A stretch of DNA of 64,000 bases from an uncultured Bacillota bacterium (GTDB lineage: Bacteria; Bacillota_I; Bacilli_A; RFN20; CAG-288). Position numbers and translations under genes: made by a program. Positions 1-64,000 of the stretch are shown in pieces (position 1 is the stretch's first letter; every line of letters starts with the position of its first letter). Below the pieces are notes generated by a model, which saw only the letters and a program-made list of their open reading frames with translations, was not told where the DNA came from and searched no databases. The stretch covers positions 124,001-188,000 of the forward strand of contig CASESG010000003.1 of assembly GCA_949290645.1 (NCBI GenBank), written 5' to 3'.

Positions 1-873
1 TTCCCTCAGTACGAGCCCAACATCCGCTCCGCCATCTCCATCGCCCGACGCCTTCAAGACCCCTTGGCGGAACTGGTCAAGATCCCGCCGATGTCGATCG
101 GCGTCGGCCAATATCAGTACGACATCGACGAGAAGAAGCTCTCAGAGAACCTCGCCAACGTCGTGGAAGATGTCGTCAACTACGTCGGAGTCGATGTCAA
201 TTCGGCTTCCGCTTCCTTGCTGTCCTACGTCTCGGGAATCAACAGCAAAATCGCACAATCCATCGTCTCCTACAAGGAGAAGAATGGCTTGATCCATTCG
301 AGAGAGGAACTCCGCCAGGTCCCCTATCTCGGACCCAAGGCCTTTGCCAACTGCGCCGGCTTTCTGAGAATCCCGGAGAGTGCGGAACCTCTCGACAACA
401 CCGCCGTCCATCCGGAATCCTATCCGATCGCGAGGAAGATCCTCGCCCTTCACACCAAGGAAGAGCTCATGGCAATTACGGAGAGCGAGAAGGAGAAGCT
501 CGTTAAGGGACTTGGAATCGGAAAGGAGACATTCGACGACATCCTGAAGGAACTTGTCTCTCCAAATAGAGATCCCAGAAAGGAAGCGAAGACCGCAAAG
601 CTTCGAGAGGACGTCAAGGACATCGACGACCTCAAGGCAGGGATGGTCCTGGAAGGGACGATTCGGAACGTGACGGGATTCGGCTTCTTCGTCGATCTCG
701 GAATCGAGACAAACGGCCTTGTCCATATCTCGGAGATCACGTCGGCGACAAGACATGTCGAGAATCCGGAGCTCTACGGAAAGCCGGGCGACATCGTCAG
801 GGTCAAGGTCCTTAATGTCGACAGGCAGAGGAAGAGAATCTCCCTTTCGATGAAAGGGGTCAAGCAGAACTAA
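1..873 (+). CDS. tex: Tex-family transcription accessory protein, C-terminal part (5' end outside window)
   Basis: The reading frame is open from base 1, and the first 21 codons (starting FPQYEPN) continue into the family-typical stretch around IARRLQDPLAELVKI, so this is the last 290 residues of a longer protein. What remains is the helix-hairpin-helix region (SGINSKIAQSIVSYKEKNG, then VPYLGPKAFANCAGFLRIP) and a C-terminal S1 RNA-binding domain (GMVLEGTIRNVTGFGFFVDL, ending DRQRKRISLSMK). Tex/YdcI proteins bind nucleic acid and RNA polymerase and affect transcription; the role is taken from the family. The gene stops at TAA 871-873, and a new promoter sits immediately behind the stop, so the downstream cluster need not be co-transcribed with it. 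Confidence 0.93.
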   Translation, partial: FPQYEPNIRSAISIARRLQDPLAELVKIPPMSIGVGQYQYDIDEKKLSENLANVVEDVVNYVGVDVNSASASLLSYVSGINSKIAQSIVSYKEKNGLIHSREELRQVPYLGPKAFANCAGFLRIPESAEPLDNTAVHPESYPIARKILALHTKEELMAITESEKEKLVKGLGIGKETFDDILKELVSPNRDPRKEAKTAKLREDVKDIDDLKAGMVLEGTIRNVTGFGFFVDLGIETNGLVHISEITSATRHVENPELYGKPGDIVRVKVLNVDRQRKRISLSMKGVKQN

Positions 874-879
874 TCGTTA

Positions 880-888
880 TGTTACAAT
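880..888 (+). promoter_or_regulatory. Extended -10 promoter for the asp23-nusB-recN cluster
   Basis: TGTTACAAT is an extended -10 element (TGn followed by TACAAT at 883-888). No good -35 box is seen 17 bp upstream, which is usual for extended -10 promoters. Transcription would start near 895, giving a leader of about 20 bases that carries the GGAGG at 902-906. Confidence 0.55.
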
Positions 889-915
889 AGTAAAGTTATT
901 TGGAGGTCTTTGACT

Positions 916-1266
916 ATGGAATATCTCTTGCTCGGCTCGGGAAAGAACGGACTCAAGGGAGTCTCGCCCTATGTCCTGAACCAGATTGCGATCGATGCCA
1001 TCCTCTCCCTGCTCGACGGAGGGCTGAAAGGCCAGTTCGAACTCGACAAGACGAGGAAGGGCTACAAGGTGGCTTCGCATGTCGACAAGCGCAACAAAGC
1101 GACGATCGACATCGAGATTTCGGTGATGGACGGCTTGGATGCCTCATCGATCTCCGCTCGCGTCCAGAAGGAATGCTATGAGGCCCTGCTCGATTTCCTC
1201 GAGGTGAAGCCGGCGAAGGTCAACGTCAAGGTCTCCCACATCCGCAAGACGGCCAAGAAAGGATGA
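916..1266 (+). CDS. Asp23/Gls24 family protein (YqhY-like)
   Basis: This 116-residue acidic/basic protein has the Asp23/Gls24 pattern: a conserved start around KGVSPYVLNQIAIDAILSLL, a central beta segment (ATIDIEISVMDG) and a C-terminal VNVKVSHI strand. In Bacillus and relatives the homologue YqhY lies directly before nusB, as here, and has been connected with fatty-acid/acetyl-CoA carboxylase control; that role is family knowledge and not visible in the sequence. ATG 916 is preferred over TTG 910 because GGAGG at 902-906 is 9 bases before it. The stop overlaps the next start (ATGA at 1263-1266), so the genes are translationally coupled. Confidence 0.8.
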   Translation: MEYLLLGSGKNGLKGVSPYVLNQIAIDAILSLLDGGLKGQFELDKTRKGYKVASHVDKRNKATIDIEISVMDGLDASSISARVQKECYEALLDFLEVKPAKVNVKVSHIRKTAKKG

Positions 1267-1769
1267 AACTCCCGACTTTGAAGGGCGAGAAGCTTCTCAC
1301 CTATCTCCTCTCCCTTCCGATCTTCATCGCCATCCTCTCCCTCATCGGCCAGGTCTTTCTCCAGAGCACCTTCGTCCTGGACGAGACGATGACCTATTCG
1401 ACGCCTCAGACTTCCTTCCTCCTCTTCGCCTTGGCGGACATCCCGCTTTATGCGATGCTGGAAAGCTATGACGTCTCCTTAATCCAGAGCGTCGTCGCCG
1501 TCGTCAACATCCTTCTTGCCCTGTCCTTCATCTTCCTCTCCTCGGCGGCCATCAAGGGAAGGGCGCTCTTCTATCATCTTTCCACCTTGATCTATGCTCT
1601 GGACAGTGTCGCGACTGTCGTCTTCCTCAGCCTTGCGGGTGCCCATGTCTTCCTTCTCGACTTGTGGATCGTCGACTTTGTCCTTCTCTCCCTCTTGCAC
1701 CTCCTCTTCCTGGGCCTTTTGGTCTATGGATCTCTGCTTCTCTATCAGAAAGGAAAAAAAGATGCCTGA
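1263..1769 (+). CDS. Four-helix membrane protein, unknown function
   Basis: This 168-residue protein has four clear hydrophobic segments, at about residues 12-35, 47-70 (weaker), 80-105 and 115-160, with a short basic tail ending QKGKKDA. I do not recognise a family. It is held between the Asp23-like gene and nusB by an ATGA overlap at its start and an 8-base overlap at its end, so it is very likely translated as part of the operon. Four-helix membrane proteins of this size between yqhY and nusB might work with the Asp23-like protein at the membrane, but that is a guess from position. Confidence 0.7.
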   Translation: MKLPTLKGEKLLTYLLSLPIFIAILSLIGQVFLQSTFVLDETMTYSTPQTSFLLFALADIPLYAMLESYDVSLIQSVVAVVNILLALSFIFLSSAAIKGRALFYHLSTLIYALDSVATVVFLSLAGAHVFLLDLWIVDFVLLSLLHLLFLGLLVYGSLLLYQKGKKDA

Positions 1770-2196
1770 ATACAATCGTACGGACGAGCGCACCAAGACC
1801 ATGTCCGCTCTCTACCAAGTCTTCCTCTTCCTGGAAAACCACGAGGATTTCGATGCGACCGAGGTTATCAAGGGACAGTATGGAGTGGACGACTTCGAAG
1901 AGGTCCCCGTCTTTTCCCGTTGCGTCTATGCCTTGGCCTTGGAACACTATGACGAGATCGTGAAGTCGATCGAGGAACACCTCGTCAACTGGACCTTCTC
2001 CCGTCTTGACGACGTCTGCAAGGCGATTCTCTTCGAGGCCATCAGCGAAGGCAAGTACGCCAAGCTCTCGCCCAGGAAGGTCGTCATCAGCGAGGCTGTC
2101 AAGCTGGCAAAGAACTATCTCAAGGACGGTGACCATCGCTTCGTCAACGCCATCCTCGACAAGGCGATTCCCGAATATGATTTCCAAGGAAAATAG
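1762..2196 (+). CDS. nusB: Transcription antitermination factor NusB
   Basis: The 144-residue all-helical protein has NusB landmarks: an Arg/Lys-rich first helix, LDDVCKAILFEAISEGKY and the C-terminal SPRKVVISEAVKLAKNY with GDHRFVNAILDKA. NusB pairs with NusE (S10) on boxA RNA and prevents early termination in rRNA operons. An open frame continues upstream to 1594, but ATG 1762 follows an AGGA-AAAA purine run and gives the normal family length. It overlaps the membrane gene before it by 8 bases and xseA by 20 bases. In Bacillus folD follows nusB; here folD is absent and xseA comes next. Confidence 0.92.
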   Translation: MPEYNRTDERTKTMSALYQVFLFLENHEDFDATEVIKGQYGVDDFEEVPVFSRCVYALALEHYDEIVKSIEEHLVNWTFSRLDDVCKAILFEAISEGKYAKLSPRKVVISEAVKLAKNYLKDGDHRFVNAILDKAIPEYDFQGK

Positions 2197-3451
2197 ATCC
2201 CTCTCGGTCGGCGAGCTTTCGGACATCCTGAAGGCCTGCTTCCAGAATCCCGCCTTTCATGGCCTGAAGGTCTATGGCGAGGTCTATTCCCTGAGAAGAG
2301 GGAAGTTCAGCTATCTCGAGATCGGAGATCCCGGAAAGAACGAAGTCAACTCGCCCCTGCTCAAATGCGCCTTCCGCACCATCTATGGGGATAGCTATGG
2401 CCTCTCTTCGATCAAGGTCGGGGACATCGTCGAGATCACGGGCGACCTCTCCTATTACTCCCACGGAAGTTCCGTCACGCTCTGGGGAGAGGAGATCTCC
2501 ATCAGGGAGGAACAGGCCGGAGCGAATCTCTTGCTGAAGAGGAAGACCCTCGAGAAGCTTGAGAGACTCGGCTACCTCGACGAGAAGAGAAAGAGGAAGA
2601 TTCCCGCTCTCTGCCAGAGGGTCGCCATCGTCACCGCCTACCCTTCCGCCGCCTATGAGGACATCCTCAAGACCCTCCATGAGCGCTTTCCCTTGGACAC
2701 GGTCCTCTTTCCGGCGACCGTCCAGGGAGAAGGGGCTTCCAGAAGCCTTATCCATGCCTTGGAGCAAGCCAAGAAGGGAAAGTTCGACTGCTTGATTCTC
2801 GGAAGGGGAGGAGGAAGCAAGACCGATCTCTCGGCCTTCGACGACGAGAAGCTCGCCCTGGAGATCGCGACCTACCCCTGCCCCGTCATCACCTGCATCG
2901 GGCACACGATCGACACCTCGATCTGCGACCGGGTCAGCGATGTCAGCGCCATCACCCCGACGGAAGGGGCGATGCTCATCAACCCGAGCTTAGCGGAAGT
3001 GAAGGAAAAGATTGCGGGCATGGAAGAGGAGCTCAACGCGAATTACCTTCGCCTTCTCGACGAGCGCCAGATGTCCTTGGACAGTTTTCGACAACGGCTT
3101 CAAGACCTCTCTCCGCTGAGGCGGATCTCACTGCAGAAAGAGAAGGCAAAACACCTCGTCAAACTCCTGCACGATCTCTATGAGAGACGTCTGTATGCGG
3201 AGAAAAACAAGCAGGAAGAACGGCGAAGGGTGCTCAAGGAAAGATTCCGCCACTTGCTGTCGATGAAAGAAAAGCGTTTCCTTTTCCTTCAAGGTTCCCT
3301 TCTCAGCCTTGATCCCAGCCTTGCCCGGAAGAAGGGCTATGCCCAGGTCTACTGCGGGACGAAGCTTGTCAAGGCGGCAAAGGAACTTCAAAGGGACACG
3401 GAGATCACGATCCATTATCTCGATGGTACGAAGAAGGCGAAAGTGCAATAG
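2177..3451 (+). CDS. xseA: Exodeoxyribonuclease VII large subunit
   Basis: This protein has 424 residues from ATG 2177. An N-terminal OB-fold (about 8-105, starting SLSVGELSDILKA) is followed by the catalytic core with RVAIVTAYPSAAYEDILKTL, the metal/active-site region LILGRGGGSKTDLSAFDDE and CIGHTIDTSICDRVSDVSAI. A long coiled-coil and a short C-terminal strand domain follow (KGYAQVYCGTKLV). The enzyme, with XseB, degrades single-stranded DNA to oligonucleotides. The frame is open upstream to 2006, but that part is nusB read in another frame; the chosen start matches the known N-terminus of the family. xseB follows after 9 bases. Confidence 0.95.
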   Translation: MISKENRSLSVGELSDILKACFQNPAFHGLKVYGEVYSLRRGKFSYLEIGDPGKNEVNSPLLKCAFRTIYGDSYGLSSIKVGDIVEITGDLSYYSHGSSVTLWGEEISIREEQAGANLLLKRKTLEKLERLGYLDEKRKRKIPALCQRVAIVTAYPSAAYEDILKTLHERFPLDTVLFPATVQGEGASRSLIHALEQAKKGKFDCLILGRGGGSKTDLSAFDDEKLALEIATYPCPVITCIGHTIDTSICDRVSDVSAITPTEGAMLINPSLAEVKEKIAGMEEELNANYLRLLDERQMSLDSFRQRLQDLSPLRRISLQKEKAKHLVKLLHDLYERRLYAEKNKQEERRRVLKERFRHLLSMKEKRFLFLQGSLLSLDPSLARKKGYAQVYCGTKLVKAAKELQRDTEITIHYLDGTKKAKVQ

Positions 3452-3460
3452 GAGGACAAC

Positions 3461-3688
3461 ATGACCAAGAAGAAAGAGACAGAGGAGCTCTCGAAACTGA
3501 GCTATGCTGAGCTCGAGAAGAAGGCACAGCTTTCCCTCGATACCCTGGGAAAGGACGATCTGCCCCTGGACGAGGCGAAGAAAGTCTTCGACGAGGGAAA
3601 GAACATCCTCGACGAGATGCAGAAAAGGCTAGACGTGATGCAGAAGGAGGCGACCGACTCGATCGATGACAAGAGTCAAGCCGACTGA
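3461..3688 (+). CDS. xseB: Exodeoxyribonuclease VII small subunit
   Basis: This 75-residue helical protein has the family pattern LSYAELEKKAQLSLDTL ... LPLDEAKKVFDEGKNILDEM. XseB binds the XseA coiled coil and is needed for activity. AGGAGGA 3450-ish lies about 7 bases before ATG 3461. The last 23 bases overlap the start of dxs. Confidence 0.93.
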   Translation: MTKKKETEELSKLSYAELEKKAQLSLDTLGKDDLPLDEAKKVFDEGKNILDEMQKRLDVMQKEATDSIDDKSQAD

Positions 3689-5489
3689 ACCGCTCTCCCT
3701 TCTCAGCGACGACCAGGTGCGCGTTCTTGCCAGCGACCTCAGAAACGACATTCTCGCCAATGCCGAGATTTATGGTGGCCATCTCTCCAGCAATCTCGGA
3801 ATCGTCGAATTGACCCTGGGACTTCTCAGGCATTTCGACCCCTACAAGGACGACATCCTCTTCGATGTCGGCCATCAGACCTATGCCTACAAACTACTGA
3901 CAGGAAGGACCCTGAAAGGCCTTCGCCAATACAGGGGAACCTCTCCCTTTTCCGACCCCGATTCCTCCAAGGCCGACAAGTATCGCAACGGCCACGCCTC
4001 GACTGCCATCTCCGTCGCCTATGGAATGGCCCTGGCCAAGAAGGAGAAAGGGGATGAGAGCGCGACGATCGCGGTCGTCGGCGATGCCTCGATCGTCTCC
4101 GGGCTTTCGATGGAGGCCTTGGGCCTTCTTTCGGACGAGAAGAAGACGAAGCTCATCATCGTCCTCAACGACAACGGGATGTCGATCGGAAAGGATGTCT
4201 CCTTTTTGGGAAAGCAGTTCCAGAAGATCCGGAATTCCCTCTTCTACTTCCGCACCTCGACATGGCTTGGGCGGACCATGTCCCGGCATCGCTGGTCGTG
4301 GAAGCTGTTCTTGAAGTTGCGGGATCTCAAGGACACGATAAGGCGCCTGACGATCGCTCCGACGATCTTCGAGACGATGGGCTTGAAGTACATCGGCCCG
4401 TTCGACGGGCACGATTTCGCAAGCCTCGACCTGGCCTTCACCAAGGCCAAAACCCTCTCCGCAAAAGGACCGGTCGTCGTCCATGTCGTGACCAAGAAAG
4501 GCTATGGCTACGCGCCCGCGATGAAGGACGAGAAGGGAATCTTCCACGGTGTCCCCAAGCGCTTCGACGAGGAGAGGCCGGAGGAGGAATGTTCCTTCAC
4601 TTCCCTCAAGGCTCGTCTTTTGCTCGAGAAGATGAAAGAGGACGAGAAGGCTTTTGTCATCACCCCAGCCATGGTCTACGGATCGCATCTCGAGGAGATC
4701 TTCGAGAAGTATCCCGACCGCTGTTTGGACGTCGGAATCTGCGAGGAGAATGCGGTCTGCATGGCCTCCGGCTTGGCCTTGAAAGGTCTTCATCCGATCG
4801 TCGACATCTATTCGACCTTCCTTCAGAGAAGCTACGATGAGGTGATGGAAGATATCTCAAGGGAGAGGATCGCCGCTCTCTTTCTTGTGGAACGCTCGGG
4901 TCTTGTCGGGGAGGACGGGGAATCCCACCAGGGACTCTATGACGTCAGCTTCCTGAAATCCATCCCCAACGTCCGGATCTATCTCCCCTATGACGAAAGA
5001 AGCCTCGAGAGGATCTTCCGCAAACGTTACTTCGATAGGAATCGTCCGACCTTCGTCCGAATTCCCAAAGACCTCCCGCACGAGATCGAGGCGGAGGAGG
5101 ACGAGGAACTCTTTGTCGACTTCAAGGAGAAGAAGGGCAGTTCAAATCTCTTATTGGCCACAGGCCCCAATGGTGCCATCCTTTTGGAAAAGGCCGAGGG
5201 ACTTCCTCTGGACAAGGCGATGCTTCTTGACCTTTTTCCGAGACCGGACAAGTGGGAGAGGTTGCTCTCCAAGTACCGCAGAATCTTCTTCTACGACAGT
5301 TATTCGACCTTAGGAGGAAGTGCGGAAGCCTTGGGGAATGAAATCGCCCTGTCCCAGAACGACATTCGCTATCGACCCTTCTCCTTCGAGAAGAAGTTTG
5401 TCGCGCATGGCGACCTTCCTTCGCTCTATCGGGAGAACGATCTTCTTCCGGAGCAAGTCCTTGCCGAGTTACGAAAGGAGCTTTTATGA
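3666..5489 (+). CDS. dxs: 1-deoxy-D-xylulose-5-phosphate synthase
   Basis: DXS condenses pyruvate and glyceraldehyde 3-phosphate to make DXP, the first step of the MEP isoprenoid pathway. The 607 residues are normal for the family. Visible landmarks are GGHLSSNLGIVELTL, DVGHQTYAYKLLTGR, the thiamine-diphosphate motif VVGDASIVSGLSMEAL with IIVLNDNGMSIG, and the transketolase-type glutamate in DVGICEENAVCMASGLAL. The start overlaps xseB; AAGGAGG at 3644-3650 is 15 bases away, rather far, so translation may rely on coupling. In Bacillus ispA lies between xseB and dxs; it is absent here. ispG and ispH, later steps of the same pathway, are elsewhere in this window. Confidence 0.95.
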   Translation: MTRVKPTEPLSLLSDDQVRVLASDLRNDILANAEIYGGHLSSNLGIVELTLGLLRHFDPYKDDILFDVGHQTYAYKLLTGRTLKGLRQYRGTSPFSDPDSSKADKYRNGHASTAISVAYGMALAKKEKGDESATIAVVGDASIVSGLSMEALGLLSDEKKTKLIIVLNDNGMSIGKDVSFLGKQFQKIRNSLFYFRTSTWLGRTMSRHRWSWKLFLKLRDLKDTIRRLTIAPTIFETMGLKYIGPFDGHDFASLDLAFTKAKTLSAKGPVVVHVVTKKGYGYAPAMKDEKGIFHGVPKRFDEERPEEECSFTSLKARLLLEKMKEDEKAFVITPAMVYGSHLEEIFEKYPDRCLDVGICEENAVCMASGLALKGLHPIVDIYSTFLQRSYDEVMEDISRERIAALFLVERSGLVGEDGESHQGLYDVSFLKSIPNVRIYLPYDERSLERIFRKRYFDRNRPTFVRIPKDLPHEIEAEEDEELFVDFKEKKGSSNLLLATGPNGAILLEKAEGLPLDKAMLLDLFPRPDKWERLLSKYRRIFFYDSYSTLGGSAEALGNEIALSQNDIRYRPFSFEKKFVAHGDLPSLYRENDLLPEQVLAELRKELL

Positions 5490-7126
5490 TCCAGTCCCTG
5501 TCCATCAAGAATCTCGCCGTGATCGAGAACGTCACTCTTGATCTCTCCTCTCCGTTTCTCGCCCTGATCGGCGAGACCGGCTCGGGAAAGAGTCTGACGG
5601 TCGATGCCCTGTCCCTTCTTTCGGGGCAGAAGTTCGACAAGTCCCTCTTGAGGGATGGTGCGGAGAAGGCGGAGCTTTCTGCGCTGTTTGTCAAAGGAGA
5701 GGAAGAGAGCGAGAAAGGCCTCTATGACGAAAACGGAGAGCTCTCCTTACGGCGAGTCTTCGACCGAGAGGGGACCTCAAGGCAGTGGATCAACGGCCAG
5801 GCCGTCTCGCTGCGGGAATATCGGGAGAAGGTGAAGGGACTTGTCGAGATCCACAGGCAGGGACAGAATGCGGAGCTCTTGGATGATTCCCGTTCTCTCG
5901 AGTATGTCGACCGTTATGGCGGAAAGAGTATTATCATTTACTTTGAGAAGTATAAGGAATGCTATTCAGATTATTTGAAATGTGCCGAAGAGAAGAAGGC
6001 AATCGAAGAGATGAAGAAGGAAATGGATGTCGATTATCTCGACTTTCAGATTTCCGAGATCGAACGCTATGACCTCAAGGAAGGAGAAATCGAGGAGCTC
6101 GAGGAAGAGCTTTCTAAGCTCAAGGACATCGAGAAGATCGAATCCTGCCTGGAGAAATACCATGCGTTTGCCCAGCTTGAGGAAGGGGAGCTTCCCGACT
6201 TGATCCAGAGTGCCGTGGAGTCCCTGCGCCCGCTTTCCGATACCTCCTTGTCCGACCTCTTCACTGAGGTGCGGGAAGAGGGCGACAAGTTTCTGCGAGA
6301 GCTGAGCGAGCTGGAGTATCGCTTTTCGGCGATGCGGGAGAAGACCGAGGAGATCGACCGGATGAACGCCCGGCTTTTCGAGCTCAAGGCCTTGCAGAGA
6401 AAGTACGGGAAGAGCACGAAGGAGATTCTCTCGGCCTTGGAGAAATTCAAGCAAGAGAAGGCGATGGTCGTGGATTATCAAGAAACCTATCGGAAGGCCG
6501 TGGAAAAAGAGAAGAAAGCTCTGGATTTGGTCCTGGAAAGAGGATACGAGCTTTCGAAGGAAAGGGAAAAAGCCTTGTCGGCACTGAAGAAAGCCGTCAA
6601 CGGAGAGATGAAGGATCTTGGTCTTCCCGGGGACGGATTCGATATCCGCCTCACGAAGAAGGATCCTTCCGCCGATGGCTTGGACGAGTGTCATTTCTAT
6701 GCCCAGCTCAACAAGGGACTCTCCTCCCATGAGCTTTCCAAGGTCGTCTCCGGTGGCGAGGGTGCGCGTCTGATGCTGGCCATCAAGGCTGTTCTCAACC
6801 GCATCTCGCCCTCTTCCCTTCTGGTCTTGGATGAAATCGATACGGGAGTCTCCGGAAGGATGGCGGGCTTGATGGCCCAGAAGATTCTGGAGATCTCCAA
6901 GGACAGCCAGGTGATCGTCATCTCCCATCTACCCCAGGTCGTCAGCATGGCAAAGAGCCATATCGGAGTACGCAAGAAGATCGTGGACGGCAAGACCTGT
7001 GCCTTCTTCCACAACTTGGGCAAAGAGGAAGTGATCGAGGAAATCGCCAAGATGATCTCTGGGAAGACGAAGACGGAATCGGCCCTTCTTCAGGCCCGGG
7101 AGCTCTATCAGGAAGGGCAGGGATGA
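5486..7126 (+). CDS. recN: DNA repair ATPase RecN
   Basis: RecN is an SMC-like ATPase acting early in double-strand-break repair. The 546 residues contain the Walker A GETGSGKSL near residue 30, a central coiled coil (about 150-350), the ABC signature KVVSGGEGARLML and the Walker B LLVLDEIDTGVSG, followed by VIVISHLPQVV. AAAGGAG lies 5 bases before ATG 5486, and the start overlaps the dxs stop (ATGA). tlyA and argR, which separate dxs and recN in Bacillus, are missing. dinB is coupled downstream in the same way, so repair genes here form one transcript. Confidence 0.95.
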   Translation: MIQSLSIKNLAVIENVTLDLSSPFLALIGETGSGKSLTVDALSLLSGQKFDKSLLRDGAEKAELSALFVKGEEESEKGLYDENGELSLRRVFDREGTSRQWINGQAVSLREYREKVKGLVEIHRQGQNAELLDDSRSLEYVDRYGGKSIIIYFEKYKECYSDYLKCAEEKKAIEEMKKEMDVDYLDFQISEIERYDLKEGEIEELEEELSKLKDIEKIESCLEKYHAFAQLEEGELPDLIQSAVESLRPLSDTSLSDLFTEVREEGDKFLRELSELEYRFSAMREKTEEIDRMNARLFELKALQRKYGKSTKEILSALEKFKQEKAMVVDYQETYRKAVEKEKKALDLVLERGYELSKEREKALSALKKAVNGEMKDLGLPGDGFDIRLTKKDPSADGLDECHFYAQLNKGLSSHELSKVVSGGEGARLMLAIKAVLNRISPSSLLVLDEIDTGVSGRMAGLMAQKILEISKDSQVIVISHLPQVVSMAKSHIGVRKKIVDGKTCAFFHNLGKEEVIEEIAKMISGKTKTESALLQARELYQEGQG

Positions 7127-8172
7127 AGGACATCGTCCATATCGACCTCAACGCCTTCTTCGCTCAAGCGGAATGCTTGCGCGATAAATCTCTCGTCGAC
7201 AAACCGCTGGCGGTCGGCTATGACGGAAGAAGAGGAGTGGTAGCAACCTGTTCCTATAAGGCCCGGGAATTCGGCGTGCATTCGGGAATGCCGATGTCGA
7301 TGGCAAAAGAACTTTGCCCACAGATCATCATTGTCGAAGGCCATTATGAATATTATCGGTATCTCTCCAAAAAATTCTTTGGCTATCTGAAAAAACGGTA
7401 TCCCATTCTCGAGCAGGCATCCATCGATGAATGCTATATCGACATGACCAAGGAAATCGATCACGAGGATATCCATGGCTATCTCTTTGACCTACAGCTT
7501 GCCCTGTATCGAAGCACGATGCTGAAGTGCTCGATCGGGTATGGGGCGAACAAGTTTCTCGCCAAGATGGGAAGCGACTATAAGAAGCCGATGGGCTTGA
7601 CGATTCTCACCAAGGGCAAGGTGAGCAAGCTTCTCTGGCCCCTCCCGATTGAGAAGATGTTCGGAATCGGTATCAAGACCGCTCCCCGATTGAGAGCCCT
7701 GGGGATTCTCACGATCGGAGATCTTGCCCAGACCATCGATCCGGCGGTCCGGAAAGTCCTCGGCTCCTCCTTCGAATACTATCAAGGAGAGGCCAATGGC
7801 TATGGGGACGACTTTGTCGATCCGTCCCTTTTCGATCCCAAATCCTGCTCCGCAGAGAGAACATTCTCCGAGGATATCACGGAGTACGACGAGATTCGGG
7901 ACATGATCCGGATCTGCAGTCAGGAAGTCTCCAGGGAATTGAAGAAATATCACAAGAAGGCCAAGGTCATCTCCATCAAGCTGAGGGATGATACTTTTCG
8001 CACATGGTCACGGAGGATGACATTGCCTCACTCCATACAAGAAGCCGGGGAAATTTTCTCCCAGGCCATGACAATCTTCGACCGTTGCTATGCGGATGAG
8101 AAGCTCCGCCTGATCGGGGTGGGAGTGGAAAAGGTCTCTCCGGAGAAGGGGGAAGACGATGAAGATCGCTGA
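7123..8172 (+). CDS. dinB: DNA polymerase IV (Y family)
   Basis: DinB is an error-prone translesion polymerase. The 349-residue protein has the first catalytic aspartate in IDLNAFFAQAE, the second acidic pair in QASIDECYIDMT, the palm-finger sequence ATCSYKAREFGVHSGMP, an HhH thumb region (KMFGIGIKTAPRLRALGI) and a little-finger domain. It starts within the recN stop (ATGA at 7123-7126) and ends 14 bases inside xerD. No recognisable clamp-binding tail was identified. Confidence 0.93.
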   Translation: MKDIVHIDLNAFFAQAECLRDKSLVDKPLAVGYDGRRGVVATCSYKAREFGVHSGMPMSMAKELCPQIIIVEGHYEYYRYLSKKFFGYLKKRYPILEQASIDECYIDMTKEIDHEDIHGYLFDLQLALYRSTMLKCSIGYGANKFLAKMGSDYKKPMGLTILTKGKVSKLLWPLPIEKMFGIGIKTAPRLRALGILTIGDLAQTIDPAVRKVLGSSFEYYQGEANGYGDDFVDPSLFDPKSCSAERTFSEDITEYDEIRDMIRICSQEVSRELKKYHKKAKVISIKLRDDTFRTWSRRMTLPHSIQEAGEIFSQAMTIFDRCYADEKLRLIGVGVEKVSPEKGEDDEDR

Positions 8173-9049
8173 GGCGATGGAGAACTATCTCGTCTATCTC
8201 ATGGCGGAGAAGGGAGATAGCAAGAAGACGATCGACGCCTATGAGAACGACTTGCATCAGTTCCTTCGATTCACGAAGAAAGAGCAAGCCGAGAAATTGA
8301 CCCTTCTGGATTACGAAGACCATCTAGCGTATCTCACCTCCGAGGGGCTGAGCAAGGCGAGTCTGTCAAGGAAGGCAACTACCATTAAGGGGTTCTATCG
8401 CTTCTTGAAGAACGAGGGCGTGATCACGGTGAGCCTGGGGGAGATGGAGCTTCCCAAGAGGTCGATCCGACTTCCCAGGACCCTCAGCGACCAGGAGATT
8501 CGAAAGCTCTTCGGGAGTGTTTCGACCGAAAGTTACAAAGGCCTTTTGAATCTCAGCATGATGGAGCTTTGCTACTCCTGCGGCCTTCGTGTTTCCGAGC
8601 TCTGCAACTTGAAGATCGACCAGGCGAATGTCCAGGACGGCTATCTCAAGATCAGGGGAAAGGGCGACAAGGAGAGAATGGTTCCGATGAATCGGGAATG
8701 CCAATCCTATCTCACTCTCTATCTCAAGGAGAGGAAAGCCTTGAAGAAGACCAAAGGAAAGAACCTCTTCCTTCATCAAGATGGTTCTCCCGTATCACGG
8801 CAGTACTTCTTCCTGGCTCTCCGGAAATACGGAAAGGAAGCCGGGCTTGGGGAGAACATCCATCCCCACATGCTGCGCCATTCCTTTGCGACGACACTCC
8901 TTGAAAACGGCGCTCCCATCAGGCAGGTGCAGGAACTTCTCGGGCACAGCAAAGTCGAGACGACGATGATCTACACCCAAGTCTCGACAAGGCTTAAGAG
9001 AGAGGGATACGACAAGGCCATGGACGGGGAGAAGGGGAAGCAAGCGTAA
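8159..9049 (+). CDS. xerD: Tyrosine site-specific recombinase, XerD type
   Basis: This 296-residue recombinase has the size and layout of XerD. The N-terminal SAM-like core-binding domain covers residues 1-95. The catalytic set is R144 (CGLRVSELC), K168 (GKGDKER), H237 and R240 (HPHMLRHSF), H263 (LGHSKVETT) and the nucleophile Y272 (MIYTQV). XerD with XerC resolves chromosome dimers at dif and is controlled by a DNA translocase. The xerD-deoB order matches Bacillus ripX-drm. A dif-like site lies about 3.3 kb downstream at 12319-12346. No XerC partner is seen in the window, so whether one or two recombinases act here is open. Confidence 0.93.
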   Translation: MKIAEAMENYLVYLMAEKGDSKKTIDAYENDLHQFLRFTKKEQAEKLTLLDYEDHLAYLTSEGLSKASLSRKATTIKGFYRFLKNEGVITVSLGEMELPKRSIRLPRTLSDQEIRKLFGSVSTESYKGLLNLSMMELCYSCGLRVSELCNLKIDQANVQDGYLKIRGKGDKERMVPMNRECQSYLTLYLKERKALKKTKGKNLFLHQDGSPVSRQYFFLALRKYGKEAGLGENIHPHMLRHSFATTLLENGAPIRQVQELLGHSKVETTMIYTQVSTRLKREGYDKAMDGEKGKQA

Positions 9050-9052
9050 GGC

Positions 9053-9081
9053 CTGCAAAGACGCGATTATCGGCGTATAAT
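9053..9081 (+). promoter_or_regulatory. Promoter for deoB
   Basis: A perfect -10 TATAAT at 9076-9081 is preceded at 17 bp by CTGCAA (9053-9058, three of six matches to TTGACA). Start of transcription near 9088 leaves a leader of about 13 bases containing GAGAGGT. The -10 box covers an upstream in-frame ATG at 9080, which therefore cannot be the start codon of deoB. Confidence 0.6.
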
Positions 9082-9100
9082 GGACAAGAGAGGTACAAAT

Positions 9101-10297
9101 ATGCCATTTCATAGAATCTTCCTGATCGTCATGGATTCGGTCGGAATCGGAGCCGAACCCGATGCCGAGAAATTCGGCGATCAGGGCACGAACACCTTCG
9201 TCCATACGGCTGCCTATTGTCACGGCCTGAACATTCCTAACCTCAATGCCTTGGGCATCGCCGACTTGGCACCGATTGAAGGAACATCCGTCGTCTCCCA
9301 TCCCAAGAGCTATGTCCAGACTCTACGCGAGGCTTCTAACGGCAAGGACACCTTGACCGGACACTGGGAGATGATGGGCATTCTGACACCCCATCCTTTG
9401 GTCACCTTCACCGAGACAGGTTTCCCGAAGGAACTCATTGAAGAGCTTGAGGAAAAGACTGGAAGGAAAGTCATCGGCAACTATTCCGAAAGCGGAACCG
9501 TCATTCTGAAACAGCTCGGCGAGCAGCAGACGAGAGATGGTTCCTTGATCGTTTATACATCTGCGGATTCCGTTCTTCAAATTGCCGCAAATGTCGAAAA
9601 GATGCCTCTGGAAGAGCTCTATCGTGACTGCGAGATTGCGCGAGAGATCACGATGCGTCCGGAATGGAAGGTCGGCCGTGTCATCGCCCGTCCGTATGTC
9701 GGAAAGAACAAGGACGATTTCACAAGGACTCCTGACCGAAAAGACTATGCCTTGTCTCCCAGCGGTAGGACGGCCCTCGATGATCTCAATAAGGCAGGAT
9801 TGGATGTCATCGCCGTCGGCAAGATTCACGACATCTTCAATGGACTTGGAATGACCCGCTCTCTTCACACCGTGAGCAACGAGGACGGAATGGAGAAGAC
9901 CATCGCCTTGGCCAAGGAGGACTTCCACGGACTCTGCTTTGTCAACTTGGTCGAATTCGACTCCCTCTACGGCCATCGCCGCAATCCTCTGGGATACGGA
10001 AAAGCCATCGAAGAATTCGACAAGAAACTGGGCGAATTGCTTCCTCTTCTGAAAGAAGACGACCTGCTGATGATCACTGCCGACCACGGAAATGACCCGA
10101 CCCATACAGGAACTGACCATACGAGAGAGCGTGTCCCTCTGCTCAGCTACAGTCCGAAATATCAAAACGGGCGGAAGCTGGAGGAAAGAGAGACCTTTGC
10201 GGTCATCGGAAAGACCGTGTTGAATAACTTCTCCGTCAAGCCGTCTCGTAACCAAATCGGAACTCCGATCGAGGAACTGCTCGACGTGAAAGCCTAG
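9101..10297 (+). CDS. deoB: Phosphopentomutase
   Basis: DeoB interconverts (deoxy)ribose 1- and 5-phosphate in nucleoside salvage, with manganese. The 398-residue protein belongs to the alkaline phosphatase superfamily: the metal-binding start is FLIVMDSVGIGAEPDA, the nucleophile threonine lies in SNGKDTLTGHWEMMG, and the C-terminal metal site is MITADHGNDPTHTGTDHTRE. ATG 9101 is chosen because AGAGGT is 7 bases upstream and the alternative ATG 9080 lies within the -10 box. The xerD-deoB adjacency is conserved in Bacillus, where a purine nucleoside phosphorylase follows; here a transport lipoprotein follows. Confidence 0.95.
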   Translation: MPFHRIFLIVMDSVGIGAEPDAEKFGDQGTNTFVHTAAYCHGLNIPNLNALGIADLAPIEGTSVVSHPKSYVQTLREASNGKDTLTGHWEMMGILTPHPLVTFTETGFPKELIEELEEKTGRKVIGNYSESGTVILKQLGEQQTRDGSLIVYTSADSVLQIAANVEKMPLEELYRDCEIAREITMRPEWKVGRVIARPYVGKNKDDFTRTPDRKDYALSPSGRTALDDLNKAGLDVIAVGKIHDIFNGLGMTRSLHTVSNEDGMEKTIALAKEDFHGLCFVNLVEFDSLYGHRRNPLGYGKAIEEFDKKLGELLPLLKEDDLLMITADHGNDPTHTGTDHTRERVPLLSYSPKYQNGRKLEERETFAVIGKTVLNNFSVKPSRNQIGTPIEELLDVKA

Positions 10298-10310
10298 AAA
10301 GGTAACCACA

Positions 10311-11366
10311 ATGAAACTGGAAAAACTACTTTTTGTCTTTGCCCTCCCTCTTCTTGTCTCTTGCCAGCCGTCCCATCCTTCGACCTCGACTTCCTCCTTG
10401 TCTTCTTCCACTTCATCGTCGGAAAAGGAAAGTTCTTCGATATCATCCTCGGAAGAATCAACCTCCTCAAGCTCTTCCGTCTCTTACGATGACAAAGAGA
10501 CCTCTTTCCAAGTTGTCTCACCCCAAGGGGCTCCGGCGGCTGCCTTGGCTCGTTATGCGAACGACGACTCGGTTGTCTTCGGTGGCGCACAGGACGTGAA
10601 GGCGGCCTTTACGAGTGCGACTTCCGATTTCATCATCTTCGATTCCGTCAACGGAATGAAGCTTTCCAAGGACAACTACCGTCTTGTCCGCATGGTCACG
10701 TTCGGAAATCTGTATCTCGTGTCGACCGGAAACGACGAGGATGGCGTACCGAGCGAGGATGATTTCATCTTCTCCTATGGCAAGGATCTTGTTCCCGACC
10801 TCGCCTTCCGCGCTGTCAGCGAACTCACGATCGATGCCTATGGAGCACAGGTCTCCGACACCGGCCCAGTTCTCAAGTCAGGCATCTACCAGGGGACGAA
10901 GGTCGACTATGTCGTCTCCAGCTATCCGGTGATTGCGAACATGATGGCAGATACCACGAAGCTGACCGACCTCTCGATCACGATGAACGTTGCGGAAGAA
11001 TTCGGAAAGAAATATGGAACGGATGGCTTCCCTCAGGCTGGACTATTCATCAAGAAGAGCCTTCAGGATGACTCCTCCAAGAGGGTAGAAATCGAGCATT
11101 TCCTGACGGTCTTCGATGCGGATGTGCGAGATTTGATCGCAGGCGGTGGGCATGCCGTCTCCTTCCTGAACGATTACGGAGACAACACGAAACAGGCCTC
11201 CCGCTTCGGCTTCAACTCCACGACCTTGGAGAAGTCCCAAGAGAACAACGGCCTTGCCTTCCTGGCAAGGGATGACAATCCGAGCTTGGATGAGTACTCG
11301 GTCTTCGAGAAACCTCTTGGCATCACATTGCCGGAGGGAATCCTTTCGAATTACTATCCTGCTTGA
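10311..11366 (+). CDS. Substrate-binding lipoprotein of an ABC importer (NitT/TauT-like), substrate unknown
   Basis: The 351-residue protein starts with a lipoprotein signal (KLEKLLFVFALPLLVSC), with C18 as the lipidated residue. A serine/threonine/glutamate-rich linker to about residue 60 follows, then a periplasmic-binding-like fold starting FQVVSPQGAPAAALARYA. The phrase TSATSDFIIFDSVNGMKLS and the following NLYLVST resemble NitT/TauT or NMT1-like binding proteins. The permease gene follows directly, overlapping the stop. Substrates of this family range from sulfonates to vitamins and pyrimidine precursors; nothing here settles the choice. No ATPase gene is nearby. AAAGG lies 9 bases before ATG 10311. 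Confidence 0.78.
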   Translation: MKLEKLLFVFALPLLVSCQPSHPSTSTSSLSSSTSSSEKESSSISSSEESTSSSSSVSYDDKETSFQVVSPQGAPAAALARYANDDSVVFGGAQDVKAAFTSATSDFIIFDSVNGMKLSKDNYRLVRMVTFGNLYLVSTGNDEDGVPSEDDFIFSYGKDLVPDLAFRAVSELTIDAYGAQVSDTGPVLKSGIYQGTKVDYVVSSYPVIANMMADTTKLTDLSITMNVAEEFGKKYGTDGFPQAGLFIKKSLQDDSSKRVEIEHFLTVFDADVRDLIAGGGHAVSFLNDYGDNTKQASRFGFNSTTLEKSQENNGLAFLARDDNPSLDEYSVFEKPLGITLPEGILSNYYPA

Positions 11367-12139
11367 TGATCATGAAGAAGCTCAAGGCGATTGCAAAGAG
11401 TCGAATCTTCCAATATGGTCTTGGGCTTCTTTTCTTGGTTGCGTTGTGGGAGATCGTCGCCTATGCGACCGGCCTTCTCTTCCTTCCGGAATTCTTCCAG
11501 ACTTTTTCCCTCGCCATTTCGAAACTTGGCGAAGAATTGACCTATTCGGCGCTCGGATACAGCTTCCTGCGCCTTTTTGTCGCTCTCCTGGGAAGTGGAA
11601 TCCTCGGCCTTGTCCTTGGCACGTTGGCGGGCTATTACGAGCCCCTGGGAAGAGTCTTGTCTCCGACGATTGCGGTCTTGCGCGCTTTCCCGACCATCGC
11701 CTTGATCCTGCTCTTGATCGTCTTTGTCCCACAGACAGCGATATGGGTCGTCAGCCTGGTTCTCTTCCCCGTCCTCTATCAGGCGTCTTTGAGCGGAAGC
11801 CGGAGAGTCTACAAGGATTATGAGATGGTTCTCCGACTCAAAGGAAAAAACAATCTTAGCAACATCACGAAGATAATCCTTCCTCTGTCGATGGATTATG
11901 TCCTTCTCGGCTGGACACAATCGATGGGGCTCGGACTCAAGATTGTGATCATGGCAGAGACCTTTACTTTCCGGACGAATCAATTGGGAATTGGTAACTT
12001 GATCAATTCCTCGTATCAAAACTTGAACTATCCGGACATGATGGCCTATGTGCTGATCTCATTGCTAGTCATCTTGCTCTTGGACTTCTTGCTTCATTTT
12101 GCGAAGAAGACGCTGCAAGGCAAGAAGAAGGAAGAGTGA
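11366..12139 (+). CDS. ABC importer permease, SsuC/TauC-like
   Basis: The 257-residue protein has six hydrophobic segments and the BPD-transporter inner membrane layout of SsuC/TauC/ThiX permeases: FLRLFVALLGSGILGLVLG, then VLRAFPTIALILLLIVF and a cytoplasmic coupling loop near GSRRVYKDYEMVLRLKG. It should form the membrane channel for the lipoprotein encoded just before it. No Shine-Dalgarno sequence is visible next to ATG 11366 or ATG 11372; the start overlaps the upstream stop, so coupling is likely. The expected ATP-binding subunit is not adjacent; the gene is followed by the A+T-rich island. Confidence 0.82.
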   Translation: MIMKKLKAIAKSRIFQYGLGLLFLVALWEIVAYATGLLFLPEFFQTFSLAISKLGEELTYSALGYSFLRLFVALLGSGILGLVLGTLAGYYEPLGRVLSPTIAVLRAFPTIALILLLIVFVPQTAIWVVSLVLFPVLYQASLSGSRRVYKDYEMVLRLKGKNNLSNITKIILPLSMDYVLLGWTQSMGLGLKIVIMAETFTFRTNQLGIGNLINSSYQNLNYPDMMAYVLISLLVILLLDFLLHFAKKTLQGKKKEE

Positions 12140-12318
12140 ATTATAAAATAGTTTGTAAATAGTACTAAATAATAACTGAAGCTTTATTTAGGCAAATAAT
12201 TAGTGATAGTAAATAAGTGGTACTATATTTCAACTATTTATCATTAAATATGAAAGGTTTTTGCTTTTAGTAGCATTTTAGCACTAAATATTAACTAGAT
12301 GAGTTTTCTTCATCAATT

Positions 12319-12346
12319 TATTAACATAATAGATATTATGCGCATA
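12319..12346 (-). other. dif: dif-like site for Xer recombination
   Basis: On the plus strand the 28 bases read as an 11-bp arm TATTAACATAA, a 6-bp centre TAGATA and an 11-bp arm TTATGCGCATA. Read on the minus strand this gives TATGCGCATAA, TATCTA, TTATGTTAATA. The Escherichia coli dif site, as I recall it, is GGTGCGCATAA, TGTATA, TTATGTTAAAT: 9/11, 4/6 and 9/11 positions agree, with all inner arm bases identical. The inner arms also form the expected imperfect inverted repeat. It lies 3.3 kb from xerD and exactly where gene orientation switches. Function is inferred from similarity and position. Confidence 0.82.
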
Positions 12347-12398
12347 AAATTGAATTTGCCTATTTTTTCGTTCTTTGCTGCTCTCTATGCCAAAAATA

Positions 12399-12416
12399 TA
12401 CTATTTTGATACTAAT
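12399..12416 (+). repeat. Direct repeat copy 1 (partner at 12493-12510)
   Basis: TACTATTTTGATACTAAT here and TACTATATTTATACTAAT at 12493-12510 agree at 16 of 18 positions, 94 bp apart, on either side of the hairpin terminator. A shorter relative, GGTACTATATTT, is at 12219-12230. Their role is unknown. Confidence 0.6.
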
Positions 12417-12420
12417 TTCT

Positions 12421-12457
12421 AAACAAAAAAAGAATGCCTAGACTACCTAGGCATTCT
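12421..12457 (-). terminator. Rho-independent terminator of the leftward mtnN cluster
   Basis: A perfect 11-bp stem AGAATGCCTAG / CTAGGCATTCT (12431-12441 and 12447-12457) with a 5-base loop is followed, on the minus strand, by a T-run interrupted once (complement of 12421-12430). On the plus strand no T-run follows, so it serves only the leftward transcript ending with mtnN about 100 bases upstream. Confidence 0.85.
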
Positions 12458-12492
12458 ATAGAAGATTTAATTAAGAAATAGTTCTATTTTGG

Positions 12493-12510
12493 TACTATAT
12501 TTATACTAAT
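12493..12510 (+). repeat. Direct repeat copy 2 (partner at 12399-12416)
   Basis: TACTATATTTATACTAAT, differing from copy 1 at two positions. The preceding GGTACTATAT is also shared with 12219-12228. Confidence 0.6.
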
Positions 12511-12557
12511 CATTGATTCAATCAGTTCGCATCAATTTGGTGAATTTATAGTACCAT

Positions 12558-13241
12558 CTATATACTAGAATACAATCTCAAGATTTCCAACGCCATTCTT
12601 GCCGCTCGGTCGCTGGCTTCGGCGACATTTTTCTCATATTCCTTTTCGTCGTCGGATGTCGTGACGGTATCGGAGACCGTTCGCAGAATTCCATAGGGCA
12701 CCTTTCCGATATAGGCGGATTCGCCGACGGAGGCGGATTCCATATCGATGGCCAGAGGATGGTCGAAATCCCTCTCGATTCCTTCCGGAAGGTTGTTCTT
12801 CGTCACGAAGAGATCTCCCGTGAGAACCAGGCCCGTCTTGACCTCTGAATCAATCTGCTTAGCCAGTTCGACAATCTTCTCGTCGCATTCAAAATAGAGA
12901 GGCATATCATCCATCTTTCCTCTTGGTAGGCCAGGCAGGGATACGTCATAGTAGGCGCTTTTTGTCGCACAGAAGATGTCCATCGGCTTGAGCTCGTCCG
13001 ATAGGGAGCCGGCGACTCCGATGTTCAGAATCAGGTCATAGTGTTTCCGGGCATAGCAAAGCCCCAGCATGAAAGCCATCGCCGCCTTTCCGATTCCGCC
13101 GTGGATGACATCGAGATGGTAGTTCTCTTCGTCACGGCTGAAAAACTTGTTGGCGCCGATTCCTTCCGACTTCAAGGAACAGACACGTCTTAGAGCGGCG
13201 AGCTCGTTATCGGTCGCGACGACAAGGAGGATGTTCTTCAT
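12558..13241 (-). CDS. mtnN: 5'-methylthioadenosine/S-adenosylhomocysteine nucleosidase
   Basis: MtnN cleaves adenine from methylthioadenosine, S-adenosylhomocysteine and 5'-deoxyadenosine, clearing by-products of SAM use. The 227 residues match the family: VVATDNELAAL at the start with the catalytic-region acidic residue, VIHGGIGKAAMAF, LILNIGVAGSL, the purine/ribose site LAIDMESASVGESAY, and a C-terminal RTVSDT with the catalytic aspartate. It ends the leftward yqeG-yqeH-yqeK-rsfS run, one base after rsfS, and its last codons are already in A+T-rich sequence. The terminator at 12421-12457 lies beyond. Confidence 0.93.
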   Translation of the reverse strand: MKNILLVVATDNELAALRRVCSLKSEGIGANKFFSRDEENYHLDVIHGGIGKAAMAFMLGLCYARKHYDLILNIGVAGSLSDELKPMDIFCATKSAYYDVSLPGLPRGKMDDMPLYFECDEKIVELAKQIDSEVKTGLVLTGDLFVTKNNLPEGIERDFDHPLAIDMESASVGESAYIGKVPYGILRTVSDTVTTSDDEKEYEKNVAEASDRAARMALEILRLYSSI

Positions 13242-13242
13242 A

Positions 13243-13686
13243 TCAGTTGTGCGCGACCTTTCTTCTCTTGGGATACTTCGGCTCTTTCTCGCACAGGATC
13301 ACCTCGTGCGGGCAATCCTGATAGAGCTCGTCGAACTTCACGTGGTCTCTCATCTCCTTGGTGAACAGCTGGACGACGACAGTCTTGGCGTCCAAAAGGA
13401 TCCAGGTGGAGCCGTTTCTTCCTTCCTTGTGATGGAGCTCGAAGAAGTTGTCATAGAGGGCTTCGTCGGCCGTCTGGGCCAAGGACTGGAGACGATATTC
13501 GTTTCCGGCCGTGCAGACGATGTAATAGCTGACGTAAGGCGTCCTTTCCCGGACGTCATAGATGACGACATCGGCGCCGTAGTTCCAGGAGAGCTCTTCC
13601 GCGACATGGCGGACGCGGGCGCTTTTGATCGTGGTCGTCGAAGAATAGGTCGTCGTGGTGGTCTTCTTGCCTGCTGTCAATGGCAT
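13243..13686 (-). CDS. rsfS: Ribosomal silencing factor RsfS
   Basis: RsfS (Iojap/YqeL) binds ribosomal protein L14 and blocks joining of the subunits when nutrients are short. The 147-residue protein has the family core: DVVIYDVRERTPYVSYYIVC, then GSTWILLDAKTVVVQLF and YQDCPHEVILCEKEP. There is an extra N-terminal stretch rich in Thr/Lys (residues 2-18). The start overlaps the end of yqeK by 10 bases. The neighbour order yqeK-rsfS is the usual one. Confidence 0.92.
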   Translation of the reverse strand: MPLTAGKKTTTTTYSSTTTIKSARVRHVAEELSWNYGADVVIYDVRERTPYVSYYIVCTAGNEYRLQSLAQTADEALYDNFFELHHKEGRNGSTWILLDAKTVVVQLFTKEMRDHVKFDELYQDCPHEVILCEKEPKYPKRRKVAHN

Positions 13687-14609
13687 ATTTTATCCTCCTT
13701 GAGGTAGTGTCGGAACATCTCTACGCTTGAGGCATTCGTATGGTAATCGATTCCCTTTCTTTTGAGGTATTCGATCTGGTCTTGAAGCACCATCCGGAAG
13801 GAAAGCGGAATATCTCTTTTCGCCGTCTCGAAGATGGAAGCGGTCGGAAAGACCCTTCTCGGCTCGCACTTGTCGGCGACGTAGATCACCATCTCGAAAG
13901 GTGTCATCCTCCCTTTCCCCGTGCAATGCCACTCGATGGAAGAGAGGATCGACTTGTCCGTGATATGGAATTCCTCCTCGGCGAGGATCCTCGAGACGAA
14001 CTGATGGAGGGAAAAGTCGGGATAGTCTCCATACGCGGGGAAACGTTTCCGAACCATGAGGCGCTGTTTCTTCTTGTCGAGGTCTTTTCCGACATCGTGG
14101 AGCATGCCGGCCAAGAAGGCTTTCCGCGCATCCAGTTTCTGGGCCAGGGCGATTTGGTAGGCAGTCTCGGCGACGCTGGCGCTGTGGAGATAGCGTTCCT
14201 TGGAGAGAAGCTCGCTGACCTTCCGGCAATAGAACAATTTGTTCTGGGCAAAGAAGGACATCATCGGATAGCTCGTGTGCCAGGTGGATCCATCCTTGAC
14301 CTTCCGGATCTCCTCGGAGAGTCTCCTCAGAGGCCTTACCGGACAAGAGGGAAGAGAGCCACGATACTCGGAACGGCCGGTCTCATAAAGGAGGGTGATG
14401 TCGTGGGAGATAAGCTCGTCTTCCGGAAAGAAGGTGACGTATTTCAAGTCCGAAAACGTCGCGTTCAGCATGTCGAACTTGGAAGGAACATTTTTCTGTC
14501 TGGAGACGAAAATACAGATCTTTTCCTCCGGGTATTTCTGATGCAGGGACAAGATGGTCTTCCGATGTTCGTCGACAAGGGGGAAAAAGGAATCGAGAAT
14601 GGCGATCAT
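13677..14609 (-). CDS. yqeK: YqeK-type HD phosphohydrolase with a degenerate NadD-like N-terminal domain
   Basis: The 310-residue protein has two parts. Residues about 130-310 are a YqeK HD domain (H142 in YLHSASVAETAYQ, HD at 171-172 in GMLHDVGKDLDKKKQ), the family that hydrolyses diadenosine tetraphosphate symmetrically. Residues 1-125 look like a nucleotidyltransferase of the NadD type whose signature has decayed: IAILDSFFPLVDEH stands where NadD has a GTFDPxHxGH pattern, and only the F, P and last H line up. ATG 14609 overlaps the yqeH stop; an open frame further upstream to 14864 is yqeH in another frame. In Bacillus nadD and yqeK are separate neighbours, which supports the fusion reading. 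Confidence 0.82.
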   Translation of the reverse strand: MIAILDSFFPLVDEHRKTILSLHQKYPEEKICIFVSRQKNVPSKFDMLNATFSDLKYVTFFPEDELISHDITLLYETGRSEYRGSLPSCPVRPLRRLSEEIRKVKDGSTWHTSYPMMSFFAQNKLFYCRKVSELLSKERYLHSASVAETAYQIALAQKLDARKAFLAGMLHDVGKDLDKKKQRLMVRKRFPAYGDYPDFSLHQFVSRILAEEEFHITDKSILSSIEWHCTGKGRMTPFEMVIYVADKCEPRRVFPTASIFETAKRDIPLSFRMVLQDQIEYLKRKGIDYHTNASSVEMFRHYLKEDKICH

Positions 14610-15766
14610 TCCGCTTGCGGGACCTCGTTCTTCTCCGCAATCAGGCGGACACCCTGAGGAGCGTAGACGTCGATGACCTGGTCGGAGCCGATGAAGTCGA
14701 AGAAGCCAAGGCCGACGATGCGGATGCGATAGGGGACGTTCTCCTTGATCTCGAAGCTCGTCTTCACCAGATCCTTGATGGAGTGGACCTTGTTCGTCTT
14801 GAAGCGCAAGGATTGGTTGCGGGAGAGGGAATCGAAGGTCGATTCGGCCTTGCTGATCTTGCACCGCTCGATCGTGACGTCATTGGACTTGTAGAAGGTG
14901 AAGTCGCACTTGGGGCCCTTGACGTAGTCGATGCGACAGAGGTTGCTCATCAGGAAGGACTGTCCGTCCTTGGTCGGATAGCGCTCCGGACGGATCTCGT
15001 TTCGAGGAATGACGTACTTGACGATCTCCGGCTCGATGAAGGAGACGATGCTCTTGGGGTTGTAGATGCCGGGAGTGTCGTAGATGTAGGATTCGTTGTC
15101 GAGCGGGATCGAGATGACATCCAAGGTCGTTCCGGGATAGGGAGAGGTCGTGATCATTTTCTCCGTGGTGTTGTGGAATTCCTTGAGGAGACTGTTGATC
15201 AGGGAGGACTTTCCGACCTGGTAGGCACCGATGAAGTAGACGTTCTTGCCGTTTCTCAGCTTGTTGATGTCTTCCATCATCTGGTCGATGTTGACTCCCT
15301 TGGAAGTCGAGGTGAGAAGGATGTCCTTGGGAGTGATTCCTTCCGGCTTTAGCTTGAGTGTGACGTACTTCTTGAGGAAGTCATCCGAATAGGCCCTGGG
15401 CAAGACGTCCCGCTTGTTGACGACGACAAGGACATTGTCGGAAAGGTATTTTCCGATGCCGTCAAGTAGGGAACCCGTGAGGCAGAAGGCGTTGAGGACA
15501 TAGACGACAAGGGCATTCTCGGCCTTGGCATCGGATAAGATCGCCACGTAGTCCATGTTGAAGTCGGGCGTCTTCTTGTAGGTCGAGTAGTGACGGAGCT
15601 TGTAGCAGCGCTCGCAGAGAGTATCCTCGCCCGATTCGAACTTCTCCTTCGGGACATAGCCGACCTCGTTGGGATCGAGGTCCTGGAGGATGGCGCCACA
15701 GCCGTAGCAGCGACGGACGCGAATCTCCTGAGTCACTCCACTGGATTTCGTACGCTTGAAGAACAT
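14606..15766 (-). CDS. yqeH: Circularly permuted ribosome-assembly GTPase YqeH
   Basis: YqeH helps build the 30S subunit. The 386-residue protein begins with a zinc ribbon (RCYGCGAIL ... CERCYKLRHY). The GTPase motifs appear in permuted order: NKRD (G4) and STSKG (G5) come before GAYQVGKSSLIN (G1), TTLD (G2 region) and DTPG (G3). A C-terminal RNA-binding region ends in RIVGLGFFDFIGSDQVIDVY. ATG 15766 is chosen because AAGGAGGT lies 6 bases upstream; this places the start 34 bases inside yqeG. An upstream in-frame ATG at 15826 lacks this signal. aroE and yhbY, normally between yqeH and nadD, are absent. Confidence 0.93.
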   Translation of the reverse strand: MFFKRTKSSGVTQEIRVRRCYGCGAILQDLDPNEVGYVPKEKFESGEDTLCERCYKLRHYSTYKKTPDFNMDYVAILSDAKAENALVVYVLNAFCLTGSLLDGIGKYLSDNVLVVVNKRDVLPRAYSDDFLKKYVTLKLKPEGITPKDILLTSTSKGVNIDQMMEDINKLRNGKNVYFIGAYQVGKSSLINSLLKEFHNTTEKMITTSPYPGTTLDVISIPLDNESYIYDTPGIYNPKSIVSFIEPEIVKYVIPRNEIRPERYPTKDGQSFLMSNLCRIDYVKGPKCDFTFYKSNDVTIERCKISKAESTFDSLSRNQSLRFKTNKVHSIKDLVKTSFEIKENVPYRIRIVGLGFFDFIGSDQVIDVYAPQGVRLIAEKNEVPQAE

Positions 15767-16302
15767 TCGGATACCTCCTTTTCTCTTCCGGGACATTCCT
15801 CTCCCAGAAGACCTTTTTTCAACCAACGACGACGGATTCTCTTGTCGAAGAAGCGGGGAATCTTGGTCACCCAGTTGTCCTTCTCCGAGAGTGGTTCGGT
15901 GAGGATGAGCCTACCCTTGAGCTTCTTGACGTAGCAACGATCGGTGAAGATCTGGTCGCCGACGAAGAGACAGTCCTTGACTTCGATGTGCTCCTTTTTG
16001 AGATAGCGTCGGATGAAGAAGGCACTGTACTTGAAGGCGCTGGCGAGATAGCGGACCGGAAGACCTTCACAATATTCGGAGCAACGCTTTTCGGTGTTGT
16101 TGGAAAGGACGTGGACAGAAAGTCCCAAGGAAGTCAGCTCGTTCAACAAACTTTTTGCCCGTGAAGAAGGGTGTTTCACGTCTGCGGGATCGAGAGTGTT
16201 GTCCAAATCGACGATCAGATATCGGGCATTCTCTTTGAGAAACTTGGGGTCGATGTCGAAGATCGACGAACAGTGGAACGCAACTTTTGGACTGTGTTTC
16301 AT
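15733..16302 (-). CDS. yqeG: HAD phosphatase YqeG
   Basis: This 189-residue HAD-superfamily protein has the catalytic loop LIVDLDNTLDP near residue 30, the second motif HVLSNN and the third motif KDCLFVGDQIFTDRCYVKKL. Phosphatidylglycerophosphatase activity has been proposed for family members; here that is only possible. It is first in the yqeG-yqeH-yqeK-rsfS-mtnN operon. The start codon lies 6 bases after an excellent -10 box, so the mRNA is predicted to be leaderless; the start fits family alignments, where the DLDNT motif also comes near residue 33. Its 3' end overlaps the start of yqeH. Confidence 0.9.
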   Translation of the reverse strand: MKHSPKVAFHCSSIFDIDPKFLKENARYLIVDLDNTLDPADVKHPSSRAKSLLNELTSLGLSVHVLSNNTEKRCSEYCEGLPVRYLASAFKYSAFFIRRYLKKEHIEVKDCLFVGDQIFTDRCYVKKLKGRLILTEPLSEKDNWVTKIPRFFDKRIRRRWLKKGLLGEECPGREKEVSECSSSVRNPVE

Positions 16303-16308
16303 ACTTCC

Positions 16309-16337
16309 ATTATATCAGAATCAGTTTTGCTTGTCTT
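16309..16337 (-). promoter_or_regulatory. Promoter for yqeG, predicted leaderless
   Basis: On the minus strand AAGACA (16337-16332), a 17-bp spacer and TGATATAAT (extended -10, TATAAT at 16314-16309) are followed by only six bases, GGAAGT, before the ATG at 16302. Transcription would begin at or next to the A of the start codon. The promoter overlaps the last codons of parC. Confidence 0.65.
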
Positions 16338-18921
16338 TCTCGAAGAGATCGAAGAGAGAGAGTTGCGTATCGGCCTTGTCGGGGCCGGCCTTGACGGGGT
16401 TCACCTTGACGACTTTCGGCGTCTCGATCGGGAAGGTCGCATCGATGACGGTTCCGTCGTCATCCCTTCCGATGATGGTTTCCTTTCCGAGGGCGGGGAT
16501 GTTCTCGCGCATGTCGGAATTGAGAGCGACCTTGGTCAGTTCGCCCAAGTCGATGACGGCCGATAGGGTCTTTGTGGAGACTCCGACGACGCTTCTTTGT
16601 CCGCGCACCTTGTCGACCTTGGAGAGCGAGACCAGAAGGAGCGGATTCTTCTTGAAGATGCGAACCAAGTTCGTCTTGGCTCCGAGCCGATTTGTGGTCT
16701 CGATGTCGGCCGAGGAGATGAGACGGCAGGCCCTACGGTCGGCCAGGATCAGAAGCAGGGAAGCCTCATTGCTGGAGAGGGTCACAAGGGAGATCAAGGG
16801 CGCGTTGTCAATCGAGCTAGAGATGGCTTTGACGCCCATCGCAGTGAGGCTGACCTCGGGGATTTCCGATTCGTTGAAGCGGCTGGCCCTTCCGAGGTTG
16901 TCGACGACGATGACGTCGCTGTTTCCGCCGGTCATCTCGACTCCGACGACCTCGTCCTGGTCATTCATGAGCTTGCAGGCGCGGAAGGTCCTCTTGGTCA
17001 ATCCGGTTTGACGGAATTCCACAAGGGGAGTCCTCTTGATCTTATTCTCCTTGGTCAGGATGACGACGTCGATTCCGGGGCGGAATTCATCCAGAAGGAA
17101 GGCCTTGACGATCCTCTCGCTCGGCCTGAGCGTGAGAAGGTTGTTGAGATGCTTTCCTTCCTCCTTCCACTTGAGCTCGGCGAGGAGATAGACGGGAAGA
17201 TAGCCGTAGTTTCCACGGTCGGTGAAGAAGAGGATCGAGTCGTGGGTGGAGCACTTCCTCCGGAAGACGACCCGGTCTCCGGGCTTGAGCTTAGGAAGGA
17301 CGAGCGGATCGTCCTTGTTGGCGTCGCAGGAGGCTTGGTAAGACTTCGGAGTCGTCCTCTTGGCATAGCCGTCCATCGTGATTGCGACGTAGCAGTCTTC
17401 CTTGGCGATGAGCTTGGTCTGGTCGATGGCGTCGAAGACGAGCTTCTCGTCGAGGATCTTCGTCTTCCTCTCGTGCCCGAAGGAAGAAGAGACTTCCTTG
17501 AGGCCCTTGATGATCTCGCGGTCCAGCTTCTCCGAATCCGAAAGCAGGCCCTTGAGCCGTTCGATGTCTTTTCGAAGCTCCCCGTCTTCCTGATAGAGAG
17601 CCTGGATGTCGGTGTTGGAGAGACGGTAGAGAGGGAGCATCGCGATCGCTTCGGACTGGTTCTCCGTGAAGCCGTAGTCGTCCTGGAGCATCTTTTTGAC
17701 GGATTCCTTGCCGGAGCACTTCTTGATCTTCTCGATGACCTCGTCAAGGATGGAATAGACCTTGATCAAGCCGGCGACGATCTCAAGCCTGGCTTGATCC
17801 TTCTTGAGCTCAAAGTCCGAAAGCCTCGTCTGGATGTCGCGCTGATGGTCGATGAAGGCATCGAGGATATCGATGAGCGGAAGAGTCTTCGGGTGTCCCT
17901 TGTCGATGGCGAGAAAGTTGCAGGCGATCGTCGTGCGGAGAAGACCCTTCCCCTGGAGATAGTTCAGGACATCTTCCGGAGAGGCGCCCTTCTTGATGTA
18001 GAGCACGATGTGGACATCGTCCTTGGCCGATTCATCAATGATTTCCTCGATGTTGTCGAGATTGTCCGTTTCCTTTCTCTTCTGAAGAGTTGTCACGAAG
18101 TCTTTCTTTACGACCCCGTAAGGAATCTCGTCGATGATGATTGTGTTGTTCTCATGATCGATCTTGGTATCGCAATAGAGGTAGAACGAGCCCTTTCCGG
18201 TCTCGTAGAGAGAGCGCAAATCTTCCTTGTCGTCGATCACGCCCCCGGTCGGGAAATCCGGTCCCTTGATGAACTTGAGGATGTCGTCGAGGTTGACCCT
18301 GCGGTGCTGGATGCGATAGATCGTCGCATCGATGACTTCCTTGAGGTTGTGGCTGGGAATGTAAGTCGTCGAACCGACGGCGATTCCTTGCGTCCCGTTG
18401 ACGAGGAGGTTGGGAAAGCGGGCCGGAAGGACGGTCGGCTCGAGGGACTTGTCGTCGAAGGTCGGGACCATCTCGACCAGGTCCTTCTCGATGTCCTTGA
18501 CCAAGTAGGCGCTCAACTTACTGAGCCTTGCCTCGGTATAACGGTTGGCGGCGGCGGGATCGTCGTCGATGGAGCCGTTGTTTCCCTGGAAGTCGACCAG
18601 AGGCTCTTCCATCTTCCAACCCTGGGAGAGATGGACAAGGGCGTCGTAGATAGAGCTGTCGCCGTGAGGATGATAGTGACCCATGACGTGTCCGACGATG
18701 GTCGCGCATTTCACGGTCGGCTTCTCGAAGACGTTCCCCTGCTCGAACATGTCGTAGACGATGCGCCTCTGGACGGGCTTGAGACCGTCGCGGACATCCG
18801 GGATGGCACGATCGGTGATGACGGCCTTGGCATAGCGGTTGAATGCCGAGACCAGGACGTCGCTGAGCTGGGAGGGAACGATCTCCTCGCTGACGACCGG
18901 CTGTTTCTTGTTACTTCTCAC
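16321..18921 (-). CDS. parC: DNA topoisomerase IV subunit A
   Basis: ParC is the DNA-cutting subunit of topoisomerase IV, which unlinks sister chromosomes. The 866-residue protein shows the family start (RAIPDVRDGLKPVQRRIVYDM), the GHYHPHGDSSIYDALV region, the catalytic tyrosine Y128 in AANRYTEARL, and a C-terminal beta-propeller with repeated strands such as VVGVEMTGGNSDVIVVDNLG. The ParC call, not GyrA, rests on the gene partner and on the lack of a clear GyrA box. It starts at GTG 18921 with GGAGG 6 bases upstream, overlapping the parE stop by 11 bases. Confidence 0.92.
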   Translation of the reverse strand: MRSNKKQPVVSEEIVPSQLSDVLVSAFNRYAKAVITDRAIPDVRDGLKPVQRRIVYDMFEQGNVFEKPTVKCATIVGHVMGHYHPHGDSSIYDALVHLSQGWKMEEPLVDFQGNNGSIDDDPAAANRYTEARLSKLSAYLVKDIEKDLVEMVPTFDDKSLEPTVLPARFPNLLVNGTQGIAVGSTTYIPSHNLKEVIDATIYRIQHRRVNLDDILKFIKGPDFPTGGVIDDKEDLRSLYETGKGSFYLYCDTKIDHENNTIIIDEIPYGVVKKDFVTTLQKRKETDNLDNIEEIIDESAKDDVHIVLYIKKGASPEDVLNYLQGKGLLRTTIACNFLAIDKGHPKTLPLIDILDAFIDHQRDIQTRLSDFELKKDQARLEIVAGLIKVYSILDEVIEKIKKCSGKESVKKMLQDDYGFTENQSEAIAMLPLYRLSNTDIQALYQEDGELRKDIERLKGLLSDSEKLDREIIKGLKEVSSSFGHERKTKILDEKLVFDAIDQTKLIAKEDCYVAITMDGYAKRTTPKSYQASCDANKDDPLVLPKLKPGDRVVFRRKCSTHDSILFFTDRGNYGYLPVYLLAELKWKEEGKHLNNLLTLRPSERIVKAFLLDEFRPGIDVVILTKENKIKRTPLVEFRQTGLTKRTFRACKLMNDQDEVVGVEMTGGNSDVIVVDNLGRASRFNESEIPEVSLTAMGVKAISSSIDNAPLISLVTLSSNEASLLLILADRRACRLISSADIETTNRLGAKTNLVRIFKKNPLLLVSLSKVDKVRGQRSVVGVSTKTLSAVIDLGELTKVALNSDMRENIPALGKETIIGRDDDGTVIDATFPIETPKVVKVNPVKAGPDKADTQLSLFDLFEKDKQN

Positions 18922-20845
18922 GTTTCACCTCCTTGGTGAAGTTGTCCTTGGTGGTGAAGTCGATGTTGTTCTCGATCCAATCCTTGCGGCGGTCGGTGTC
19001 ACGCCCCAAGAAGATGTTCACCTTGTCCTTGCACTCCTCGTCGTCTTGGATGAAGACCTGGAGGAGCTTTCTCTTCTCCGGCTGCATCGTCGTGTGGGAG
19101 AGCTGGTCGTAGTTCATCTCGCCTAAGCCCTTGTAGCGGTTGACGCGGTATCCGCGTCCAATCTCCGCCTTGGCCTTCTCGAGCTCGTTGTCGTCGTAGC
19201 AATAGATTTCCTTCTTCCCGGCATAGACGCGATAAAGGGGAGGGCAGGCGATATAGACATGTCCCGTCTCGAGAAGGGGCTTCATGTGGTTGTAGAAGAA
19301 GGTCAGAAGCAAGGACTGGATGTGGCTTCCGTCGTCATCGGCATCGGTCATGATGATGACCTTGCCGTAGTGGATGTCCTTGATCTTGAAGTCGGAGTCG
19401 AAGCCAGCCCCGATCGTGTAGATCAAGGTGGCGATTTCCTTGTTTCCCAGGAGGGCCTTCTCGTCCTCGACGTCGGTCGTGTTCTTGGGCTTTCCGCGCA
19501 GAGGAAGAATGGCCTGGTACTTGGGGTTTCTTCCCTTCTTGGCGCTGCCGCCGGCGGAGTCGCCCTCGACGATGAAGAGCTCGTTCTTGCTGTAGTCCTT
19601 GCTTGAACAGGGGGTCAGCTTGTCGGAGAGGGTGAAGCCGGAGACCTTGCTCTTGAGCAATTCTCGCTCCTTCTTCCTCTCGTTCTCGGCCTTGGCCCGG
19701 ACGCGCATCTCGTCGATCGTCTTCTTGCAGACGGCGACCGCTTCCGGCTCGTGCTCCTCGAGATAGTAGGCCAACTTGCTCTCAATCGTCCGGTCGACGG
19801 CGTTGAGTGCTTCCTTCGTCCCGAGCTTTCCCTTGGTCTGGCCCTCGAACTGAAGGAGGTGCTCTGGAACCCAGGTAGAGAGGATCGCCACCAAGCCTTC
19901 GCGAAGGCAGTCGCCGTCGAGAGACTCGTTGTTGCGGATCAGACGATGGTTAATGGCATAGGAGTTGAAGCAATTGGTCAGGGCCTTCTTGAGACCCGTG
20001 ACGTGATAGCCACCGTCTCCCGTGCGGACGCCGTTTGCGAAGGAGATGATCTTCTCGTCATAGTTGTCCTTGAGGAAGCCGAAGACACACTCGACGCGGA
20101 TTCCTTCGTCCGATGTCCCTTCGATGTGGATGGAAGAGGTGAGCCCTTCCTTGTTGACGGTGTGGCGCTGATAGTATTCCTGAAGTCCGTTCTCGTAATA
20201 GAAATCCTGCTTCCTACCCGTCCTTTCGTCCAGGAGATGGAAGGTGACCCCCTTCGTCAGGCAGGCCTGGTCGTCGAGATGCTGGGCGATGCGGTCGAAG
20301 GAGAAGGTGATGTCGGAGAAGATGCGGTCGTCGGGATAGAAGCGGACATCCGTGCCGCGCTTGGTTGTCGGCCCCATGTCCTTGAGCTCGCTCGCCGTCT
20401 TTCCTCCGTCCTCAAAGCGCATGAAATGATCTCTTCCGTCACGGAAGGAATGGACTTCCATCCAGAGGGAGAGGGCATTGGTGACCGAGGCGCCGACGCC
20501 GTGCAGGCCGCCTGCGCTCTTGTAGAGGTTCTCGTCGAACTTTCCGCCTCCGTGAAGAGTCTGATAGACGATCTGGAAGCCGTTCTTCTTCTCCGCCTTG
20601 TTGTAGTCGTAGGGGATTCCTCGTCCCTGGTCCTGAACCTCCAGGGAGCCGTCGTCGTGGATGGTGACGTAGATGTGCTTTCCGTGACCTTCGTTGGCTT
20701 CGTCGACGGCGTTGTCGACAATCTCCCAGACGAGATGGTGCAGACCGACCGTATCCGTCGATCCGATATACATTCCGGGCCTTTGTCGGACCGGTTCCAA
20801 GCCGTGGAGGACCTTGAGCTCCGAAGCGGAATAATCATTTGCCAT
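18911..20845 (-). CDS. parE: DNA topoisomerase IV subunit B
   Basis: ParE is the ATPase subunit of topoisomerase IV. In 644 residues it shows the GHKL ATPase site (RPGMYIGSTDTVGLHHLVWE, EIVDNAVDEANEGH, DQGRGIPYDY, SAGGLHGVGASVTNALS), the transducer lysine region, and the TOPRIM domain (LFIVEGDSAGGSAKKGRN, then MTDADDDGSHIQ). ATG 20845 follows GAGGT at a spacing of 8. parC is coupled directly behind. An A+T-rich divergent spacer of 90 bases separates it from plsY; TAAAAT at 20871-20866 may be its -10. Confidence 0.93.
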   Translation of the reverse strand: MANDYSASELKVLHGLEPVRQRPGMYIGSTDTVGLHHLVWEIVDNAVDEANEGHGKHIYVTIHDDGSLEVQDQGRGIPYDYNKAEKKNGFQIVYQTLHGGGKFDENLYKSAGGLHGVGASVTNALSLWMEVHSFRDGRDHFMRFEDGGKTASELKDMGPTTKRGTDVRFYPDDRIFSDITFSFDRIAQHLDDQACLTKGVTFHLLDERTGRKQDFYYENGLQEYYQRHTVNKEGLTSSIHIEGTSDEGIRVECVFGFLKDNYDEKIISFANGVRTGDGGYHVTGLKKALTNCFNSYAINHRLIRNNESLDGDCLREGLVAILSTWVPEHLLQFEGQTKGKLGTKEALNAVDRTIESKLAYYLEEHEPEAVAVCKKTIDEMRVRAKAENERKKERELLKSKVSGFTLSDKLTPCSSKDYSKNELFIVEGDSAGGSAKKGRNPKYQAILPLRGKPKNTTDVEDEKALLGNKEIATLIYTIGAGFDSDFKIKDIHYGKVIIMTDADDDGSHIQSLLLTFFYNHMKPLLETGHVYIACPPLYRVYAGKKEIYCYDDNELEKAKAEIGRGYRVNRYKGLGEMNYDQLSHTTMQPEKRKLLQVFIQDDEECKDKVNIFLGRDTDRRKDWIENNIDFTTKDNFTKEVKREK

Positions 20846-20882
20846 AGATGATACCTCAACCTATAATTTTAGTTTCAGACGC

Positions 20883-20911
20883 TCGGAAAAGAAAGACGGA
20901 TTTTGTATAAT
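20883..20911 (+). promoter_or_regulatory. Promoter for plsY
   Basis: TATAAT at 20906-20911 is perfect; TCGGAA at 20883-20888 is a weak -35 at 17 bp. The transcript would have a leader of about 18 bases that includes GGAGG at 20924-20928. Confidence 0.5.
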
Positions 20912-20935
20912 ATCCTTGATTTCGGAGGTCTTTGC

Positions 20936-21664
20936 ATGGAAATGCTCTACACGGTCCTGTTCGCCCTGCTGTTTCTGATCTTCGGCTATCTCATCGGTTC
21001 GATCCCGACCTCGATCATCATCGGAAGGATCCACGGCATCGACATCCGCCAATACGGTTCCCACAACGCCGGCGGGACAAACGTCGGACGGGTCGTGGGC
21101 AAGAAATGGGGCATCCTCACGATCGTCCTGGACATCCTGAAGGCTTACGTTCCCTGCCTTCTCTCCTTCCTCTTCCTGGTCTATGTCCCTCTGAACTTCC
21201 TCCCTTCCTTCGACCACTTCCGCGAGCTCTTCGTCAACCTCGTCGCGGTCGGGGTATGCCTGGGCCATACCTTCCCTCTCTATGCTGGTTTCAAGGGCGG
21301 GAAGTGCGTCGCCTGCTATGCCGGCTATGTCATCTTCGTTGCGCCCATCATCTTCGTCCTGGCCTGCACGCTCTTCTTCGTCCTCTTCAAGTTCTTCCAC
21401 CGCATCTCCCTCTCCTCGGTCATCGCCGTCCCCTTTGCCCTCCTTCTCTTCTTCATCCCCGCGATCCTGGACTGGACCGTCCTTCCCCTGGAAAGCCAGT
21501 TCAACGGCGGAGCCTATTATGGAAACGACTGTCTGCTCCACCTCTCCTACGTCACCCTGATCTTCGCCTTCCTCTTGGCCCTTCTTGTCGTCTTGAGACA
21601 CCTTGCCAACATCAAGAGGCTCGAGAAGGGAGAGGAGCCCGAAACGCACTTCCGAAAAGACTGA
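20936..21664 (+). CDS. plsY: Acyl-phosphate:glycerol-3-phosphate acyltransferase
   Basis: PlsY moves an acyl group from acyl phosphate to glycerol 3-phosphate, the first step of phospholipid synthesis at the membrane. The 242-residue protein has about six hydrophobic segments and the three cytoplasmic motifs: GSIPTSIIIGRIHGIDIR, GSHNAGGTNVGRV and GHTFPLYAGFKGGKC. The usual GGKGVA loop reads GGKCVA here. ATG 20936 has GGAGG 7 bases upstream; an earlier in-frame ATG at 20903 overlaps the -10 box and is excluded. It is a single gene in the plus direction, closed by the hairpin at 21679-21710. Confidence 0.93.
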   Translation: MEMLYTVLFALLFLIFGYLIGSIPTSIIIGRIHGIDIRQYGSHNAGGTNVGRVVGKKWGILTIVLDILKAYVPCLLSFLFLVYVPLNFLPSFDHFRELFVNLVAVGVCLGHTFPLYAGFKGGKCVACYAGYVIFVAPIIFVLACTLFFVLFKFFHRISLSSVIAVPFALLLFFIPAILDWTVLPLESQFNGGAYYGNDCLLHLSYVTLIFAFLLALLVVLRHLANIKRLEKGEEPETHFRKD

Positions 21665-21678
21665 AACAACCAAAACAA

Positions 21679-21710
21679 AAGGCTCTCCGCTCAGTTCGGA
21701 GAGCCTTTTT
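21679..21710. terminator. Bidirectional terminator between plsY and yneF
   Basis: An 11-bp stem AAGGCTCTCCG / CGGAGAGCCTT with a 7-base loop is followed by a T-run on the plus strand and, on the minus strand, by TTTTGTTTT. It can stop transcripts from plsY (rightward) and from the rpmG-efp-yneF cluster (leftward). Confidence 0.88.
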
Positions 21711-21711
21711 C

Positions 21712-21960
21712 TCATTTTCTGTTGGGATGCTTCTGCGCCTCTTCGATGGCGCGCATCGTCTGATTGACCCGGGCCTCGCTTGGAGTCTGGCCCATCGAAC
21801 GATACATCGCCTTGATCATGTTGCGGTTGATCGGAGGGTTCTTCTTCAGGGCGCTCCGGAAGAGCTTGCGCGAGACGAAGTAACCGATGACCAAACCGAC
21901 AAGAAGGCAGCCTATGAGGGACAGGACGAATCCCCAGACCCAGATGACAATCTCCATCAT
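21712..21960 (-). CDS. Small membrane protein of the YneF/UPF0154 family
   Basis: The 82-residue protein has one N-terminal membrane helix (residues 3-28) and the UPF0154 signature SRKLFRSALKKNPPINRNMI followed by MGQTPSEARVNQTMRAIE. The molecular function is unknown. Two start codons are possible (ATG 21960 and 21957), and no good Shine-Dalgarno sequence is seen before either. The gene follows efp by 6 bases and is the last of the rpmG-efp-yneF run. Confidence 0.85.
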   Translation of the reverse strand: MMEIVIWVWGFVLSLIGCLLVGLVIGYFVSRKLFRSALKKNPPINRNMIKAMYRSMGQTPSEARVNQTMRAIEEAQKHPNRK

Positions 21961-21966
21961 CTGTTT

Positions 21967-22545
21967 TTAGGCGCGGGAATCGTATTCGCCCGTGGCGGTG
22001 CGAACGACGATCTCGGTTCCGTTCTTGACGAACATCGGGACGCGGAGCTTGTATCCTGTCTCGAGGACCGCTTCCTTCGTCGCCTTGTTGACGGTGTCGC
22101 CGGGAACGGCGTTGTCATCGGTCTCGACGATCTTGAGGACGACCTTGTCGGGAAGCTGGATGCCCAGGATCTCGTTCTGATAGTAGGTGATGAGGACGTT
22201 GGAGTTGGGAGCGAGGAACTGGAGTTCCCACTTGACCCGCTCCTTGGGGAGCTGGATCTGGTCGTAGGTCTCGTTGTCCATGAAGTAGGCGAATCCGCTC
22301 TCGCCGTCGTCGGCATAGAGGAACTGCATCTCCTTCTTGTCCAGATAGGCCAGTTCGACCTTCGTTCCGGAGAAGAGCATCATCTCGCTGATCGCGCCCG
22401 TGCGAAGATTCTTCGCCTTGATCTTGTGCTTCATCTTCGCCATGGCGGTCTTGTTGTGCTGGATGTCGACCACCTGGAGAAGCTGACTGTCGTAAAGAAA
22501 GACTTTGCCCGGACCCAATTCGCCGGCGTCAACCATGTCTGCCAT
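21967..22545 (-). CDS. efp: Elongation factor P with an atypical loop
   Basis: EF-P relieves ribosome stalling at proline runs. The 192 residues cover its three beta-barrel domains: KOW-like domain I (residues 1-65), then FAYFMDNETYDQIQLP and the C-terminal signature region PMFVKNGTEIVVRTATGEYDSR. The loop that normally reads PGKGxA, with a modifiable lysine, is HNKTAMAKMK at residues 30-39; methionine stands at the usual lysine position. As I recall, mycoplasma EF-P has a similar NKTAM loop, which would fit the suggested relationship. GGGGAGGA lies 7 bases before ATG 22545. It follows rpmG after 18 bases. Confidence 0.92.
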   Translation of the reverse strand: MADMVDAGELGPGKVFLYDSQLLQVVDIQHNKTAMAKMKHKIKAKNLRTGAISEMMLFSGTKVELAYLDKKEMQFLYADDGESGFAYFMDNETYDQIQLPKERVKWELQFLAPNSNVLITYYQNEILGIQLPDKVVLKIVETDDNAVPGDTVNKATKEAVLETGYKLRVPMFVKNGTEIVVRTATGEYDSRA

Positions 22546-22563
22546 GTCGGAGTCCTCCCCTTA

Positions 22564-22725
22564 TCACTTCTTTTCCTCGTGCAACGTCATCTTGTTGCAG
22601 TGGGGGCAATACTTCTTCGTGGAGAAACGCTCCGGATGGACGCGTTTGTTCTTCTCCGTGATATAATTCTCGCGCTTGCAGACAGAGCAGCGGAGGATTA
22701 TGTTGATACGCTTGTTCTCGGCCAT
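22564..22725 (-). CDS. rpmG: 50S ribosomal protein L33, zinc-binding form
   Basis: Translating from ATG 22725 gives 53 residues with the L33 pattern: [37 protein letters not shown] and LHEEKK. Both CxxC pairs are present, so this is the zinc-containing (C+) form. GAGGAGGT precedes the start by about 6 bases, and a good promoter lies upstream. Confidence 0.95.
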
Positions 22726-22755
22726 GTGTAAACCTCCTCGTTTAGAAACTTAAAA

Positions 22756-22784
22756 ATTATATCGCCCGTGGCTTCCAATAGCAA
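22756..22784 (-). promoter_or_regulatory. Promoter for rpmG-efp-yneF
   Basis: On the minus strand TTGCTA (22784-22779), 17 bases and TATAAT (22761-22756). The leader is about 25 bases and carries a strong Shine-Dalgarno sequence. Confidence 0.65.
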
Positions 22785-22805
22785 CAGAAATCCGCCATCT
22801 CGCTG

Positions 22806-22814
22806 TGATAGAAT
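22806..22814 (+). promoter_or_regulatory. Extended -10 promoter for ispG, predicted leaderless
   Basis: TGATAGAAT has an extended -10 (TAGAAT at 22809-22814) and ends six bases (AGAGAT) before ATG 22821. No clear -35. Transcription should start at the A of the start codon. Confidence 0.55.
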
Positions 22815-22820
22815 AGAGAT

Positions 22821-23864
22821 ATGAACAAACTCTCTTTTCCAATCGGAAGCAAGACGATCGGTGACGGATCGGTCCTTCTGCAATCGATGGGGGACAGAAA
22901 GACGACCGAGGTCGACTTCCTGATCGAGGAAACCAACCTTCTTGCGCGCATGGGAATGGACATGATGCGCTTTTCCGTTCTGGACGAGGACGATGTCCTC
23001 GCCCTGAAGAAGATCAAGGAGCACGTCGCCATCCCCGTCATCGCCGACATCCACTTCAACGCCCATTACGCGATCGAGGCGATGGAAAACGGCATCGACA
23101 AGATCCGCATCAATCCTGGAAACATCGGTGGCCCAGCAAGGCTTAGGGAAGTCATCTCTGTCGCCAAAAGGCTCTCCGTTCCGATCCGGATCGGGGTCAA
23201 TTCCGGGTCCCTGATGGCCTACAAGGGAAAGGGAAAGGACGAGCTCGAGGACTATTTCCTGGCCATGGACGACACGCTCTCCCTCTTCCGGGAGATGTCC
23301 TTCGACCACCTTGTCCTCTCCTTGAAATCCTCCTCCCCGGAAAGGACCCGAAAGCTCTACGAAATCGCCTCAAAACGATATCCCTATCCCCTCCACATCG
23401 GCCTGACCGAATCGGGCTTCGGGGTTATGGGAGCGACCAATTCCGCCGTCGCCCTCTTCCCCCTTTTGAAGGAAGGAATCGGAGACACTTTGCGCGTCTC
23501 CCTCTCGGACGAGAGGAAAGAGGAGCTGAGGGTCTGCAAGACTCTCCTTCGTCTCTCGGGAAGAAGGAAGGACCTTCCGACCTTGGTCGTCTGTCCCACA
23601 TGCGGAAGGACCCTTGTCGACATCAAGGACCTCGCGCGGGAAGTCTGTGACCTTCTCGACTTCGTCTTCAAGGACATCAAGGTCGCCGTCATGGGCTGCC
23701 CGGTCAACGGGGTCGGGGAGGCCAAGGATGCGGACATCGGCATCGCCGGGAGCGGAAAGAAGGATGTCTATCTGCTCTTCTCCCACGGCAAGTCCCTGGG
23801 CCTTCACGAAAAAAAGGAGGCTTTCGACCTCCTCAAGAAATACATCGAAGACTTCCGGCGCTGA
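22821..23864 (+). CDS. ispG: 4-hydroxy-3-methylbut-2-en-1-yl diphosphate synthase
   Basis: IspG (GcpE) converts MEcPP to HMBPP in the MEP pathway, using a [4Fe-4S] cluster. The 347-residue protein has a TIM-barrel domain (PVIADIHFNAHYAIEAM, DKIRINPGNIGG) and a C-terminal cluster domain with cysteines in VVCPTCGRT and VAVMGCPVNGVGEAKDADIGI. No Shine-Dalgarno sequence precedes ATG 22821; instead the -10 box ends six bases away. Its stop is one base from the stop of the convergent helicase gene, with no terminator between them. Confidence 0.94.
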   Translation: MNKLSFPIGSKTIGDGSVLLQSMGDRKTTEVDFLIEETNLLARMGMDMMRFSVLDEDDVLALKKIKEHVAIPVIADIHFNAHYAIEAMENGIDKIRINPGNIGGPARLREVISVAKRLSVPIRIGVNSGSLMAYKGKGKDELEDYFLAMDDTLSLFREMSFDHLVLSLKSSSPERTRKLYEIASKRYPYPLHIGLTESGFGVMGATNSAVALFPLLKEGIGDTLRVSLSDERKEELRVCKTLLRLSGRRKDLPTLVVCPTCGRTLVDIKDLAREVCDLLDFVFKDIKVAVMGCPVNGVGEAKDADIGIAGSGKKDVYLLFSHGKSLGLHEKKEAFDLLKKYIEDFRR

Positions 23865-23865
23865 C

Positions 23866-25227
23866 TTATCTCGATCTCTTCGTGTCCTCGTGGTAATCCT
23901 GGGCGTTTCCGCCGCTTTTGGCGATGTTTGTCCGCACGACTTTCCTTCGATGCTTGAGCTTGACCAAGTCGACGGCCTTCTTGACCTTCTTCTTGTAGTT
24001 GGGCTTGACCTTATTGGACTTGTTCTTGTTGACGGCGTGACGGATCTGCTTCTGAAGCTTGTCGTTGGACTGATCCTTCTTGCCGAGGTTGCGGAAGAGG
24101 TATTGCCCCTTCTGGGCCTTGAGCCCGTCCTTGCCGATGGCATAGAGGTCGAAGGAAGGTTCCCTTCTTTGGAGCTGACGGGCCTTCTCCAAAGCCTGAT
24201 CCTCGTCAGGAACAAGGACATAGGAGTCGCCAGAGGTTCCGAAGCGTCCCGTCCTTCCCGCACGGTGGAAGTAGTAGTCCGTGTTCTTGGGCAGGTCATA
24301 GGAGAGGACGACAAGACAATCGGGAACATCGATCCCTCGGGAGAGATAATCCGTTCCCAAGAGGATGCCGATCGGTTTCTTGCGGAACTGCTCGACCTTC
24401 CTGCGGATGTCCCTCTTGTCCTCCCTGCCCTGGATGGAAAGGAAGTCGATATGGTTTTCCCGTAAGAGATTTCCGACAAGTGCGAGGTCTTCGCCCTTGC
24501 TGACGAAGATCATCATCTTCGTCGGGGATAGGCTCTTGACAAGCTCGATGAGGGCTTCTTCCCGAGAGAGCTGACGGGAGAAGACGAAATGATGCCTCAC
24601 CCCGCGCCAGGTGACGCTGTCCCTCGCGTCGACGACCTCGTCGATCGATAGGGCCTTGCGGATCTCGCGCACCTTCTGCACCGGAAGGGAGGCGGAGAAG
24701 AAGGACACCTGATGTCTCTTGATGGCCGGGGCAAGAAGAGTGAGTATCTCGTCAAAGCCATCATAGATGAGCATGTCCCCCTCGTCCAGGATGATATCCT
24801 TGACCTTGGAGGTGTCATAGCGGGAAAGCACTTCGGGATAGAGATGGGGAGTCGTAAGCAGGATCCTCGGCTGGACGCGTGTGAAATCCTTGTGCGCCCG
24901 AATGGCCTTGATCTGGGAATCATCAAAAAGCGAGCCGGCCAGCGTCTTGAGAAGCGAATAGACCTGGTCCATCAAAGCGACAGTCGGAAAAAGGAGAATC
25001 GAGGAGAGCTTCTCCTCCAGAAGGGCCTTCGTCAGCAAGGGAGCGAGATAGGCCAAGGTCTTTCCCGTTCCCGTCGGGGAAAGAGCAAGGACGCTTTTTT
25101 CCTTGAGAAGAATCGGAATCACCTTCTCCTGAATCGGGGAGAGAGTGACGAAGCCTTCCTTTTCCAAGACGTCGACGACCGGTTTTGCGATGGACAGGGA
25201 GCGGAAGGGAAAGCCTTTCTCAGCCAT
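23866..25227 (-). CDS. DEAD-box family RNA helicase with a DEGD motif
   Basis: The 453-residue protein has the two RecA-like domains of DEAD-box helicases: Q motif region (FVTLSPIQEKVIPIL), Walker A SPTGTGKT (50-57), motif II ILDEGD at 148-151 where DEAD is usual, motif III SFFSASLP, and in domain two LLGTDYLSRGIDVPD and FHRAGRTGRFG. A lysine-rich tail (about residues 395-453) should bind RNA. It may act in ribosome assembly or mRNA decay; which one cannot be told. ATG 25227 has GGGAG 7 bases upstream and overlaps the aspS stop by 8 bases. Confidence 0.9.
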   Translation of the reverse strand: MAEKGFPFRSLSIAKPVVDVLEKEGFVTLSPIQEKVIPILLKEKSVLALSPTGTGKTLAYLAPLLTKALLEEKLSSILLFPTVALMDQVYSLLKTLAGSLFDDSQIKAIRAHKDFTRVQPRILLTTPHLYPEVLSRYDTSKVKDIILDEGDMLIYDGFDEILTLLAPAIKRHQVSFFSASLPVQKVREIRKALSIDEVVDARDSVTWRGVRHHFVFSRQLSREEALIELVKSLSPTKMMIFVSKGEDLALVGNLLRENHIDFLSIQGREDKRDIRRKVEQFRKKPIGILLGTDYLSRGIDVPDCLVVLSYDLPKNTDYYFHRAGRTGRFGTSGDSYVLVPDEDQALEKARQLQRREPSFDLYAIGKDGLKAQKGQYLFRNLGKKDQSNDKLQKQIRHAVNKNKSNKVKPNYKKKVKKAVDLVKLKHRRKVVRTNIAKSGGNAQDYHEDTKRSR

Positions 25228-26959
25228 TCTTATCTCCCTGGCCTGCAATCTTCAAGCCGAGGACGTCAAGGTCTTCCTGAGGAACGGCGCTGGGGCACTC
25301 GGACATCGGCTCTGCTCCGCGCAGGTTCTTCGGGAAGGCGACGACGTCACGGACGTTGTCCGTCCCGCACAGCTCCATCGCCAGACGCTCGACGCCGATT
25401 CCGAATCCTCCTTCCGGAGGAACGCCATAGCGAAGGGCCTTGACCAAGAAGCCGAAGCGCACGTCGATGTCCTCCGAGGAGAGGCCGAGCAAGGAGAAGA
25501 CCTTTCTCTGGACTCTCGAGTCGTGGATGCGAAGAGCGCCCGATGAGAGCTCGACGCCGTTGAGGACCGTGTCGTACGAAGTTGAACGGATCTTGGTCGG
25601 ATCTTCGTCCAAGAGCGGAAGGTCCTCGTCGACCGGACGGGTGAAGGGGTTGGAGAGGGAGACGATGTTTCCGTCCTTGTCCCTTTCGAACAGGGGCCAG
25701 TCGATGACAAAGAGAGGCTTGTAGACGTCCTTGGAGAGCAGGCCGAGCTTGCCTCCATAGGAAAGACGAAGGGCACCCAGGGCCATGCAGGCCTTTTCCT
25801 TGTCGCTGTCGGCGCAGAGAATCAAGAGGTCGCCCTTGTTGGGCTTGAGCATCACGGTCAGTTTCGTCAGAGCTTCCGGATGCATCTTCTTGACGAGAGA
25901 GGATGTCCACCCTTCTTCCTCGAACTTGAGATGGCTGACGCCGAAGACGCCATATTTCTTAGAAAGCTCGTTGTCCTCATCCATGGTCTTGCGGGATGTC
26001 GTCTCGCTGACGCCCGGAACAAGAAGGGCCATGATGTGCTTTCCCTGATAGGCGGCAAAGCCGGAATCCTGTAACGCCGGGGTGACATCCTTCAACAGCA
26101 TCTCGAAGCGCATGTCCGGCTTGTCGGAACCATACTTCTCGATGGCATCCTTGTAGGACAGGCGAACGAAGTCGGGAAGCTTCACGCCCTTGATCTTGAG
26201 GAAGAGCTCCTTGAGCAGACGTTCGATGATATTCAGGACATCTTCCCTCTCGACATAGGACATCTCGCAGTCGATCTGCATAAACTCCGGCTGGCGGTCC
26301 GCTCTCTGGTCCTCGTCGCGATAGCAGTGGGCCAGCTGGAAATAGCGGTCGACGCCCGCGACCATCAGAAGCTGCTTGTAGAGCTGCGGAGACTGGGGCA
26401 GGGCATAGAAGGTTCCGGGGAAGGTGCGGCTGGGAACGAGATAATCCCTCGCGCCTTCTGGAGTGGACTTGATGAGGGTCGGCGTGTCGACCTCAAGGAA
26501 GCCCTCCTTGGTGAGGAATTCCCGGGTGTACTGGGAGATCAAGGCTCTCGTCTTAAGATAGCGAAGCATCTTGGGGCGGCGAAGGTCCAAGTAACGGTAT
26601 TCGAGCCTAGTCTCTTCGCTCGCCGTGATCTCGTCCTTGATGGGAAAGGGCGTGGTCTCGCTCTCGGAGAAAACCGTGACATCCTCGACTGCGATCTCGA
26701 TCTCTCCGGTCTTGAGCTCCTTGTTTGGGGCGCTGCGGAGGACGACCCTTCCCTTGGCCATGATCGTGTCCTCGCTGCGAAGATGCCACTTCTCCTGATC
26801 CTCCGGCTTGATGTTGAGCTGGGTGATTCCGTAGCTGTCGCGCAGGTCGACAAAGACCAAAGAGCCCAGGTTCCGAACCGTATCGACAAAGCCGCAGAGG
26901 CGGACTTCCTTGCCGACGTCTTCCGCGGTCAAAGCGCCACAAGTGTGTGTTCTCAGCAT
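25220..26959 (-). CDS. aspS: Aspartyl-tRNA synthetase
   Basis: This class II synthetase has 579 residues. The N-terminal OB anticodon domain (LCGFVDTVRNLGSLVFVDLR), the catalytic core (FLEVDTPTLIKSTPEGARDY, LPQSPQLYKQLLMVAGVDRYFQLAHCYRDEDQRADRQPEF split across motif 2), the bacterial insertion domain and motif 3 (FGIGVERLAMELCG) are all present. ATG 26959 is preferred to ATG 26965 because AAAGGAG is 7 bases before it and almost touches the earlier ATG. hisS stops 2 bases upstream. The hisS-aspS pairing is typical of Firmicutes. There is no room for a T-box leader. Confidence 0.94.
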   Translation of the reverse strand: MLRTHTCGALTAEDVGKEVRLCGFVDTVRNLGSLVFVDLRDSYGITQLNIKPEDQEKWHLRSEDTIMAKGRVVLRSAPNKELKTGEIEIAVEDVTVFSESETTPFPIKDEITASEETRLEYRYLDLRRPKMLRYLKTRALISQYTREFLTKEGFLEVDTPTLIKSTPEGARDYLVPSRTFPGTFYALPQSPQLYKQLLMVAGVDRYFQLAHCYRDEDQRADRQPEFMQIDCEMSYVEREDVLNIIERLLKELFLKIKGVKLPDFVRLSYKDAIEKYGSDKPDMRFEMLLKDVTPALQDSGFAAYQGKHIMALLVPGVSETTSRKTMDEDNELSKKYGVFGVSHLKFEEEGWTSSLVKKMHPEALTKLTVMLKPNKGDLLILCADSDKEKACMALGALRLSYGGKLGLLSKDVYKPLFVIDWPLFERDKDGNIVSLSNPFTRPVDEDLPLLDEDPTKIRSTSYDTVLNGVELSSGALRIHDSRVQRKVFSLLGLSSEDIDVRFGFLVKALRYGVPPEGGFGIGVERLAMELCGTDNVRDVVAFPKNLRGAEPMSECPSAVPQEDLDVLGLKIAGQGDKNG

Positions 26960-26961
26960 GA

Positions 26962-28218
26962 TCATTCTCCTTTGAGCGCTTTCAGCAATGCGCTCTCTTC
27001 GATCGTATCCTGGTTCCTCGACTCCATGTCCTTGAGCTCGAGATGAGAGTCCGGAAAGACGATCAGCGTCTTCTTCGCCTTGATGCGGTCGGCCATCTTG
27101 AAGGCGCCGCCCAGAGCTTTTGCGAAGGACGGGGCATAGCAGACAAGACCCTCTTTTCGAAGCCTCGACATGATCTTCAGGGCCGTTCCCTTCCTCTCGA
27201 GGTCGATGACGAAGAGGTCAGGATCTCTCTCCTTCGAGAGATCCTCCTTCCGCTCTTCGGACATGTCGAGCATCAATCTTTCGACACCCAGGGAGAAGCC
27301 GATGCCCTCGAAGTCGGGGCCACCGATGTCGTGCATCAGGGTAGAGTATTTTCCTCCTCCGCCCAAGGCGGGGAAGGAAGGATTCTCGCTGTCGTAGATC
27401 TCCCAGACAAGGCCGGTGTAGTAGTCAAGGCCGCGGACAAGGCCGGGATCCTTCTGATAGGAGATTCCCATCCCGTCCAAGGTGTCGACCATGACCTTGT
27501 AGTCGCTCTTGTCCTCCTCGTCGAGGTAATCCTCGATCTTCGGAGCTCCCTTTGCCAGCTCCTGGTCCTTCTCGACCTTGCAGTCGAGGATGCGAAGCGG
27601 ATTGGTTCTCAGCCGTTCCTTGCAGTCCTCGCACATCTCCTCGATCTTCGGAGAGAAGTAGTCATAGAGCGCCTTCTTGTAGTTCTCCCGGGAAGCAAAG
27701 CTTCCGAGATAGTTGAGCTTAACGAGAACCTTCCGTCCCAGGGCCTTCTTTGTCGCGGTCAAGGAGAGGATCAGGGCATCCAGGGAAGTGTCGAGGTCGA
27801 CGACCCTGTCGAGGAACTCGACGCCGAACTGGTGGAATTCCCTCAATCTTCCCGACTGGGGCCTTTCGTAGCGGAAGACCTTTCCGAAGTAGGAGAAGCG
27901 AAGCGGAAGGTCGGGGCTGGAGTAGAGCTTGTTCTCCAGGACGAGACGGTTGACGCCGGCGGTGAATTCCGGCCTCAGGGTGTAGTCCTTGTCGCCCTTG
28001 CGGACGAGGTCGAACGTCTCCTTGCGGACGACGTCCGAGCTCTCCCCGACCGAACGATGGAAGAGACGGCTCTCCTCAAAAAGCGGAGGATCGACCTCCC
28101 TAGCGCCATAGAGCGCGCTCTCCTCAAGGAGCAGCTTTCTCAGATGATAGAGTTCCGATGCGTAGTCCCCGAAACAATCGTTTGTTCCTCGCGGCCTTTT
28201 GATGCTTTGCTCGCCCAT
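26962..28218 (-). CDS. hisS: Histidyl-tRNA synthetase
   Basis: This class II synthetase has 418 residues. It shows RPRGTNDCF at the N-terminus, the HisRS motif LRPEFTAGVNRLVLENKL, FRYERPQSGRLREFHQFGVE (motif 2), the histidine A box VRGLDYYTGLVWEIY and motif 3 GIGFSLGVERLML, then a Rossmann-like anticodon domain. ATG 28218 has GGGAGG 6 bases upstream; an upstream in-frame ATG at 28251 overlaps the probable transcription start and is excluded. Confidence 0.94.
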   Translation of the reverse strand: MGEQSIKRPRGTNDCFGDYASELYHLRKLLLEESALYGAREVDPPLFEESRLFHRSVGESSDVVRKETFDLVRKGDKDYTLRPEFTAGVNRLVLENKLYSSPDLPLRFSYFGKVFRYERPQSGRLREFHQFGVEFLDRVVDLDTSLDALILSLTATKKALGRKVLVKLNYLGSFASRENYKKALYDYFSPKIEEMCEDCKERLRTNPLRILDCKVEKDQELAKGAPKIEDYLDEEDKSDYKVMVDTLDGMGISYQKDPGLVRGLDYYTGLVWEIYDSENPSFPALGGGGKYSTLMHDIGGPDFEGIGFSLGVERLMLDMSEERKEDLSKERDPDLFVIDLERKGTALKIMSRLRKEGLVCYAPSFAKALGGAFKMADRIKAKKTLIVFPDSHLELKDMESRNQDTIEESALLKALKGE

Positions 28219-28242
28219 GGTAAACCTCCCAAACGAGTGAAT

Positions 28243-28248
28243 ATTATA
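28243..28248 (-). promoter_or_regulatory. -10 box for hisS-aspS-helicase
   Basis: TATAAT on the minus strand in the 75-base gap between relA and hisS, about 25 bases before the start codon. No convincing -35 at 17 bp. Confidence 0.45.
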
Positions 28249-28293
28249 CAACGATGACAGACTTCGCGAAAGAAAGAGCGCAAAAGAGGTGGA

Positions 28294-30495
28294 CTAATGG
28301 CGCACCCTGTCGACTTCGAACACCGATTTGACGCCCGAGAGCAGGTGGATGTACTTGTCGAGATCGTCCTTGCTCTTGACCGCCAGGGAGAGGGAGACCG
28401 TCGTCATGGAATTGCCCGGATGGTACTTGGCGTTGACCTTGTAGAGCTTGGCCTGGTTGGCGTTGAGGAGGTTGAGAATGTCCATCAACAGACCATCCCT
28501 GTCATGGCAAAGAACGGCCAGGTCGACCATGAACTCTCCCTGCGGGGCATCGGGATTCCAGACAACCGGAAGAAGGCGGGCCGGATCGGCGTTCTGGATG
28601 TTGGGGCAGTCCACGCGGTGAACCTTGACCCCTTGTCCCGTGGAGACGAAGCCGACGATCTCGTCACCGGGAATCGGAAGGCAGCAGTTGGCCAGGGTGA
28701 TCATGACGCTGTCCCCGTTGGCCAGAAGGACGCTGTCGGAGCGGTTCTTCTTTGCCGTCTTGGAATTGATTTCTTCCGTCAGCTGCTCCTCGGACTTTCT
28801 CGGAGAGTAAGTGACGTTCTCGCTCTTGTCGATGATCTGCTGAGCCGTGATGGTCCGATTTCCCAGAAGCGTGTAGATCTCTTCCGCAGTCGTGCAGTGA
28901 AGCTCGTCAAGGACCTTCTTGGTGATCAATTTGCTGGGGTCGATGGTCAGCTTTCTCTCTCTCAGTCCATCCTGAAGCGCCTGCTTTCCCCTCTTGATCG
29001 TATCTTCGCGAACGTAGTCGGCGTTCTGGCGGACGAGATATTTGCGGATCTTGTTCCGGGCGAAATTCGTCTTGGCGATGTTGAGCCATTCGGAGTTGGG
29101 AGAGGCGTTCTTGCTGGTGATGACTTCGACGATGTCTCCGGTCTTCAGTGGGGTCGAGATGGGGACGAGAGCGTTGTTGACCTTGCTGCCGGAGAGATGC
29201 TCGCCGATGTCGGAATGGATGCGATAGGCGAAGTCGATCGGAGTCGATCCGTTGGGGAGGCAGATGACGTTTCCCTTCGGCGTGAAGACATAGACATTGG
29301 CGTCGAAGATGTCGTGGGAGAGCGTCTCGACATAGTCCTTGGCGTTCTCCTGCATCCCCCCGTCATCGGTCATTGAGACGAAATCCTTGAACCAGTGGAG
29401 CTGATTCTCGATTTCGACTTGCTCCTTCTTGGGATCGTAATTCGTCCCTTCCTTGTAGCGCCAATGGGCGGCGATTCCTCCTTCTGCCGTCTCGTCCATC
29501 TTCTCGGTGCGAATCTGAATTTCGAAGAAATGTCCCGTGTCGGTCACGACCGTCGTGTGCAAGGATTGATACATGTTGGGCTTGGGCATGGCGATGTAAT
29601 CCTTGAAGCGGCCGGGTACGGGCTTGAAGTTGGCATGGACGTAGCCGAGGATCTCGTAGCAGTTCTGCTCGGTCTTGGTGATGATTCTCAAGGCCATGAT
29701 GTCATAGATTTCGTCGAAGGTATGGTGCTTGACGTACATCTTCTTGTAGATCGAGTAGATGGACTTGACGCGGTCGAGAATCGTGAAGGGAATCTTGGTC
29801 GGTTCAAGAATGTTGAGAAGCTCCTTCTTCAGCGCATCCAAAGAGGAGCGCGCATCCTCATAGACGGCCTTGACCTTGTCGGAGATCTCCTGGTATTTCT
29901 CCGGCTCGGAATATTTGAGCGAGAGGTCCTCGAGCTCGGTCTGGATCTTGTAGAGACCAAGGCGATGGGCGATTGGGGCGTAGACATCCAAGGTCTCGGC
30001 GGAGATGCGCTTTTGCTTGGCCTCGGGCTGGAACTGAAGCGTCCGCATGTTGTGGAGACGGTCGGCGAGCTTGACGATGATGACGCGGACATCCCGTGCC
30101 ATCGCGACGAAGATCTTTCGATGGTTCTCGGCGGTGAACTCGACGTTCTTGTAGTCGCTGAGCCTTGTCACCTTCGTCAGGGCTTCGACCAGGGTCGCAA
30201 TCTCGATGGAGAATTCCTTCTCGATCTCCTCCTTGGTCGTCCCCGTGTCCTCGATGGTGTCGTGAAGAAGGCCGGCGCAGATCGTCGTCGGGCCGACTTC
30301 GAGCTCGGCCAGGATCTTGGCCACGCCCAGACAGTGCGTGATGTAGGGATCTCCGGACTTGCGGAACTGTCCCTCGTGTTTTTTCTCGGCAAAACGATAG
30401 GCCTTTTCGATCAGGGCCAGGTCTTCCGGACGATGGATGTATCGGGAATACGTCGCCTTCAGTTCATCAAAGGTGACAAGGTGGTTCTCCTCCAT
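28294..30495 (-). CDS. relA: Bifunctional (p)ppGpp synthetase/hydrolase
   Basis: This long RSH enzyme of 733 residues makes and removes the stringent-response alarmone. The HD hydrolase domain has H54 (ITHCLGVAK), HD at 78-79 (GLLHDTIEDT) and VKLADRLHNMRTL. The synthetase domain contains FKDYIAMPKPNMYQSLHTTV. The TGS domain (VYVFTPKGNVICLPNGSTP) and a C-terminal ACT domain follow. Both activities appear intact. The gene follows apt by 3 bases with no clear Shine-Dalgarno sequence (GGAT only), so coupling is likely. In Bacillus the order is recJ-apt-relA; here recJ lies 30 kb away with secDF. Confidence 0.94.
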   Translation of the reverse strand: MEENHLVTFDELKATYSRYIHRPEDLALIEKAYRFAEKKHEGQFRKSGDPYITHCLGVAKILAELEVGPTTICAGLLHDTIEDTGTTKEEIEKEFSIEIATLVEALTKVTRLSDYKNVEFTAENHRKIFVAMARDVRVIIVKLADRLHNMRTLQFQPEAKQKRISAETLDVYAPIAHRLGLYKIQTELEDLSLKYSEPEKYQEISDKVKAVYEDARSSLDALKKELLNILEPTKIPFTILDRVKSIYSIYKKMYVKHHTFDEIYDIMALRIITKTEQNCYEILGYVHANFKPVPGRFKDYIAMPKPNMYQSLHTTVVTDTGHFFEIQIRTEKMDETAEGGIAAHWRYKEGTNYDPKKEQVEIENQLHWFKDFVSMTDDGGMQENAKDYVETLSHDIFDANVYVFTPKGNVICLPNGSTPIDFAYRIHSDIGEHLSGSKVNNALVPISTPLKTGDIVEVITSKNASPNSEWLNIAKTNFARNKIRKYLVRQNADYVREDTIKRGKQALQDGLRERKLTIDPSKLITKKVLDELHCTTAEEIYTLLGNRTITAQQIIDKSENVTYSPRKSEEQLTEEINSKTAKKNRSDSVLLANGDSVMITLANCCLPIPGDEIVGFVSTGQGVKVHRVDCPNIQNADPARLLPVVWNPDAPQGEFMVDLAVLCHDRDGLLMDILNLLNANQAKLYKVNAKYHPGNSMTTVSLSLAVKSKDDLDKYIHLLSGVKSVFEVDRVRH

Positions 30496-30498
30496 GTG

Positions 30499-31008
30499 TT
30501 AGAGATCCATCAGGCTGGAGCAGGGAACGTCGATGTTCTTCTCTCCCGCCAGTTCCTTGAGACGAATTACCGTCAGCGCTCCGACGGGGTCGCCGCCAGC
30601 CATCGCAATCAGCTCCTTCAAAGCGGAGAAGGTGCCGCCTGTCGCCATCAGATCGTCGATCATGAGTACCCTCTGTCCAGGCTCGAAGCTCTTCTGCGGG
30701 ATGGCGAGAGTCGCCGATCCGTACTCGAGTTGATAGCTGATCTGATAGACGACGCCAGGAAGCTTGCCTGCCTTTCTTGCCATGACAAAGCCGATTCCCA
30801 TCCGATAGGCCAAGGCTGCTCCGAAGAGGAAGGCACGGCTCTCCGGGCCGCAGAGCAGATCCGGATGGTATGGTTCGGCGAGTTTGGCGAGGTCGTCGAT
30901 GCAGTTGTGGAAGGCCGTCTTGTCCCGCAAGAGCGGAGAGATATCCTTGAAGGAAATGCCTTTCGTCGGGAAATCCATCGTCACGCCGATATACTTTTCA
31001 TAATTCAT
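30499..31008 (-). CDS. apt: Adenine phosphoribosyltransferase
   Basis: Apt makes AMP from adenine and PRPP. The 169-residue protein has the type I phosphoribosyltransferase fold: DFPTKGISFKDISPLL at the start, FVMARKAGKLPG, and the PRPP loop VLMIDDLMATGGT. AGGAGG is 8 bases before ATG 31008. It would salvage adenine released by MtnN in the same region. Confidence 0.94.
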   Translation of the reverse strand: MNYEKYIGVTMDFPTKGISFKDISPLLRDKTAFHNCIDDLAKLAEPYHPDLLCGPESRAFLFGAALAYRMGIGFVMARKAGKLPGVVYQISYQLEYGSATLAIPQKSFEPGQRVLMIDDLMATGGTFSALKELIAMAGGDPVGALTVIRLKELAGEKNIDVPCSSLMDL

Positions 31009-31035
31009 TTCTCGTGCCTCCTGTTGGCAGAAATC

Positions 31036-31064
31036 ATTTTATCGCATCGACCCTTTTGGTTCTA
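31036..31064 (-). promoter_or_regulatory. Promoter for apt-relA, facing the ispH promoter
   Basis: On the minus strand TAGAAC (31064-31059, three of six), 17 bases and TAAAAT (31041-31036). It overlaps the -35 box of ispH, so the two divergent promoters may compete. Confidence 0.4.
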
Positions 31065-31091
31065 GACAGCAAAGGCCAAAAGTCTTACAAT
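31063..31091 (+). promoter_or_regulatory. Promoter for ispH, predicted leaderless
   Basis: TAGACA (31063-31068), a 17-bp spacer and TACAAT (31086-31091): five of six matches in each box. The -10 ends six bases before ATG 31098, so transcription should begin at the start codon. No Shine-Dalgarno sequence is present. Confidence 0.68.
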
Positions 31092-31097
31092 GCGCGC

Positions 31098-31958
31098 ATG
31101 ATCTATCTTTTGCAAGATTATGGCTTCTGCGCCGGCGTCAAAGGCGCCATCGAAGTCCTGAAAAAGGCGGCGAAAGAAGGGGGAGATGTCTTTCTCACCC
31201 ATCCCCTTTTGCACAACAAGAGTGAGAACAAGAGGCTTCTCGACCTTTATCACGCAAAGCTTCTCTCAGTCGACGAAGAAGTTCATCACGGGAGTGTCGT
31301 CTTTTCCGCCCACGGCCATGACCTCGAGGAAGAAAAGGGGTTCACCGGCGCAAAGCTTTACGATGCCACCTGCCCCCTCATCTCCAAGCGCTACGAGCGT
31401 CTTTGCTCCCTCGAAAAGAAAAAACTTGTCTTTCTCGGAAAAAGGGGTCATCCCGAAACTCTCGGCTTTCTTTCCCGTTTCAAGGACATGCGTTTTCTTG
31501 ACGTGGAAGAGGATTTGAAGCAACAAATCGATCCCTGGAACCTCCCTTCCGAAATCGTCCTTGTCTGCCAGACGACCATCGGAAAGAAAATCTTCTTAGA
31601 GGCGAAGAATCTCCTTTCCCGAAAGACCGAGATCGAGGAGATCCTCCCCCTTTGTCCGCTCTATGAAAACCGCCTGAAGCAGGCGGAATCCTTCCTGAGG
31701 GACAAGGACTCTACGAAGTACTTCCTCGTCGTCTGCGGAGACAAGCTCTCCTCCAACGCAAACGAGCTGCTCGGCGAACTTCAAAGCGAATTTCCGGGCC
31801 TGGAGGGGGCCATCCTGAGTCAGAGCGAGGAGCTTCCGAAAGCGGTTATCGGGAAGAAGGACTTGCTTCTTTGTTCCTCGACGAGCATCAGCAAGGAAAG
31901 CGTCGAGAAGATGTATTCAGCATTCCTCCGTCTTGAGCAGCTGGCGAAGCTTTCCTAA
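31098..31958 (+). CDS. ispH: 4-hydroxy-3-methylbut-2-enyl diphosphate reductase
   Basis: IspH (LytB) reduces HMBPP to IPP and DMAPP, the last MEP step. The 286-residue protein has the three cluster cysteines in YGFCAGVKGAI, YDATCPLISK and LPLCPLYENR, and the substrate histidines in THPLLHNK and FSAHGHD. The frame is open upstream to 31014, but alignment with the family and the promoter position support ATG 31098. The 3' end overlaps the convergent sigma-factor gene by 42 bases. Confidence 0.94.
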   Translation: MIYLLQDYGFCAGVKGAIEVLKKAAKEGGDVFLTHPLLHNKSENKRLLDLYHAKLLSVDEEVHHGSVVFSAHGHDLEEEKGFTGAKLYDATCPLISKRYERLCSLEKKKLVFLGKRGHPETLGFLSRFKDMRFLDVEEDLKQQIDPWNLPSEIVLVCQTTIGKKIFLEAKNLLSRKTEIEEILPLCPLYENRLKQAESFLRDKDSTKYFLVVCGDKLSSNANELLGELQSEFPGLEGAILSQSEELPKAVIGKKDLLLCSSTSISKESVEKMYSAFLRLEQLAKLS

Positions 31959-32747
31959 GGCACGGCTTTCCCTCTGTCGGATGGCTTCCGCCGTCACATG
32001 GTACTTGTCGGCCAATTGCTGCAAGGTCTTTGGTTTGTCGCAATGGCGGGAGAGGACGATGTCCCGGTCCATCGGCTGGAGTTTGGCCAGGGCCGCGAAG
32101 AGAAGCTGCATCTTCTCCTTGTCCAAGGCCGCCTCCCTGGGATCGAGGGATTCGTCGGCGAAGCGATCGGTATAGCTCTCCTTGTCGTTCTTTTCTCCAT
32201 CCTTGTCATTCGGCGAACTGTCCAGGGAGAGGACAAGGGCCGGGCCTTTTCGAAGACGGGCAATCTCCGCAAGGGAAAGAGCCCCGCCCAGGGAATCGCA
32301 GATCTCATCATCCTTGACCTCGCGGTGGAGCTTTTGGGCGAGCTCTTCTTCCGCCTGGGAGATTTTCCGGTAATTGGTCAGGTCATGGGTGCTGGTCTTG
32401 ATCATGCGTGCGTCATGGGAGAGATAGTGGAAGATGCTGTTTCGGATATAGGCCGTGGCAAAGGTCGAGAAGGCGACGTTCTTGCTGGTGTCAAAATCTT
32501 CCACGGCATTGATCAAACCGAGGCTTCCTTCCTGGAAGAGGTCCCCGCGCGGAATGTGGAGGTTCCTGGCGTATTGCGAGGCAATCTTCGCAACCAAACG
32601 AAGGTTTGCGTCCACGATCTCGTTGCGGAGATCGATATTCTTCGTCTTTTGATATTCCTCGATCTTCTTCCGCAAGACATCCTGCTTGAGAGGGACGAAT
32701 TCCGGAAGTTCCAGGCTGTTGCGATAGGGATTATCCTTCGTGCTCAT
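31917..32747 (-). CDS. Second sigma-70 family sigma factor
   Basis: This 276-residue sigma factor has region 2 (DANLRLVAKIASQYARNL, GDLFQEGSLGLINAVEDFD, FSTFATAYIRNSIFHYLS) and a region 4 helix-turn-helix (TLQQLADKYHVTAEAIRQRE). Region 3 includes an acidic, Ser/Asp/Lys-rich insertion (about residues 178-205). It lacks the long basic tail of the RpoD encoded 1.4 kb upstream. It could be an alternative sigma for stress or another programme; its promoter specificity cannot be read from sequence. AAAGGAG is 6 bases before ATG 32747. The last 42 bases overlap ispH on the other strand. Confidence 0.88.
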   Translation of the reverse strand: MSTKDNPYRNSLELPEFVPLKQDVLRKKIEEYQKTKNIDLRNEIVDANLRLVAKIASQYARNLHIPRGDLFQEGSLGLINAVEDFDTSKNVAFSTFATAYIRNSIFHYLSHDARMIKTSTHDLTNYRKISQAEEELAQKLHREVKDDEICDSLGGALSLAEIARLRKGPALVLSLDSSPNDKDGEKNDKESYTDRFADESLDPREAALDKEKMQLLFAALAKLQPMDRDIVLSRHCDKPKTLQQLADKYHVTAEAIRQRESRALGKLRQLLKTEEC

Positions 32748-32748
32748 C

Positions 32749-33516
32749 TCAGCTCCTTTCCAGCGGTTTCTGGACTCTCAGAGGGAGAATCTCCAACCTG
32801 CTATCGATGCTCTTCAGAAAACGCTCCATGCCGATCAGAAAGCCTTTCTCCTCGCATTCGTGGGGAAGCTCGATATAGTTGAGTCCGCTCTCTCGCATCT
32901 CGATTCTCTGGTGGTGAGAGGAGTCCCCCGAGAGAAAGCAGTCGCAATGATGAAGCGCAGCCGAAGGATACAGACCCGTTGCCCCTCCGCCGATCAAGCC
33001 GATGCGACGGATCGGTTTGTCGTTACCAGAGAGATAGCTGACGGATTCCAGGTCGAAGGCCTTCTTGACTTCGTGAATCAGCTCCTCCATGTTCGAATCA
33101 TCGACTTCGGCGATGCGGAGATACGGATCGTCTTCCACGCTTTCCGCCTTGAGTCCCATCGCCTGAAGAAGGGAGTCGTTCATCCCTCCTTTGGCCTTGT
33201 CGAAACAGGTGTGGTAGGAATAGACCGGAAGTTCGTTTTCAACGAGGAATCTTCGAATACCTTCCTTCCAGGGGAAGTCTTGGAGAATCTCTTTCCTGTT
33301 TCCGAAATAGAACGGATGATGGGTCAGGATCAAGTCCGGAACGCGGTCGGAAAGAAGGGGAATCACCTCCGGAAGAAGATCCAGGCAGAGGGCGATGCGA
33401 CACACAGGACGTGTCACGTTCTTCGGACCTTCCTGATATCCGGGAAAATCCCAGTCCTCGCTGTCATTGAGCGGGCAGAGTCTTCCCAGAGTGCGAATCA
33501 AACGACGTAATTCCAT
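32749..33516 (-). CDS. Nif3-like dinuclear metal-binding protein (YqfO family)
   Basis: The 255-residue protein has the Nif3/DUF34 metal-site pattern: LDLLPEVIPLLSDRVPDLILTHHPFYFG, YSYHTCFDKAKGGMND, and the C-terminal GDSSHHQRIEMRESG. GTP cyclohydrolase I-like activity has been suggested for some members, but the true function is unsettled. In Bacillus the homologue yqfO follows trmK in the sigA region, as here. ATG 33516 has AGGAGG 8 bases upstream and lies 19 bases inside trmK. The long central insertion of YqfO is absent. Confidence 0.88.
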   Translation of the reverse strand: MELRRLIRTLGRLCPLNDSEDWDFPGYQEGPKNVTRPVCRIALCLDLLPEVIPLLSDRVPDLILTHHPFYFGNRKEILQDFPWKEGIRRFLVENELPVYSYHTCFDKAKGGMNDSLLQAMGLKAESVEDDPYLRIAEVDDSNMEELIHEVKKAFDLESVSYLSGNDKPIRRIGLIGGGATGLYPSAALHHCDCFLSGDSSHHQRIEMRESGLNYIELPHECEEKGFLIGMERFLKSIDSRLEILPLRVQKPLERS

Positions 33517-34154
33517 CGCAACAACCTCCTTGTGCACGCCTCGATTTCCGTCTTCCTCATCTGTTTGGCCTTCTCGGGAAGGGAGAGCAATCTCGCCAAT
33601 TCTTCCTCGAGAAGTTCCTTGAGAACGACATCTCTCTTCCGCCAAGGAACAGGGCCAAAAAGAAGCTCGTCTTCGTTCAACTCCTCTTCCCCATTCTCGA
33701 AGAGCAAGACCGGATAATGCCTTGTCTCATGGATATAGAAGCCAGCCGAGTTTCGATATCCTCTCTCATTGAGAAAGCGGATGGGAAGCTCGAATTCCGA
33801 CTGCGGGGAGAGAAGCAGAAACTCGAGCTGCGAAAGATATCTTTCCCCTCTCATGAGGATATCCTGCATCGTCCTTCCGCCCATCCCGAGGATCGAGACG
33901 ACATCCACGTCCATAGGCACCGTCGAAAGTCCGTCTTGAAGCAGAGGACGGACCTTCGAGGCGTGCCTTTCGAGATTCAGGACAAGGGCTTTGTAAGGCC
34001 CCTTTTTGTTCTCGACAGCATAGACGGACTTCGAAAATCGCTCGAGGGCGATGGCAAAGTCCCCGCGATCGCTTCCGACGTCCATGACGACATGTCCCTT
34101 CGGTACCAATGCGAGAGCCTTCGTGAGGCGGTCGCTCAAGTGAAAGGGATTCAC
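33498..34154 (-). CDS. trmK: tRNA (adenine-22-N1)-methyltransferase TrmK
   Basis: TrmK methylates A22 of tRNA using SAM. The 218-residue protein has the SAM site VVMDVGSDRGDFAIALE near residue 25, a VYAVENKKGPYKALVLNLE second motif and the family marker VVSILGMGGRTMQDIL; the C-terminal part is a coiled coil. The start is GTG 34154, two bases after the rpoD stop, with no Shine-Dalgarno sequence, so translation is probably coupled to rpoD. Confidence 0.92.
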   Translation of the reverse strand: MNPFHLSDRLTKALALVPKGHVVMDVGSDRGDFAIALERFSKSVYAVENKKGPYKALVLNLERHASKVRPLLQDGLSTVPMDVDVVSILGMGGRTMQDILMRGERYLSQLEFLLLSPQSEFELPIRFLNERGYRNSAGFYIHETRHYPVLLFENGEEELNEDELLFGPVPWRKRDVVLKELLEEELARLLSLPEKAKQMRKTEIEACTRRLLRWNYVV

Positions 34155-34156
34155 GA

Positions 34157-35629
34157 TCAGCGGAAGTCTTTGAGCAGACGGGAGCGAGAGGGATGTCGAA
34201 GCTTCTTCAGAGCCTTGGCCTCGATCTGACGGATTCTCTCGCGAGTGACGGAGAATTCCTTACCGACCTCCTCGAGCGTGTGCGTCCTTCCGTCCTCAAG
34301 GCCATAGCGGAGGCGGATGACACGGGCCTCACGATCGGTCAGCTGGGAGAGAACCTCGTTGATTCGCTCGGTCTCCATCGAGCGGTTGGCATAGTCATAG
34401 GGCGATTCGTTGTCCTTGTCGACGACGAAGTCCCCGATATGGGAATCGTCTTCCTCACCGACCGGCTTCTCCAAGGAGAGCGGTTCGAGAGCAATCTGCT
34501 GGATCTCGCGGATGCGGTCGGCCGAGAAAGCCCCTTCCATGGCCTCGGAAATCTCCTCTGCCGTCGGTTCGCGGTTGAGCTGCTGGGTGAGCTTGCGTTG
34601 GGTTCTCGTGATCTTGTTGATCGTCTCGACCATGTGAACCGGGATACGGATCGTGCGAGCTTGGTCGGCAAGGGCACGGGTGATGGCCTGACGGATCCAC
34701 CAGGTCGCATAGGTCGAGAACTTGAAGCCCCTGGTGTAGTCAAACTTGTCGACGGCCTTGATGAGGCCCATGTTCCCTTCCTGGATCAGGTCTAGGAATT
34801 CCATGCCGCGGCCGGTGTAATGCTTGGCGATGGAGACGACGAGCTTGAGGTTGCACTGGATCAGTTCGTCCTTCGCCTCCTGGTCCCCTACAAGCACCCG
34901 CTTGGCAAGACGAACCTCATCCTCCTTCGTCTTCAGGACCTGATAGGCACCGATGGCGTGAAGGTACTGACGCACGGGGTCGGCGTTCTTGAGGTCAACC
35001 GCAGGGCTGGCATACTCCAGGTCGTCAGTGTTTTCGTCGCTGAACTCGACATCCTCTTCATCTCCGCCATCTTCTTCTTCGACAAGAGGAATGTCATCAT
35101 CGTCCGTATAATTATCGTCTTCCATGATTCCCTTTTCTTCCAGGAATGTGACAAGGTCATTGAAATCATCGTCGGTCAACTGCAGATGTTTTGTATGCTT
35201 CTCCAGGTCGTTCTGGGAGATCTTGTGGCCGTTCTTGGAGATTTTCAACAGGTCTTCTTTGATATGGTCGAGGCCGGCGATTTCATAATCGGTCGAAGCC
35301 ATCTCGCCAATGGTCGTGGGTAGCTTCTCGGGGGCCTTGGCGGTCTTGCTCTCGACTTCCTTCGCTTTCACAGTCGTGCTCTTCGAGGTCGGCTTGGAAG
35401 CAGAGACCTTGGCCTTCTTTTCCTTGGTCACGGTCTTTTTCTCGACGGCTTTCTTCTCCGTCTTGCCCTTTGCCACTTTGGCTGTCTTTTCTTTCTTGGC
35501 GCTCTTCTTGGCCGGGGCTTTCTTGGTCTCTGGGCTCTTCTTGGCGCTCATTTTCTTGATATCGATGGTCTTGGAAGCGGTCGCTTTTTTTTCGGATTCG
35601 GTAGAAATCTCTTTCTTTTCTTTTGCCAT
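34157..35629 (-). CDS. rpoD: Primary sigma factor (sigma-A) with a basic N-terminal tail
   Basis: The 490-residue protein is a group 1 sigma factor: region 1.2 ([16 protein letters not shown]), region 2 ([31 protein letters not shown], split here by length), region 3 and region 4 ([20 protein letters not shown]). It recognises -35/-10 promoters such as those listed here. Residues 1-100 are an unusual tail of Lys, Ala, Ser and Thr repeats, much like histone H1, and residues about 170-205 are strongly acidic. ATG 35629 follows AAGGAGGT at 7 bases. The dnaG-rpoD order is the classical macromolecular synthesis operon without rpsU. Confidence 0.94.
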
Positions 35630-35694
35630 ACAAAACACCTCCTTTTATATTATTCTCAAAAGCAGGCGATATTTCTACCTGAAGGCACAAATTT

Positions 35695-37728
35695 TCACGA
35701 TTTCTTCTTTCGATAGGTCTGGAAGGACTGGGCCAGGACGGAAACGCTGAGGGGCTCTCCGCTCTCCTTTTCCTTCGCGACGGCCTTCTGGAAATTGCGG
35801 ATGTTGATCAGGGCTTGCTCCTTGTCGAGGAAGTTCTGGAAGGTCACTTGGTCGTAGAGCGGGGCATCGAGCTGCTTGCTCTCCTGCACGATCTGGTAGA
35901 GGGCGACGCGACTGTCGTTTGGCAATTCCGGCACCTCCTTCTCGTCGTCGTCGAGGTCGAAGGCATCGTCGATCGCATCTTCTTCTTTCTTTTCGCTCTC
36001 GGTGGTGGTACCGTCGAGCTTCGAAAGCAGGATGTCATATTCTTCCTTTCCGAAGGAAGGGATGTCGTCATGGGTCAAATAGATGTTCCCAATCATGTCG
36101 GCCAGGGCATTGAGCTCGTTCTGGCAGAAGATGATGTGGCTTCGAAGGAAGGAGAGATAGGCCAGGCGGCTCTTGGGCAAGGTCAGGACGATGATGAGCT
36201 CGTTCTTCTGGAGATCCTCCTCCATTCCTTCCCCGACATGGATTTCCTGCAGGTAGACGAAGAGGCGATGGATGATGTCGCTGACGTTGTACTTGTTGCT
36301 GAGCTTGGTCGCCACGACCGGTTCCGGTTTTCGTTGACGGGGTGAGCGGCGCCTCTTTCGTCCTCCCGTTTCGGTTTCGCTTTCCTCCGCCGTTTCTTTC
36401 TCAGTGGTAACTTTTGTCTTGGCGTTCAGGTTGAGTATGCTTGAAATCTCGTCCTCGCTGAGGTTTGTCCTTTTGGCGATCTGACGGATGTCCCGGGCGC
36501 GGCTGACTTCCCCGAGGGCGAGAAGGTAGGGACGGACTTCCTTGAGGTAAGACTCGATCTCCTGGCTTTCCAGAAGGAACTTCCTTCCCTTTAGCCTCCG
36601 TCCCAGAAGAAACATCGGCGCATCATAAAGCCTCTGAACCTGCAGAAGCAGGGCTTCCTTTCCCTTCTTCGTCAGGATCTCGTCGGCATCCTTGCCACCG
36701 GTTAGTTTCCAGCCAATGCGCGTCGGAATCTCCTTATCGAGAAGCACGGGCAGGGCCCTTTCCTCCCCCTGCTGGCCCGCTTCGTCGGAATCCAGAAAGA
36801 GTCGGCATTCGACATGAAGCTCCTTCAGGGCGTCGGCCTGGTCCGAGGTGAGCGTTGCTCCCATGATTGCGACCACGGAATTGATTCCCGCTCTCTGGAA
36901 GGCGATGGCATCCATGTAGCCTTCGACGACATAAATGTAGCCGTCTTTCCTCGCCATCTCCTTCGCCTTGTTGTAATGGTAAAGTATTTTTCCTTTGTGG
37001 AAGAGATCGGTTTCGGGAGAATTGACGTATTTTCCGCCATCCTGGTTCGGAAGAAAACGTCTTCCAGAAAAGCCGACGACATGTCCGTCATTGTCCTCGA
37101 TGGGAAAGATGATCCGCCCATCCTGCCGGTCTTTGATCACGGCCGTCGGGGCCAGGATTCCCGCCCTTTCCAGGGTCTGGACATCATATCCCATCTTGCG
37201 CAAGGCATTGATCGAGAGCGAGGCGTCAAACGGAGCGAAGCCGAGGCCGAAATGCTCGATCGTCTCCGCATCCATGCCGCGGGAATTGAGGTAGTCCCTT
37301 GCGACCTTTCCGTCCTTAGCCTGAAGGGAGAGCTGGTAGAAATGGCATAGCTCCGACAGGGCCTTGAGCTCGTTGGGATAGTTCTTGGCAAGCAGGTCTT
37401 CCTTCTTCTTGGCGCTGAAGCCCTGCGGCAGGGGGATGTTACAGATCTCCGCGACCTTCTTCAGGGCCTCCAAGGGCTCAAGATGGGCGTATTTTTCGAC
37501 GAAGGTGATCGAGTCCCCGTAGCTGTCGCAGACATAGCAATGGAAGTTGTTCCTCTCCGGGTCGATCTGCATCGAAGGATGGGAGTCGTTGTGAAAGGGG
37601 CAGAGGGAAACATAGCGCTTCCCGGAGCGTCGCAAAGCATTTGCGCCAAGATAGTAGGAGACGACTTGAACGATGTCACTCTTCTTGGCGATTTCCTTGA
37701 ACAGATTGTTGCCGGTGGATGATCCCAT
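35695..37728 (-). CDS. dnaG: DNA primase
   Basis: The 677-residue primase starts with its zinc domain (SLCPFHNDSHPSM, NFHCYVCDSYGDSITF), followed by the RNA polymerase core with VGFSGRRF and the TOPRIM motifs VVEGYMDAIAFQRAGI and CRLFLDSDEAGQQGE. The C-terminal helicase-binding part includes a basic linker (RKRRRSPRQRKP) and an acidic stretch (AIDDAFDLDDDEKE). ATG 37728 overlaps the glyS stop (ATGA). A 65-base spacer separates it from rpoD. Confidence 0.94.
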   Translation of the reverse strand: MGSSTGNNLFKEIAKKSDIVQVVSYYLGANALRRSGKRYVSLCPFHNDSHPSMQIDPERNNFHCYVCDSYGDSITFVEKYAHLEPLEALKKVAEICNIPLPQGFSAKKKEDLLAKNYPNELKALSELCHFYQLSLQAKDGKVARDYLNSRGMDAETIEHFGLGFAPFDASLSINALRKMGYDVQTLERAGILAPTAVIKDRQDGRIIFPIEDNDGHVVGFSGRRFLPNQDGGKYVNSPETDLFHKGKILYHYNKAKEMARKDGYIYVVEGYMDAIAFQRAGINSVVAIMGATLTSDQADALKELHVECRLFLDSDEAGQQGEERALPVLLDKEIPTRIGWKLTGGKDADEILTKKGKEALLLQVQRLYDAPMFLLGRRLKGRKFLLESQEIESYLKEVRPYLLALGEVSRARDIRQIAKRTNLSEDEISSILNLNAKTKVTTEKETAEESETETGGRKRRRSPRQRKPEPVVATKLSNKYNVSDIIHRLFVYLQEIHVGEGMEEDLQKNELIIVLTLPKSRLAYLSFLRSHIIFCQNELNALADMIGNIYLTHDDIPSFGKEEYDILLSKLDGTTTESEKKEEDAIDDAFDLDDDEKEVPELPNDSRVALYQIVQESKQLDAPLYDQVTFQNFLDKEQALINIRNFQKAVAKEKESGEPLSVSVLAQSFQTYRKKKS

Positions 37729-39125
37729 CAAAGACGACGATCCTTCCTCATCTTGTCATGAAGGTAATCAGCAAGATTGTCGATCGCGACTCGTTCCTGC
37801 TTCATCGAATCCCTCTCGCGGATCGTCACCATGTGGTCGTTCTTGGAATCGAAGTCATAGGTCACGCAGAAGGGTGTGCCGATCGCATCCTCGCGGCGAT
37901 ATCTCTTGCCGATCGAACCGGTCGTGTCGAAGATCGCGTCGAACTCGGGATGGATCATGCGGAAGACTTCCAGCGCCTCTTCCTTCAAGGCGTTTGAGAG
38001 GGGCATCACTGCGGCCGTGTAGGGAGCCAGCTCGTAGGCGAGGTGCATGACGATTCGCTCGTCCTTTCCATCCTCGAGCTTCTCGACCTCGTAGCTGTCC
38101 ATGAGCAGGGCCAGCATCAAGCGGTCCAGGCCGAAGGAAGGCTCGACGACATGCGGGACATACTTCTCGTGCGTCTCGGAATCGAGATAGGTCAAATCCT
38201 GGGAGCTCTTCTCCATGTGCCTCTTGAGGTCGTAGTCTCCACGGCAGGCGATGCCCATCAGCTCGCCCCAGCCAAGGCTCGGGAAAAGATATTCGATGTC
38301 CGTCGTGGCGGAGCTATAGAAAGCCAGCTCTTCCTTCTCGTGGTTGCGGAAGCGGACGTGGTCGGGACGAAGACCGAGCCTCTCGACGAACTGACGGCAG
38401 TTCTCCTTGTAGAAGGCAAACCACTTCTCGTCCTCGCCTGGCTTGAAGAAGAACTCGATTTCCATCTGCTCGAATTCGCGGGTTCGGAAGGTGAAGTTGC
38501 CGGGAGTGATCTCGTTGCGGAAGGCCTTGCCGATGTCGCAGATGCCGATCGGAAGCTTCCTTCTTGTCGTGCGCAGGACATTCTTGAAGTTGACGAAGAT
38601 GCCCTGAGCCGTCTCCGGACGGAGATAGACGGCGGAGCTCTTCTCCTCGGTGACGCCGATAAAGGTCTTAAACATCATCTGGAACTGACGGATCTCGGTG
38701 AACTGGGACTTTCCGCATTTGGGGCAGACGACACGTCCCGACTGGACGATCTCGTTGAGCGCCTTCTGGTCCAGGCCGTCGACATCGATGTCGGGGCATT
38801 GTTCCTTGACCAGGTCATCGGCGCGGAAACGGCTGTGGCAGTATTTGCAGTCGACGAGCGGATCGTGGAAGTTGGCCACATGGCCGGTCGCCTCCCAGAC
38901 CTTCGGATTCATGATGATGGCCGGGTCGATCTGGACGTTGTATTCGATCTCGCGGACGAAGTGCCTGAGCCAGAGATCCTTGAGGTGATTCTTCAGCAAG
39001 ACACCCAAAGGACCGTAGTCCCAGGAATTGGACAGGCCGCCGTAGATCTCGCTTCCGGGATAGACGAATCCGGAAGTGATGAGATGGGTCGTGATTTTCT
39101 CAAAAGTATCATCCTTTTCGGGCAT
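37728..39125 (-). CDS. glyS: Glycyl-tRNA synthetase, single-chain type
   Basis: This 465-residue class II enzyme is the homodimeric (alpha2) form found in many Firmicutes and Mollicutes, not the GlyQ/GlyS two-subunit form. It shows GGLSNSWDYGPLGVLLK, zinc-type cysteines (CKYCHSRF, VVCPKCGKS), the motif 2 region FRNEITPGNFTFRTREFEQ and motif 3 VVEPSFGLDRLMLALL. AGGAGG lies 7 bases before ATG 39125. It sits between recO and dnaG as glyQS does in Bacillus, but the regulators ccpN and yqfL found there are missing. Confidence 0.95.
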   Translation of the reverse strand: MPEKDDTFEKITTHLITSGFVYPGSEIYGGLSNSWDYGPLGVLLKNHLKDLWLRHFVREIEYNVQIDPAIIMNPKVWEATGHVANFHDPLVDCKYCHSRFRADDLVKEQCPDIDVDGLDQKALNEIVQSGRVVCPKCGKSQFTEIRQFQMMFKTFIGVTEEKSSAVYLRPETAQGIFVNFKNVLRTTRRKLPIGICDIGKAFRNEITPGNFTFRTREFEQMEIEFFFKPGEDEKWFAFYKENCRQFVERLGLRPDHVRFRNHEKEELAFYSSATTDIEYLFPSLGWGELMGIACRGDYDLKRHMEKSSQDLTYLDSETHEKYVPHVVEPSFGLDRLMLALLMDSYEVEKLEDGKDERIVMHLAYELAPYTAAVMPLSNALKEEALEVFRMIHPEFDAIFDTTGSIGKRYRREDAIGTPFCVTYDFDSKNDHMVTIRERDSMKQERVAIDNLADYLHDKMRKDRRL

Positions 39126-39153
39126 AGGAACCTCCTGTTTGAAACAACGTTAC

Positions 39154-39159
39154 ATTATA
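39154..39159 (-). promoter_or_regulatory. -10 box for glyS
   Basis: TATAAT on the minus strand lies just after the recO stop, about 30 bases before the glyS start. The -35 is poor. Confidence 0.45.
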
Positions 39160-39161
39160 CC

Positions 39162-39911
39162 CTAATTCGACTCGTTCGGACAGGCCTTGCGAAGCAAGGC
39201 GAGACTGGCGAGGGTCGGAAGGTCGAAGTAGGAACAGAGATAGTGGACAAGCTCGACGAGGACTTTCCATCCCTCATCTTCGGGGACGATCCTCCTGCAG
39301 TTTTTCTCGTCCGGCTCGAGAAAGGCGAACTTGAGGACATAGACTTCCATCTTCGGACGGCTCTTCACTCCACTCTTCAAGGCGCAGTCGTGACAGAGCA
39401 GACCACCGCTTTCCAGAGAATAGGTCTCCACTTCCTTCTTGCCGCAGTGGACGCAGGAATGGACCTCCATCGGAAGGCCAAGGGCGCGATAGACCGAACC
39501 CAGAAGAAGAAGGCACAAGGAGAGAAGGTCTCCTCCTTTGGAGAGCTGGTCGATGATCCGCGTCGCATCAAGGAGAGGAAAGGGATCTCCATAGCGAAAG
39601 AACGTCTTGGAGAGGTCCTGGAGGAAGAAAAGAAAGGCGTTTCCCTTTTCCTGGATGACCAAAGAAGAGGTGTCATAGATCGTGAGGCTCTGCCTGGCCC
39701 GAAAGGGACCCTTGTTTCCCTTCTGGCCGTCGACCTTGACCAAGGCCCCTGGAATCAATAGGGACTTCAGCGCGCTTTTGGGCTTATAGACGTGCGGAGC
39801 GAATAGCGCCTGCACGCCCTCGGAAGTCGAGAGGGCGCAGATCGCAGAATCCTCCTGGTAGGGGATGGCGTAGAGGACAAGCCCTTCGAGAGTCCTCTCG
39901 GGGGACTTCAT
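39162..39911 (-). CDS. recO: DNA repair protein RecO
   Basis: RecO anneals single strands and loads RecA with RecR. The 249-residue protein has the N-terminal OB fold (LEGLVLYAIPYQEDSAICALST), a helical middle and the C-terminal zinc site (HSCVHCGK ... LLCHDCAL). It overlaps the era stop by ATGA, the usual era-recO order. Confidence 0.92.
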   Translation of the reverse strand: MKSPERTLEGLVLYAIPYQEDSAICALSTSEGVQALFAPHVYKPKSALKSLLIPGALVKVDGQKGNKGPFRARQSLTIYDTSSLVIQEKGNAFLFFLQDLSKTFFRYGDPFPLLDATRIIDQLSKGGDLLSLCLLLLGSVYRALGLPMEVHSCVHCGKKEVETYSLESGGLLCHDCALKSGVKSRPKMEVYVLKFAFLEPDEKNCRRIVPEDEGWKVLVELVHYLCSYFDLPTLASLALLRKACPNESN

Positions 39912-40780
39912 GACTCATAGCCGAACTGGCGGAGATACCGGTCCTGCTCCCGCCAATTCGGGATGCATTTCACATGCAAGTCGACGACGGTCTTGAGTCC
40001 GAAATAGCTTGCGATCGACTGCTCGCTGTACTGCCGGATCTTGGAGATCATCTTGCCGTTTCGTCCGATGACGATGGCCTTCTCGGATTCCTTCTCGACG
40101 ATGATGTCCGCATAGACGGTCCATCCTTTGTCCTCCGAGTCGATCTGACGGACATCGATGTAGATGGAATGGGGAACTTCCGCCTTGAGAAGACGGAGGC
40201 ATTTCTCCCGGATCATCTCGGCGATGACGTATTCCTTCGGACGGTCGGAGACCATGTCCCGCGGATAGATGGGCTCCCCCTCCGGAAGGTATTTCTTCAC
40301 GGTGGATAGGAAGGTGTCGACGCCGAAGCCATCCTTGCAGGACATTCTTACAACTTCCGTATTTTTTGGGAGATTGCAGAGATAGCGATTTAATCTCTCT
40401 TCTCCGATATTGGCGTGCACGAGATCGACCTTGTTGAAGCAGAGGATGATCGGAACTTTCTCCGACTTCAGCTTTTCGCAGAGGGAGAAGTCCGGCACTT
40501 CCTTCGCATCGACGACATAGGCGATCACGTCCGCTCCGTCCTTGGCGCTCTCGGCATCGCGAAGGAGGATGCTACCCAGCTTGCCGTGCGGGCGGAAGAC
40601 ACCGGGAGAGTCAGTGAAGACGATCTGCGAGTCCTCGTCGTTGTAGATGGCGTGGATGTTGTCTCTCGTTGTCTGAGGCTTGGAGGAGACGGCGAGAAGT
40701 TTGAATCCAAGGCAGCGATTGATCAGGGTGGACTTTCCGACGTTGGCCCTTCCGTAGACGGCGACGATTCCCGATTTCAT
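39908..40780 (-). CDS. era: GTPase Era
   Basis: Era binds 16S rRNA and couples 30S assembly to growth. The 290-residue protein has G1 YGRANVGKSTLINRC, G2 (SSKPQTTRDN), G3 FTDSPG, G4 CFNKVDLV and a C-terminal KH domain (IVEKESEKAIVIGRNGKMI). ATG 40780 overlaps the upstream ybeY-cdd stop (ATGA) and has GGAGGAT about 9 bases before it. An in-frame extension to 40879 is the cdd part in another frame. Confidence 0.95.
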   Translation of the reverse strand: MKSGIVAVYGRANVGKSTLINRCLGFKLLAVSSKPQTTRDNIHAIYNDEDSQIVFTDSPGVFRPHGKLGSILLRDAESAKDGADVIAYVVDAKEVPDFSLCEKLKSEKVPIILCFNKVDLVHANIGEERLNRYLCNLPKNTEVVRMSCKDGFGVDTFLSTVKKYLPEGEPIYPRDMVSDRPKEYVIAEMIREKCLRLLKAEVPHSIYIDVRQIDSEDKGWTVYADIIVEKESEKAIVIGRNGKMISKIRQYSEQSIASYFGLKTVVDLHVKCIPNWREQDRYLRQFGYES

Positions 40781-41640
40781 CGTTTGAGATCCTCCGGGGT
40801 GAAAGCGTAAGGAAGGAGGTCCTTGACGGTCGTGAACAGCTTCTTCTTCATGTTGTTGGAGAAGATGTAGACCGGGCAATTCGGACGCATCAGTTCCGAC
40901 ATCACCTGGCGGCAGACCCCGCAGCAGGTGCCAACATTCGTGCTCTCCGTGACGATCCCGATGCTGACGATATCATCCTTCCGATACCCTCTCTGGTAGG
41001 CGGAGAACAAAGCCACCCTTTCCCCACAAATCGTCGCCGGATAGGAGGCGTTTTCGATGTTGAAGCCTGTGATGTAGGAGCCGTCCTTGGTGACGACACA
41101 AGCCCCGACGCGGAAATGGGAGTAGGGTGCCAAGGCTTGCGACTGAGCTTCCTTCACCTTCTTTTCCAGCTTTCGCAAGTTCGTGTAGAAATCATGGGGG
41201 AAGTCGTTGAGGACCTTGTTCTGCAGGGCGAACATCTTTTCCGCGTCCTCTTCCTTGGTGTGGTCATAGCCGAAGATGTGAAGAAGGCCGTGGATGAATA
41301 GGAAACAGAGCTCCCTTTCCAAGGGGTGATCAAACTCCTTTGCCTGCTTCTTGGCGACTTCGGTCGCAATCGTGATGCTGCCGAGGTCCAAGACAGGTGC
41401 GGAAGTCTCGTCGTCGTTCTCCAGATAGGCGAAGGTCAGGACGTCGGTCGTCTTGTCGATCTTCCGATATTCGCGGTTGAGCGCTCTCTGCTCCCCGTCA
41501 TCGACCAGGGAGAGAGAGACCTCATAGGTTCCTTCCTTCCCAAGGCTCGTCAGCACGTGGTCGAAACAGCTTTGGAACAGTTCTTTCCAGGAGCGCCGCC
41601 CGTGTGTCTTGTCTAGATAATCAAGGATGCCTTGTGTCAT
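40777..41640 (-). CDS. Fusion of endoribonuclease YbeY and cytidine deaminase
   Basis: The 287-residue protein joins two enzymes. Residues 1-150 are YbeY, an rRNA-processing metalloprotein with zinc histidines H117, H121 and H127 in FIHGLLHIFGYDH. Residues 165-287 are a homotetrameric-type cytidine deaminase with the zinc/catalytic set C205 and E207 (ATICGERVAL) and C240/C243 (TCCGVCRQVM). A charged helix (LRKLEKKVKEAQSQ) links them. In Bacillus ybeY-dgkA-cdd-era lie in this order, so loss of dgkA and fusion explain the gene. The reading frame is continuous, and both active sites look complete. Confidence 0.92.
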   Translation of the reverse strand: MTQGILDYLDKTHGRRSWKELFQSCFDHVLTSLGKEGTYEVSLSLVDDGEQRALNREYRKIDKTTDVLTFAYLENDDETSAPVLDLGSITIATEVAKKQAKEFDHPLERELCFLFIHGLLHIFGYDHTKEEDAEKMFALQNKVLNDFPHDFYTNLRKLEKKVKEAQSQALAPYSHFRVGACVVTKDGSYITGFNIENASYPATICGERVALFSAYQRGYRKDDIVSIGIVTESTNVGTCCGVCRQVMSELMRPNCPVYIFSNNMKKKLFTTVKDLLPYAFTPEDLKR

Positions 41641-42859
41641 CTGCTTCTTGCTCCTCCTTCCGTCTATTATAACGGAAAGTGAGGTGCTTTTTCAGCAAGA
41701 AGGCCGGGAAGGATTGCGAAAGGGAATTGAGCAGGAAGTCGCTCTCCTCCTCGTTCATCGTCCGGAAGAGAGAGGAAGTCGTCCGCTCAATGCTGAAGCA
41801 GAGCAGGAGGGAGAAGAGGAAGTAGTTGAAGCCGACCTGACCGGTCACGAGCATGAAGGCGAGGATCGCCATCGACATGACGACTGCCTTGGAGACCTGG
41901 AAGAGGACAAGGCGGGAGAGGAACCGACCTGCCGCGTCCTTGCTCTGACGGAAGCTTTCGAGCTTCACCTCTTGTGACTTGAGGGAGCTGAGGAAGTTCT
42001 CCTCGTCGATCGAACACCTTCTTTCCACCGCCCTTTTCTCCCTCTGGATGATCGGAGCGAAGAAGGAGAAGAGAAAGCCGAGCAAACCGATCAGGAAATA
42101 GAAAAGACCGTTGGACGTGAAGATCAGGATCAGCAAGAAAAGGAGCAGAGCATGCGTGAAGATGTCCGTCACACCCTTGACCTTCAAGTCGAAGAAACGG
42201 CTGAGCTTGGAGACATCCTCCCTTTCTCTCGTCACCAGGATATATGGAAGAAAATAGGTTTCCTCCATCCTCTTTCTCGCCTTCCTCAAGGCCAGGTAAA
42301 GAGCGAAGAGACTTCCCAGGAACACAAGCATCCCGGCAAAGGAAAAGAGCAGGGATAAGCTTTCCGCCATGGAGTAGATGGAAAGAACCGCCGCTCCCAT
42401 CTGGACGAAGAAGAGCAGAAAGAGAAGAACAAGTTCCGCCGTCGTGAAATACCGCATCCGCAAGATTGACGGCTTCGGGCCGACATTTTCCTTCATGAGG
42501 ATCCTTTTCTGATAGGCTTCGAGAAACTCCTCCTTGGACAGGGTCAACTCCCCGAACTGGGGATCGTCGATCACAAACCCTCTCTTCTTGACCTTCCGAA
42601 GGACGACGAAATGCGTGGCCCCCGCCTGCTTGATCAGGCAGATCGCGGGCAGGGATTTCTTGTCGATCCCGTCCCGCAAGTCGCTTTCATACCCTTCATA
42701 GGTCAAGCCGTAGTGGAGAAGCTCCTTCTTCATCTCAGAAAAGTTCTGGCACTCCCCATCCAGCGGAGCGATGCGCAGGGACTCTTCCTCATGCACGAGG
42801 AAAAGGACGTCGCGCACACATGCCTTGCCACAATCGTTTCGATCTGTCTGTAAAACCAT
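41621..42859 (-). CDS. C39-peptidase-like membrane protein lacking an ATPase domain
   Basis: Residues 1-130 are a C39 peptidase domain like that at the N-terminus of bacteriocin exporters: Q4 and C10 in LQTDRNDCGKACV, H83 in GATHFVVL, and D98/D99 in VIDDPQFG. Residues about 150-400 contain about five or six membrane helices arranged like an ABC exporter membrane domain. The protein ends at residue 412 with no Walker A, signature or Walker B, so the nucleotide-binding domain is missing and not encoded next door. ATG 42859 is chosen because GGAGGT lies just upstream; GTG 42874 is part of that same signal. Substrate unknown. Confidence 0.8.
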   Translation of the reverse strand: MVLQTDRNDCGKACVRDVLFLVHEEESLRIAPLDGECQNFSEMKKELLHYGLTYEGYESDLRDGIDKKSLPAICLIKQAGATHFVVLRKVKKRGFVIDDPQFGELTLSKEEFLEAYQKRILMKENVGPKPSILRMRYFTTAELVLLFLLFFVQMGAAVLSIYSMAESLSLLFSFAGMLVFLGSLFALYLALRKARKRMEETYFLPYILVTREREDVSKLSRFFDLKVKGVTDIFTHALLLFLLILIFTSNGLFYFLIGLLGFLFSFFAPIIQREKRAVERRCSIDEENFLSSLKSQEVKLESFRQSKDAAGRFLSRLVLFQVSKAVVMSMAILAFMLVTGQVGFNYFLFSLLLCFSIERTTSSLFRTMNEEESDFLLNSLSQSFPAFLLKKHLTFRYNRRKEEQEADDTRHP

Positions 42860-42903
42860 AAGACCCACCTCCACTTATCATTGTCGGCAGAAGTGGGTTT
42901 TGT

Positions 42904-43860
42904 TCACTCAAAGTCGCGAATCAGTACCAGAGGCAGAAGATCCTTGAGCTTCTCCACGCGGTTTTCGGCCCCATCCCTTCCCCAGAGCAAAGAGCGCCAG
43001 GAAGAGAAGGGATTGTTCTGCGTCGAGGTGGCGAAGGTGATCCTTCCCTTCTTCGTCCGCTCGTCAATCAGCCATTCCAAGGCGGAGCAGAGTTCCTCCG
43101 ACTTGATCGGCAGACGTTCGATGTCCAAAAGGAAGAGAGCGTCGCAGCTGGCGTAATCGTCGAGATCCAGCCTCACGTTTCGGCTCAGGACATAATTTTT
43201 GTTCGAGAGAAAGGAGAGCGAATCCAGATCGACGAAGCAGCATGAGTAGCCGAACTTGGCGAAGAGATAGCAGGCGAAGGCAAGAAGATCCGTCGGATAG
43301 TCGTTCTTGAGCGTGCTGACGAAGAGAGCGCCCCTGAACTCGCTTCCGTTTCGGAACTTGTCGTAACAATCAAGAATCTTCTCGAAACCATTATTCAGAT
43401 CCTTCTTATCCGGATGCCGTTCGACTTCTCTCTGCAGGGAGACGGCCCTCTTGTAGATCATTCCTTCCGGAATGCTGGAACAGCGGATGTTGGAAAGGCT
43501 TTTCTCAAGCTCTCTTTGATTGGGACAGGGAGAGGGAAGGGTTTTGATCTCGTCAAGCTTCTCGTCATAGCTCAAGGTCAAGACGAAGCCCGCTCTTTTC
43601 TTGGGGCAGGATTGAAGATCGCCTGGGCAAGAGGAACAGACTTTCTTGTCCGACAGATAGGAATACAAGGCTCCCAAGGAATGTTCGAACGTGTCTTCGG
43701 TCATGAGCAGGTGCTGGATGGCGATCTTGGCCTTCAAATCCTCCTCCATCCCCTGGAAGATCGCTTCGCGTAGCTCAGCAAGTCTTGTCGGGTCGATCTC
43801 GATTTCTCCGTCGAATCCAAGCTTTCCAAACGCCCGGTTCTTGTCGAATGAATCTGTCAT
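42904..43860 (-). CDS. dnaI: DnaI-like helicase loader with degenerate P-loop
   Basis: DnaI loads the replicative helicase. The 318-residue protein keeps the DnaI layout: an N-terminal helical region, a zinc site (C75, C78, C85 in KVCSSCPGDLQSCPKK, C112) and a C-terminal AAA+ domain. But the Walker A position reads RGALFVSTLKNDYPTD (about 176-191) with no GxxGxGKT, and the Walker B region is ALFLLDIERL. Position next to dnaB supports the call. It should therefore not bind ATP in the usual way. ATG 43860 overlaps the dnaB stop (ATGA). Confidence 0.8.
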   Translation of the reverse strand: MTDSFDKNRAFGKLGFDGEIEIDPTRLAELREAIFQGMEEDLKAKIAIQHLLMTEDTFEHSLGALYSYLSDKKVCSSCPGDLQSCPKKRAGFVLTLSYDEKLDEIKTLPSPCPNQRELEKSLSNIRCSSIPEGMIYKRAVSLQREVERHPDKKDLNNGFEKILDCYDKFRNGSEFRGALFVSTLKNDYPTDLLAFACYLFAKFGYSCCFVDLDSLSFLSNKNYVLSRNVRLDLDDYASCDALFLLDIERLPIKSEELCSALEWLIDERTKKGRITFATSTQNNPFSSWRSLLWGRDGAENRVEKLKDLLPLVLIRDFE

Positions 43861-45050
43861 ATGCGAAGCTCCTTTTTCAGTCTCGCCATTCTTTCCTCAT
43901 CCTCGGGAGCCGAATCTTCCTTCTTCTCGGTCGCTTTGACCGCCGCACTCTTCTTCTTCGCATTCTTTTTCTGATAATCCTGGTCGTTGAGGAAGACCAT
44001 CGCCTGGTAGCTCGACTGGATGTTCTGGGCCTTGAGGGTGTAGCAGACCTTCTCGATATAGCTCTCGACAAATTTTCCGTCCGTCTTCTGCAACGAGTAG
44101 TCGATGGCCGTGTTGATGAGTCCCTTGGAAAGGCCAAGCTCCCGGGAGAGACGTTCGATCAAATCGAGCATGAAGGGGGCGGGATTGGCGTTGAGGCGAT
44201 AGGAGAGGTATTCGGCCGGGCTGAGTTTTTCCATCAGCTGGGCCAGGCGGTTTCCGGAGCTGTCTTTTTGGACGCCGCTTTGCTCGACCCCGAAGCGATG
44301 GTAGAGGCGGATGTCCTTGCGGAAGCCTTCGGCATAGAACTTCTCGGCCGTGTCGATGTTCTTGTCGACCAGACTCGCCGCCTCCTTCTCGTCCAGACCA
44401 TAGAGGACGGAGAGCTCGGAAATCTCCTTCTCTTCCTCCTTGGTGAACGCCGGATGCTCCGCCGAAAGCAGAGAGAGAACCTTGCCGAAGTCGAACTTCG
44501 AGACCGGATGATAGCTCTTTCCCTCAAGCGACAGATTGCTTTCCTCGTCCGTGTTTTCCTCCTCGAGGTCGTAGACATGCGAAAAGGGAGTCGTGACTTC
44601 CTGATATCCGAGGTTTTTCTCTTTCTCGCACTCGAAAAGAAAACGTGTCTGCTGGTACCGCCTTTCCCCAAGGCTCTGGCGCAGAAGATGGCTCAGGACG
44701 ACATCCGAGAAGAACTTCTTGGGCGTCGCCGGAGGGACGATGCGAAAAAGGTAGAGGACGAGGCTTTTCTCTTCCTTGCGATAAGTCTGAAGCAAGCCGA
44801 TTCCCTCGAGCTTCCTGGTGGCCTGCAAAACCCTGAAGGATTCTGTCCCCAAATCCGAAAGCAGGTTGTCAAAGGGCATGTATCCTTCGTTCGTCTCCCT
44901 TGCGGCCTGAGCAAGAAGGCGGTGATAGAGGGAGTAGGCATCGCTCTTGACGATTGGAAGATAAAGGAGGGAGAGAACCTCCTCGTCGGTCGCCGAGAGG
45001 GTCAAAGGACAATGGACGCTGTAGAAAGAGGCTTTTTCGATTCGTTCCAT
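43857..45050 (-). CDS. dnaB: Primosome protein DnaB (Bacillus type, DnaB/DnaD family)
   Basis: The 397-residue protein matches the Firmicutes helicase co-loader/membrane attachment protein DnaB (not the helicase): a winged-helix N-terminal domain (LPIVKSDAYSLYHRLLAQ), and a C-terminal DnaB/DnaD-type domain (LIERLSRELGLSKGLINTAI, VESYIEKVCYTLKAQNIQS). The tail is lysine- and glutamate-rich. ATG 45050 lies only seven bases after the -10 box. It precedes dnaI as in Bacillus. Confidence 0.85.
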   Translation of the reverse strand: MERIEKASFYSVHCPLTLSATDEEVLSLLYLPIVKSDAYSLYHRLLAQAARETNEGYMPFDNLLSDLGTESFRVLQATRKLEGIGLLQTYRKEEKSLVLYLFRIVPPATPKKFFSDVVLSHLLRQSLGERRYQQTRFLFECEKEKNLGYQEVTTPFSHVYDLEEENTDEESNLSLEGKSYHPVSKFDFGKVLSLLSAEHPAFTKEEEKEISELSVLYGLDEKEAASLVDKNIDTAEKFYAEGFRKDIRLYHRFGVEQSGVQKDSSGNRLAQLMEKLSPAEYLSYRLNANPAPFMLDLIERLSRELGLSKGLINTAIDYSLQKTDGKFVESYIEKVCYTLKAQNIQSSYQAMVFLNDQDYQKKNAKKKSAAVKATEKKEDSAPEDEERMARLKKELRI

Positions 45051-45057
45051 GCCTCCC

Positions 45058-45066
45058 ATTATAGCA
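45058..45066 (-). promoter_or_regulatory. Extended -10 promoter for dnaB-dnaI, predicted near-leaderless
   Basis: On the minus strand TGCTATAAT (TATAAT at 45063-45058) is followed by GGGAGGC and then ATG 45050. A start seven bases after the -10 falls on the base before the ATG, so the GGGAGG, although it looks like a Shine-Dalgarno sequence, would not be in the RNA. Confidence 0.6.
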
Positions 45067-45124
45067 TCGATAGACGCTTTTCTCCCGCAAGGCGAAAAAA
45101 GATTTTCGGAGATGCGTCTATGAA

Positions 45125-45167
45125 TTGAAATTTGCGTTATTTTCGACTATAAAATAAGACGTATAAT
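45125..45167 (+). promoter_or_regulatory. Two candidate promoters for pyk-glk-thrS
   Basis: Promoter A: TTGAAA (45125-45130), 17 bases, TATAAA (45148-45153). Promoter B: TATAAT (45162-45167) without a clear -35. Either gives a leader of about 40-55 bases. Confidence 0.55.
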
Positions 45168-45184
45168 TTTGCGGCATTTGAAAT

Positions 45185-45196
45185 CGGTAGCTACCG
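45185..45196 (+). promoter_or_regulatory. 12-bp palindrome in the pyk leader
   Basis: CGGTAGCTACCG is a perfect 12-bp palindrome between the promoters and the AAGGAG before pyk. It could be an operator or a short RNA hairpin near the ribosome-binding site; nothing shows which. Confidence 0.35.
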
Positions 45197-45213
45197 CGAA
45201 AAGGAGAGAAACC

Positions 45214-46674
45214 ATGAATTACCGGATTGACAAGAAGACAAAGATTGTCTGCACAATTGGCCCTGCCAGCCAAGAGAAGGAAACCCTGCGCGAACTTCTC
45301 CGCAACGGCATGACCTGCATGCGTCTGAACTTCAGCCATGGAGACCACGCCGAACAGCTTGCCAAGATTGTCACGCTTCGGGAAATCGAGAAAGAAGAGA
45401 ACATCATCATCCCCATCTGCCTCGACACGAAAGGCCCTGAGATCCGCACCGGATTGTTCGAGGGCGGAAAAGCCGAGTTCCACGCCGGCGACGAAGTCCG
45501 GATCTACATGGGAACGGAGAAGGTCGGCTCCAACAAGGCCTTCGGCGTCACCTACACGAGCCTCTACAACGACGTCACCGTCGGCTCGGACATCCGTCTT
45601 GACGACGGCAACCTCGAGATGCGCTGCATCGGCAAGGACGAGGAAAAGAAGGAACTCATCATGCAGGTCCTCAACGACCATGTCTGCAAGGACCGTCGCG
45701 GCGTGAACTGCCCCGGTGCCCATCTCACCATGGATTATCTCTCTCCCCAGGACAAAGCCGATTTGATCTTCGGTTGCGAAAACCATGTCGACCTCTGCTC
45801 CGCCTCCTTCATCCGCAACGTCAACGACATCGAGGAAATCCGCCGTCTCTTCCATGAACACGGCGGAGACAACATCATGATCTTCTCCAAGATCGAGAAC
45901 ACGGAAGCCATCGAGAACCTCGATTCGATCATCGAGGCCTCGGACGGTATCATGATCGCTCGTGGCGATCTCGGTATCGAAATCCCGCCCGAGATGGTCC
46001 CGGTCTATCAGAAATACATGATCCAGAAGTGCCGCGAGCTCGGAAAGCCGGTCATCACCGCGACCCAGATGCTCGATTCCATGATCCGCAATCCGTATCC
46101 GACCCGCGCCGAGGTCTCCGATGTCGCCTGGACGATCGAGGAAGGAACGGATGCCGTCATGCTCTCGGGAGAATCCGCAAACGGCGATTACCCTGTTCAG
46201 GCGGTTCAGATGCAAGCCCGCATCGCCCGGACGATGGAACAGCGCTTCGACTACGAATCGGCTTCGCACAAGGCCTTCGACTCTTCCAAGAAGACCACCA
46301 ACGATGCCATCGCCGCCGCTGTCGCCGATACGGCCCAGCTTGTCAACGCCAAGCTGATCGTCTGCTTCTCGGTCTCCGGTGCGACCGCCGTCCGCATCAG
46401 CAAGACCCGTCCGATCTGCCCGACGATCGTCGTCTCCTCCGACCGCGACGCCCTTGCCCACTCGATGCTCTACTATGGCAACTATCCTTACGAGGTCAAC
46501 AAGGTCCCGCAGTTCCTCGAAGAGATGGAAGTCCTCGCCCTCAAGATCGCCAAGGATTATGAGCTCCCGAAGGGAAGCAAGATCATTCTGACCGGCGGAA
46601 CTCCGGTCGGTGCCGGAAAGACGAACTTCCTCAAGGTTCTCGCCCTCAACGACCAGGGCGTCGTCGAAGACTGA
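45214..46674 (+). CDS. pyk: Pyruvate kinase
   Basis: Pyruvate kinase makes ATP and pyruvate from phosphoenolpyruvate. The 486 residues contain TKIVCTIGPASQ, CMRLNFSHGDH, CLDTKGPEIRTG, the signature FSKIENTEAIENLDSIIEA followed by IMIARGDLGIEI, and VITATQMLDSM. There is no extra C-terminal phosphohistidine domain. ATG 45214 follows AAGGAG at 7 bases; an in-frame ATG at 45169 overlaps the promoter region. glk follows after 21 bases, so glycolytic entry and exit enzymes are co-transcribed. Confidence 0.95.
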   Translation: MNYRIDKKTKIVCTIGPASQEKETLRELLRNGMTCMRLNFSHGDHAEQLAKIVTLREIEKEENIIIPICLDTKGPEIRTGLFEGGKAEFHAGDEVRIYMGTEKVGSNKAFGVTYTSLYNDVTVGSDIRLDDGNLEMRCIGKDEEKKELIMQVLNDHVCKDRRGVNCPGAHLTMDYLSPQDKADLIFGCENHVDLCSASFIRNVNDIEEIRRLFHEHGGDNIMIFSKIENTEAIENLDSIIEASDGIMIARGDLGIEIPPEMVPVYQKYMIQKCRELGKPVITATQMLDSMIRNPYPTRAEVSDVAWTIEEGTDAVMLSGESANGDYPVQAVQMQARIARTMEQRFDYESASHKAFDSSKKTTNDAIAAAVADTAQLVNAKLIVCFSVSGATAVRISKTRPICPTIVVSSDRDALAHSMLYYGNYPYEVNKVPQFLEEMEVLALKIAKDYELPKGSKIILTGGTPVGAGKTNFLKVLALNDQGVVED

Positions 46675-46695
46675 TTCCGAAAAAGGATTCAATCT

Positions 46696-47574
46696 ATGTC
46701 CAAGCATGTGATATCCATCGATTGTGGCGGAACGAACCTTCGTGTCGCCATGATGGATGAAGAACTCAACATCCTCGCCGTCGACCGCGTCCCCTCAGTC
46801 CATAACGATGGGGAAAAGCTCGCCGACCGGATGGCCGAACTCATCGACAAGATCCAGAAGGAGACAAACGTCCCCATCGATGCGATCGGAATGTCCATCT
46901 GCGGCATCGTCAGCCACAACATCGTCGGTCGCTGCGGAAACCTCGGCCTCGAGAACGGCTATGACTTCAAGGGCTATTTCGCCAAGAGATATCCCGGAAT
47001 CCCGGTTCGCATCGCCAACGACGGCAACTGCTCCGCCTATGTCGAGAGCCGTTTTGGCTCCAATCGCGGCCTTTCCGACTCGGCCTTTGTCACGATCTCC
47101 TCGGGAATTGGACTTGGCATCGTCCATTCGGGCGAGATGATCGACACGCCGATGGAAGGCGGAAGGCTCATGCTCGAGTACAAAGGACGGGTCTATGAAT
47201 CCGAATACCTGCTCTCCGGAAACGGCATCGTCCGCCTCTGCGAGATGGAAGGAATGCCCGTCAGCAAGGCCAAGGACTTCTTCGATGCGATCAAGGCCCG
47301 CAACGTCCAGGCGCTCCACATCTACGACATCTGGCTTCGTCTTCTGGGAACGTGGTTTGCCAACCTCCAACTCCTCTTCAACCTCGAGGCCTATGCGGTC
47401 TCCGGCGGAACCTGGCGTGCCCATGATGTCTATCTCGAGGACTTGACGAAGGTCGCCAATTCCGCGATCGCATGCTGGCATCTCCATCCCATCGTCCTCC
47501 ACTCGGCGAAGTTCGAGGAAGACGTTGGTCTCGCCGGCGCCGCTTCCCTCGCCTTGCACGAGCTGGAAAAGTAA
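46696..47574 (+). CDS. ROK-family sugar kinase, probably glucokinase
   Basis: The 292-residue protein has the ROK/actin-like ATP motif ISIDCGGTNLRVAMMD, the catalytic aspartate in VRIANDGNCSAYVES and SSGIGLGIVHSGE. The zinc motif common in ROK kinases (CxCGxxGC) is absent: the corresponding region reads EGGRLMLEYKGRVYESEY. Glucokinase is the likely activity given co-transcription with pyk, but other hexoses are possible. It lies between pyk and thrS. Confidence 0.82.
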   Translation: MSKHVISIDCGGTNLRVAMMDEELNILAVDRVPSVHNDGEKLADRMAELIDKIQKETNVPIDAIGMSICGIVSHNIVGRCGNLGLENGYDFKGYFAKRYPGIPVRIANDGNCSAYVESRFGSNRGLSDSAFVTISSGIGLGIVHSGEMIDTPMEGGRLMLEYKGRVYESEYLLSGNGIVRLCEMEGMPVSKAKDFFDAIKARNVQALHIYDIWLRLLGTWFANLQLLFNLEAYAVSGGTWRAHDVYLEDLTKVANSAIACWHLHPIVLHSAKFEEDVGLAGAASLALHELEK

Positions 47575-47612
47575 GCTCATTTTCGTCACAAAACAGAAAG
47601 AAGGCTATAACC

Positions 47613-49547
47613 ATGTTCATTGTTTTGCCTGATCGTTCGAAGAAAGAATTGCCGGATGGTTCGACCGCCCTGGACGCGGCAAAGGCCATCTCCCTCTCCC
47701 TGGGCAAGGAAGCCATCTGCGCAAAAGTCAACGGAGAGCTCTTCGACCTCTCCGAAAAGCTTCCGGACAGCTGCACCTACGAAGTCATCACCAAGAAGTC
47801 TCCGGAGGCCCTTTCCGTCCTTCGCCATTCGGCCGCCCATCTTCTGGCCCAGGCCGTGAAGCATCTCTTCCCCGAAGCGCAGTTCGCCTATGGCCCTGCG
47901 ACGGAAGAAGGATTCTTCTATGACATCCGCTTCGATCGTCCTCTGAGCGAAAGCGAAGACCTTCCGAAGATCGAAAAGGAGATGAAGAAGATCATCCAGG
48001 AAAACATCCCCATCGTCCGAGAGGATCTCTCCGTCGACGAAGCCAAGAAAGTCTTCGCCTGCCAGAAGTACAAGCTGATCCATATCGATGAGCTTGCCAA
48101 GGAAGGAAAGAACCTCTCCGCCTATCGGCAGGGCGATTTCGTCGACCTCTGCCTTGGCCCCCATGTGAAATCCACCGGCCAGATCAAAGCCGTCAAGCTG
48201 ATGTCCACCTCTGCCTGCTATTTCCAGGGCAACAAGGACAACGATACCCTGACCCGCATCTACGGAACGGCTTTCTTCTCCGAAGCCGATCTGGAGAACT
48301 ATCTCCATCTCTTGGAAGAGAGGAAGGAAAGCGACCACAAGAAAATCGGCCGCGACATGGGCTTGTTCATGATTTCGGACTATGGCCCGGGATTCCCCTT
48401 TTGGCTTCCCAACGGAATGATCCTCCGCCATCAACTCGAGGAGTTCTGGTGGAAATTGATGATGGACAACGACTACAAGGTCGTTCGCACTCCGCAGATT
48501 CTCTCGAGAGAATTGTGGGAGACTTCCGGCCATTGGCGCGAGTACAAGCAGAACATGTACATCACCAAGATCGACGGCCGTCCCTTCGCCATCAAGCCGA
48601 TGAACTGCCCGGGGGCGATGCTCGTCTATCAAAACGACCTGCACTCCTACCGTGAGCTTCCGCTTCGTTATGCCGAGCTCGGCCTCGTCCATCGCCATGA
48701 GGCCAGCGGTGCCCTCAACGGTCTCTTCCGCGTCCGCTGCTTCACCCAGGACGATGCCCACATCATCCTCTCCTTCGATCAGATCGGCGACGAGATCCGC
48801 CGCCTTCTGAAGATCTTCGACTACGTCTACAAGCTCTTCGAGCTGGACTATCACATCGAGCTCTCCACCCGTCCTCTGGACAAGTACGTCGGAAAGATCT
48901 CGACCTGGAACAAGGCGGAGGAGGAACTCCGCCTCTGCCTCGAGGAAAACAACATTCCCTATCAGATCAATCCGGGCGATGGCGCCTTTTACGGCCCGAA
49001 GCTCGACTTCAAGTTCCGTGATTCCCTCAACCGCATCTGGCAGTGCGGAACGATCCAGCTCGATATGCAGCTTCCGCACCGCTTCCACCTCACCTACGTC
49101 GACAAGGACGGAGAGAAGAAGGAACCGGTCATGCTTCACCGCGCCATCTTCGGTTCCATCGAGCGCTTCGTCGGCATCCTGACGGAGAACTTCAAGGGTT
49201 CCTTCCCGACCTGGCTCGCTCCTGAGCAGGTGAGAATCCTTCCTGTCGCCCCCGAGGACGAGAAGCAGAACAGTTACTGCCAGGAGATCCTGAAGCAGCT
49301 TCAGAAGAAAGGCGTCCGCTGCAAGGTCGACAACCGCAACGAGAAGCTCTCCTACCGCATCCACGATTCGCAGACGATGAAGGTCAGCTACACCTTGGTC
49401 ATCGGTGCTAAGGAAGCGGAAAGCGACAACGTCACCTACCGCATCCATGGTGCGAAGGATACGAGGACGATTCCCTTCGTGGATTTCCTCCATCTCCTTC
49501 TGAAGGACATCAAGGACAAGAAAGCCCGTCGCTCCTATCCGGACTGA
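47613..49547 (+). CDS. thrS: Threonyl-tRNA synthetase
   Basis: This full-length 644-residue class II synthetase contains the N-terminal TGS domain (residues 1-60), the editing domain with zinc-type residues (RHSAAHLLAQAVKHLFP and the later CYFQGNKDN), the catalytic core (KPMNCPGAMLVYQN, RCFTQDDAHI) and the anticodon domain (APEQVRILPV). AAAGAAGG lies 8 bases before ATG 47613. The open frame upstream to 47472 is the end of glk. A terminator follows at 49570. Confidence 0.96.
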   Translation: MFIVLPDRSKKELPDGSTALDAAKAISLSLGKEAICAKVNGELFDLSEKLPDSCTYEVITKKSPEALSVLRHSAAHLLAQAVKHLFPEAQFAYGPATEEGFFYDIRFDRPLSESEDLPKIEKEMKKIIQENIPIVREDLSVDEAKKVFACQKYKLIHIDELAKEGKNLSAYRQGDFVDLCLGPHVKSTGQIKAVKLMSTSACYFQGNKDNDTLTRIYGTAFFSEADLENYLHLLEERKESDHKKIGRDMGLFMISDYGPGFPFWLPNGMILRHQLEEFWWKLMMDNDYKVVRTPQILSRELWETSGHWREYKQNMYITKIDGRPFAIKPMNCPGAMLVYQNDLHSYRELPLRYAELGLVHRHEASGALNGLFRVRCFTQDDAHIILSFDQIGDEIRRLLKIFDYVYKLFELDYHIELSTRPLDKYVGKISTWNKAEEELRLCLEENNIPYQINPGDGAFYGPKLDFKFRDSLNRIWQCGTIQLDMQLPHRFHLTYVDKDGEKKEPVMLHRAIFGSIERFVGILTENFKGSFPTWLAPEQVRILPVAPEDEKQNSYCQEILKQLQKKGVRCKVDNRNEKLSYRIHDSQTMKVSYTLVIGAKEAESDNVTYRIHGAKDTRTIPFVDFLHLLLKDIKDKKARRSYPD

Positions 49548-49569
49548 TCGATTGCCTTTCTGCCATTCC

Positions 49570-49598
49570 TGCCTTCCCCTTCCGGGAAGGCATTTTTT
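49570..49598 (+). terminator. Terminator after thrS
   Basis: Nine-bp stem TGCCTTCCC / GGGAAGGCA with a 5-base loop, followed by a run of six T. Confidence 0.88.
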
Positions 49599-49657
49599 AT
49601 ATTCCCGAAAATACATCTGCCGCACTCGTCATCGTTCCTGCCCATTTTCTTCCCAGA

Positions 49658-49683
49658 ACAAAAAGAGGCCAGTTTCCTGGCCT
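49658..49683 (-). terminator. Terminator of the mraZ-rsmH-ftsL cluster
   Basis: On the minus strand stem AGGCCAG / CTGGCCT with a GAAA tetraloop, followed by CTTTTTGTT. It lies about 35 bases after the stop of the ftsL-like gene. Confidence 0.85.
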
Positions 49684-49715
49684 GAAAGGAGGTTATCGAA
49701 GCAGCAAAGCTGCCA

Positions 49716-49943
49716 CTAGTCTTTCGTCGATCCCTGCTGGAGGGTCTGGGGCGGTTGGCCTCGGTTCTCGGCCTGCAGGGTGTAACTTGTCTTCGGAGTG
49801 AAATCCAGGTCGATCGACTTGGTCAACAGAAGGGAAAGGACAAGCGAGGAGAAGACAACGGCAAAGAGCGAGATGCCCAAGCATGTCCTCTTCAAGCGGT
49901 GGCTCGCCTTGCGGCTGTTGGTTCTGGTGAGCCTGTCCTTCAT
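49716..49943 (-). CDS. Short single-pass membrane protein, FtsL-like by position
   Basis: The 75-residue protein has a basic cytoplasmic head (KDRLTRTNSRKASHRLKR), one membrane helix (about 20-42) and a short outer tail rich in Gln/Pro/Thr. Its topology and place directly behind rsmH match FtsL, which joins DivIB and DivIC at the septum, but it is shorter than usual and lacks an obvious heptad coiled coil. The call rests mainly on context. Confidence 0.5.
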   Translation of the reverse strand: MKDRLTRTNSRKASHRLKRTCLGISLFAVVFSSLVLSLLLTKSIDLDFTPKTSYTLQAENRGQPPQTLQQGSTKD

Positions 49944-49946
49944 TTT

Positions 49947-50885
49947 CTATCTCCTTTCGATCGCACGCAGGATGGCGCTCTTCGACCGCGGATTCTTTTC
50001 GCTCTCCTGCTCGCCAGGAAGGATTGGTTTCCGGGTCAACAACTGATAATCCAACTCTACTTCGTCTGTGGATGGGGGAAGATACTTGTCTTGGGCCTTC
50101 CTCTGTGTCTTTTCGCGGAAGAGATCCTTCACGATCTTGTCTTCCGAGTAGTTGAAGGCGATGACGACCAACCTTCCGCCCGGATTGAGGAATGCGAGGG
50201 CTTTCCGCAGGGTCTCTTCCAGTTCCTTCCGCTCGTCGTTGACGGCATAGCGGAGGGCCAGGAAATACTGCTTGGCCGGATGTCCCTTGCGGTTCTTCTC
50301 CCAGCTGGGGAGAACGTCTTTGAGGAAATCGACGAACTGCAATGTCGTCTCGAATTGACGGGTCGAACGCTGTCGCACGATTTCCCTTGCGACAAGTCGG
50401 GAAGAGGGGCATTGACCATAGCTCTGGAAGATGCGCTGGAGTTCCTCTTGGGTCGAATCCATCAGGATGTCCTTCGCCGTCTTTCCCTTGCTTTGGTCCA
50501 TCCGCATATCGAGCGGTCCGTCGTTGCGATAGGAGAAACCTCTTTTCGGATCGTCGAACTGCGGGGAGGAGACGCCGATGTCCATCAGGATGAAGTCGGC
50601 CTTGTCGATGCCAAGTCGCTTGATGGCATCGAAGCACTGGGAGTCTTGGACTTGAAGGAAGTGCTTCTTGATTCCGGCGAAGCTCTCCAGTCTCTTCTTC
50701 GACTCCTGGATAGCCTCTTGGTCGCGGTCGACTCCGACGAAGACACTTCCCTTATCCAGCTGCGCCAGGATCTTGGAAGCATGTCCCGCTCGTCCCAGGG
50801 TCAAGTCGAGATACACGACTTGCCCGTGGGGAACGAAGGAACAAACTTCATCGAGAAGAATGGGCGTGTGCGTCCATGGACTCAT
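49947..50885 (-). CDS. rsmH: 16S rRNA (cytosine-1402-N4)-methyltransferase
   Basis: The 312-residue protein (formerly MraW) has HTPILLDEVCSFVPHGQVVY, a SAM site LDLTLGRAGHASKILAQL, FILMDIGVSSPQFDDPKRGFS and the late GGRLVVIAFNYSEDKIVKDLF motif. ATG 50885 overlaps the mraZ stop (ATGA). The mraZ-rsmH pair is the conserved head of the dcw cluster. Confidence 0.95.
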   Translation of the reverse strand: MSPWTHTPILLDEVCSFVPHGQVVYLDLTLGRAGHASKILAQLDKGSVFVGVDRDQEAIQESKKRLESFAGIKKHFLQVQDSQCFDAIKRLGIDKADFILMDIGVSSPQFDDPKRGFSYRNDGPLDMRMDQSKGKTAKDILMDSTQEELQRIFQSYGQCPSSRLVAREIVRQRSTRQFETTLQFVDFLKDVLPSWEKNRKGHPAKQYFLALRYAVNDERKELEETLRKALAFLNPGGRLVVIAFNYSEDKIVKDLFREKTQRKAQDKYLPPSTDEVELDYQLLTRKPILPGEQESEKNPRSKSAILRAIERR

Positions 50886-51316
50886 GACTTCGCCCCATAG
50901 ACTTCTTGTGCGTAGCTGGCAAAGTTCTGCCATTCGTCGTCCGCGACTTTACCATAGACCTCACTGTCCCAGATCTCGAGATGATCGTTGAGTCCGACGA
51001 GAATGACCTTGCGTCCGATCTTCAGACGGTCGAGCAGAGGACGGGGGACGAGGATGCGGGAGTGGGAATCGATGGTCAGCTGGAAGGTGTTGCTGAGGAA
51101 GGCGCGCTTGACTCTTCTCTGGGCCGGGTCGAAGTCATTGAGCAGGGAGTATTGCTTCGCCTTTTCCTCATAGACGCTTTCCGGATAGACTTCCAGGCAG
51201 GAATCCAAGCCGAGGGTGACATAGAGCACGTCGCCCGGAAAATCCTTCCGATAGAGCGATGGCAAGGCCAGACGATTCTTCTCGTCGATGGTCTGCTCCT
51301 TCTGACCTATGAACAT
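50882..51316 (-). CDS. mraZ: MraZ, transcription regulator of the dcw cluster
   Basis: The 144-residue protein has two SpoVT/AbrB-like domains with the family sequence TIDEKNRLALPSLYRKDF in the first and TIDSHSRILVPRPLLDRLKI in the second. MraZ forms rings and binds repeats in front of its own gene. GGAG is 4-5 bases before ATG 51316; the open frame upstream to 51538 covers the promoter and is excluded. Confidence 0.94.
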   Translation of the reverse strand: MFIGQKEQTIDEKNRLALPSLYRKDFPGDVLYVTLGLDSCLEVYPESVYEEKAKQYSLLNDFDPAQRRVKRAFLSNTFQLTIDSHSRILVPRPLLDRLKIGRKVILVGLNDHLEIWDSEVYGKVADDEWQNFASYAQEVYGAKS

Positions 51317-51320
51317 TTTT

Positions 51321-51336
51321 CTCCACTTCCACCCAC
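51321..51336 (-). promoter_or_regulatory. Possible MraZ-binding repeats in the mraZ leader
   Basis: On the minus strand GTGGGTGGAAGTGGAG contains TGGGT and TGGAG exactly 10 bp apart, similar in spacing to known MraZ boxes (TGGGN repeats, one turn apart). It sits between the -10 and the ATG, so binding would block transcription. Inference from pattern. Confidence 0.4.
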
Positions 51337-51337
51337 A

Positions 51338-51366
51338 ATTATACACATCGTCCCAACGGATGACAA
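51338..51366 (-). promoter_or_regulatory. Promoter for mraZ-rsmH-ftsL
   Basis: On the minus strand TTGTCA (51366-51361), 17 bases, TATAAT (51343-51338): five and six matches of six, the best promoter in the window. It begins right behind the T-run of the upstream terminator. Confidence 0.75.
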
Positions 51367-51370
51367 TAGG

Positions 51371-51402
51371 AAAAAGAAAAAACTCCACCATAGGGGTGGA
51401 GT
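51371..51402 (-). terminator. Terminator of the leftward thyX cluster, before mraZ
   Basis: On the minus strand stem ACTCCACC / GGTGGAGT with a 5-base loop is followed by a long T-rich tract (complement of 51371-51381). It separates the gene ending at 51433 from mraZ. Confidence 0.85.
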
Positions 51403-51432
51403 CGAGTCTTCGAAGACAGCGGAAGAGGGAAT

Positions 51433-52026
51433 TCAATCTCCCTTCTTGGGGTCCTTGTCTTTCTTCTTGTCGTCCTTTTCGGAGACGACCGCATCGAGTT
51501 TCTGCTCGTGCTTTCGGATCTCGTTGCCGATCGCGCATTCGTCCTTCTCCTTGTTTTCCTCATAGACCTTGTCCGAGACGATGGTGATCTCCTTCTTCTT
51601 GTTCAGAGGGCGGAAGTTGCATCCGCTTGGCTGATAATAGGAGAGAAGGCCGATGATCAAGGGGAAGAGGTCGACCCCGCGCTCGGAGGGAAGGTTGGCG
51701 CCGATCATCCCTGAGGCGAAGTTGATCGAGAGCCGAGTCCGTATCTCGAAATGGCAAGGGACAAAACGCCTCTGGCCCGGAATGAAGAAGAAGAAATCGC
51801 CTTCCAGGATCAGCTTCAGAAACGGATTCTCCCGAGTGGTGATTCTCGGAATCAGATGCAGGCTCGAAGTCGGAAACAGATTTGGAAGATAGGCCAAGGC
51901 GAAAGGCCCCAGATTGATCTCAAATTCCTTTCCAGTTCGACAAAGTTCCGTCAATTCGTAAGTGGTGAGATAGAGATGCTGGAAATAGTGATAAGGAAGG
52001 CCCGAAACCAATCGATATTTACGCAA
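51433..52026 (-). CDS. Unknown protein between thyX and mraZ
   Basis: The 197-residue protein has a mixed N-terminal part (about 1-140) with many aromatic residues (LPYHYFQHLYLTTYELTEL, GDFFFFIPGQRRFVPCHFEI) and a charged, lysine/aspartate-rich C-terminal tail ending KKKDKDPKKGD. No signal peptide, membrane helix or family was recognised. It begins at TTG 52026, with AAAGGA about 11 bases upstream and 8 bases of overlap with thyX; no ATG lies near. A terminator follows. Confidence 0.68.
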   Translation of the reverse strand: MRKYRLVSGLPYHYFQHLYLTTYELTELCRTGKEFEINLGPFALAYLPNLFPTSSLHLIPRITTRENPFLKLILEGDFFFFIPGQRRFVPCHFEIRTRLSINFASGMIGANLPSERGVDLFPLIIGLLSYYQPSGCNFRPLNKKKEITIVSDKVYEENKEKDECAIGNEIRKHEQKLDAVVSEKDDKKKDKDPKKGD

Positions 52027-52903
52027 GATTACCCGTCCTTTCTGCGAGATCGTCGCGAACCTTGAGCATCAAGCGTCGGATGTCCGGATGGGCGTGCTGA
52101 GAGCAGCGGAGTTCGAAGATATGCTGCCATTCCGCAAGGGAACAGGTGACGATGATGCTTGTCTTGAGAGCGTTGGGGAGAACGCTCCGGGCCTCTTGAG
52201 GGGAGAGGCCTCTTTCCAGAAGAGTGAAGTACGTCCTTGAGACGTCGCGGAAGAAGGAATCGTAGATCTCCTTGTTCCTCTCATAGCCCAGGGGTTTGAG
52301 GAAGGTGAGCGCGGAGCCGAACTTGTCCTTGGAATAGTTGCAATAGCGTGTCGATTCCTGGGCGAAGGAGCAAGGCCGATGCCGGACAAGCTCATGGCTG
52401 ACACCGCGGTCGGTCACCAAAAGATAAGTATAATAGCTCGCAAGCTTCCTGTTCTCAAGAGTGAGCCTTTCCTTTTGAACATCGACCATCCGAGCCCCCT
52501 CTTTCTTCTCCTGAGCCTCAGGAAAGAGAGTGCGGATTTCCTCGGGAAGAGCCGAGATCAGAGGAAGATAGGAAGGAATTTCGTTCTCCTTCGCCTCCAG
52601 AATCGGCCTCAGGCTCAAGGAAACGTAGAAACGGGCCTCGTCCTTGAAAAGGGTGAGATAGGGGTTAGAAAGCCGGAAGAGAGCGTCATAGCACCCCCTT
52701 TTGAGCGAGAAGAGGAAGCGATAGTGCTCGATCATCGCCAGGTGCCCGTTTGCGATCAGGCGCTTGACGAAGAGGATGTTGCTCGCGTGATCCTTGGCGG
52801 AGACCTGGTAGCAGTTGTGGGCAGAGAGAGCAACGTGGTCGAAGAAATCCTCCGCCGGATAGTACTGGAACGACTCCTCGATCAGGTGGAAATTGTCAGG
52901 CAT
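52019..52903 (-). CDS. thyX: Flavin-dependent thymidylate synthase
   Basis: ThyX makes dTMP from dUMP using FAD, methylene-tetrahydrofolate and NAD(P)H. The 294-residue protein contains the ThyX signature RHRPCSFAQESTRY, an ATP-free substrate region (VLPNALKTSIIVTCSLAEWQ) and a histidine-rich start. ThyX replaces ThyA in many bacteria. It overlaps pheT by 8 bases, an unusual partner. Confidence 0.94.
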   Translation of the reverse strand: MPDNFHLIEESFQYYPAEDFFDHVALSAHNCYQVSAKDHASNILFVKRLIANGHLAMIEHYRFLFSLKRGCYDALFRLSNPYLTLFKDEARFYVSLSLRPILEAKENEIPSYLPLISALPEEIRTLFPEAQEKKEGARMVDVQKERLTLENRKLASYYTYLLVTDRGVSHELVRHRPCSFAQESTRYCNYSKDKFGSALTFLKPLGYERNKEIYDSFFRDVSRTYFTLLERGLSPQEARSVLPNALKTSIIVTCSLAEWQHIFELRCSQHAHPDIRRLMLKVRDDLAERTGNLA

Positions 52904-55259
52904 TCTTCTCGCCCCTGACGCTCAGAGAGAGCTTTTCCCGCAAAACGGACTTGGCCTTGTCGAGATCGTCGTTGATTTCCTTCTCCGTCAGGCTCTTTTC
53001 CTCGCAGGAGAGATAGAGGGAAAGGCCGAGATAGCGATCCTTTTCGTCCTGGAAGAGGTCAAACAGCCGCACGTCGACGATATGCGTTCCGTTCAGGTGA
53101 AGAAGCAGACGGCGGATGTCCTGATAGCGGACTTCGTGGTCGAGGACGAGGGAGAAGTCGCGGCGGACCGGAGCGAACATCGGATAGCTCTTCGCCTTCG
53201 TCCGCGCCGTCCCCTGCTCCAGAAGAAGGCCGAGGTCGAGCTCCCCGACGACCGCTTCCATGCGATCGATCTTGGGAGTGAGGTTGCCGAACGTTCCGGC
53301 CAATCTCTTGCCGAGGTAGACGTCGGCGCTGCTCATCGGGTTGAAGGCCGGATTCTTGGAAGGGAGAAGCTGATAGCGACCCTCGGCAAAGCCCAGCTCC
53401 TCGAGAACGGTGACGATCGTCCCCTTCATCGAGAGGAAGGAGGCCAGTTCAGGCTTGGCTCGGTCCTGGCGATAGGACATCCCGCTTTCGGCCATGGCGA
53501 GATAGAGATGGTTTCCCTTGGGAGTGTCGATCGGTGAAATTTCGAAGAACTTGAGGTCGTTCTTCTGCTTGGCGCGGTTTCGTTCCATGGCAAGCAAGAG
53601 GGACGGAAGAAGGTCGGTGCGGACCAGTTCGTGATCCTTCGTCATCGGGTTGAGAACCTTGTACGGGGTGACATCCGCAAAGACATGGATCTTCCGGTCC
53701 TCTTTCTCGCCGACCAGGGTATAGGTGAGAGTCTCGAGATAGCCTCTGTCCTTGAGCAGTTCCTCAAGTCGGGAGACCATCTTCTGTCCTCTTGTCCTTC
53801 CGCCGAGACTGATGGGGAAGGAAGAAAGGCTCGGCTTGATCATCTCCGCCGGATAGTAGCGGAAGACTTCCTCGTCGATGTCGCACTGCTCCTTGAGATC
53901 GGTGCGGTCGATCGGAGGGTAGAGCATCTCCCCTTCCCGACGGATGCGATAGGCCTGAAGGACATGGTCGACTTCGTCCATCGTGAAGTCGCTTCCCAGA
54001 CGATGGTTGAGCCGTTCCAGGGAGAAGGGGAAGGAGCGGTCTTTCCCGACGAGGGAATTGTAGGATGAATATCCCAACACCTCATAGGACTCGAAGAACT
54101 CCGAAAGCAAGGAAAGCAGGGTATCAATCGCTTCCTTGATCATCCTGGGGTTGCGCTCCTTGGCGAAGAGCTGAGAGGAATAGGAGGAAAGGCCAAGGCG
54201 AGAGGAGGTGTGACGGATGTTCTTGTGATAGAAGCAGGCCAGCTCGACATCGACATCGGTCGTCCTGTCGGTGACCATTCCGACCTTTCCGGCTTCGATG
54301 CCGGCAAGGCAGAGGGAGGTCGAGCCGTCGGTGACGACAAGGTCCCCCTTGGCAAGGTCTACTTCCTTGCCGCTGAAGAGGGTGAACTTCCCCTCAAGGT
54401 CCTCCCGGACGACATAACGTCCGCCTTTGACGGCGGAGGCATCGTAAAGGTTGACCGGCTGACCGGTGAGAAGCATGACGTAGTTTCCGAGGTCGACGAT
54501 CGGATTGAGGGCGCGGATGCCCGCAGATTCCAAGGCACGGCGGAAAGAGAGAGGGGTCTCCTTCTTGCTGACGATATGGCGAAGGCTCAGGATGTCAAAG
54601 CGCGGGCAAGAGGGAGTCAGGGATTCCACGACGATGGACGAGGAAGGGACATCGACCGGCTTGGGGAAATGAATCAGCTCTCTTCCTAGAAGGGAAGATA
54701 GCTCCCTCGCCAGTCCGAAAATCGAAAGGCAATCCGGGCGATTGGGAAGGACGTTGATATCGAGGATGACATCGTCCAGGCCCAGATAGCCAAGGACATC
54801 TCTCTCCCCGACGGGAGCCTCTTCCGGAAGCTCCTCGATGCCAGCAAGCTGCTTCTCGCTGAGAAGGCTCTTGTCGACGCCAAGCTCCGCCAAGGAGCAG
54901 CACATGCCACAGGACTCTTTTCCGCGAATCGTCCCCACGCGGATCGTCTCACCTAGGGCGGGAAGGACGCATCCCGGAAGGGCGACGATGACCTTGATTC
55001 CCTTGCGGGCATTTGGAGCCCCGCAGACGATGTCGAGGATACCTTCCGGTCCGCAGTCGACCTTCAGAAGGTGGAGATGGTCGCTGTCGGGGTGCTTGCT
55101 CTCCTCGAGAATCTTTCCGATGACCAAAGAGGATGCCTCGGCGAGTCTTTCCTTTCCTTCGACCTCAAAGCCGGAGAAAGTCAGACGGTTTGCGACCTCG
55201 TCGGGGGTCAAACCGCTCAGATTGACATAGTGAGACAACAGACGATAGGAGAATTTCAT
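52896..55259 (-). CDS. pheT: Phenylalanyl-tRNA synthetase beta subunit
   Basis: The 787-residue subunit has all its domains: N-terminal tRNA-binding OB domain (VIGKILEESKHPDSDHLHLL), B3/B4 editing domain, B5, the inactive synthetase-like core, and the C-terminal anticodon-binding domain (FSLVLDHEVRYQDIRRLLL). AAAGGAG is 6 bases before ATG 55259. It works as an alpha2-beta2 enzyme with PheS. Confidence 0.95.
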   Translation of the reverse strand: MKFSYRLLSHYVNLSGLTPDEVANRLTFSGFEVEGKERLAEASSLVIGKILEESKHPDSDHLHLLKVDCGPEGILDIVCGAPNARKGIKVIVALPGCVLPALGETIRVGTIRGKESCGMCCSLAELGVDKSLLSEKQLAGIEELPEEAPVGERDVLGYLGLDDVILDINVLPNRPDCLSIFGLARELSSLLGRELIHFPKPVDVPSSSIVVESLTPSCPRFDILSLRHIVSKKETPLSFRRALESAGIRALNPIVDLGNYVMLLTGQPVNLYDASAVKGGRYVVREDLEGKFTLFSGKEVDLAKGDLVVTDGSTSLCLAGIEAGKVGMVTDRTTDVDVELACFYHKNIRHTSSRLGLSSYSSQLFAKERNPRMIKEAIDTLLSLLSEFFESYEVLGYSSYNSLVGKDRSFPFSLERLNHRLGSDFTMDEVDHVLQAYRIRREGEMLYPPIDRTDLKEQCDIDEEVFRYYPAEMIKPSLSSFPISLGGRTRGQKMVSRLEELLKDRGYLETLTYTLVGEKEDRKIHVFADVTPYKVLNPMTKDHELVRTDLLPSLLLAMERNRAKQKNDLKFFEISPIDTPKGNHLYLAMAESGMSYRQDRAKPELASFLSMKGTIVTVLEELGFAEGRYQLLPSKNPAFNPMSSADVYLGKRLAGTFGNLTPKIDRMEAVVGELDLGLLLEQGTARTKAKSYPMFAPVRRDFSLVLDHEVRYQDIRRLLLHLNGTHIVDVRLFDLFQDEKDRYLGLSLYLSCEEKSLTEKEINDDLDKAKSVLREKLSLSVRGEKNA

Positions 55260-55262
55260 GCC

Positions 55263-56306
55263 TTACTCCTTTCTGAACTGGCTGAGGAAATCAACGTCGT
55301 CCTCATACAGCTTCTTGATGTCGTCGATTCCGTACTTCAGCATCGCGACGCGGTCGATGCCAAGGCCAAAGGCAAAGCCCTGCATCTTCTTGTCGTCATA
55401 GCCGTTGAGACGAAGGACGTTGGGATGGACCATACCCGCACCGAGGATCTCGATCCAGCCTGAGTTCTTGCAGAAGGAGCAGCCCTTTCCTCCGCACTCG
55501 AAGCAGGAGATGTCCGCCTCGATGGAGGGTTCCGTGAACGGGAAGTAGGAGGGGCGGAAGCGAACTTCCCTTTTCTCGCCGAAGAGATGGCGAAGAAGGA
55601 GAGTCAGAATCTCAAGCAGATTGGCGAAAGTCGCATTCGGCGAGATCACCAGGCCTTCGACCTGCCCGAACTGATGGGAGTGGGTTGCGTCGTTGTCCCT
55701 TCGATAGACCTTGCCCGGGCAGATGACCTTCACCATCTCGCCCTTGCTCTCTTCCATGACGCGGGCCTGAACGGAGGAGGTGTGGCTTCGGAGGACGATT
55801 CCCTCCCCGATCGAGAAGGAATCCTGCATGTCGCGCGCCGGATGATCCTTGGGGATGTTCATGCGCTCGAAGTTGTTTTCGTCCGTCTCGACTTCCGGGC
55901 CATCGGCGATTGTGAATCCGAGGCCGAGGAAGAAGTCCGTGATGTCCCGGACGACGGCCTGATAGGGATGAAGAGAACCGACGTTCTCGAAATAGCCCGG
56001 CAGGGTGATGTCGACCTTCTTCTTCTCCATCTTGAGGCGAAGCTGTTCTTCTTCGATCCTGTCCTGAGCGGACTTCAGGATCTTCTCCAGTTCCTCGCGC
56101 ATCTGCGAGAGGACCCGGCCGAATTCCTTCTTCTGCTCGGAGGGGATTTCCTTGAGCTTGGGATAGAGGGAGGAGAGAACGCTCTTCTTTCCCAGATAGG
56201 AACTCTTGAAGAGGTTCAAAGCGACCGCATCCTGAATTCCCTTGGAAGCCTCTTCGGCTTTCTGAATTTCACCCTGGGCCAGTTCCCTGATCTCATTGAT
56301 TTCCAT
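55263..56306 (-). CDS. pheS: Phenylalanyl-tRNA synthetase alpha subunit
   Basis: The 347-residue catalytic subunit shows an N-terminal coiled coil (1-90), VDITLPGYFENVGSLHPYQ, motif 2 (VYRRDNDATHSHQFGQVEGL), zinc-like cysteines in SCFECGGKGCSFCKNSG and motif 3 FAFGLGIDRVAML. ATG 56306 has AAGGAG 6 bases upstream and lies 14 bases inside ftsZ. A pheST pair behind ftsZ is not the usual order. Confidence 0.95.
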   Translation of the reverse strand: MEINEIRELAQGEIQKAEEASKGIQDAVALNLFKSSYLGKKSVLSSLYPKLKEIPSEQKKEFGRVLSQMREELEKILKSAQDRIEEEQLRLKMEKKKVDITLPGYFENVGSLHPYQAVVRDITDFFLGLGFTIADGPEVETDENNFERMNIPKDHPARDMQDSFSIGEGIVLRSHTSSVQARVMEESKGEMVKVICPGKVYRRDNDATHSHQFGQVEGLVISPNATFANLLEILTLLLRHLFGEKREVRFRPSYFPFTEPSIEADISCFECGGKGCSFCKNSGWIEILGAGMVHPNVLRLNGYDDKKMQGFAFGLGIDRVAMLKYGIDDIKKLYEDDVDFLSQFRKE

Positions 56307-57483
56307 TGTCGTCTCCTTCTTTCTTGCCCTCCGGCTTTGCGTAGAGATGCTGGAAGTAATCGGGAAGGACATTGTCCTCCTCCTTCTCTTCCATCTCCTT
56401 CTCGACCGCGGTCTCTCCTTTGGCGGGAAGAGGGCTCTTCTCTTCGACGACCGGAGTTGTCTTGGGCGCTCTCGTCAGCGCCGGCGCGGTGTTGAAGTCA
56501 ACGTCCTTTTCGAAGTCCGTGGCGATGATCGCAATCCTCATCTCATCGTGGAAGTCCGGATTGATCTGGACTCCAAAGATGACGTTGCAGCTGTCCTTGT
56601 CGCCCGAAGCGGCTTCGCGGATGTATTCGACGGCATAGCGCACATCGTCAAGTATCGTGTCCTGGGAGACCGTGAGATTGATGAGCATCTTGCGGCTTCC
56701 TCCAATCGAGGCTTCCAAAAGCGGGGAATTGATGGCGCTTGTCGCCGCATCGATGGCCTTCTTCTCGCCCTTGCCCGTTCCGATGCCGATCAAGGAAAGG
56801 CCCTTCCCCTGAAGCGTTGCCTTGACGTCGGCAAAGTCGAGATTGATGATACCGTGGACGAGGATGAGGTCGGTCACTGTGTTGACCGCATCGACCAGCG
56901 TCTGGTCGCTGACGGCAAAGGCGTCCGTGATGGGAAGGCCGCCCTTGTTGAACATCAGGCGGTCGTTTGAGACGACGATTAGGGCATCGACCTGCTTCAT
57001 CAGCTCGTTCATACCCTCGGTCGCGTTGACCTTGCGAACCTTGCCTTCGAAGTTGAAGGGGCGAGTCACGATGGCAAGGACGAGGGCCCCTTCTTCCCGG
57101 GCCGCCTTGGCGACGACCGGAGCGGCTCCGGTTCCCGTACCGCCGCCCTCACCGACGGCGATGAAGACCATGTCGGCTCCCTGGACGATCAGGCGGATGT
57201 CATCGTAGGAATCCTCCGCCGCCTTTCGCCCCATCTCCGGGTTTCCGCCGGCACCGAGACCCTTCGTGATGTTTCTTCCCAGCACCAGGCGGTTGGCGCA
57301 GGGGGAGTTGGAGAGGGCCTGGTTGTCCGTGTTGAAGACCCAGTATTCGACTTGGCCTTCCTTGTCGTGGATCATCTGGTTGACGGCGTTGGATCCGCCT
57401 CCGCCGATGCCGATGACCTTGATCTTGGCGTTGGTCTTCAGCTCTTCTTCGTCGACCATCGGTCGCAGTTCACGTGTTTCCAT
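56293..57483 (-). CDS. ftsZ: Cell division protein FtsZ
   Basis: FtsZ polymerises with GTP into the division ring. The 396-residue protein has IGGGGSNAVNQM, the GTP signature GEGGGTGTGAAPV (residues 111-123; Glu where Met is common), and the T7 loop LINLDFADVKATL. The acidic C-terminal linker is followed by VLPDYFQHLYAKPEG, which only loosely resembles the usual FtsA/ZipA-binding peptide. ftsA lies 6 bases upstream. Confidence 0.96.
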   Translation of the reverse strand: METRELRPMVDEEELKTNAKIKVIGIGGGGSNAVNQMIHDKEGQVEYWVFNTDNQALSNSPCANRLVLGRNITKGLGAGGNPEMGRKAAEDSYDDIRLIVQGADMVFIAVGEGGGTGTGAAPVVAKAAREEGALVLAIVTRPFNFEGKVRKVNATEGMNELMKQVDALIVVSNDRLMFNKGGLPITDAFAVSDQTLVDAVNTVTDLILVHGIINLDFADVKATLQGKGLSLIGIGTGKGEKKAIDAATSAINSPLLEASIGGSRKMLINLTVSQDTILDDVRYAVEYIREAASGDKDSCNVIFGVQINPDFHDEMRIAIIATDFEKDVDFNTAPALTRAPKTTPVVEEKSPLPAKGETAVEKEMEEKEEDNVLPDYFQHLYAKPEGKKEGDDNGNQ

Positions 57484-57489
57484 CTTCGA

Positions 57490-58665
57490 TCAGTTCCTTT
57501 CGTTTCGCCCGAATGCCGTTTCGCGAATGGCATCGTCTTCCCGGACCTTCACGACATCCGCAAGAGGCGTCTGATATTTCTCGTAAGCCAGGCGCAAGGC
57601 ACCAAGGGTGGGAAGGAAGGCCTGGGAGTTTGCCCCGATGACCCGTGTCCGAATTGCGGAGTAGAGCCGAGGAATCCGGGCCGAGAGCATGTTCTCGCTT
57701 CCGATCAGTTCCGTCGCCGTTCCGTAGACGATGACCGGGACGTGGTGTGGCTCGTCCAGAAGATCGATCGTGGAGCGAATCTTGGAGAGGATCAGGCTGT
57801 CATAGAGATCCTCGATCGTCTTGCGGAATTCGCTCGTGCTTCGGATGGCCGGAATCGGATAGGGAAGGTCAGGTTCCGGACTTTCGTACCCGAAGAGCCG
57901 TATCAGGAAGGAAGCATCCTTCAAGGACAGGCGATACTTTTCGGAAATCTTTTCGGCGACGGCATCAAGGCCCAAGGCCCAATAGTGATTGTCAATCAGA
58001 CGGTTGTCCTTGACCAAGGAGAGGACGGTCGCCTCTTCCGAGAGGTTCAGAAGGAAGAACTCGCGTCGCTTTTCGTTGCGCGGGAGATAGTGGCAAGCGG
58101 CGAGATTCTCGAAATAGGTGAGATAGGGCTTGAGTCCGAGGGAGAGGACAAGGCGTCTGTAATTCTCGTATGCGCTCTCCGGAAGCAGATAGTGGTCGGC
58201 ATGGACGGAAAGAGATTCAAAGCGTTCTCCAAGCGGGAATTGCTCCTTGTCCTCGCCATCGCAGGAGAAGAGATAGGGGAGGAAGCACAAAGACTTATAT
58301 CCCGGCTCCTTTCCTTCCTGAGAGATGAGGAAGAGGCAGTTTCGATAATCCAATCGATTGAGTCCCGAGCCCGAATTGGTGGAATAGCTCCGTGAATTGC
58401 CGTCCCGAACAAGGAGATTCTCCGACGGCAGGACGAGAATCGTCGGGACAAGAGCGAGATTCCCCACTCCAAACTGCTGCTTGAGGCTTTCCAGAAGGTT
58501 GTGAAGGACAGTCCCCTGCTCTGCCGGAGCCAGTTCCAGCCCATCGGAAGAAAGCAGGGATTTCCTCTCCGCAAAGAGGATTTCGAAATCATCCTGGCTG
58601 ATCGACCCGTAGGTCAGTCGCGCTTCGCTTTTGGTCAACTCGAGGACGAGGATTTTCTTGTCCAT
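57490..58665 (-). CDS. ftsA: Divergent FtsA-like actin-family protein
   Basis: The 391-residue protein lies directly before ftsZ and has an actin/hexokinase-like strand pattern, but its nucleotide motifs are eroded. The phosphate-1 region reads LVLELTKSEARLTYG (usually DxGTxK), phosphate-2 reads LLNLSEEATVLSL (usually DxGxxxT), and the adenosine motif is VIVYGTATELIG. The C-terminus lacks the clear amphipathic helix that ties FtsA to the membrane. GGAGG precedes ATG 58665. FtsA by context; ATP binding is doubtful. Confidence 0.72.
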   Translation of the reverse strand: MDKKILVLELTKSEARLTYGSISQDDFEILFAERKSLLSSDGLELAPAEQGTVLHNLLESLKQQFGVGNLALVPTILVLPSENLLVRDGNSRSYSTNSGSGLNRLDYRNCLFLISQEGKEPGYKSLCFLPYLFSCDGEDKEQFPLGERFESLSVHADHYLLPESAYENYRRLVLSLGLKPYLTYFENLAACHYLPRNEKRREFFLLNLSEEATVLSLVKDNRLIDNHYWALGLDAVAEKISEKYRLSLKDASFLIRLFGYESPEPDLPYPIPAIRSTSEFRKTIEDLYDSLILSKIRSTIDLLDEPHHVPVIVYGTATELIGSENMLSARIPRLYSAIRTRVIGANSQAFLPTLGALRLAYEKYQTPLADVVKVREDDAIRETAFGRNERN

Positions 58666-58694
58666 GTTCTAAGCCTCCGTATGATTGATTGCCC

Positions 58695-59621
58695 CTATTC
58701 CTGATAGACGAGGGAGTAGCAAGGATAGGAGACATCCGGCGCATCCGCAAAGGAGTATGTCTCTTCCGGGAGACCTTCCTCCCAAAGGCGTTGCAAATTG
58801 GAACTCATTTCCGGAATCGATTCCTTGGAAAGGAACGTGCCCAAGGAAGAGACGGGGACTTCCTTGATGAGGAAGAGATTCGAGGTCTCCTTCTCTTCGA
58901 TCAACACATTGGAAACGGAGCCGAAGTCCGCCGTTGTGCAATACGGAAACTCGATTCCAAGCAAGGTGATATCGCCCTTTCCGGAAAAGAAAGAGAAGGA
59001 TGTTCCTTGAAAGGAAGAGAAGTTCTCCCTTTCGGAGAAAAGGGTTTTCCAATTCCCCGTCATCGAAAGCGGACCATGGGGAAGGAGGAAGGAAGAGAAG
59101 TTCTCGTTGATGCGGGAGAGGATATTCGTCACGTCGGTCTCGGAAAAGCCGGACTGCCGCAATTTCTCTTCATATTGCGGAAGAGTCATGCCATTGTCGA
59201 AATAGAGGTTGTCCTCCTCGTCCTTGAACAGGGGAACGACTTCCTCGACTTCGGCCGTGAGGGAGAAAAGGTTTCCCTCCAAGGCGAAGGAGGAGAGAAC
59301 TCCGTCGGTATCCGAGAGAACTTCCGCGGAAAGCTTGCCTTTGTCCAAAAAGAGTAGAGAGCTTTTCGTGGAAAGTCCGTCCAAAGAGCGGAAAGCTTCC
59401 GCGTCGATCAGGGAATTGCCTTCGACCTTCAAACCCGTGGGAAGGCGGAAGGAATCCAAGCTGAAATAGAGGACACCGAGAACCAAGAGGAGAACAAACA
59501 GGAAGGAAGAGAACAATCGACCGAAAAGTCGGACTTGACGTCTTCTAGACAAGCGTTCGGTGGGCGGGAGAACCTGACTGGGAAGAGATGGTCTCGAAAG
59601 CTTTGTTTCCTCTGGGTACAT
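58695..59621 (-). CDS. divIB: DivIB/FtsQ-like division protein
   Basis: The 308-residue protein has a basic cytoplasmic head (about 1-34), one membrane helix (36-55) and a POTRA-like outer domain beginning GLKVEGNSLIDAEAF, followed by a long beta domain. This is the layout of DivIB/FtsQ, which acts with FtsL and DivIC in septal wall synthesis. The first residues lie only 8 bases behind a TAGAAT -10. It precedes ftsA-ftsZ as in many dcw clusters. Confidence 0.8.
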   Translation of the reverse strand: MYPEETKLSRPSLPSQVLPPTERLSRRRQVRLFGRLFSSFLFVLLLVLGVLYFSLDSFRLPTGLKVEGNSLIDAEAFRSLDGLSTKSSLLFLDKGKLSAEVLSDTDGVLSSFALEGNLFSLTAEVEEVVPLFKDEEDNLYFDNGMTLPQYEEKLRQSGFSETDVTNILSRINENFSSFLLPHGPLSMTGNWKTLFSERENFSSFQGTSFSFFSGKGDITLLGIEFPYCTTADFGSVSNVLIEEKETSNLFLIKEVPVSSLGTFLSKESIPEMSSNLQRLWEEGLPEETYSFADAPDVSYPCYSLVYQE

Positions 59622-59629
59622 ACCTTATT

Positions 59630-59635
59630 ATTCTA
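59630..59635 (-). promoter_or_regulatory. Candidate -10 for divIB-ftsA-ftsZ, near-leaderless
   Basis: TAGAAT on the minus strand ends eight bases before ATG 59621. No extended element and a weak -35 make this less sure than the four other cases. Confidence 0.4.
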
Positions 59636-59665
59636 ACTTAATCCATTGGGAAATGGATAAGAAAT

Positions 59666-60034
59666 TTAATTTTCTTCCTCTCTTTTTTCTTCCCAGGCCG
59701 GCTTCATGAGAAAGCGGCTCGAATAGAGGAAAAGGGAGAAGTAGCGAAGATAGTAATCCGCATCCTTTCGACATTCCTGGACATCCCGGTAGATGTGGTC
59801 GAAGACCGCCAAGCGACGCGCACCCGGCGTCTTCAGGAAGAGGACGAAGAAGTAACCTTTCTTCCGCAACCCGAGTCTGCGATTAGAGATGATATAGGCA
59901 AGGCAGGGCTCCCCGATCTGAACGACCTGCAACACCATCCGGCTGAGCCGCACCAGCTCCTCGCGTGGATCGATCAATCCGGCGATGCGGGCGCGGAGCA
60001 GCTTCTCGGCCTCGCTCTGAAACAAATTATTCAT
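59666..60034 (-). CDS. Unknown small protein before divIB
   Basis: The 122-residue protein is basic and mainly helical (EAEKLLRARIAGLIDPREEL, then KKGYFFVLFLKTPGARRLAV, ending KPAWEEKREEEN), with no signal peptide or sure membrane helix. No family was recognised. ATG 60034 has AGGAGG 7 bases upstream; that ribosome-binding site is paired in a hairpin (60042-60068). It sits between recJ and divIB. Confidence 0.65.
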   Translation of the reverse strand: MNNLFQSEAEKLLRARIAGLIDPREELVRLSRMVLQVVQIGEPCLAYIISNRRLGLRKKGYFFVLFLKTPGARRLAVFDHIYRDVQECRKDADYYLRYFSLFLYSSRFLMKPAWEEKREEEN

Positions 60035-60041
60035 ACTTTTT

Positions 60042-60068
60042 CCTCCTGCCTTGATAATGAGCAGGAAG
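60042..60068 (-). promoter_or_regulatory. Hairpin that hides the ribosome-binding site of the 122-residue gene
   Basis: On the minus strand CTTCCTGC (60068-60061) can pair with GCAGGAGG (60049-60042) in eight pairs, one of them G-U, around an 11-base loop. The 3' arm holds the Shine-Dalgarno sequence, so folding would lower translation. Confidence 0.5.
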
Positions 60069-60118
60069 AAAAAAGCATTCAAGATCAAAGAATTGTTTAC
60101 CGAAAAATGGGACGAAGA

Positions 60119-61684
60119 CTATTCTTCACGATATTGATCGGCCATCAGGACATAGCTTTTCCGGCCGTGGAAATCGTTGCAGTGAAAACTTCCCGTGAAG
60201 ATGGAAAGCTCCGCTCCGGCATGATGAACGGCGGAAAAAGGCTGGAAAAAGATGGCTTTCGACAATTTTTTCTCATCCGTGACGAAGAAGTAATTCTTTC
60301 CTTCCTTGATATCTTCCGTGGAACAGGTGAGCTCGAAAGCCGGAGCAGGGAATGAGCTGCCGAAGGGCTCGAACATCTCCAACGTATGATAGTTTTCCTC
60401 ATTCAGGTCTTCCAAGGTCAAAGGAAGATTGTCCTTCTTGTGCTCTTCTTTCTTCTCAAGTCGAGCCTTTTCGAGATAGCTGAGAAAATTCGTCGCAAAT
60501 TGGAAGTAGTCTTTCTCCTTGATGGTGACCCCACAGGCCAAGTCGTGCCCTCCGAAAGCCAAGAGGCGGTCTTTCTGGGAAGAGAGGAAGTCCATCAGAT
60601 GGAAGCCTTCCGTCGCCCGAATCGAGCCGACAAGGGTGCCTTCCTGATTCTCGGCATGGGACAAGACCGCGACTGGATGCCCCTTCTCTCGCAAGAGGCG
60701 ATTGGCATAAAGCCCGGCAAGACCCGAAGGCGCATCGACGAGAACGACCGTTCCGCCTTCGGTCTCAAGCGTCCTTCCCTCGACGGGAAGAAGACTCTTG
60801 ACGATTGACTTTCTCTTCTGGTTGATCTCAGTCATCCACTGGGAAAGAGCATGTGCATAGACTTTGTCCTGATAGCGAATCAAGAACCAGCAAGCCTTGT
60901 TTGACGACATCGAATCCTGCATCATGCGTCCGACGGCATTGAGAGTCGGGATCAATTGGAAAGAGAGATCCTCGTAGCTGGCCTTTTCCGGAAGTAGAAA
61001 ACTCACATTCGGGAAATGAATCCGGTTCTGGAACAAAAGCGCAAGCTTGGCGAAGACAAGGTTGTTTCCCACAAGGGGCATGCAGTCGGAGAAAACGGCA
61101 AGGCCCGCCAGAAAGGCCAGATATTCGTCATCCTTGCCAAGAAGCGAGCGAGCCACGAAATAACAGAGGGAGGCGGCGGAACAATCGTAGTCGAGGAAGC
61201 CGCTCAAGCGATGGTGAAAGACAAACGAACAGGGAGGAAGAGTCGAGTCGCACAGATGGTGATCGACCACCAGGACCTCCATGCCAAGAGAACGCGCCAG
61301 AGCGATGCTTTCGTGGCAACGGATGCCGTTGTCGACAAGGACAATTAAGGAATATCCTTTCTCATGGAACTGCTTGACCCGGGACTCATGAAGTCCGTAA
61401 CCTTCGACGTAGCGGCTCGGGATGAAGAAGCCGACATCCAGTCCCAAGGCGGAGAGGGCGATTTTCAAGATCGCCGTCGACGTCAGGCCATCGACATCAT
61501 AGTCGCCATAGAGAACGACCTTTTCCTTCCTCTCGACGGCCAGGGAGAGACGGCGGACGACCGCCTGAAAGTCCTTCGTCTCATCCGGAAGTCTCAAATC
61601 AGCAAAAGACCCCGGGGTCGAACGGACCCTGAGGTCTTCCGTCGTCATGTGGTAATGTTCGAGGAGATTCGCCAGAAACGACAT
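60119..61684 (-). CDS. recJ: Single-strand-specific exonuclease RecJ (short form)
   Basis: RecJ digests single-stranded DNA 5' to 3'. The 521-residue protein has the DHH motifs: VVLYGDYDVDGLTSTA, LIVLVDNGIRCHESI, VLVVDHHLCDS and the DHHA1 glycine motif LLAFGGHDLACGV, followed by an OB domain. At 521 residues it is much shorter than the Bacillus enzyme and lacks its C-terminal extension. It follows secDF by 1 base without a Shine-Dalgarno sequence, so it is probably coupled. Confidence 0.92.
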   Translation of the reverse strand: MSFLANLLEHYHMTTEDLRVRSTPGSFADLRLPDETKDFQAVVRRLSLAVERKEKVVLYGDYDVDGLTSTAILKIALSALGLDVGFFIPSRYVEGYGLHESRVKQFHEKGYSLIVLVDNGIRCHESIALARSLGMEVLVVDHHLCDSTLPPCSFVFHHRLSGFLDYDCSAASLCYFVARSLLGKDDEYLAFLAGLAVFSDCMPLVGNNLVFAKLALLFQNRIHFPNVSFLLPEKASYEDLSFQLIPTLNAVGRMMQDSMSSNKACWFLIRYQDKVYAHALSQWMTEINQKRKSIVKSLLPVEGRTLETEGGTVVLVDAPSGLAGLYANRLLREKGHPVAVLSHAENQEGTLVGSIRATEGFHLMDFLSSQKDRLLAFGGHDLACGVTIKEKDYFQFATNFLSYLEKARLEKKEEHKKDNLPLTLEDLNEENYHTLEMFEPFGSSFPAPAFELTCSTEDIKEGKNYFFVTDEKKLSKAIFFQPFSAVHHAGAELSIFTGSFHCNDFHGRKSYVLMADQYREE

Positions 61685-61685
61685 A

Positions 61686-64000
61686 TCAGTGATGGAAATC
61701 GTTCAGGCCAGGAATGATGGTCTCGTGCGGAGCATCCTCATCCACGTAGACGATTCCGTCTTTCGCCGGTTTCGCCTTTGCGATGCCTTTTTTCTCCCGT
61801 CTCTTCTCCAGATAGGCATGAACCTTCTTGAAGCTGATGTGCAAAGAGAGGAAGTGATAGAAAGGCAGGGAGAAGAGGACAAGGGTGAGAAGGACAAGAA
61901 GAGAGCCAAGGGCGAGAATTCCAGCCAAGGGAATCGTGGCCGAATTGAGCAAGAAGAAGGAAAGGGAGAGAAGAATCATGCTGATTCCCGTTCCCAAGAC
62001 GGCCGAGAAAGATCGGAGAGCGGAATCGTTGCAGAGCCTCGTGCGAAGCTCAGCATCGGCATCGTGACGGGCGTTGAGTTCCTTGAGCAGGACCTTGTTC
62101 CTTCCCAGAAGCGGGACGATCAGGAAGAGGACAAGGAGGAACGTCGCAAGGACACCGAAGGCCGAATAGCTGTTGAACGGAATCCGTGTCGCCGAGAGCA
62201 AGCCGATTGCCAAGGAAGAGAAGACCTCACCCGTCGCAGCCGTCGTCAAGCCGACGAGGATGCCGTAGCGGAGGAAGAGATAGAAGGCGGCAAACAGAGG
62301 GAGAACGAAGAGAATCAAGAAGAGATTGACGGAGGAGTGATAGACGTTCGTCGGGGTCACGACATAGGAGCCAAGCTCCAACGAAGAGGAATCGAAGTGC
62401 GCATCGTTGCCGAGAGAGATGGTGATATTGTCGACCGTGACGATTCTTTCGCGGATTCCCTGATCGAGGAAATTGAGGAATTGCTGACCATCCTGAAGCT
62501 CAAGTTCGCTGACGTTGCGATCGATGTCGACCGAGAAATACGTCAGGAAGTAGGAGTTGTCATTTTCATCCTTGCGCTCGATCGTATTGAGGGAAGCCGT
62601 CTCCGGATAATAGACGAAGCCATATTCGATCGGACCGTTTTCCTTTTCGTATGAGGAGGCATCCTCCTCGCTGACAAGGACGTAGGAATTCCCTTCCTCC
62701 GTCTTTCCGAGCTCCTCGAGATAGCCTAGGAAGCGTTCCGAAGTCGTGAGTCGGTCATAGGCGACCAAGTCCGAGCGATAGCTGATTGACAGGGTGAAGC
62801 CTTCCTCATACGTCCCGGCATTGTTGAAGATTGAGAAGCCATCTCCGCCGAAAGCTTGGGTGATAGGGAGAGCGATGGCAAGAAGGGCAAGGGCAACCGA
62901 GCCAAAGATCGGCCAGGACAATTTCGAATAATGCTTCTTCTCAAGCGAAACAGGGGAAAATTTCTTTCCTTCCTTCTTCGCCTTCATCGTGAACAAGGCG
63001 AAGGCCGGAACAAGACCTCTCTTGCTGTCCTTTGTCAGCCAATACATGGCCCATTTGTTCAAATAGTTCGTGGCGAAGAAAGTGAGGATGGAACCGATCA
63101 TGATTGTTCCGAAGAAAGTCTGGAAATAGCCAGTGGCGAACAAGAAGCCGAACAGGGAAACGATGAGGATGACGACTGAGGCATCCAAGGAGAGGAAGAA
63201 GGAGCGGCGATAGCCTTCGCGATTGGCCTTCTCGAGGTCACCCTTGAGTCGATATTCCTGACGAACGTGAGTGAAGTAATTCAAGGAGAGGAAAGAAGAG
63301 AGGGCGGCGATGACAAAGAGGCCGACAATCGTCGAGACCGAGAGCTCAAATCCAAGGGCGGTCACAAGCCAGAGCGAAGCAAAAGTCGAAAGCGACAACG
63401 TCACGGCACCCGTCAGTCCGGAAAGGCCGAAGAAGACGACGAAGAGGATTGAAACGACAAGAAGAGCGAGGCCGCAAATCAGGTAAGCAGTCGAAATCGA
63501 GCCGTTGCCGAAAGTCGGAGCAACCGCATTCTCATACAGATATTCGATATTGAAGCCATAATCGGTCGCATTGAGTGAAGTGACAAGGGCGCGCGCCGAA
63601 GCGACCGTGAAGGCATTGCCGTCCATGTCGGAAGTGATGACGATCTGCTGGGTATCCTCGTTGTAGTTGCTGACATCCATCTCGGCGAGAACCTTGTTCT
63701 TTGTCTCTTCCATCACGACTGCGTCGTTCACGCCATACGCCTTGGCAAAGGTATCATCGAGCATCTTGTTGGCCCAGAGATAGAGCGTCGTCCCGCGCGT
63801 ATCGCTCGTGCTGTCGTCCGATTCCGAATCGTCGGAAGTGTCTTCCGTTTCGCCGGCGACCGTATCATCCGCATGGTTCGTCCCGGCCTCTTCCGCCTGA
63901 TCGCGCATCGTCTCGAAATCCGTCGCCGAGGACAGATTCAAGGCGACATAGGGAGTCGTACCGTTGTAGACGATTTCCGCGACCGTGTCCGTCGAAAAGA
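61686..64000 (-). CDS. secDF: Protein export protein SecDF, cut at its start by the window edge
   Basis: The frame is open to base 64000, so the TTG at 63941 is internal and the true start is outside. The visible 771 residues begin in the SecD outer domain (VYNGTTPYVALNLSSATDFE), contain an acidic Ser/Asp-rich insertion (about 27 residues from VAGETEDTSDD), the six SecD helices, then the SecF half with its own outer loop and six helices. SecDF uses the proton gradient to pull proteins out of SecYEG. It ends with an acidic tail. In Bacillus secDF also neighbours recJ. Confidence 0.92.
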   Translation of the reverse strand, partial: FSTDTVAEIVYNGTTPYVALNLSSATDFETMRDQAEEAGTNHADDTVAGETEDTSDDSESDDSTSDTRGTTLYLWANKMLDDTFAKAYGVNDAVVMEETKNKVLAEMDVSNYNEDTQQIVITSDMDGNAFTVASARALVTSLNATDYGFNIEYLYENAVAPTFGNGSISTAYLICGLALLVVSILFVVFFGLSGLTGAVTLSLSTFASLWLVTALGFELSVSTIVGLFVIAALSSFLSLNYFTHVRQEYRLKGDLEKANREGYRRSFFLSLDASVVILIVSLFGFLFATGYFQTFFGTIMIGSILTFFATNYLNKWAMYWLTKDSKRGLVPAFALFTMKAKKEGKKFSPVSLEKKHYSKLSWPIFGSVALALLAIALPITQAFGGDGFSIFNNAGTYEEGFTLSISYRSDLVAYDRLTTSERFLGYLEELGKTEEGNSYVLVSEEDASSYEKENGPIEYGFVYYPETASLNTIERKDENDNSYFLTYFSVDIDRNVSELELQDGQQFLNFLDQGIRERIVTVDNITISLGNDAHFDSSSLELGSYVVTPTNVYHSSVNLFLILFVLPLFAAFYLFLRYGILVGLTTAATGEVFSSLAIGLLSATRIPFNSYSAFGVLATFLLVLFLIVPLLGRNKVLLKELNARHDADAELRTRLCNDSALRSFSAVLGTGISMILLSLSFFLLNSATIPLAGILALGSLLVLLTLVLFSLPFYHFLSLHISFKKVHAYLEKRREKKGIAKAKPAKDGIVYVDEDAPHETIIPGLNDFHH

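Follow-up and report, generated by a model that had tools for sequence, protein, structure and literature searches.

The region examined here raises two questions: whether a 28-bp sequence in the window (the whole 64,000-nucleotide stretch of Bacillota DNA that was analysed) is a chromosomal dif site marking the replication terminus, as an earlier sequence-only reading had proposed, and what role the DNA immediately around it might have. The 28-mer, TATTAACATAATAGATATTATGCGCATA, lies at 12319–12346 on the + strand and comprises the XerD arm TATTAACATAA, the centre TAGATA and the XerC arm TTATGCGCATA. It is written here from the XerD arm to the XerC arm, the reverse of the usual XerC-to-XerD notation. 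The architecture is canonical (28 bp, 11-bp arms, a 6-bp centre and a conserved XerD arm). Comparison with the reference E. coli dif (PMC3025954) gave 22 of 28 equal positions with identical inner arms, the same figures as in the earlier reading; the B. subtilis dif agrees at 18 of 28. In the 1,225,511-bp, nine-contig assembly, estimated to be 85% complete, the 28-mer is the sole site at up to three mismatches, and shuffled window sequence yielded none at that threshold; the search for a second copy that had been suggested thus came back empty. The 2-kb bin containing the site has the lowest G+C in the window (0.463, against 0.515–0.575 elsewhere), as expected from the A+T-rich island described before, and the site divides rightward-running genes from leftward-running ones, starting 3.3 kb past the end of xerD, the distance originally given.

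The site is retained well beyond this species. A dif-form sequence was found in 13 of the 14 other genomes of the genus (14/15 counting the window's own); the G005 site was missed by the first pattern and recovered in a later search, flanked by matches to the array described below. At one mismatch, 22 of 23 family genomes contain such a site, some of these matches being due to chance, and it is present in nearly all examined members of the order. Across the class, 166 of 296 genomes gave a match, while the reversed pattern returned only a handful. The window's draft genome carries dnaA on another contig, and the terminus was therefore placed by orthology with G003, a single-contig relative of 2,079,823 bp, in which dnaA occupies 808,753–810,057 and dif lies at 1,871,767, 51.1% of the way round the circle. 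Single-copy occurrence and retention of the same syntenic place throughout the order uphold the dif call and, together with the G003 position, the terminus claim: the 28-mer is predicted to be a genuine chromosomal dif, the site of chromosome separation.

On the 192,650-bp contig that holds the window, GC skew, which had been put forward as a check, stays near zero and shows no sign change at dif; the genus is nearly without skew. In G003, of which about half of the genome was sampled, the two replichores have mean GC skews of 0.001 and 0.007 (p = 0.6), differ slightly in AT skew (p = 0.015) and show almost no coding-strand bias (53% vs 47%). With GC skew nearly absent in the genus, a skew test cannot decide where the terminus lies; with strand bias nearly absent as well, the convergence of genes on dif, which had been read as a terminus signature, is real but is no sign of the replichores. 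No KOPS/SRS octamer polarity was found in the window's contig or the sampled part of G003. The near-zero GC skew and leading-strand coding bias of the sampled G003 stretches (L099–L152) are in themselves unusual for Bacillota. Strongly one-sided octamers were also seen in these stretches (GTTCTAACAATACACTCAAAC and shifted forms), suggesting a direct-repeat array such as CRISPR.

Two genomic settings showed a second dif-like sequence. Contig C136 of G009 (L095) has a near-identical, inverted pair at 4710–4735 and 4855–4880, about 145 bp apart and beside the array, such that Xer action could flip the intervening segment. In family f13, a second, degenerate and inverted site lies a few dozen bases from dif (L192 of G033, 3637–3712; G069:C1:505286–505341; G057:C1:764337–764392).

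The XerC arm had been regarded as enterobacterial in type. For the window species this is correct as far as the letters go, its arm agreeing with E. coli at 9 of 11 positions and with Bacillus at 5 of 11; the genus-consensus arm, TTAT(A/G)CGAAGT, matches Bacillus better (9/11) than E. coli (7/11). Arms with GCGAA or ACGAA are common throughout the order, as they are among the class's other families, so the arm is a drifted Bacillota arm that bears no proteobacterial mark, and the GCGCA of the window species is a local, species-level variant rather than a proteobacterial import.

The enzymatic partners of the site are encoded in these genomes. The xerD gene (8159–9049, + strand) specifies a tyrosine recombinase in which the catalytic residues R, K, H, R, H and Y are all present on alignment to E. 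coli XerD (1a0p). A xerC gene adjoins topA on contig C7 of the same assembly, and FtsK-gamma accompanies the two recombinases, being detected in 13 of 15 genus genomes, with the window's own below the curated cut-off. With both XerC and XerD present and a canonical 6-bp spacer, a single-recombinase module of the XerS or XerH type was rejected. In the window's genome (C7:17001–20500, L084) and in G003 (L085), XerC carries an in-frame fusion to a HAD-hydrolase domain (Pfam HAD_2, E 3e-21); open frames of about 540–600 residues occur in at least nine genus members, and frames of unfused length, about 300–370, in others.

Downstream of xerD lie deoB (phosphopentomutase; 9080–10297, + strand), which adjoins xerD in all linked relatives compared by BLAST, barring missing matches, and an ABC-transporter permease gene (11363–12139, + strand), the last gene directed at dif. 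An mtnN-like nucleosidase gene (12558–13241, − strand) is directed at dif from the opposite side, and parC and parE, encoding topoisomerase IV, occupy 16321–20845 (− strand) on the far flank. Across the genus the block reads dxs-recN-dinB-xerD-deoB-(lipoprotein-ABC permease)-dif-mtnN-rsfS-yqeK-yqeH-yqeG-parC-parE, and it recurs elsewhere in the order with losses and insertions. Wherever the two share a contig in the genus, dif follows xerD on its strand, 1.5–12 kb downstream. This proximity extends to the family's other genera, to two further families of the order (f2 and f3), and to f5, f7, f9, f11, f15, f16 and f20, but not to f13, f14 or f23, at 58–175 kb. The xerD–dif linkage is real, same-strand and order-wide, and is the reverse of the general trend described by Kono et al. 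2011, in which xerC is the gene close to dif and xerD the one close to the origin (PMC3025954): here xerD is a few kilobases from dif, and the xerC of G003 lies 0.28 Mb away from dnaA but 0.78 Mb away from dif. Closeness of a xer gene to its own site is shared with the XerS/difSL and XerH/difH modules (PMC5357621, PMC2731167), from which the present arrangement differs in having two recombinases and a 28-bp site with a 6-bp spacer, with the gene and site 1.4–12 kb apart and other genes in between.

A further feature, absent from the sequence-only reading, flanks the site. The 418-bp intergenic region between the convergent permease and mtnN genes, within which dif lies, contains a 30-bp palindrome five times over; its form is TAGT-N7-TRGTACYA-N7-ACTA, and each copy is composed of four half-sites at 11-bp steps. 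Three copies lie to the left of dif, at 12149–12178 (TAGT-N7-TAGTACTA-N7-ACTG), 12207–12236 (TAGT-N7-TGGTACTA-N7-ACTA) and 12268–12297 (TAGT-N7-TAGCACTA-N7-ACTA), and two to the right, at 12479–12508 (TAGT-N7-TGGTACTA-N7-ACTA) and 12538–12567 (TGGT-N7-TAGTACCA-N7-ACTA), the last overlapping the 3′-terminal 10 bp of mtnN. A partial site, a direct ACTA-N7-ACTA half-site pair, is found at 12400–12414, and the intrinsic terminator of the leftward mtnN operon (12431–12457, − strand) is separate from the array. TAGT-N11-ACTA occurs five times on the 192,650-bp contig, always in the dif region, against a dinucleotide-shuffle expectation of 0.02.

Both the genus and one sister genus have the array around dif, with three to seven copies placed on both sides within about 400 bp. 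All the genomes compared are drafts. Genome-wide, about 89 of 93 TAGT-N7-TRGYACYA matches in the 15 genus genomes fall within about 420 bp of dif (7/7 in the window's genome), and a position-weight scan away from dif, covering the window's contig and the sampled half of G003, returned no array site. In an unbiased scan of gapped 4-mer palindromes, TAGT-N11 topped the ranking, alone or tied, in 12 of 14 genomes and came second in the remaining two. Alignment of 61 sites from the 14 genomes gave the consensus TAGTa-N6-TRGTACYA-N6-tACTA, the half-sites carrying some 1 to 2.6 bits per base and the spacers about 0.3 or less; since the half-sites are conserved while the spacers diverge, the copies are not recent duplicates. 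Gaps between sites fall near multiples of the helical turn (p ~0.006), which is suggestive only, and the helical phase relative to dif gives a weak signal. The sequence, uniqueness, conservation and position of the array, and the presence of the partner genes of dif, are direct observations. A literature search for TAGTACTA or for arrays beside bacterial dif sites found no precedent, although flanking repeats are reported in archaea; the array around dif is previously unremarked.

Simpler forms of the motif occur outside this group. The palindrome is absent from families f2 and f3 and from other f1 genera, where TAGT-N7-TAGT direct repeats lie about 110–165 bp from dif on the XerD-arm side in 20 of 22 genomes; in 15 of the 22 a DnaA-box-like GTGGAWAA comes next, roughly between −72 and −117. 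The window's genus lacks this box. Family f11 (L176–L179, L181, L182) has a DnaA-box-like TTWTCCACA exactly at −48 from dif in six of seven genomes. Conserved, clade-specific sequence on the left flank of dif thus reaches well beyond the genus, and we infer that the direct repeat is ancestral to the palindrome.

Several explanations of the array were weighed. That it consists of chance repeats or a decayed mobile element beside an ordinary dif would fit the A+T-richness of the region here, and dif regions in general attract mobile elements and tend to A+T-richness. Counts across species strongly disfavour it: 87 half-site pairs were observed in 14 genomes where dinucleotide shuffles give 0.48, half-sites hold while spacers diverge, and in 24 viral contigs the 30-mer was met only singly, at roughly chance level, on which ground a viral origin was rejected. 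We consider this explanation extremely improbable. Transcription-factor operators or an RNA element serving the flanking genes, unrelated to dif, would account for the operator-like look of the motifs, and OmpR/PhoB regulators typically have half-sites spaced 11 bp apart. However, gene ends converge on the region from both sides at all array loci, making promoter operators unlikely; where 2.5–8.6 kb separate dif from the xerD-side genes (G003, G007, G013), the array remains with dif and not with the genes; the window's genome has no copies elsewhere; and no Rfam family matches the region. Such a regulatory role is accordingly improbable.

A replication fork barrier, in which RTP/Ter-like sites are recognised by an unrelated terminator protein, has somewhat more in its favour and is still unlikely. 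The elements are 30 bp long, have four half-sites and stand on both flanks of the terminus, and the four half-sites parallel the four RTP monomers bound per ter in B. subtilis (PMC10331603). In two f3 genomes (G052 and G110), moreover, mirror ACTA-N7-ACTA repeats lie on the opposite side of dif, so that half-sites face it from the left (TAGT) and from the right (ACTA) like opposed polar traps. Against this, no RTP match was found in 15 genomes, with a B. subtilis control positive; the genus sites are symmetric, and hence not polar, and are crowded within 400 bp on both sides; and family f2 has half-sites on the left side only. The absence of RTP and the symmetry of the sites together make a Bacillus-type polar fork trap less likely, and membership of the RTP–Ter class was rejected, as no RTP is encoded and there are no opposed polar A/B sites.

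We therefore favour, as the probable reading, that the array is an accessory platform dedicated to dif and used by a putative terminus or Xer protein, with dif itself as the XerCD/FtsK resolution site. Its occurrence at dif and almost nowhere else in the genus suggests that a putative protein marks the chromosome terminus. Elsewhere in the class dif lacks the array, which also differs between genera within one family and is therefore not needed for Xer recombination as such. XerC and XerD, gated by FtsK, would resolve chromosome dimers at the 28-mer, while a putative DNA-binding protein would most likely bind the array cooperatively. The geometry of four half-sites at 11 bp implies such cooperative binding on one helix face, and its pitch would fit head-to-tail winged-helix pairs in a symmetric tetramer; its confinement to dif implies that it acts at the terminus. 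The resulting nucleoprotein platform would mark or organise the terminus, and may assist or restrain Xer synapsis, FtsK arrival or decatenation, with terminus positioning also possible. Binding of the array by a protein, its action on dif or the terminus, and who the binder is are what we infer from sequence. Somewhat better than evenly balanced is the fuller proposal of a dedicated terminus-recognition system, in which the protein on the helically phased TAGT array couples dimer resolution, decatenation or terminus positioning, and which grew out of a half-site repeat found order-wide next to the XerD arm.

Set against known systems, the locus shares with the dif/XerCD-FtsK systems of E. coli and B. 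subtilis the single-copy bipartite site, the XerC, XerD and FtsK-gamma genes and, in G003, a dif opposite dnaA; it differs in its species-specific XerC arm and its dedicated flanking motif array. Terminus-marking palindromes are known from the MatP–matS system of Enterobacteria, where matS is 13 bp long and spread over hundreds of kilobases; here the 30-bp sites lie close around dif. Accessory DNA beside a Xer site is a property of cer and psi, bound by ArgR/ArcA and PepA, which are plasmid-borne, whereas this array is chromosomal. RTP–Ter of Bacillus shares sites of about 30 bp near the terminus, with four subunits there and four half-sites here, but the present array is non-polar and hugs dif. 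The nearest precedent is the dif of Thermococcales, whose conserved flanking inverted repeats were proposed as a site for a partner not yet known (PMC2958812); that flank is about 23 bp and A+T-rich, in contrast to the bacterial multi-copy array of four-half-site palindromes described here.

The recN-dinB-xerD-deoB…dif…parC-parE block brings the recombinase, its site and the decatenase genes together at the terminus. Chromosomal dif is usually taken to work with XerCD and FtsK alone, and that of E. coli is not known to need accessory sites. A conserved, helically spaced array exclusive to dif suggests that a large uncultured clade has an additional terminus protein, and the array sequence provides an exact bait for finding the putative binder.
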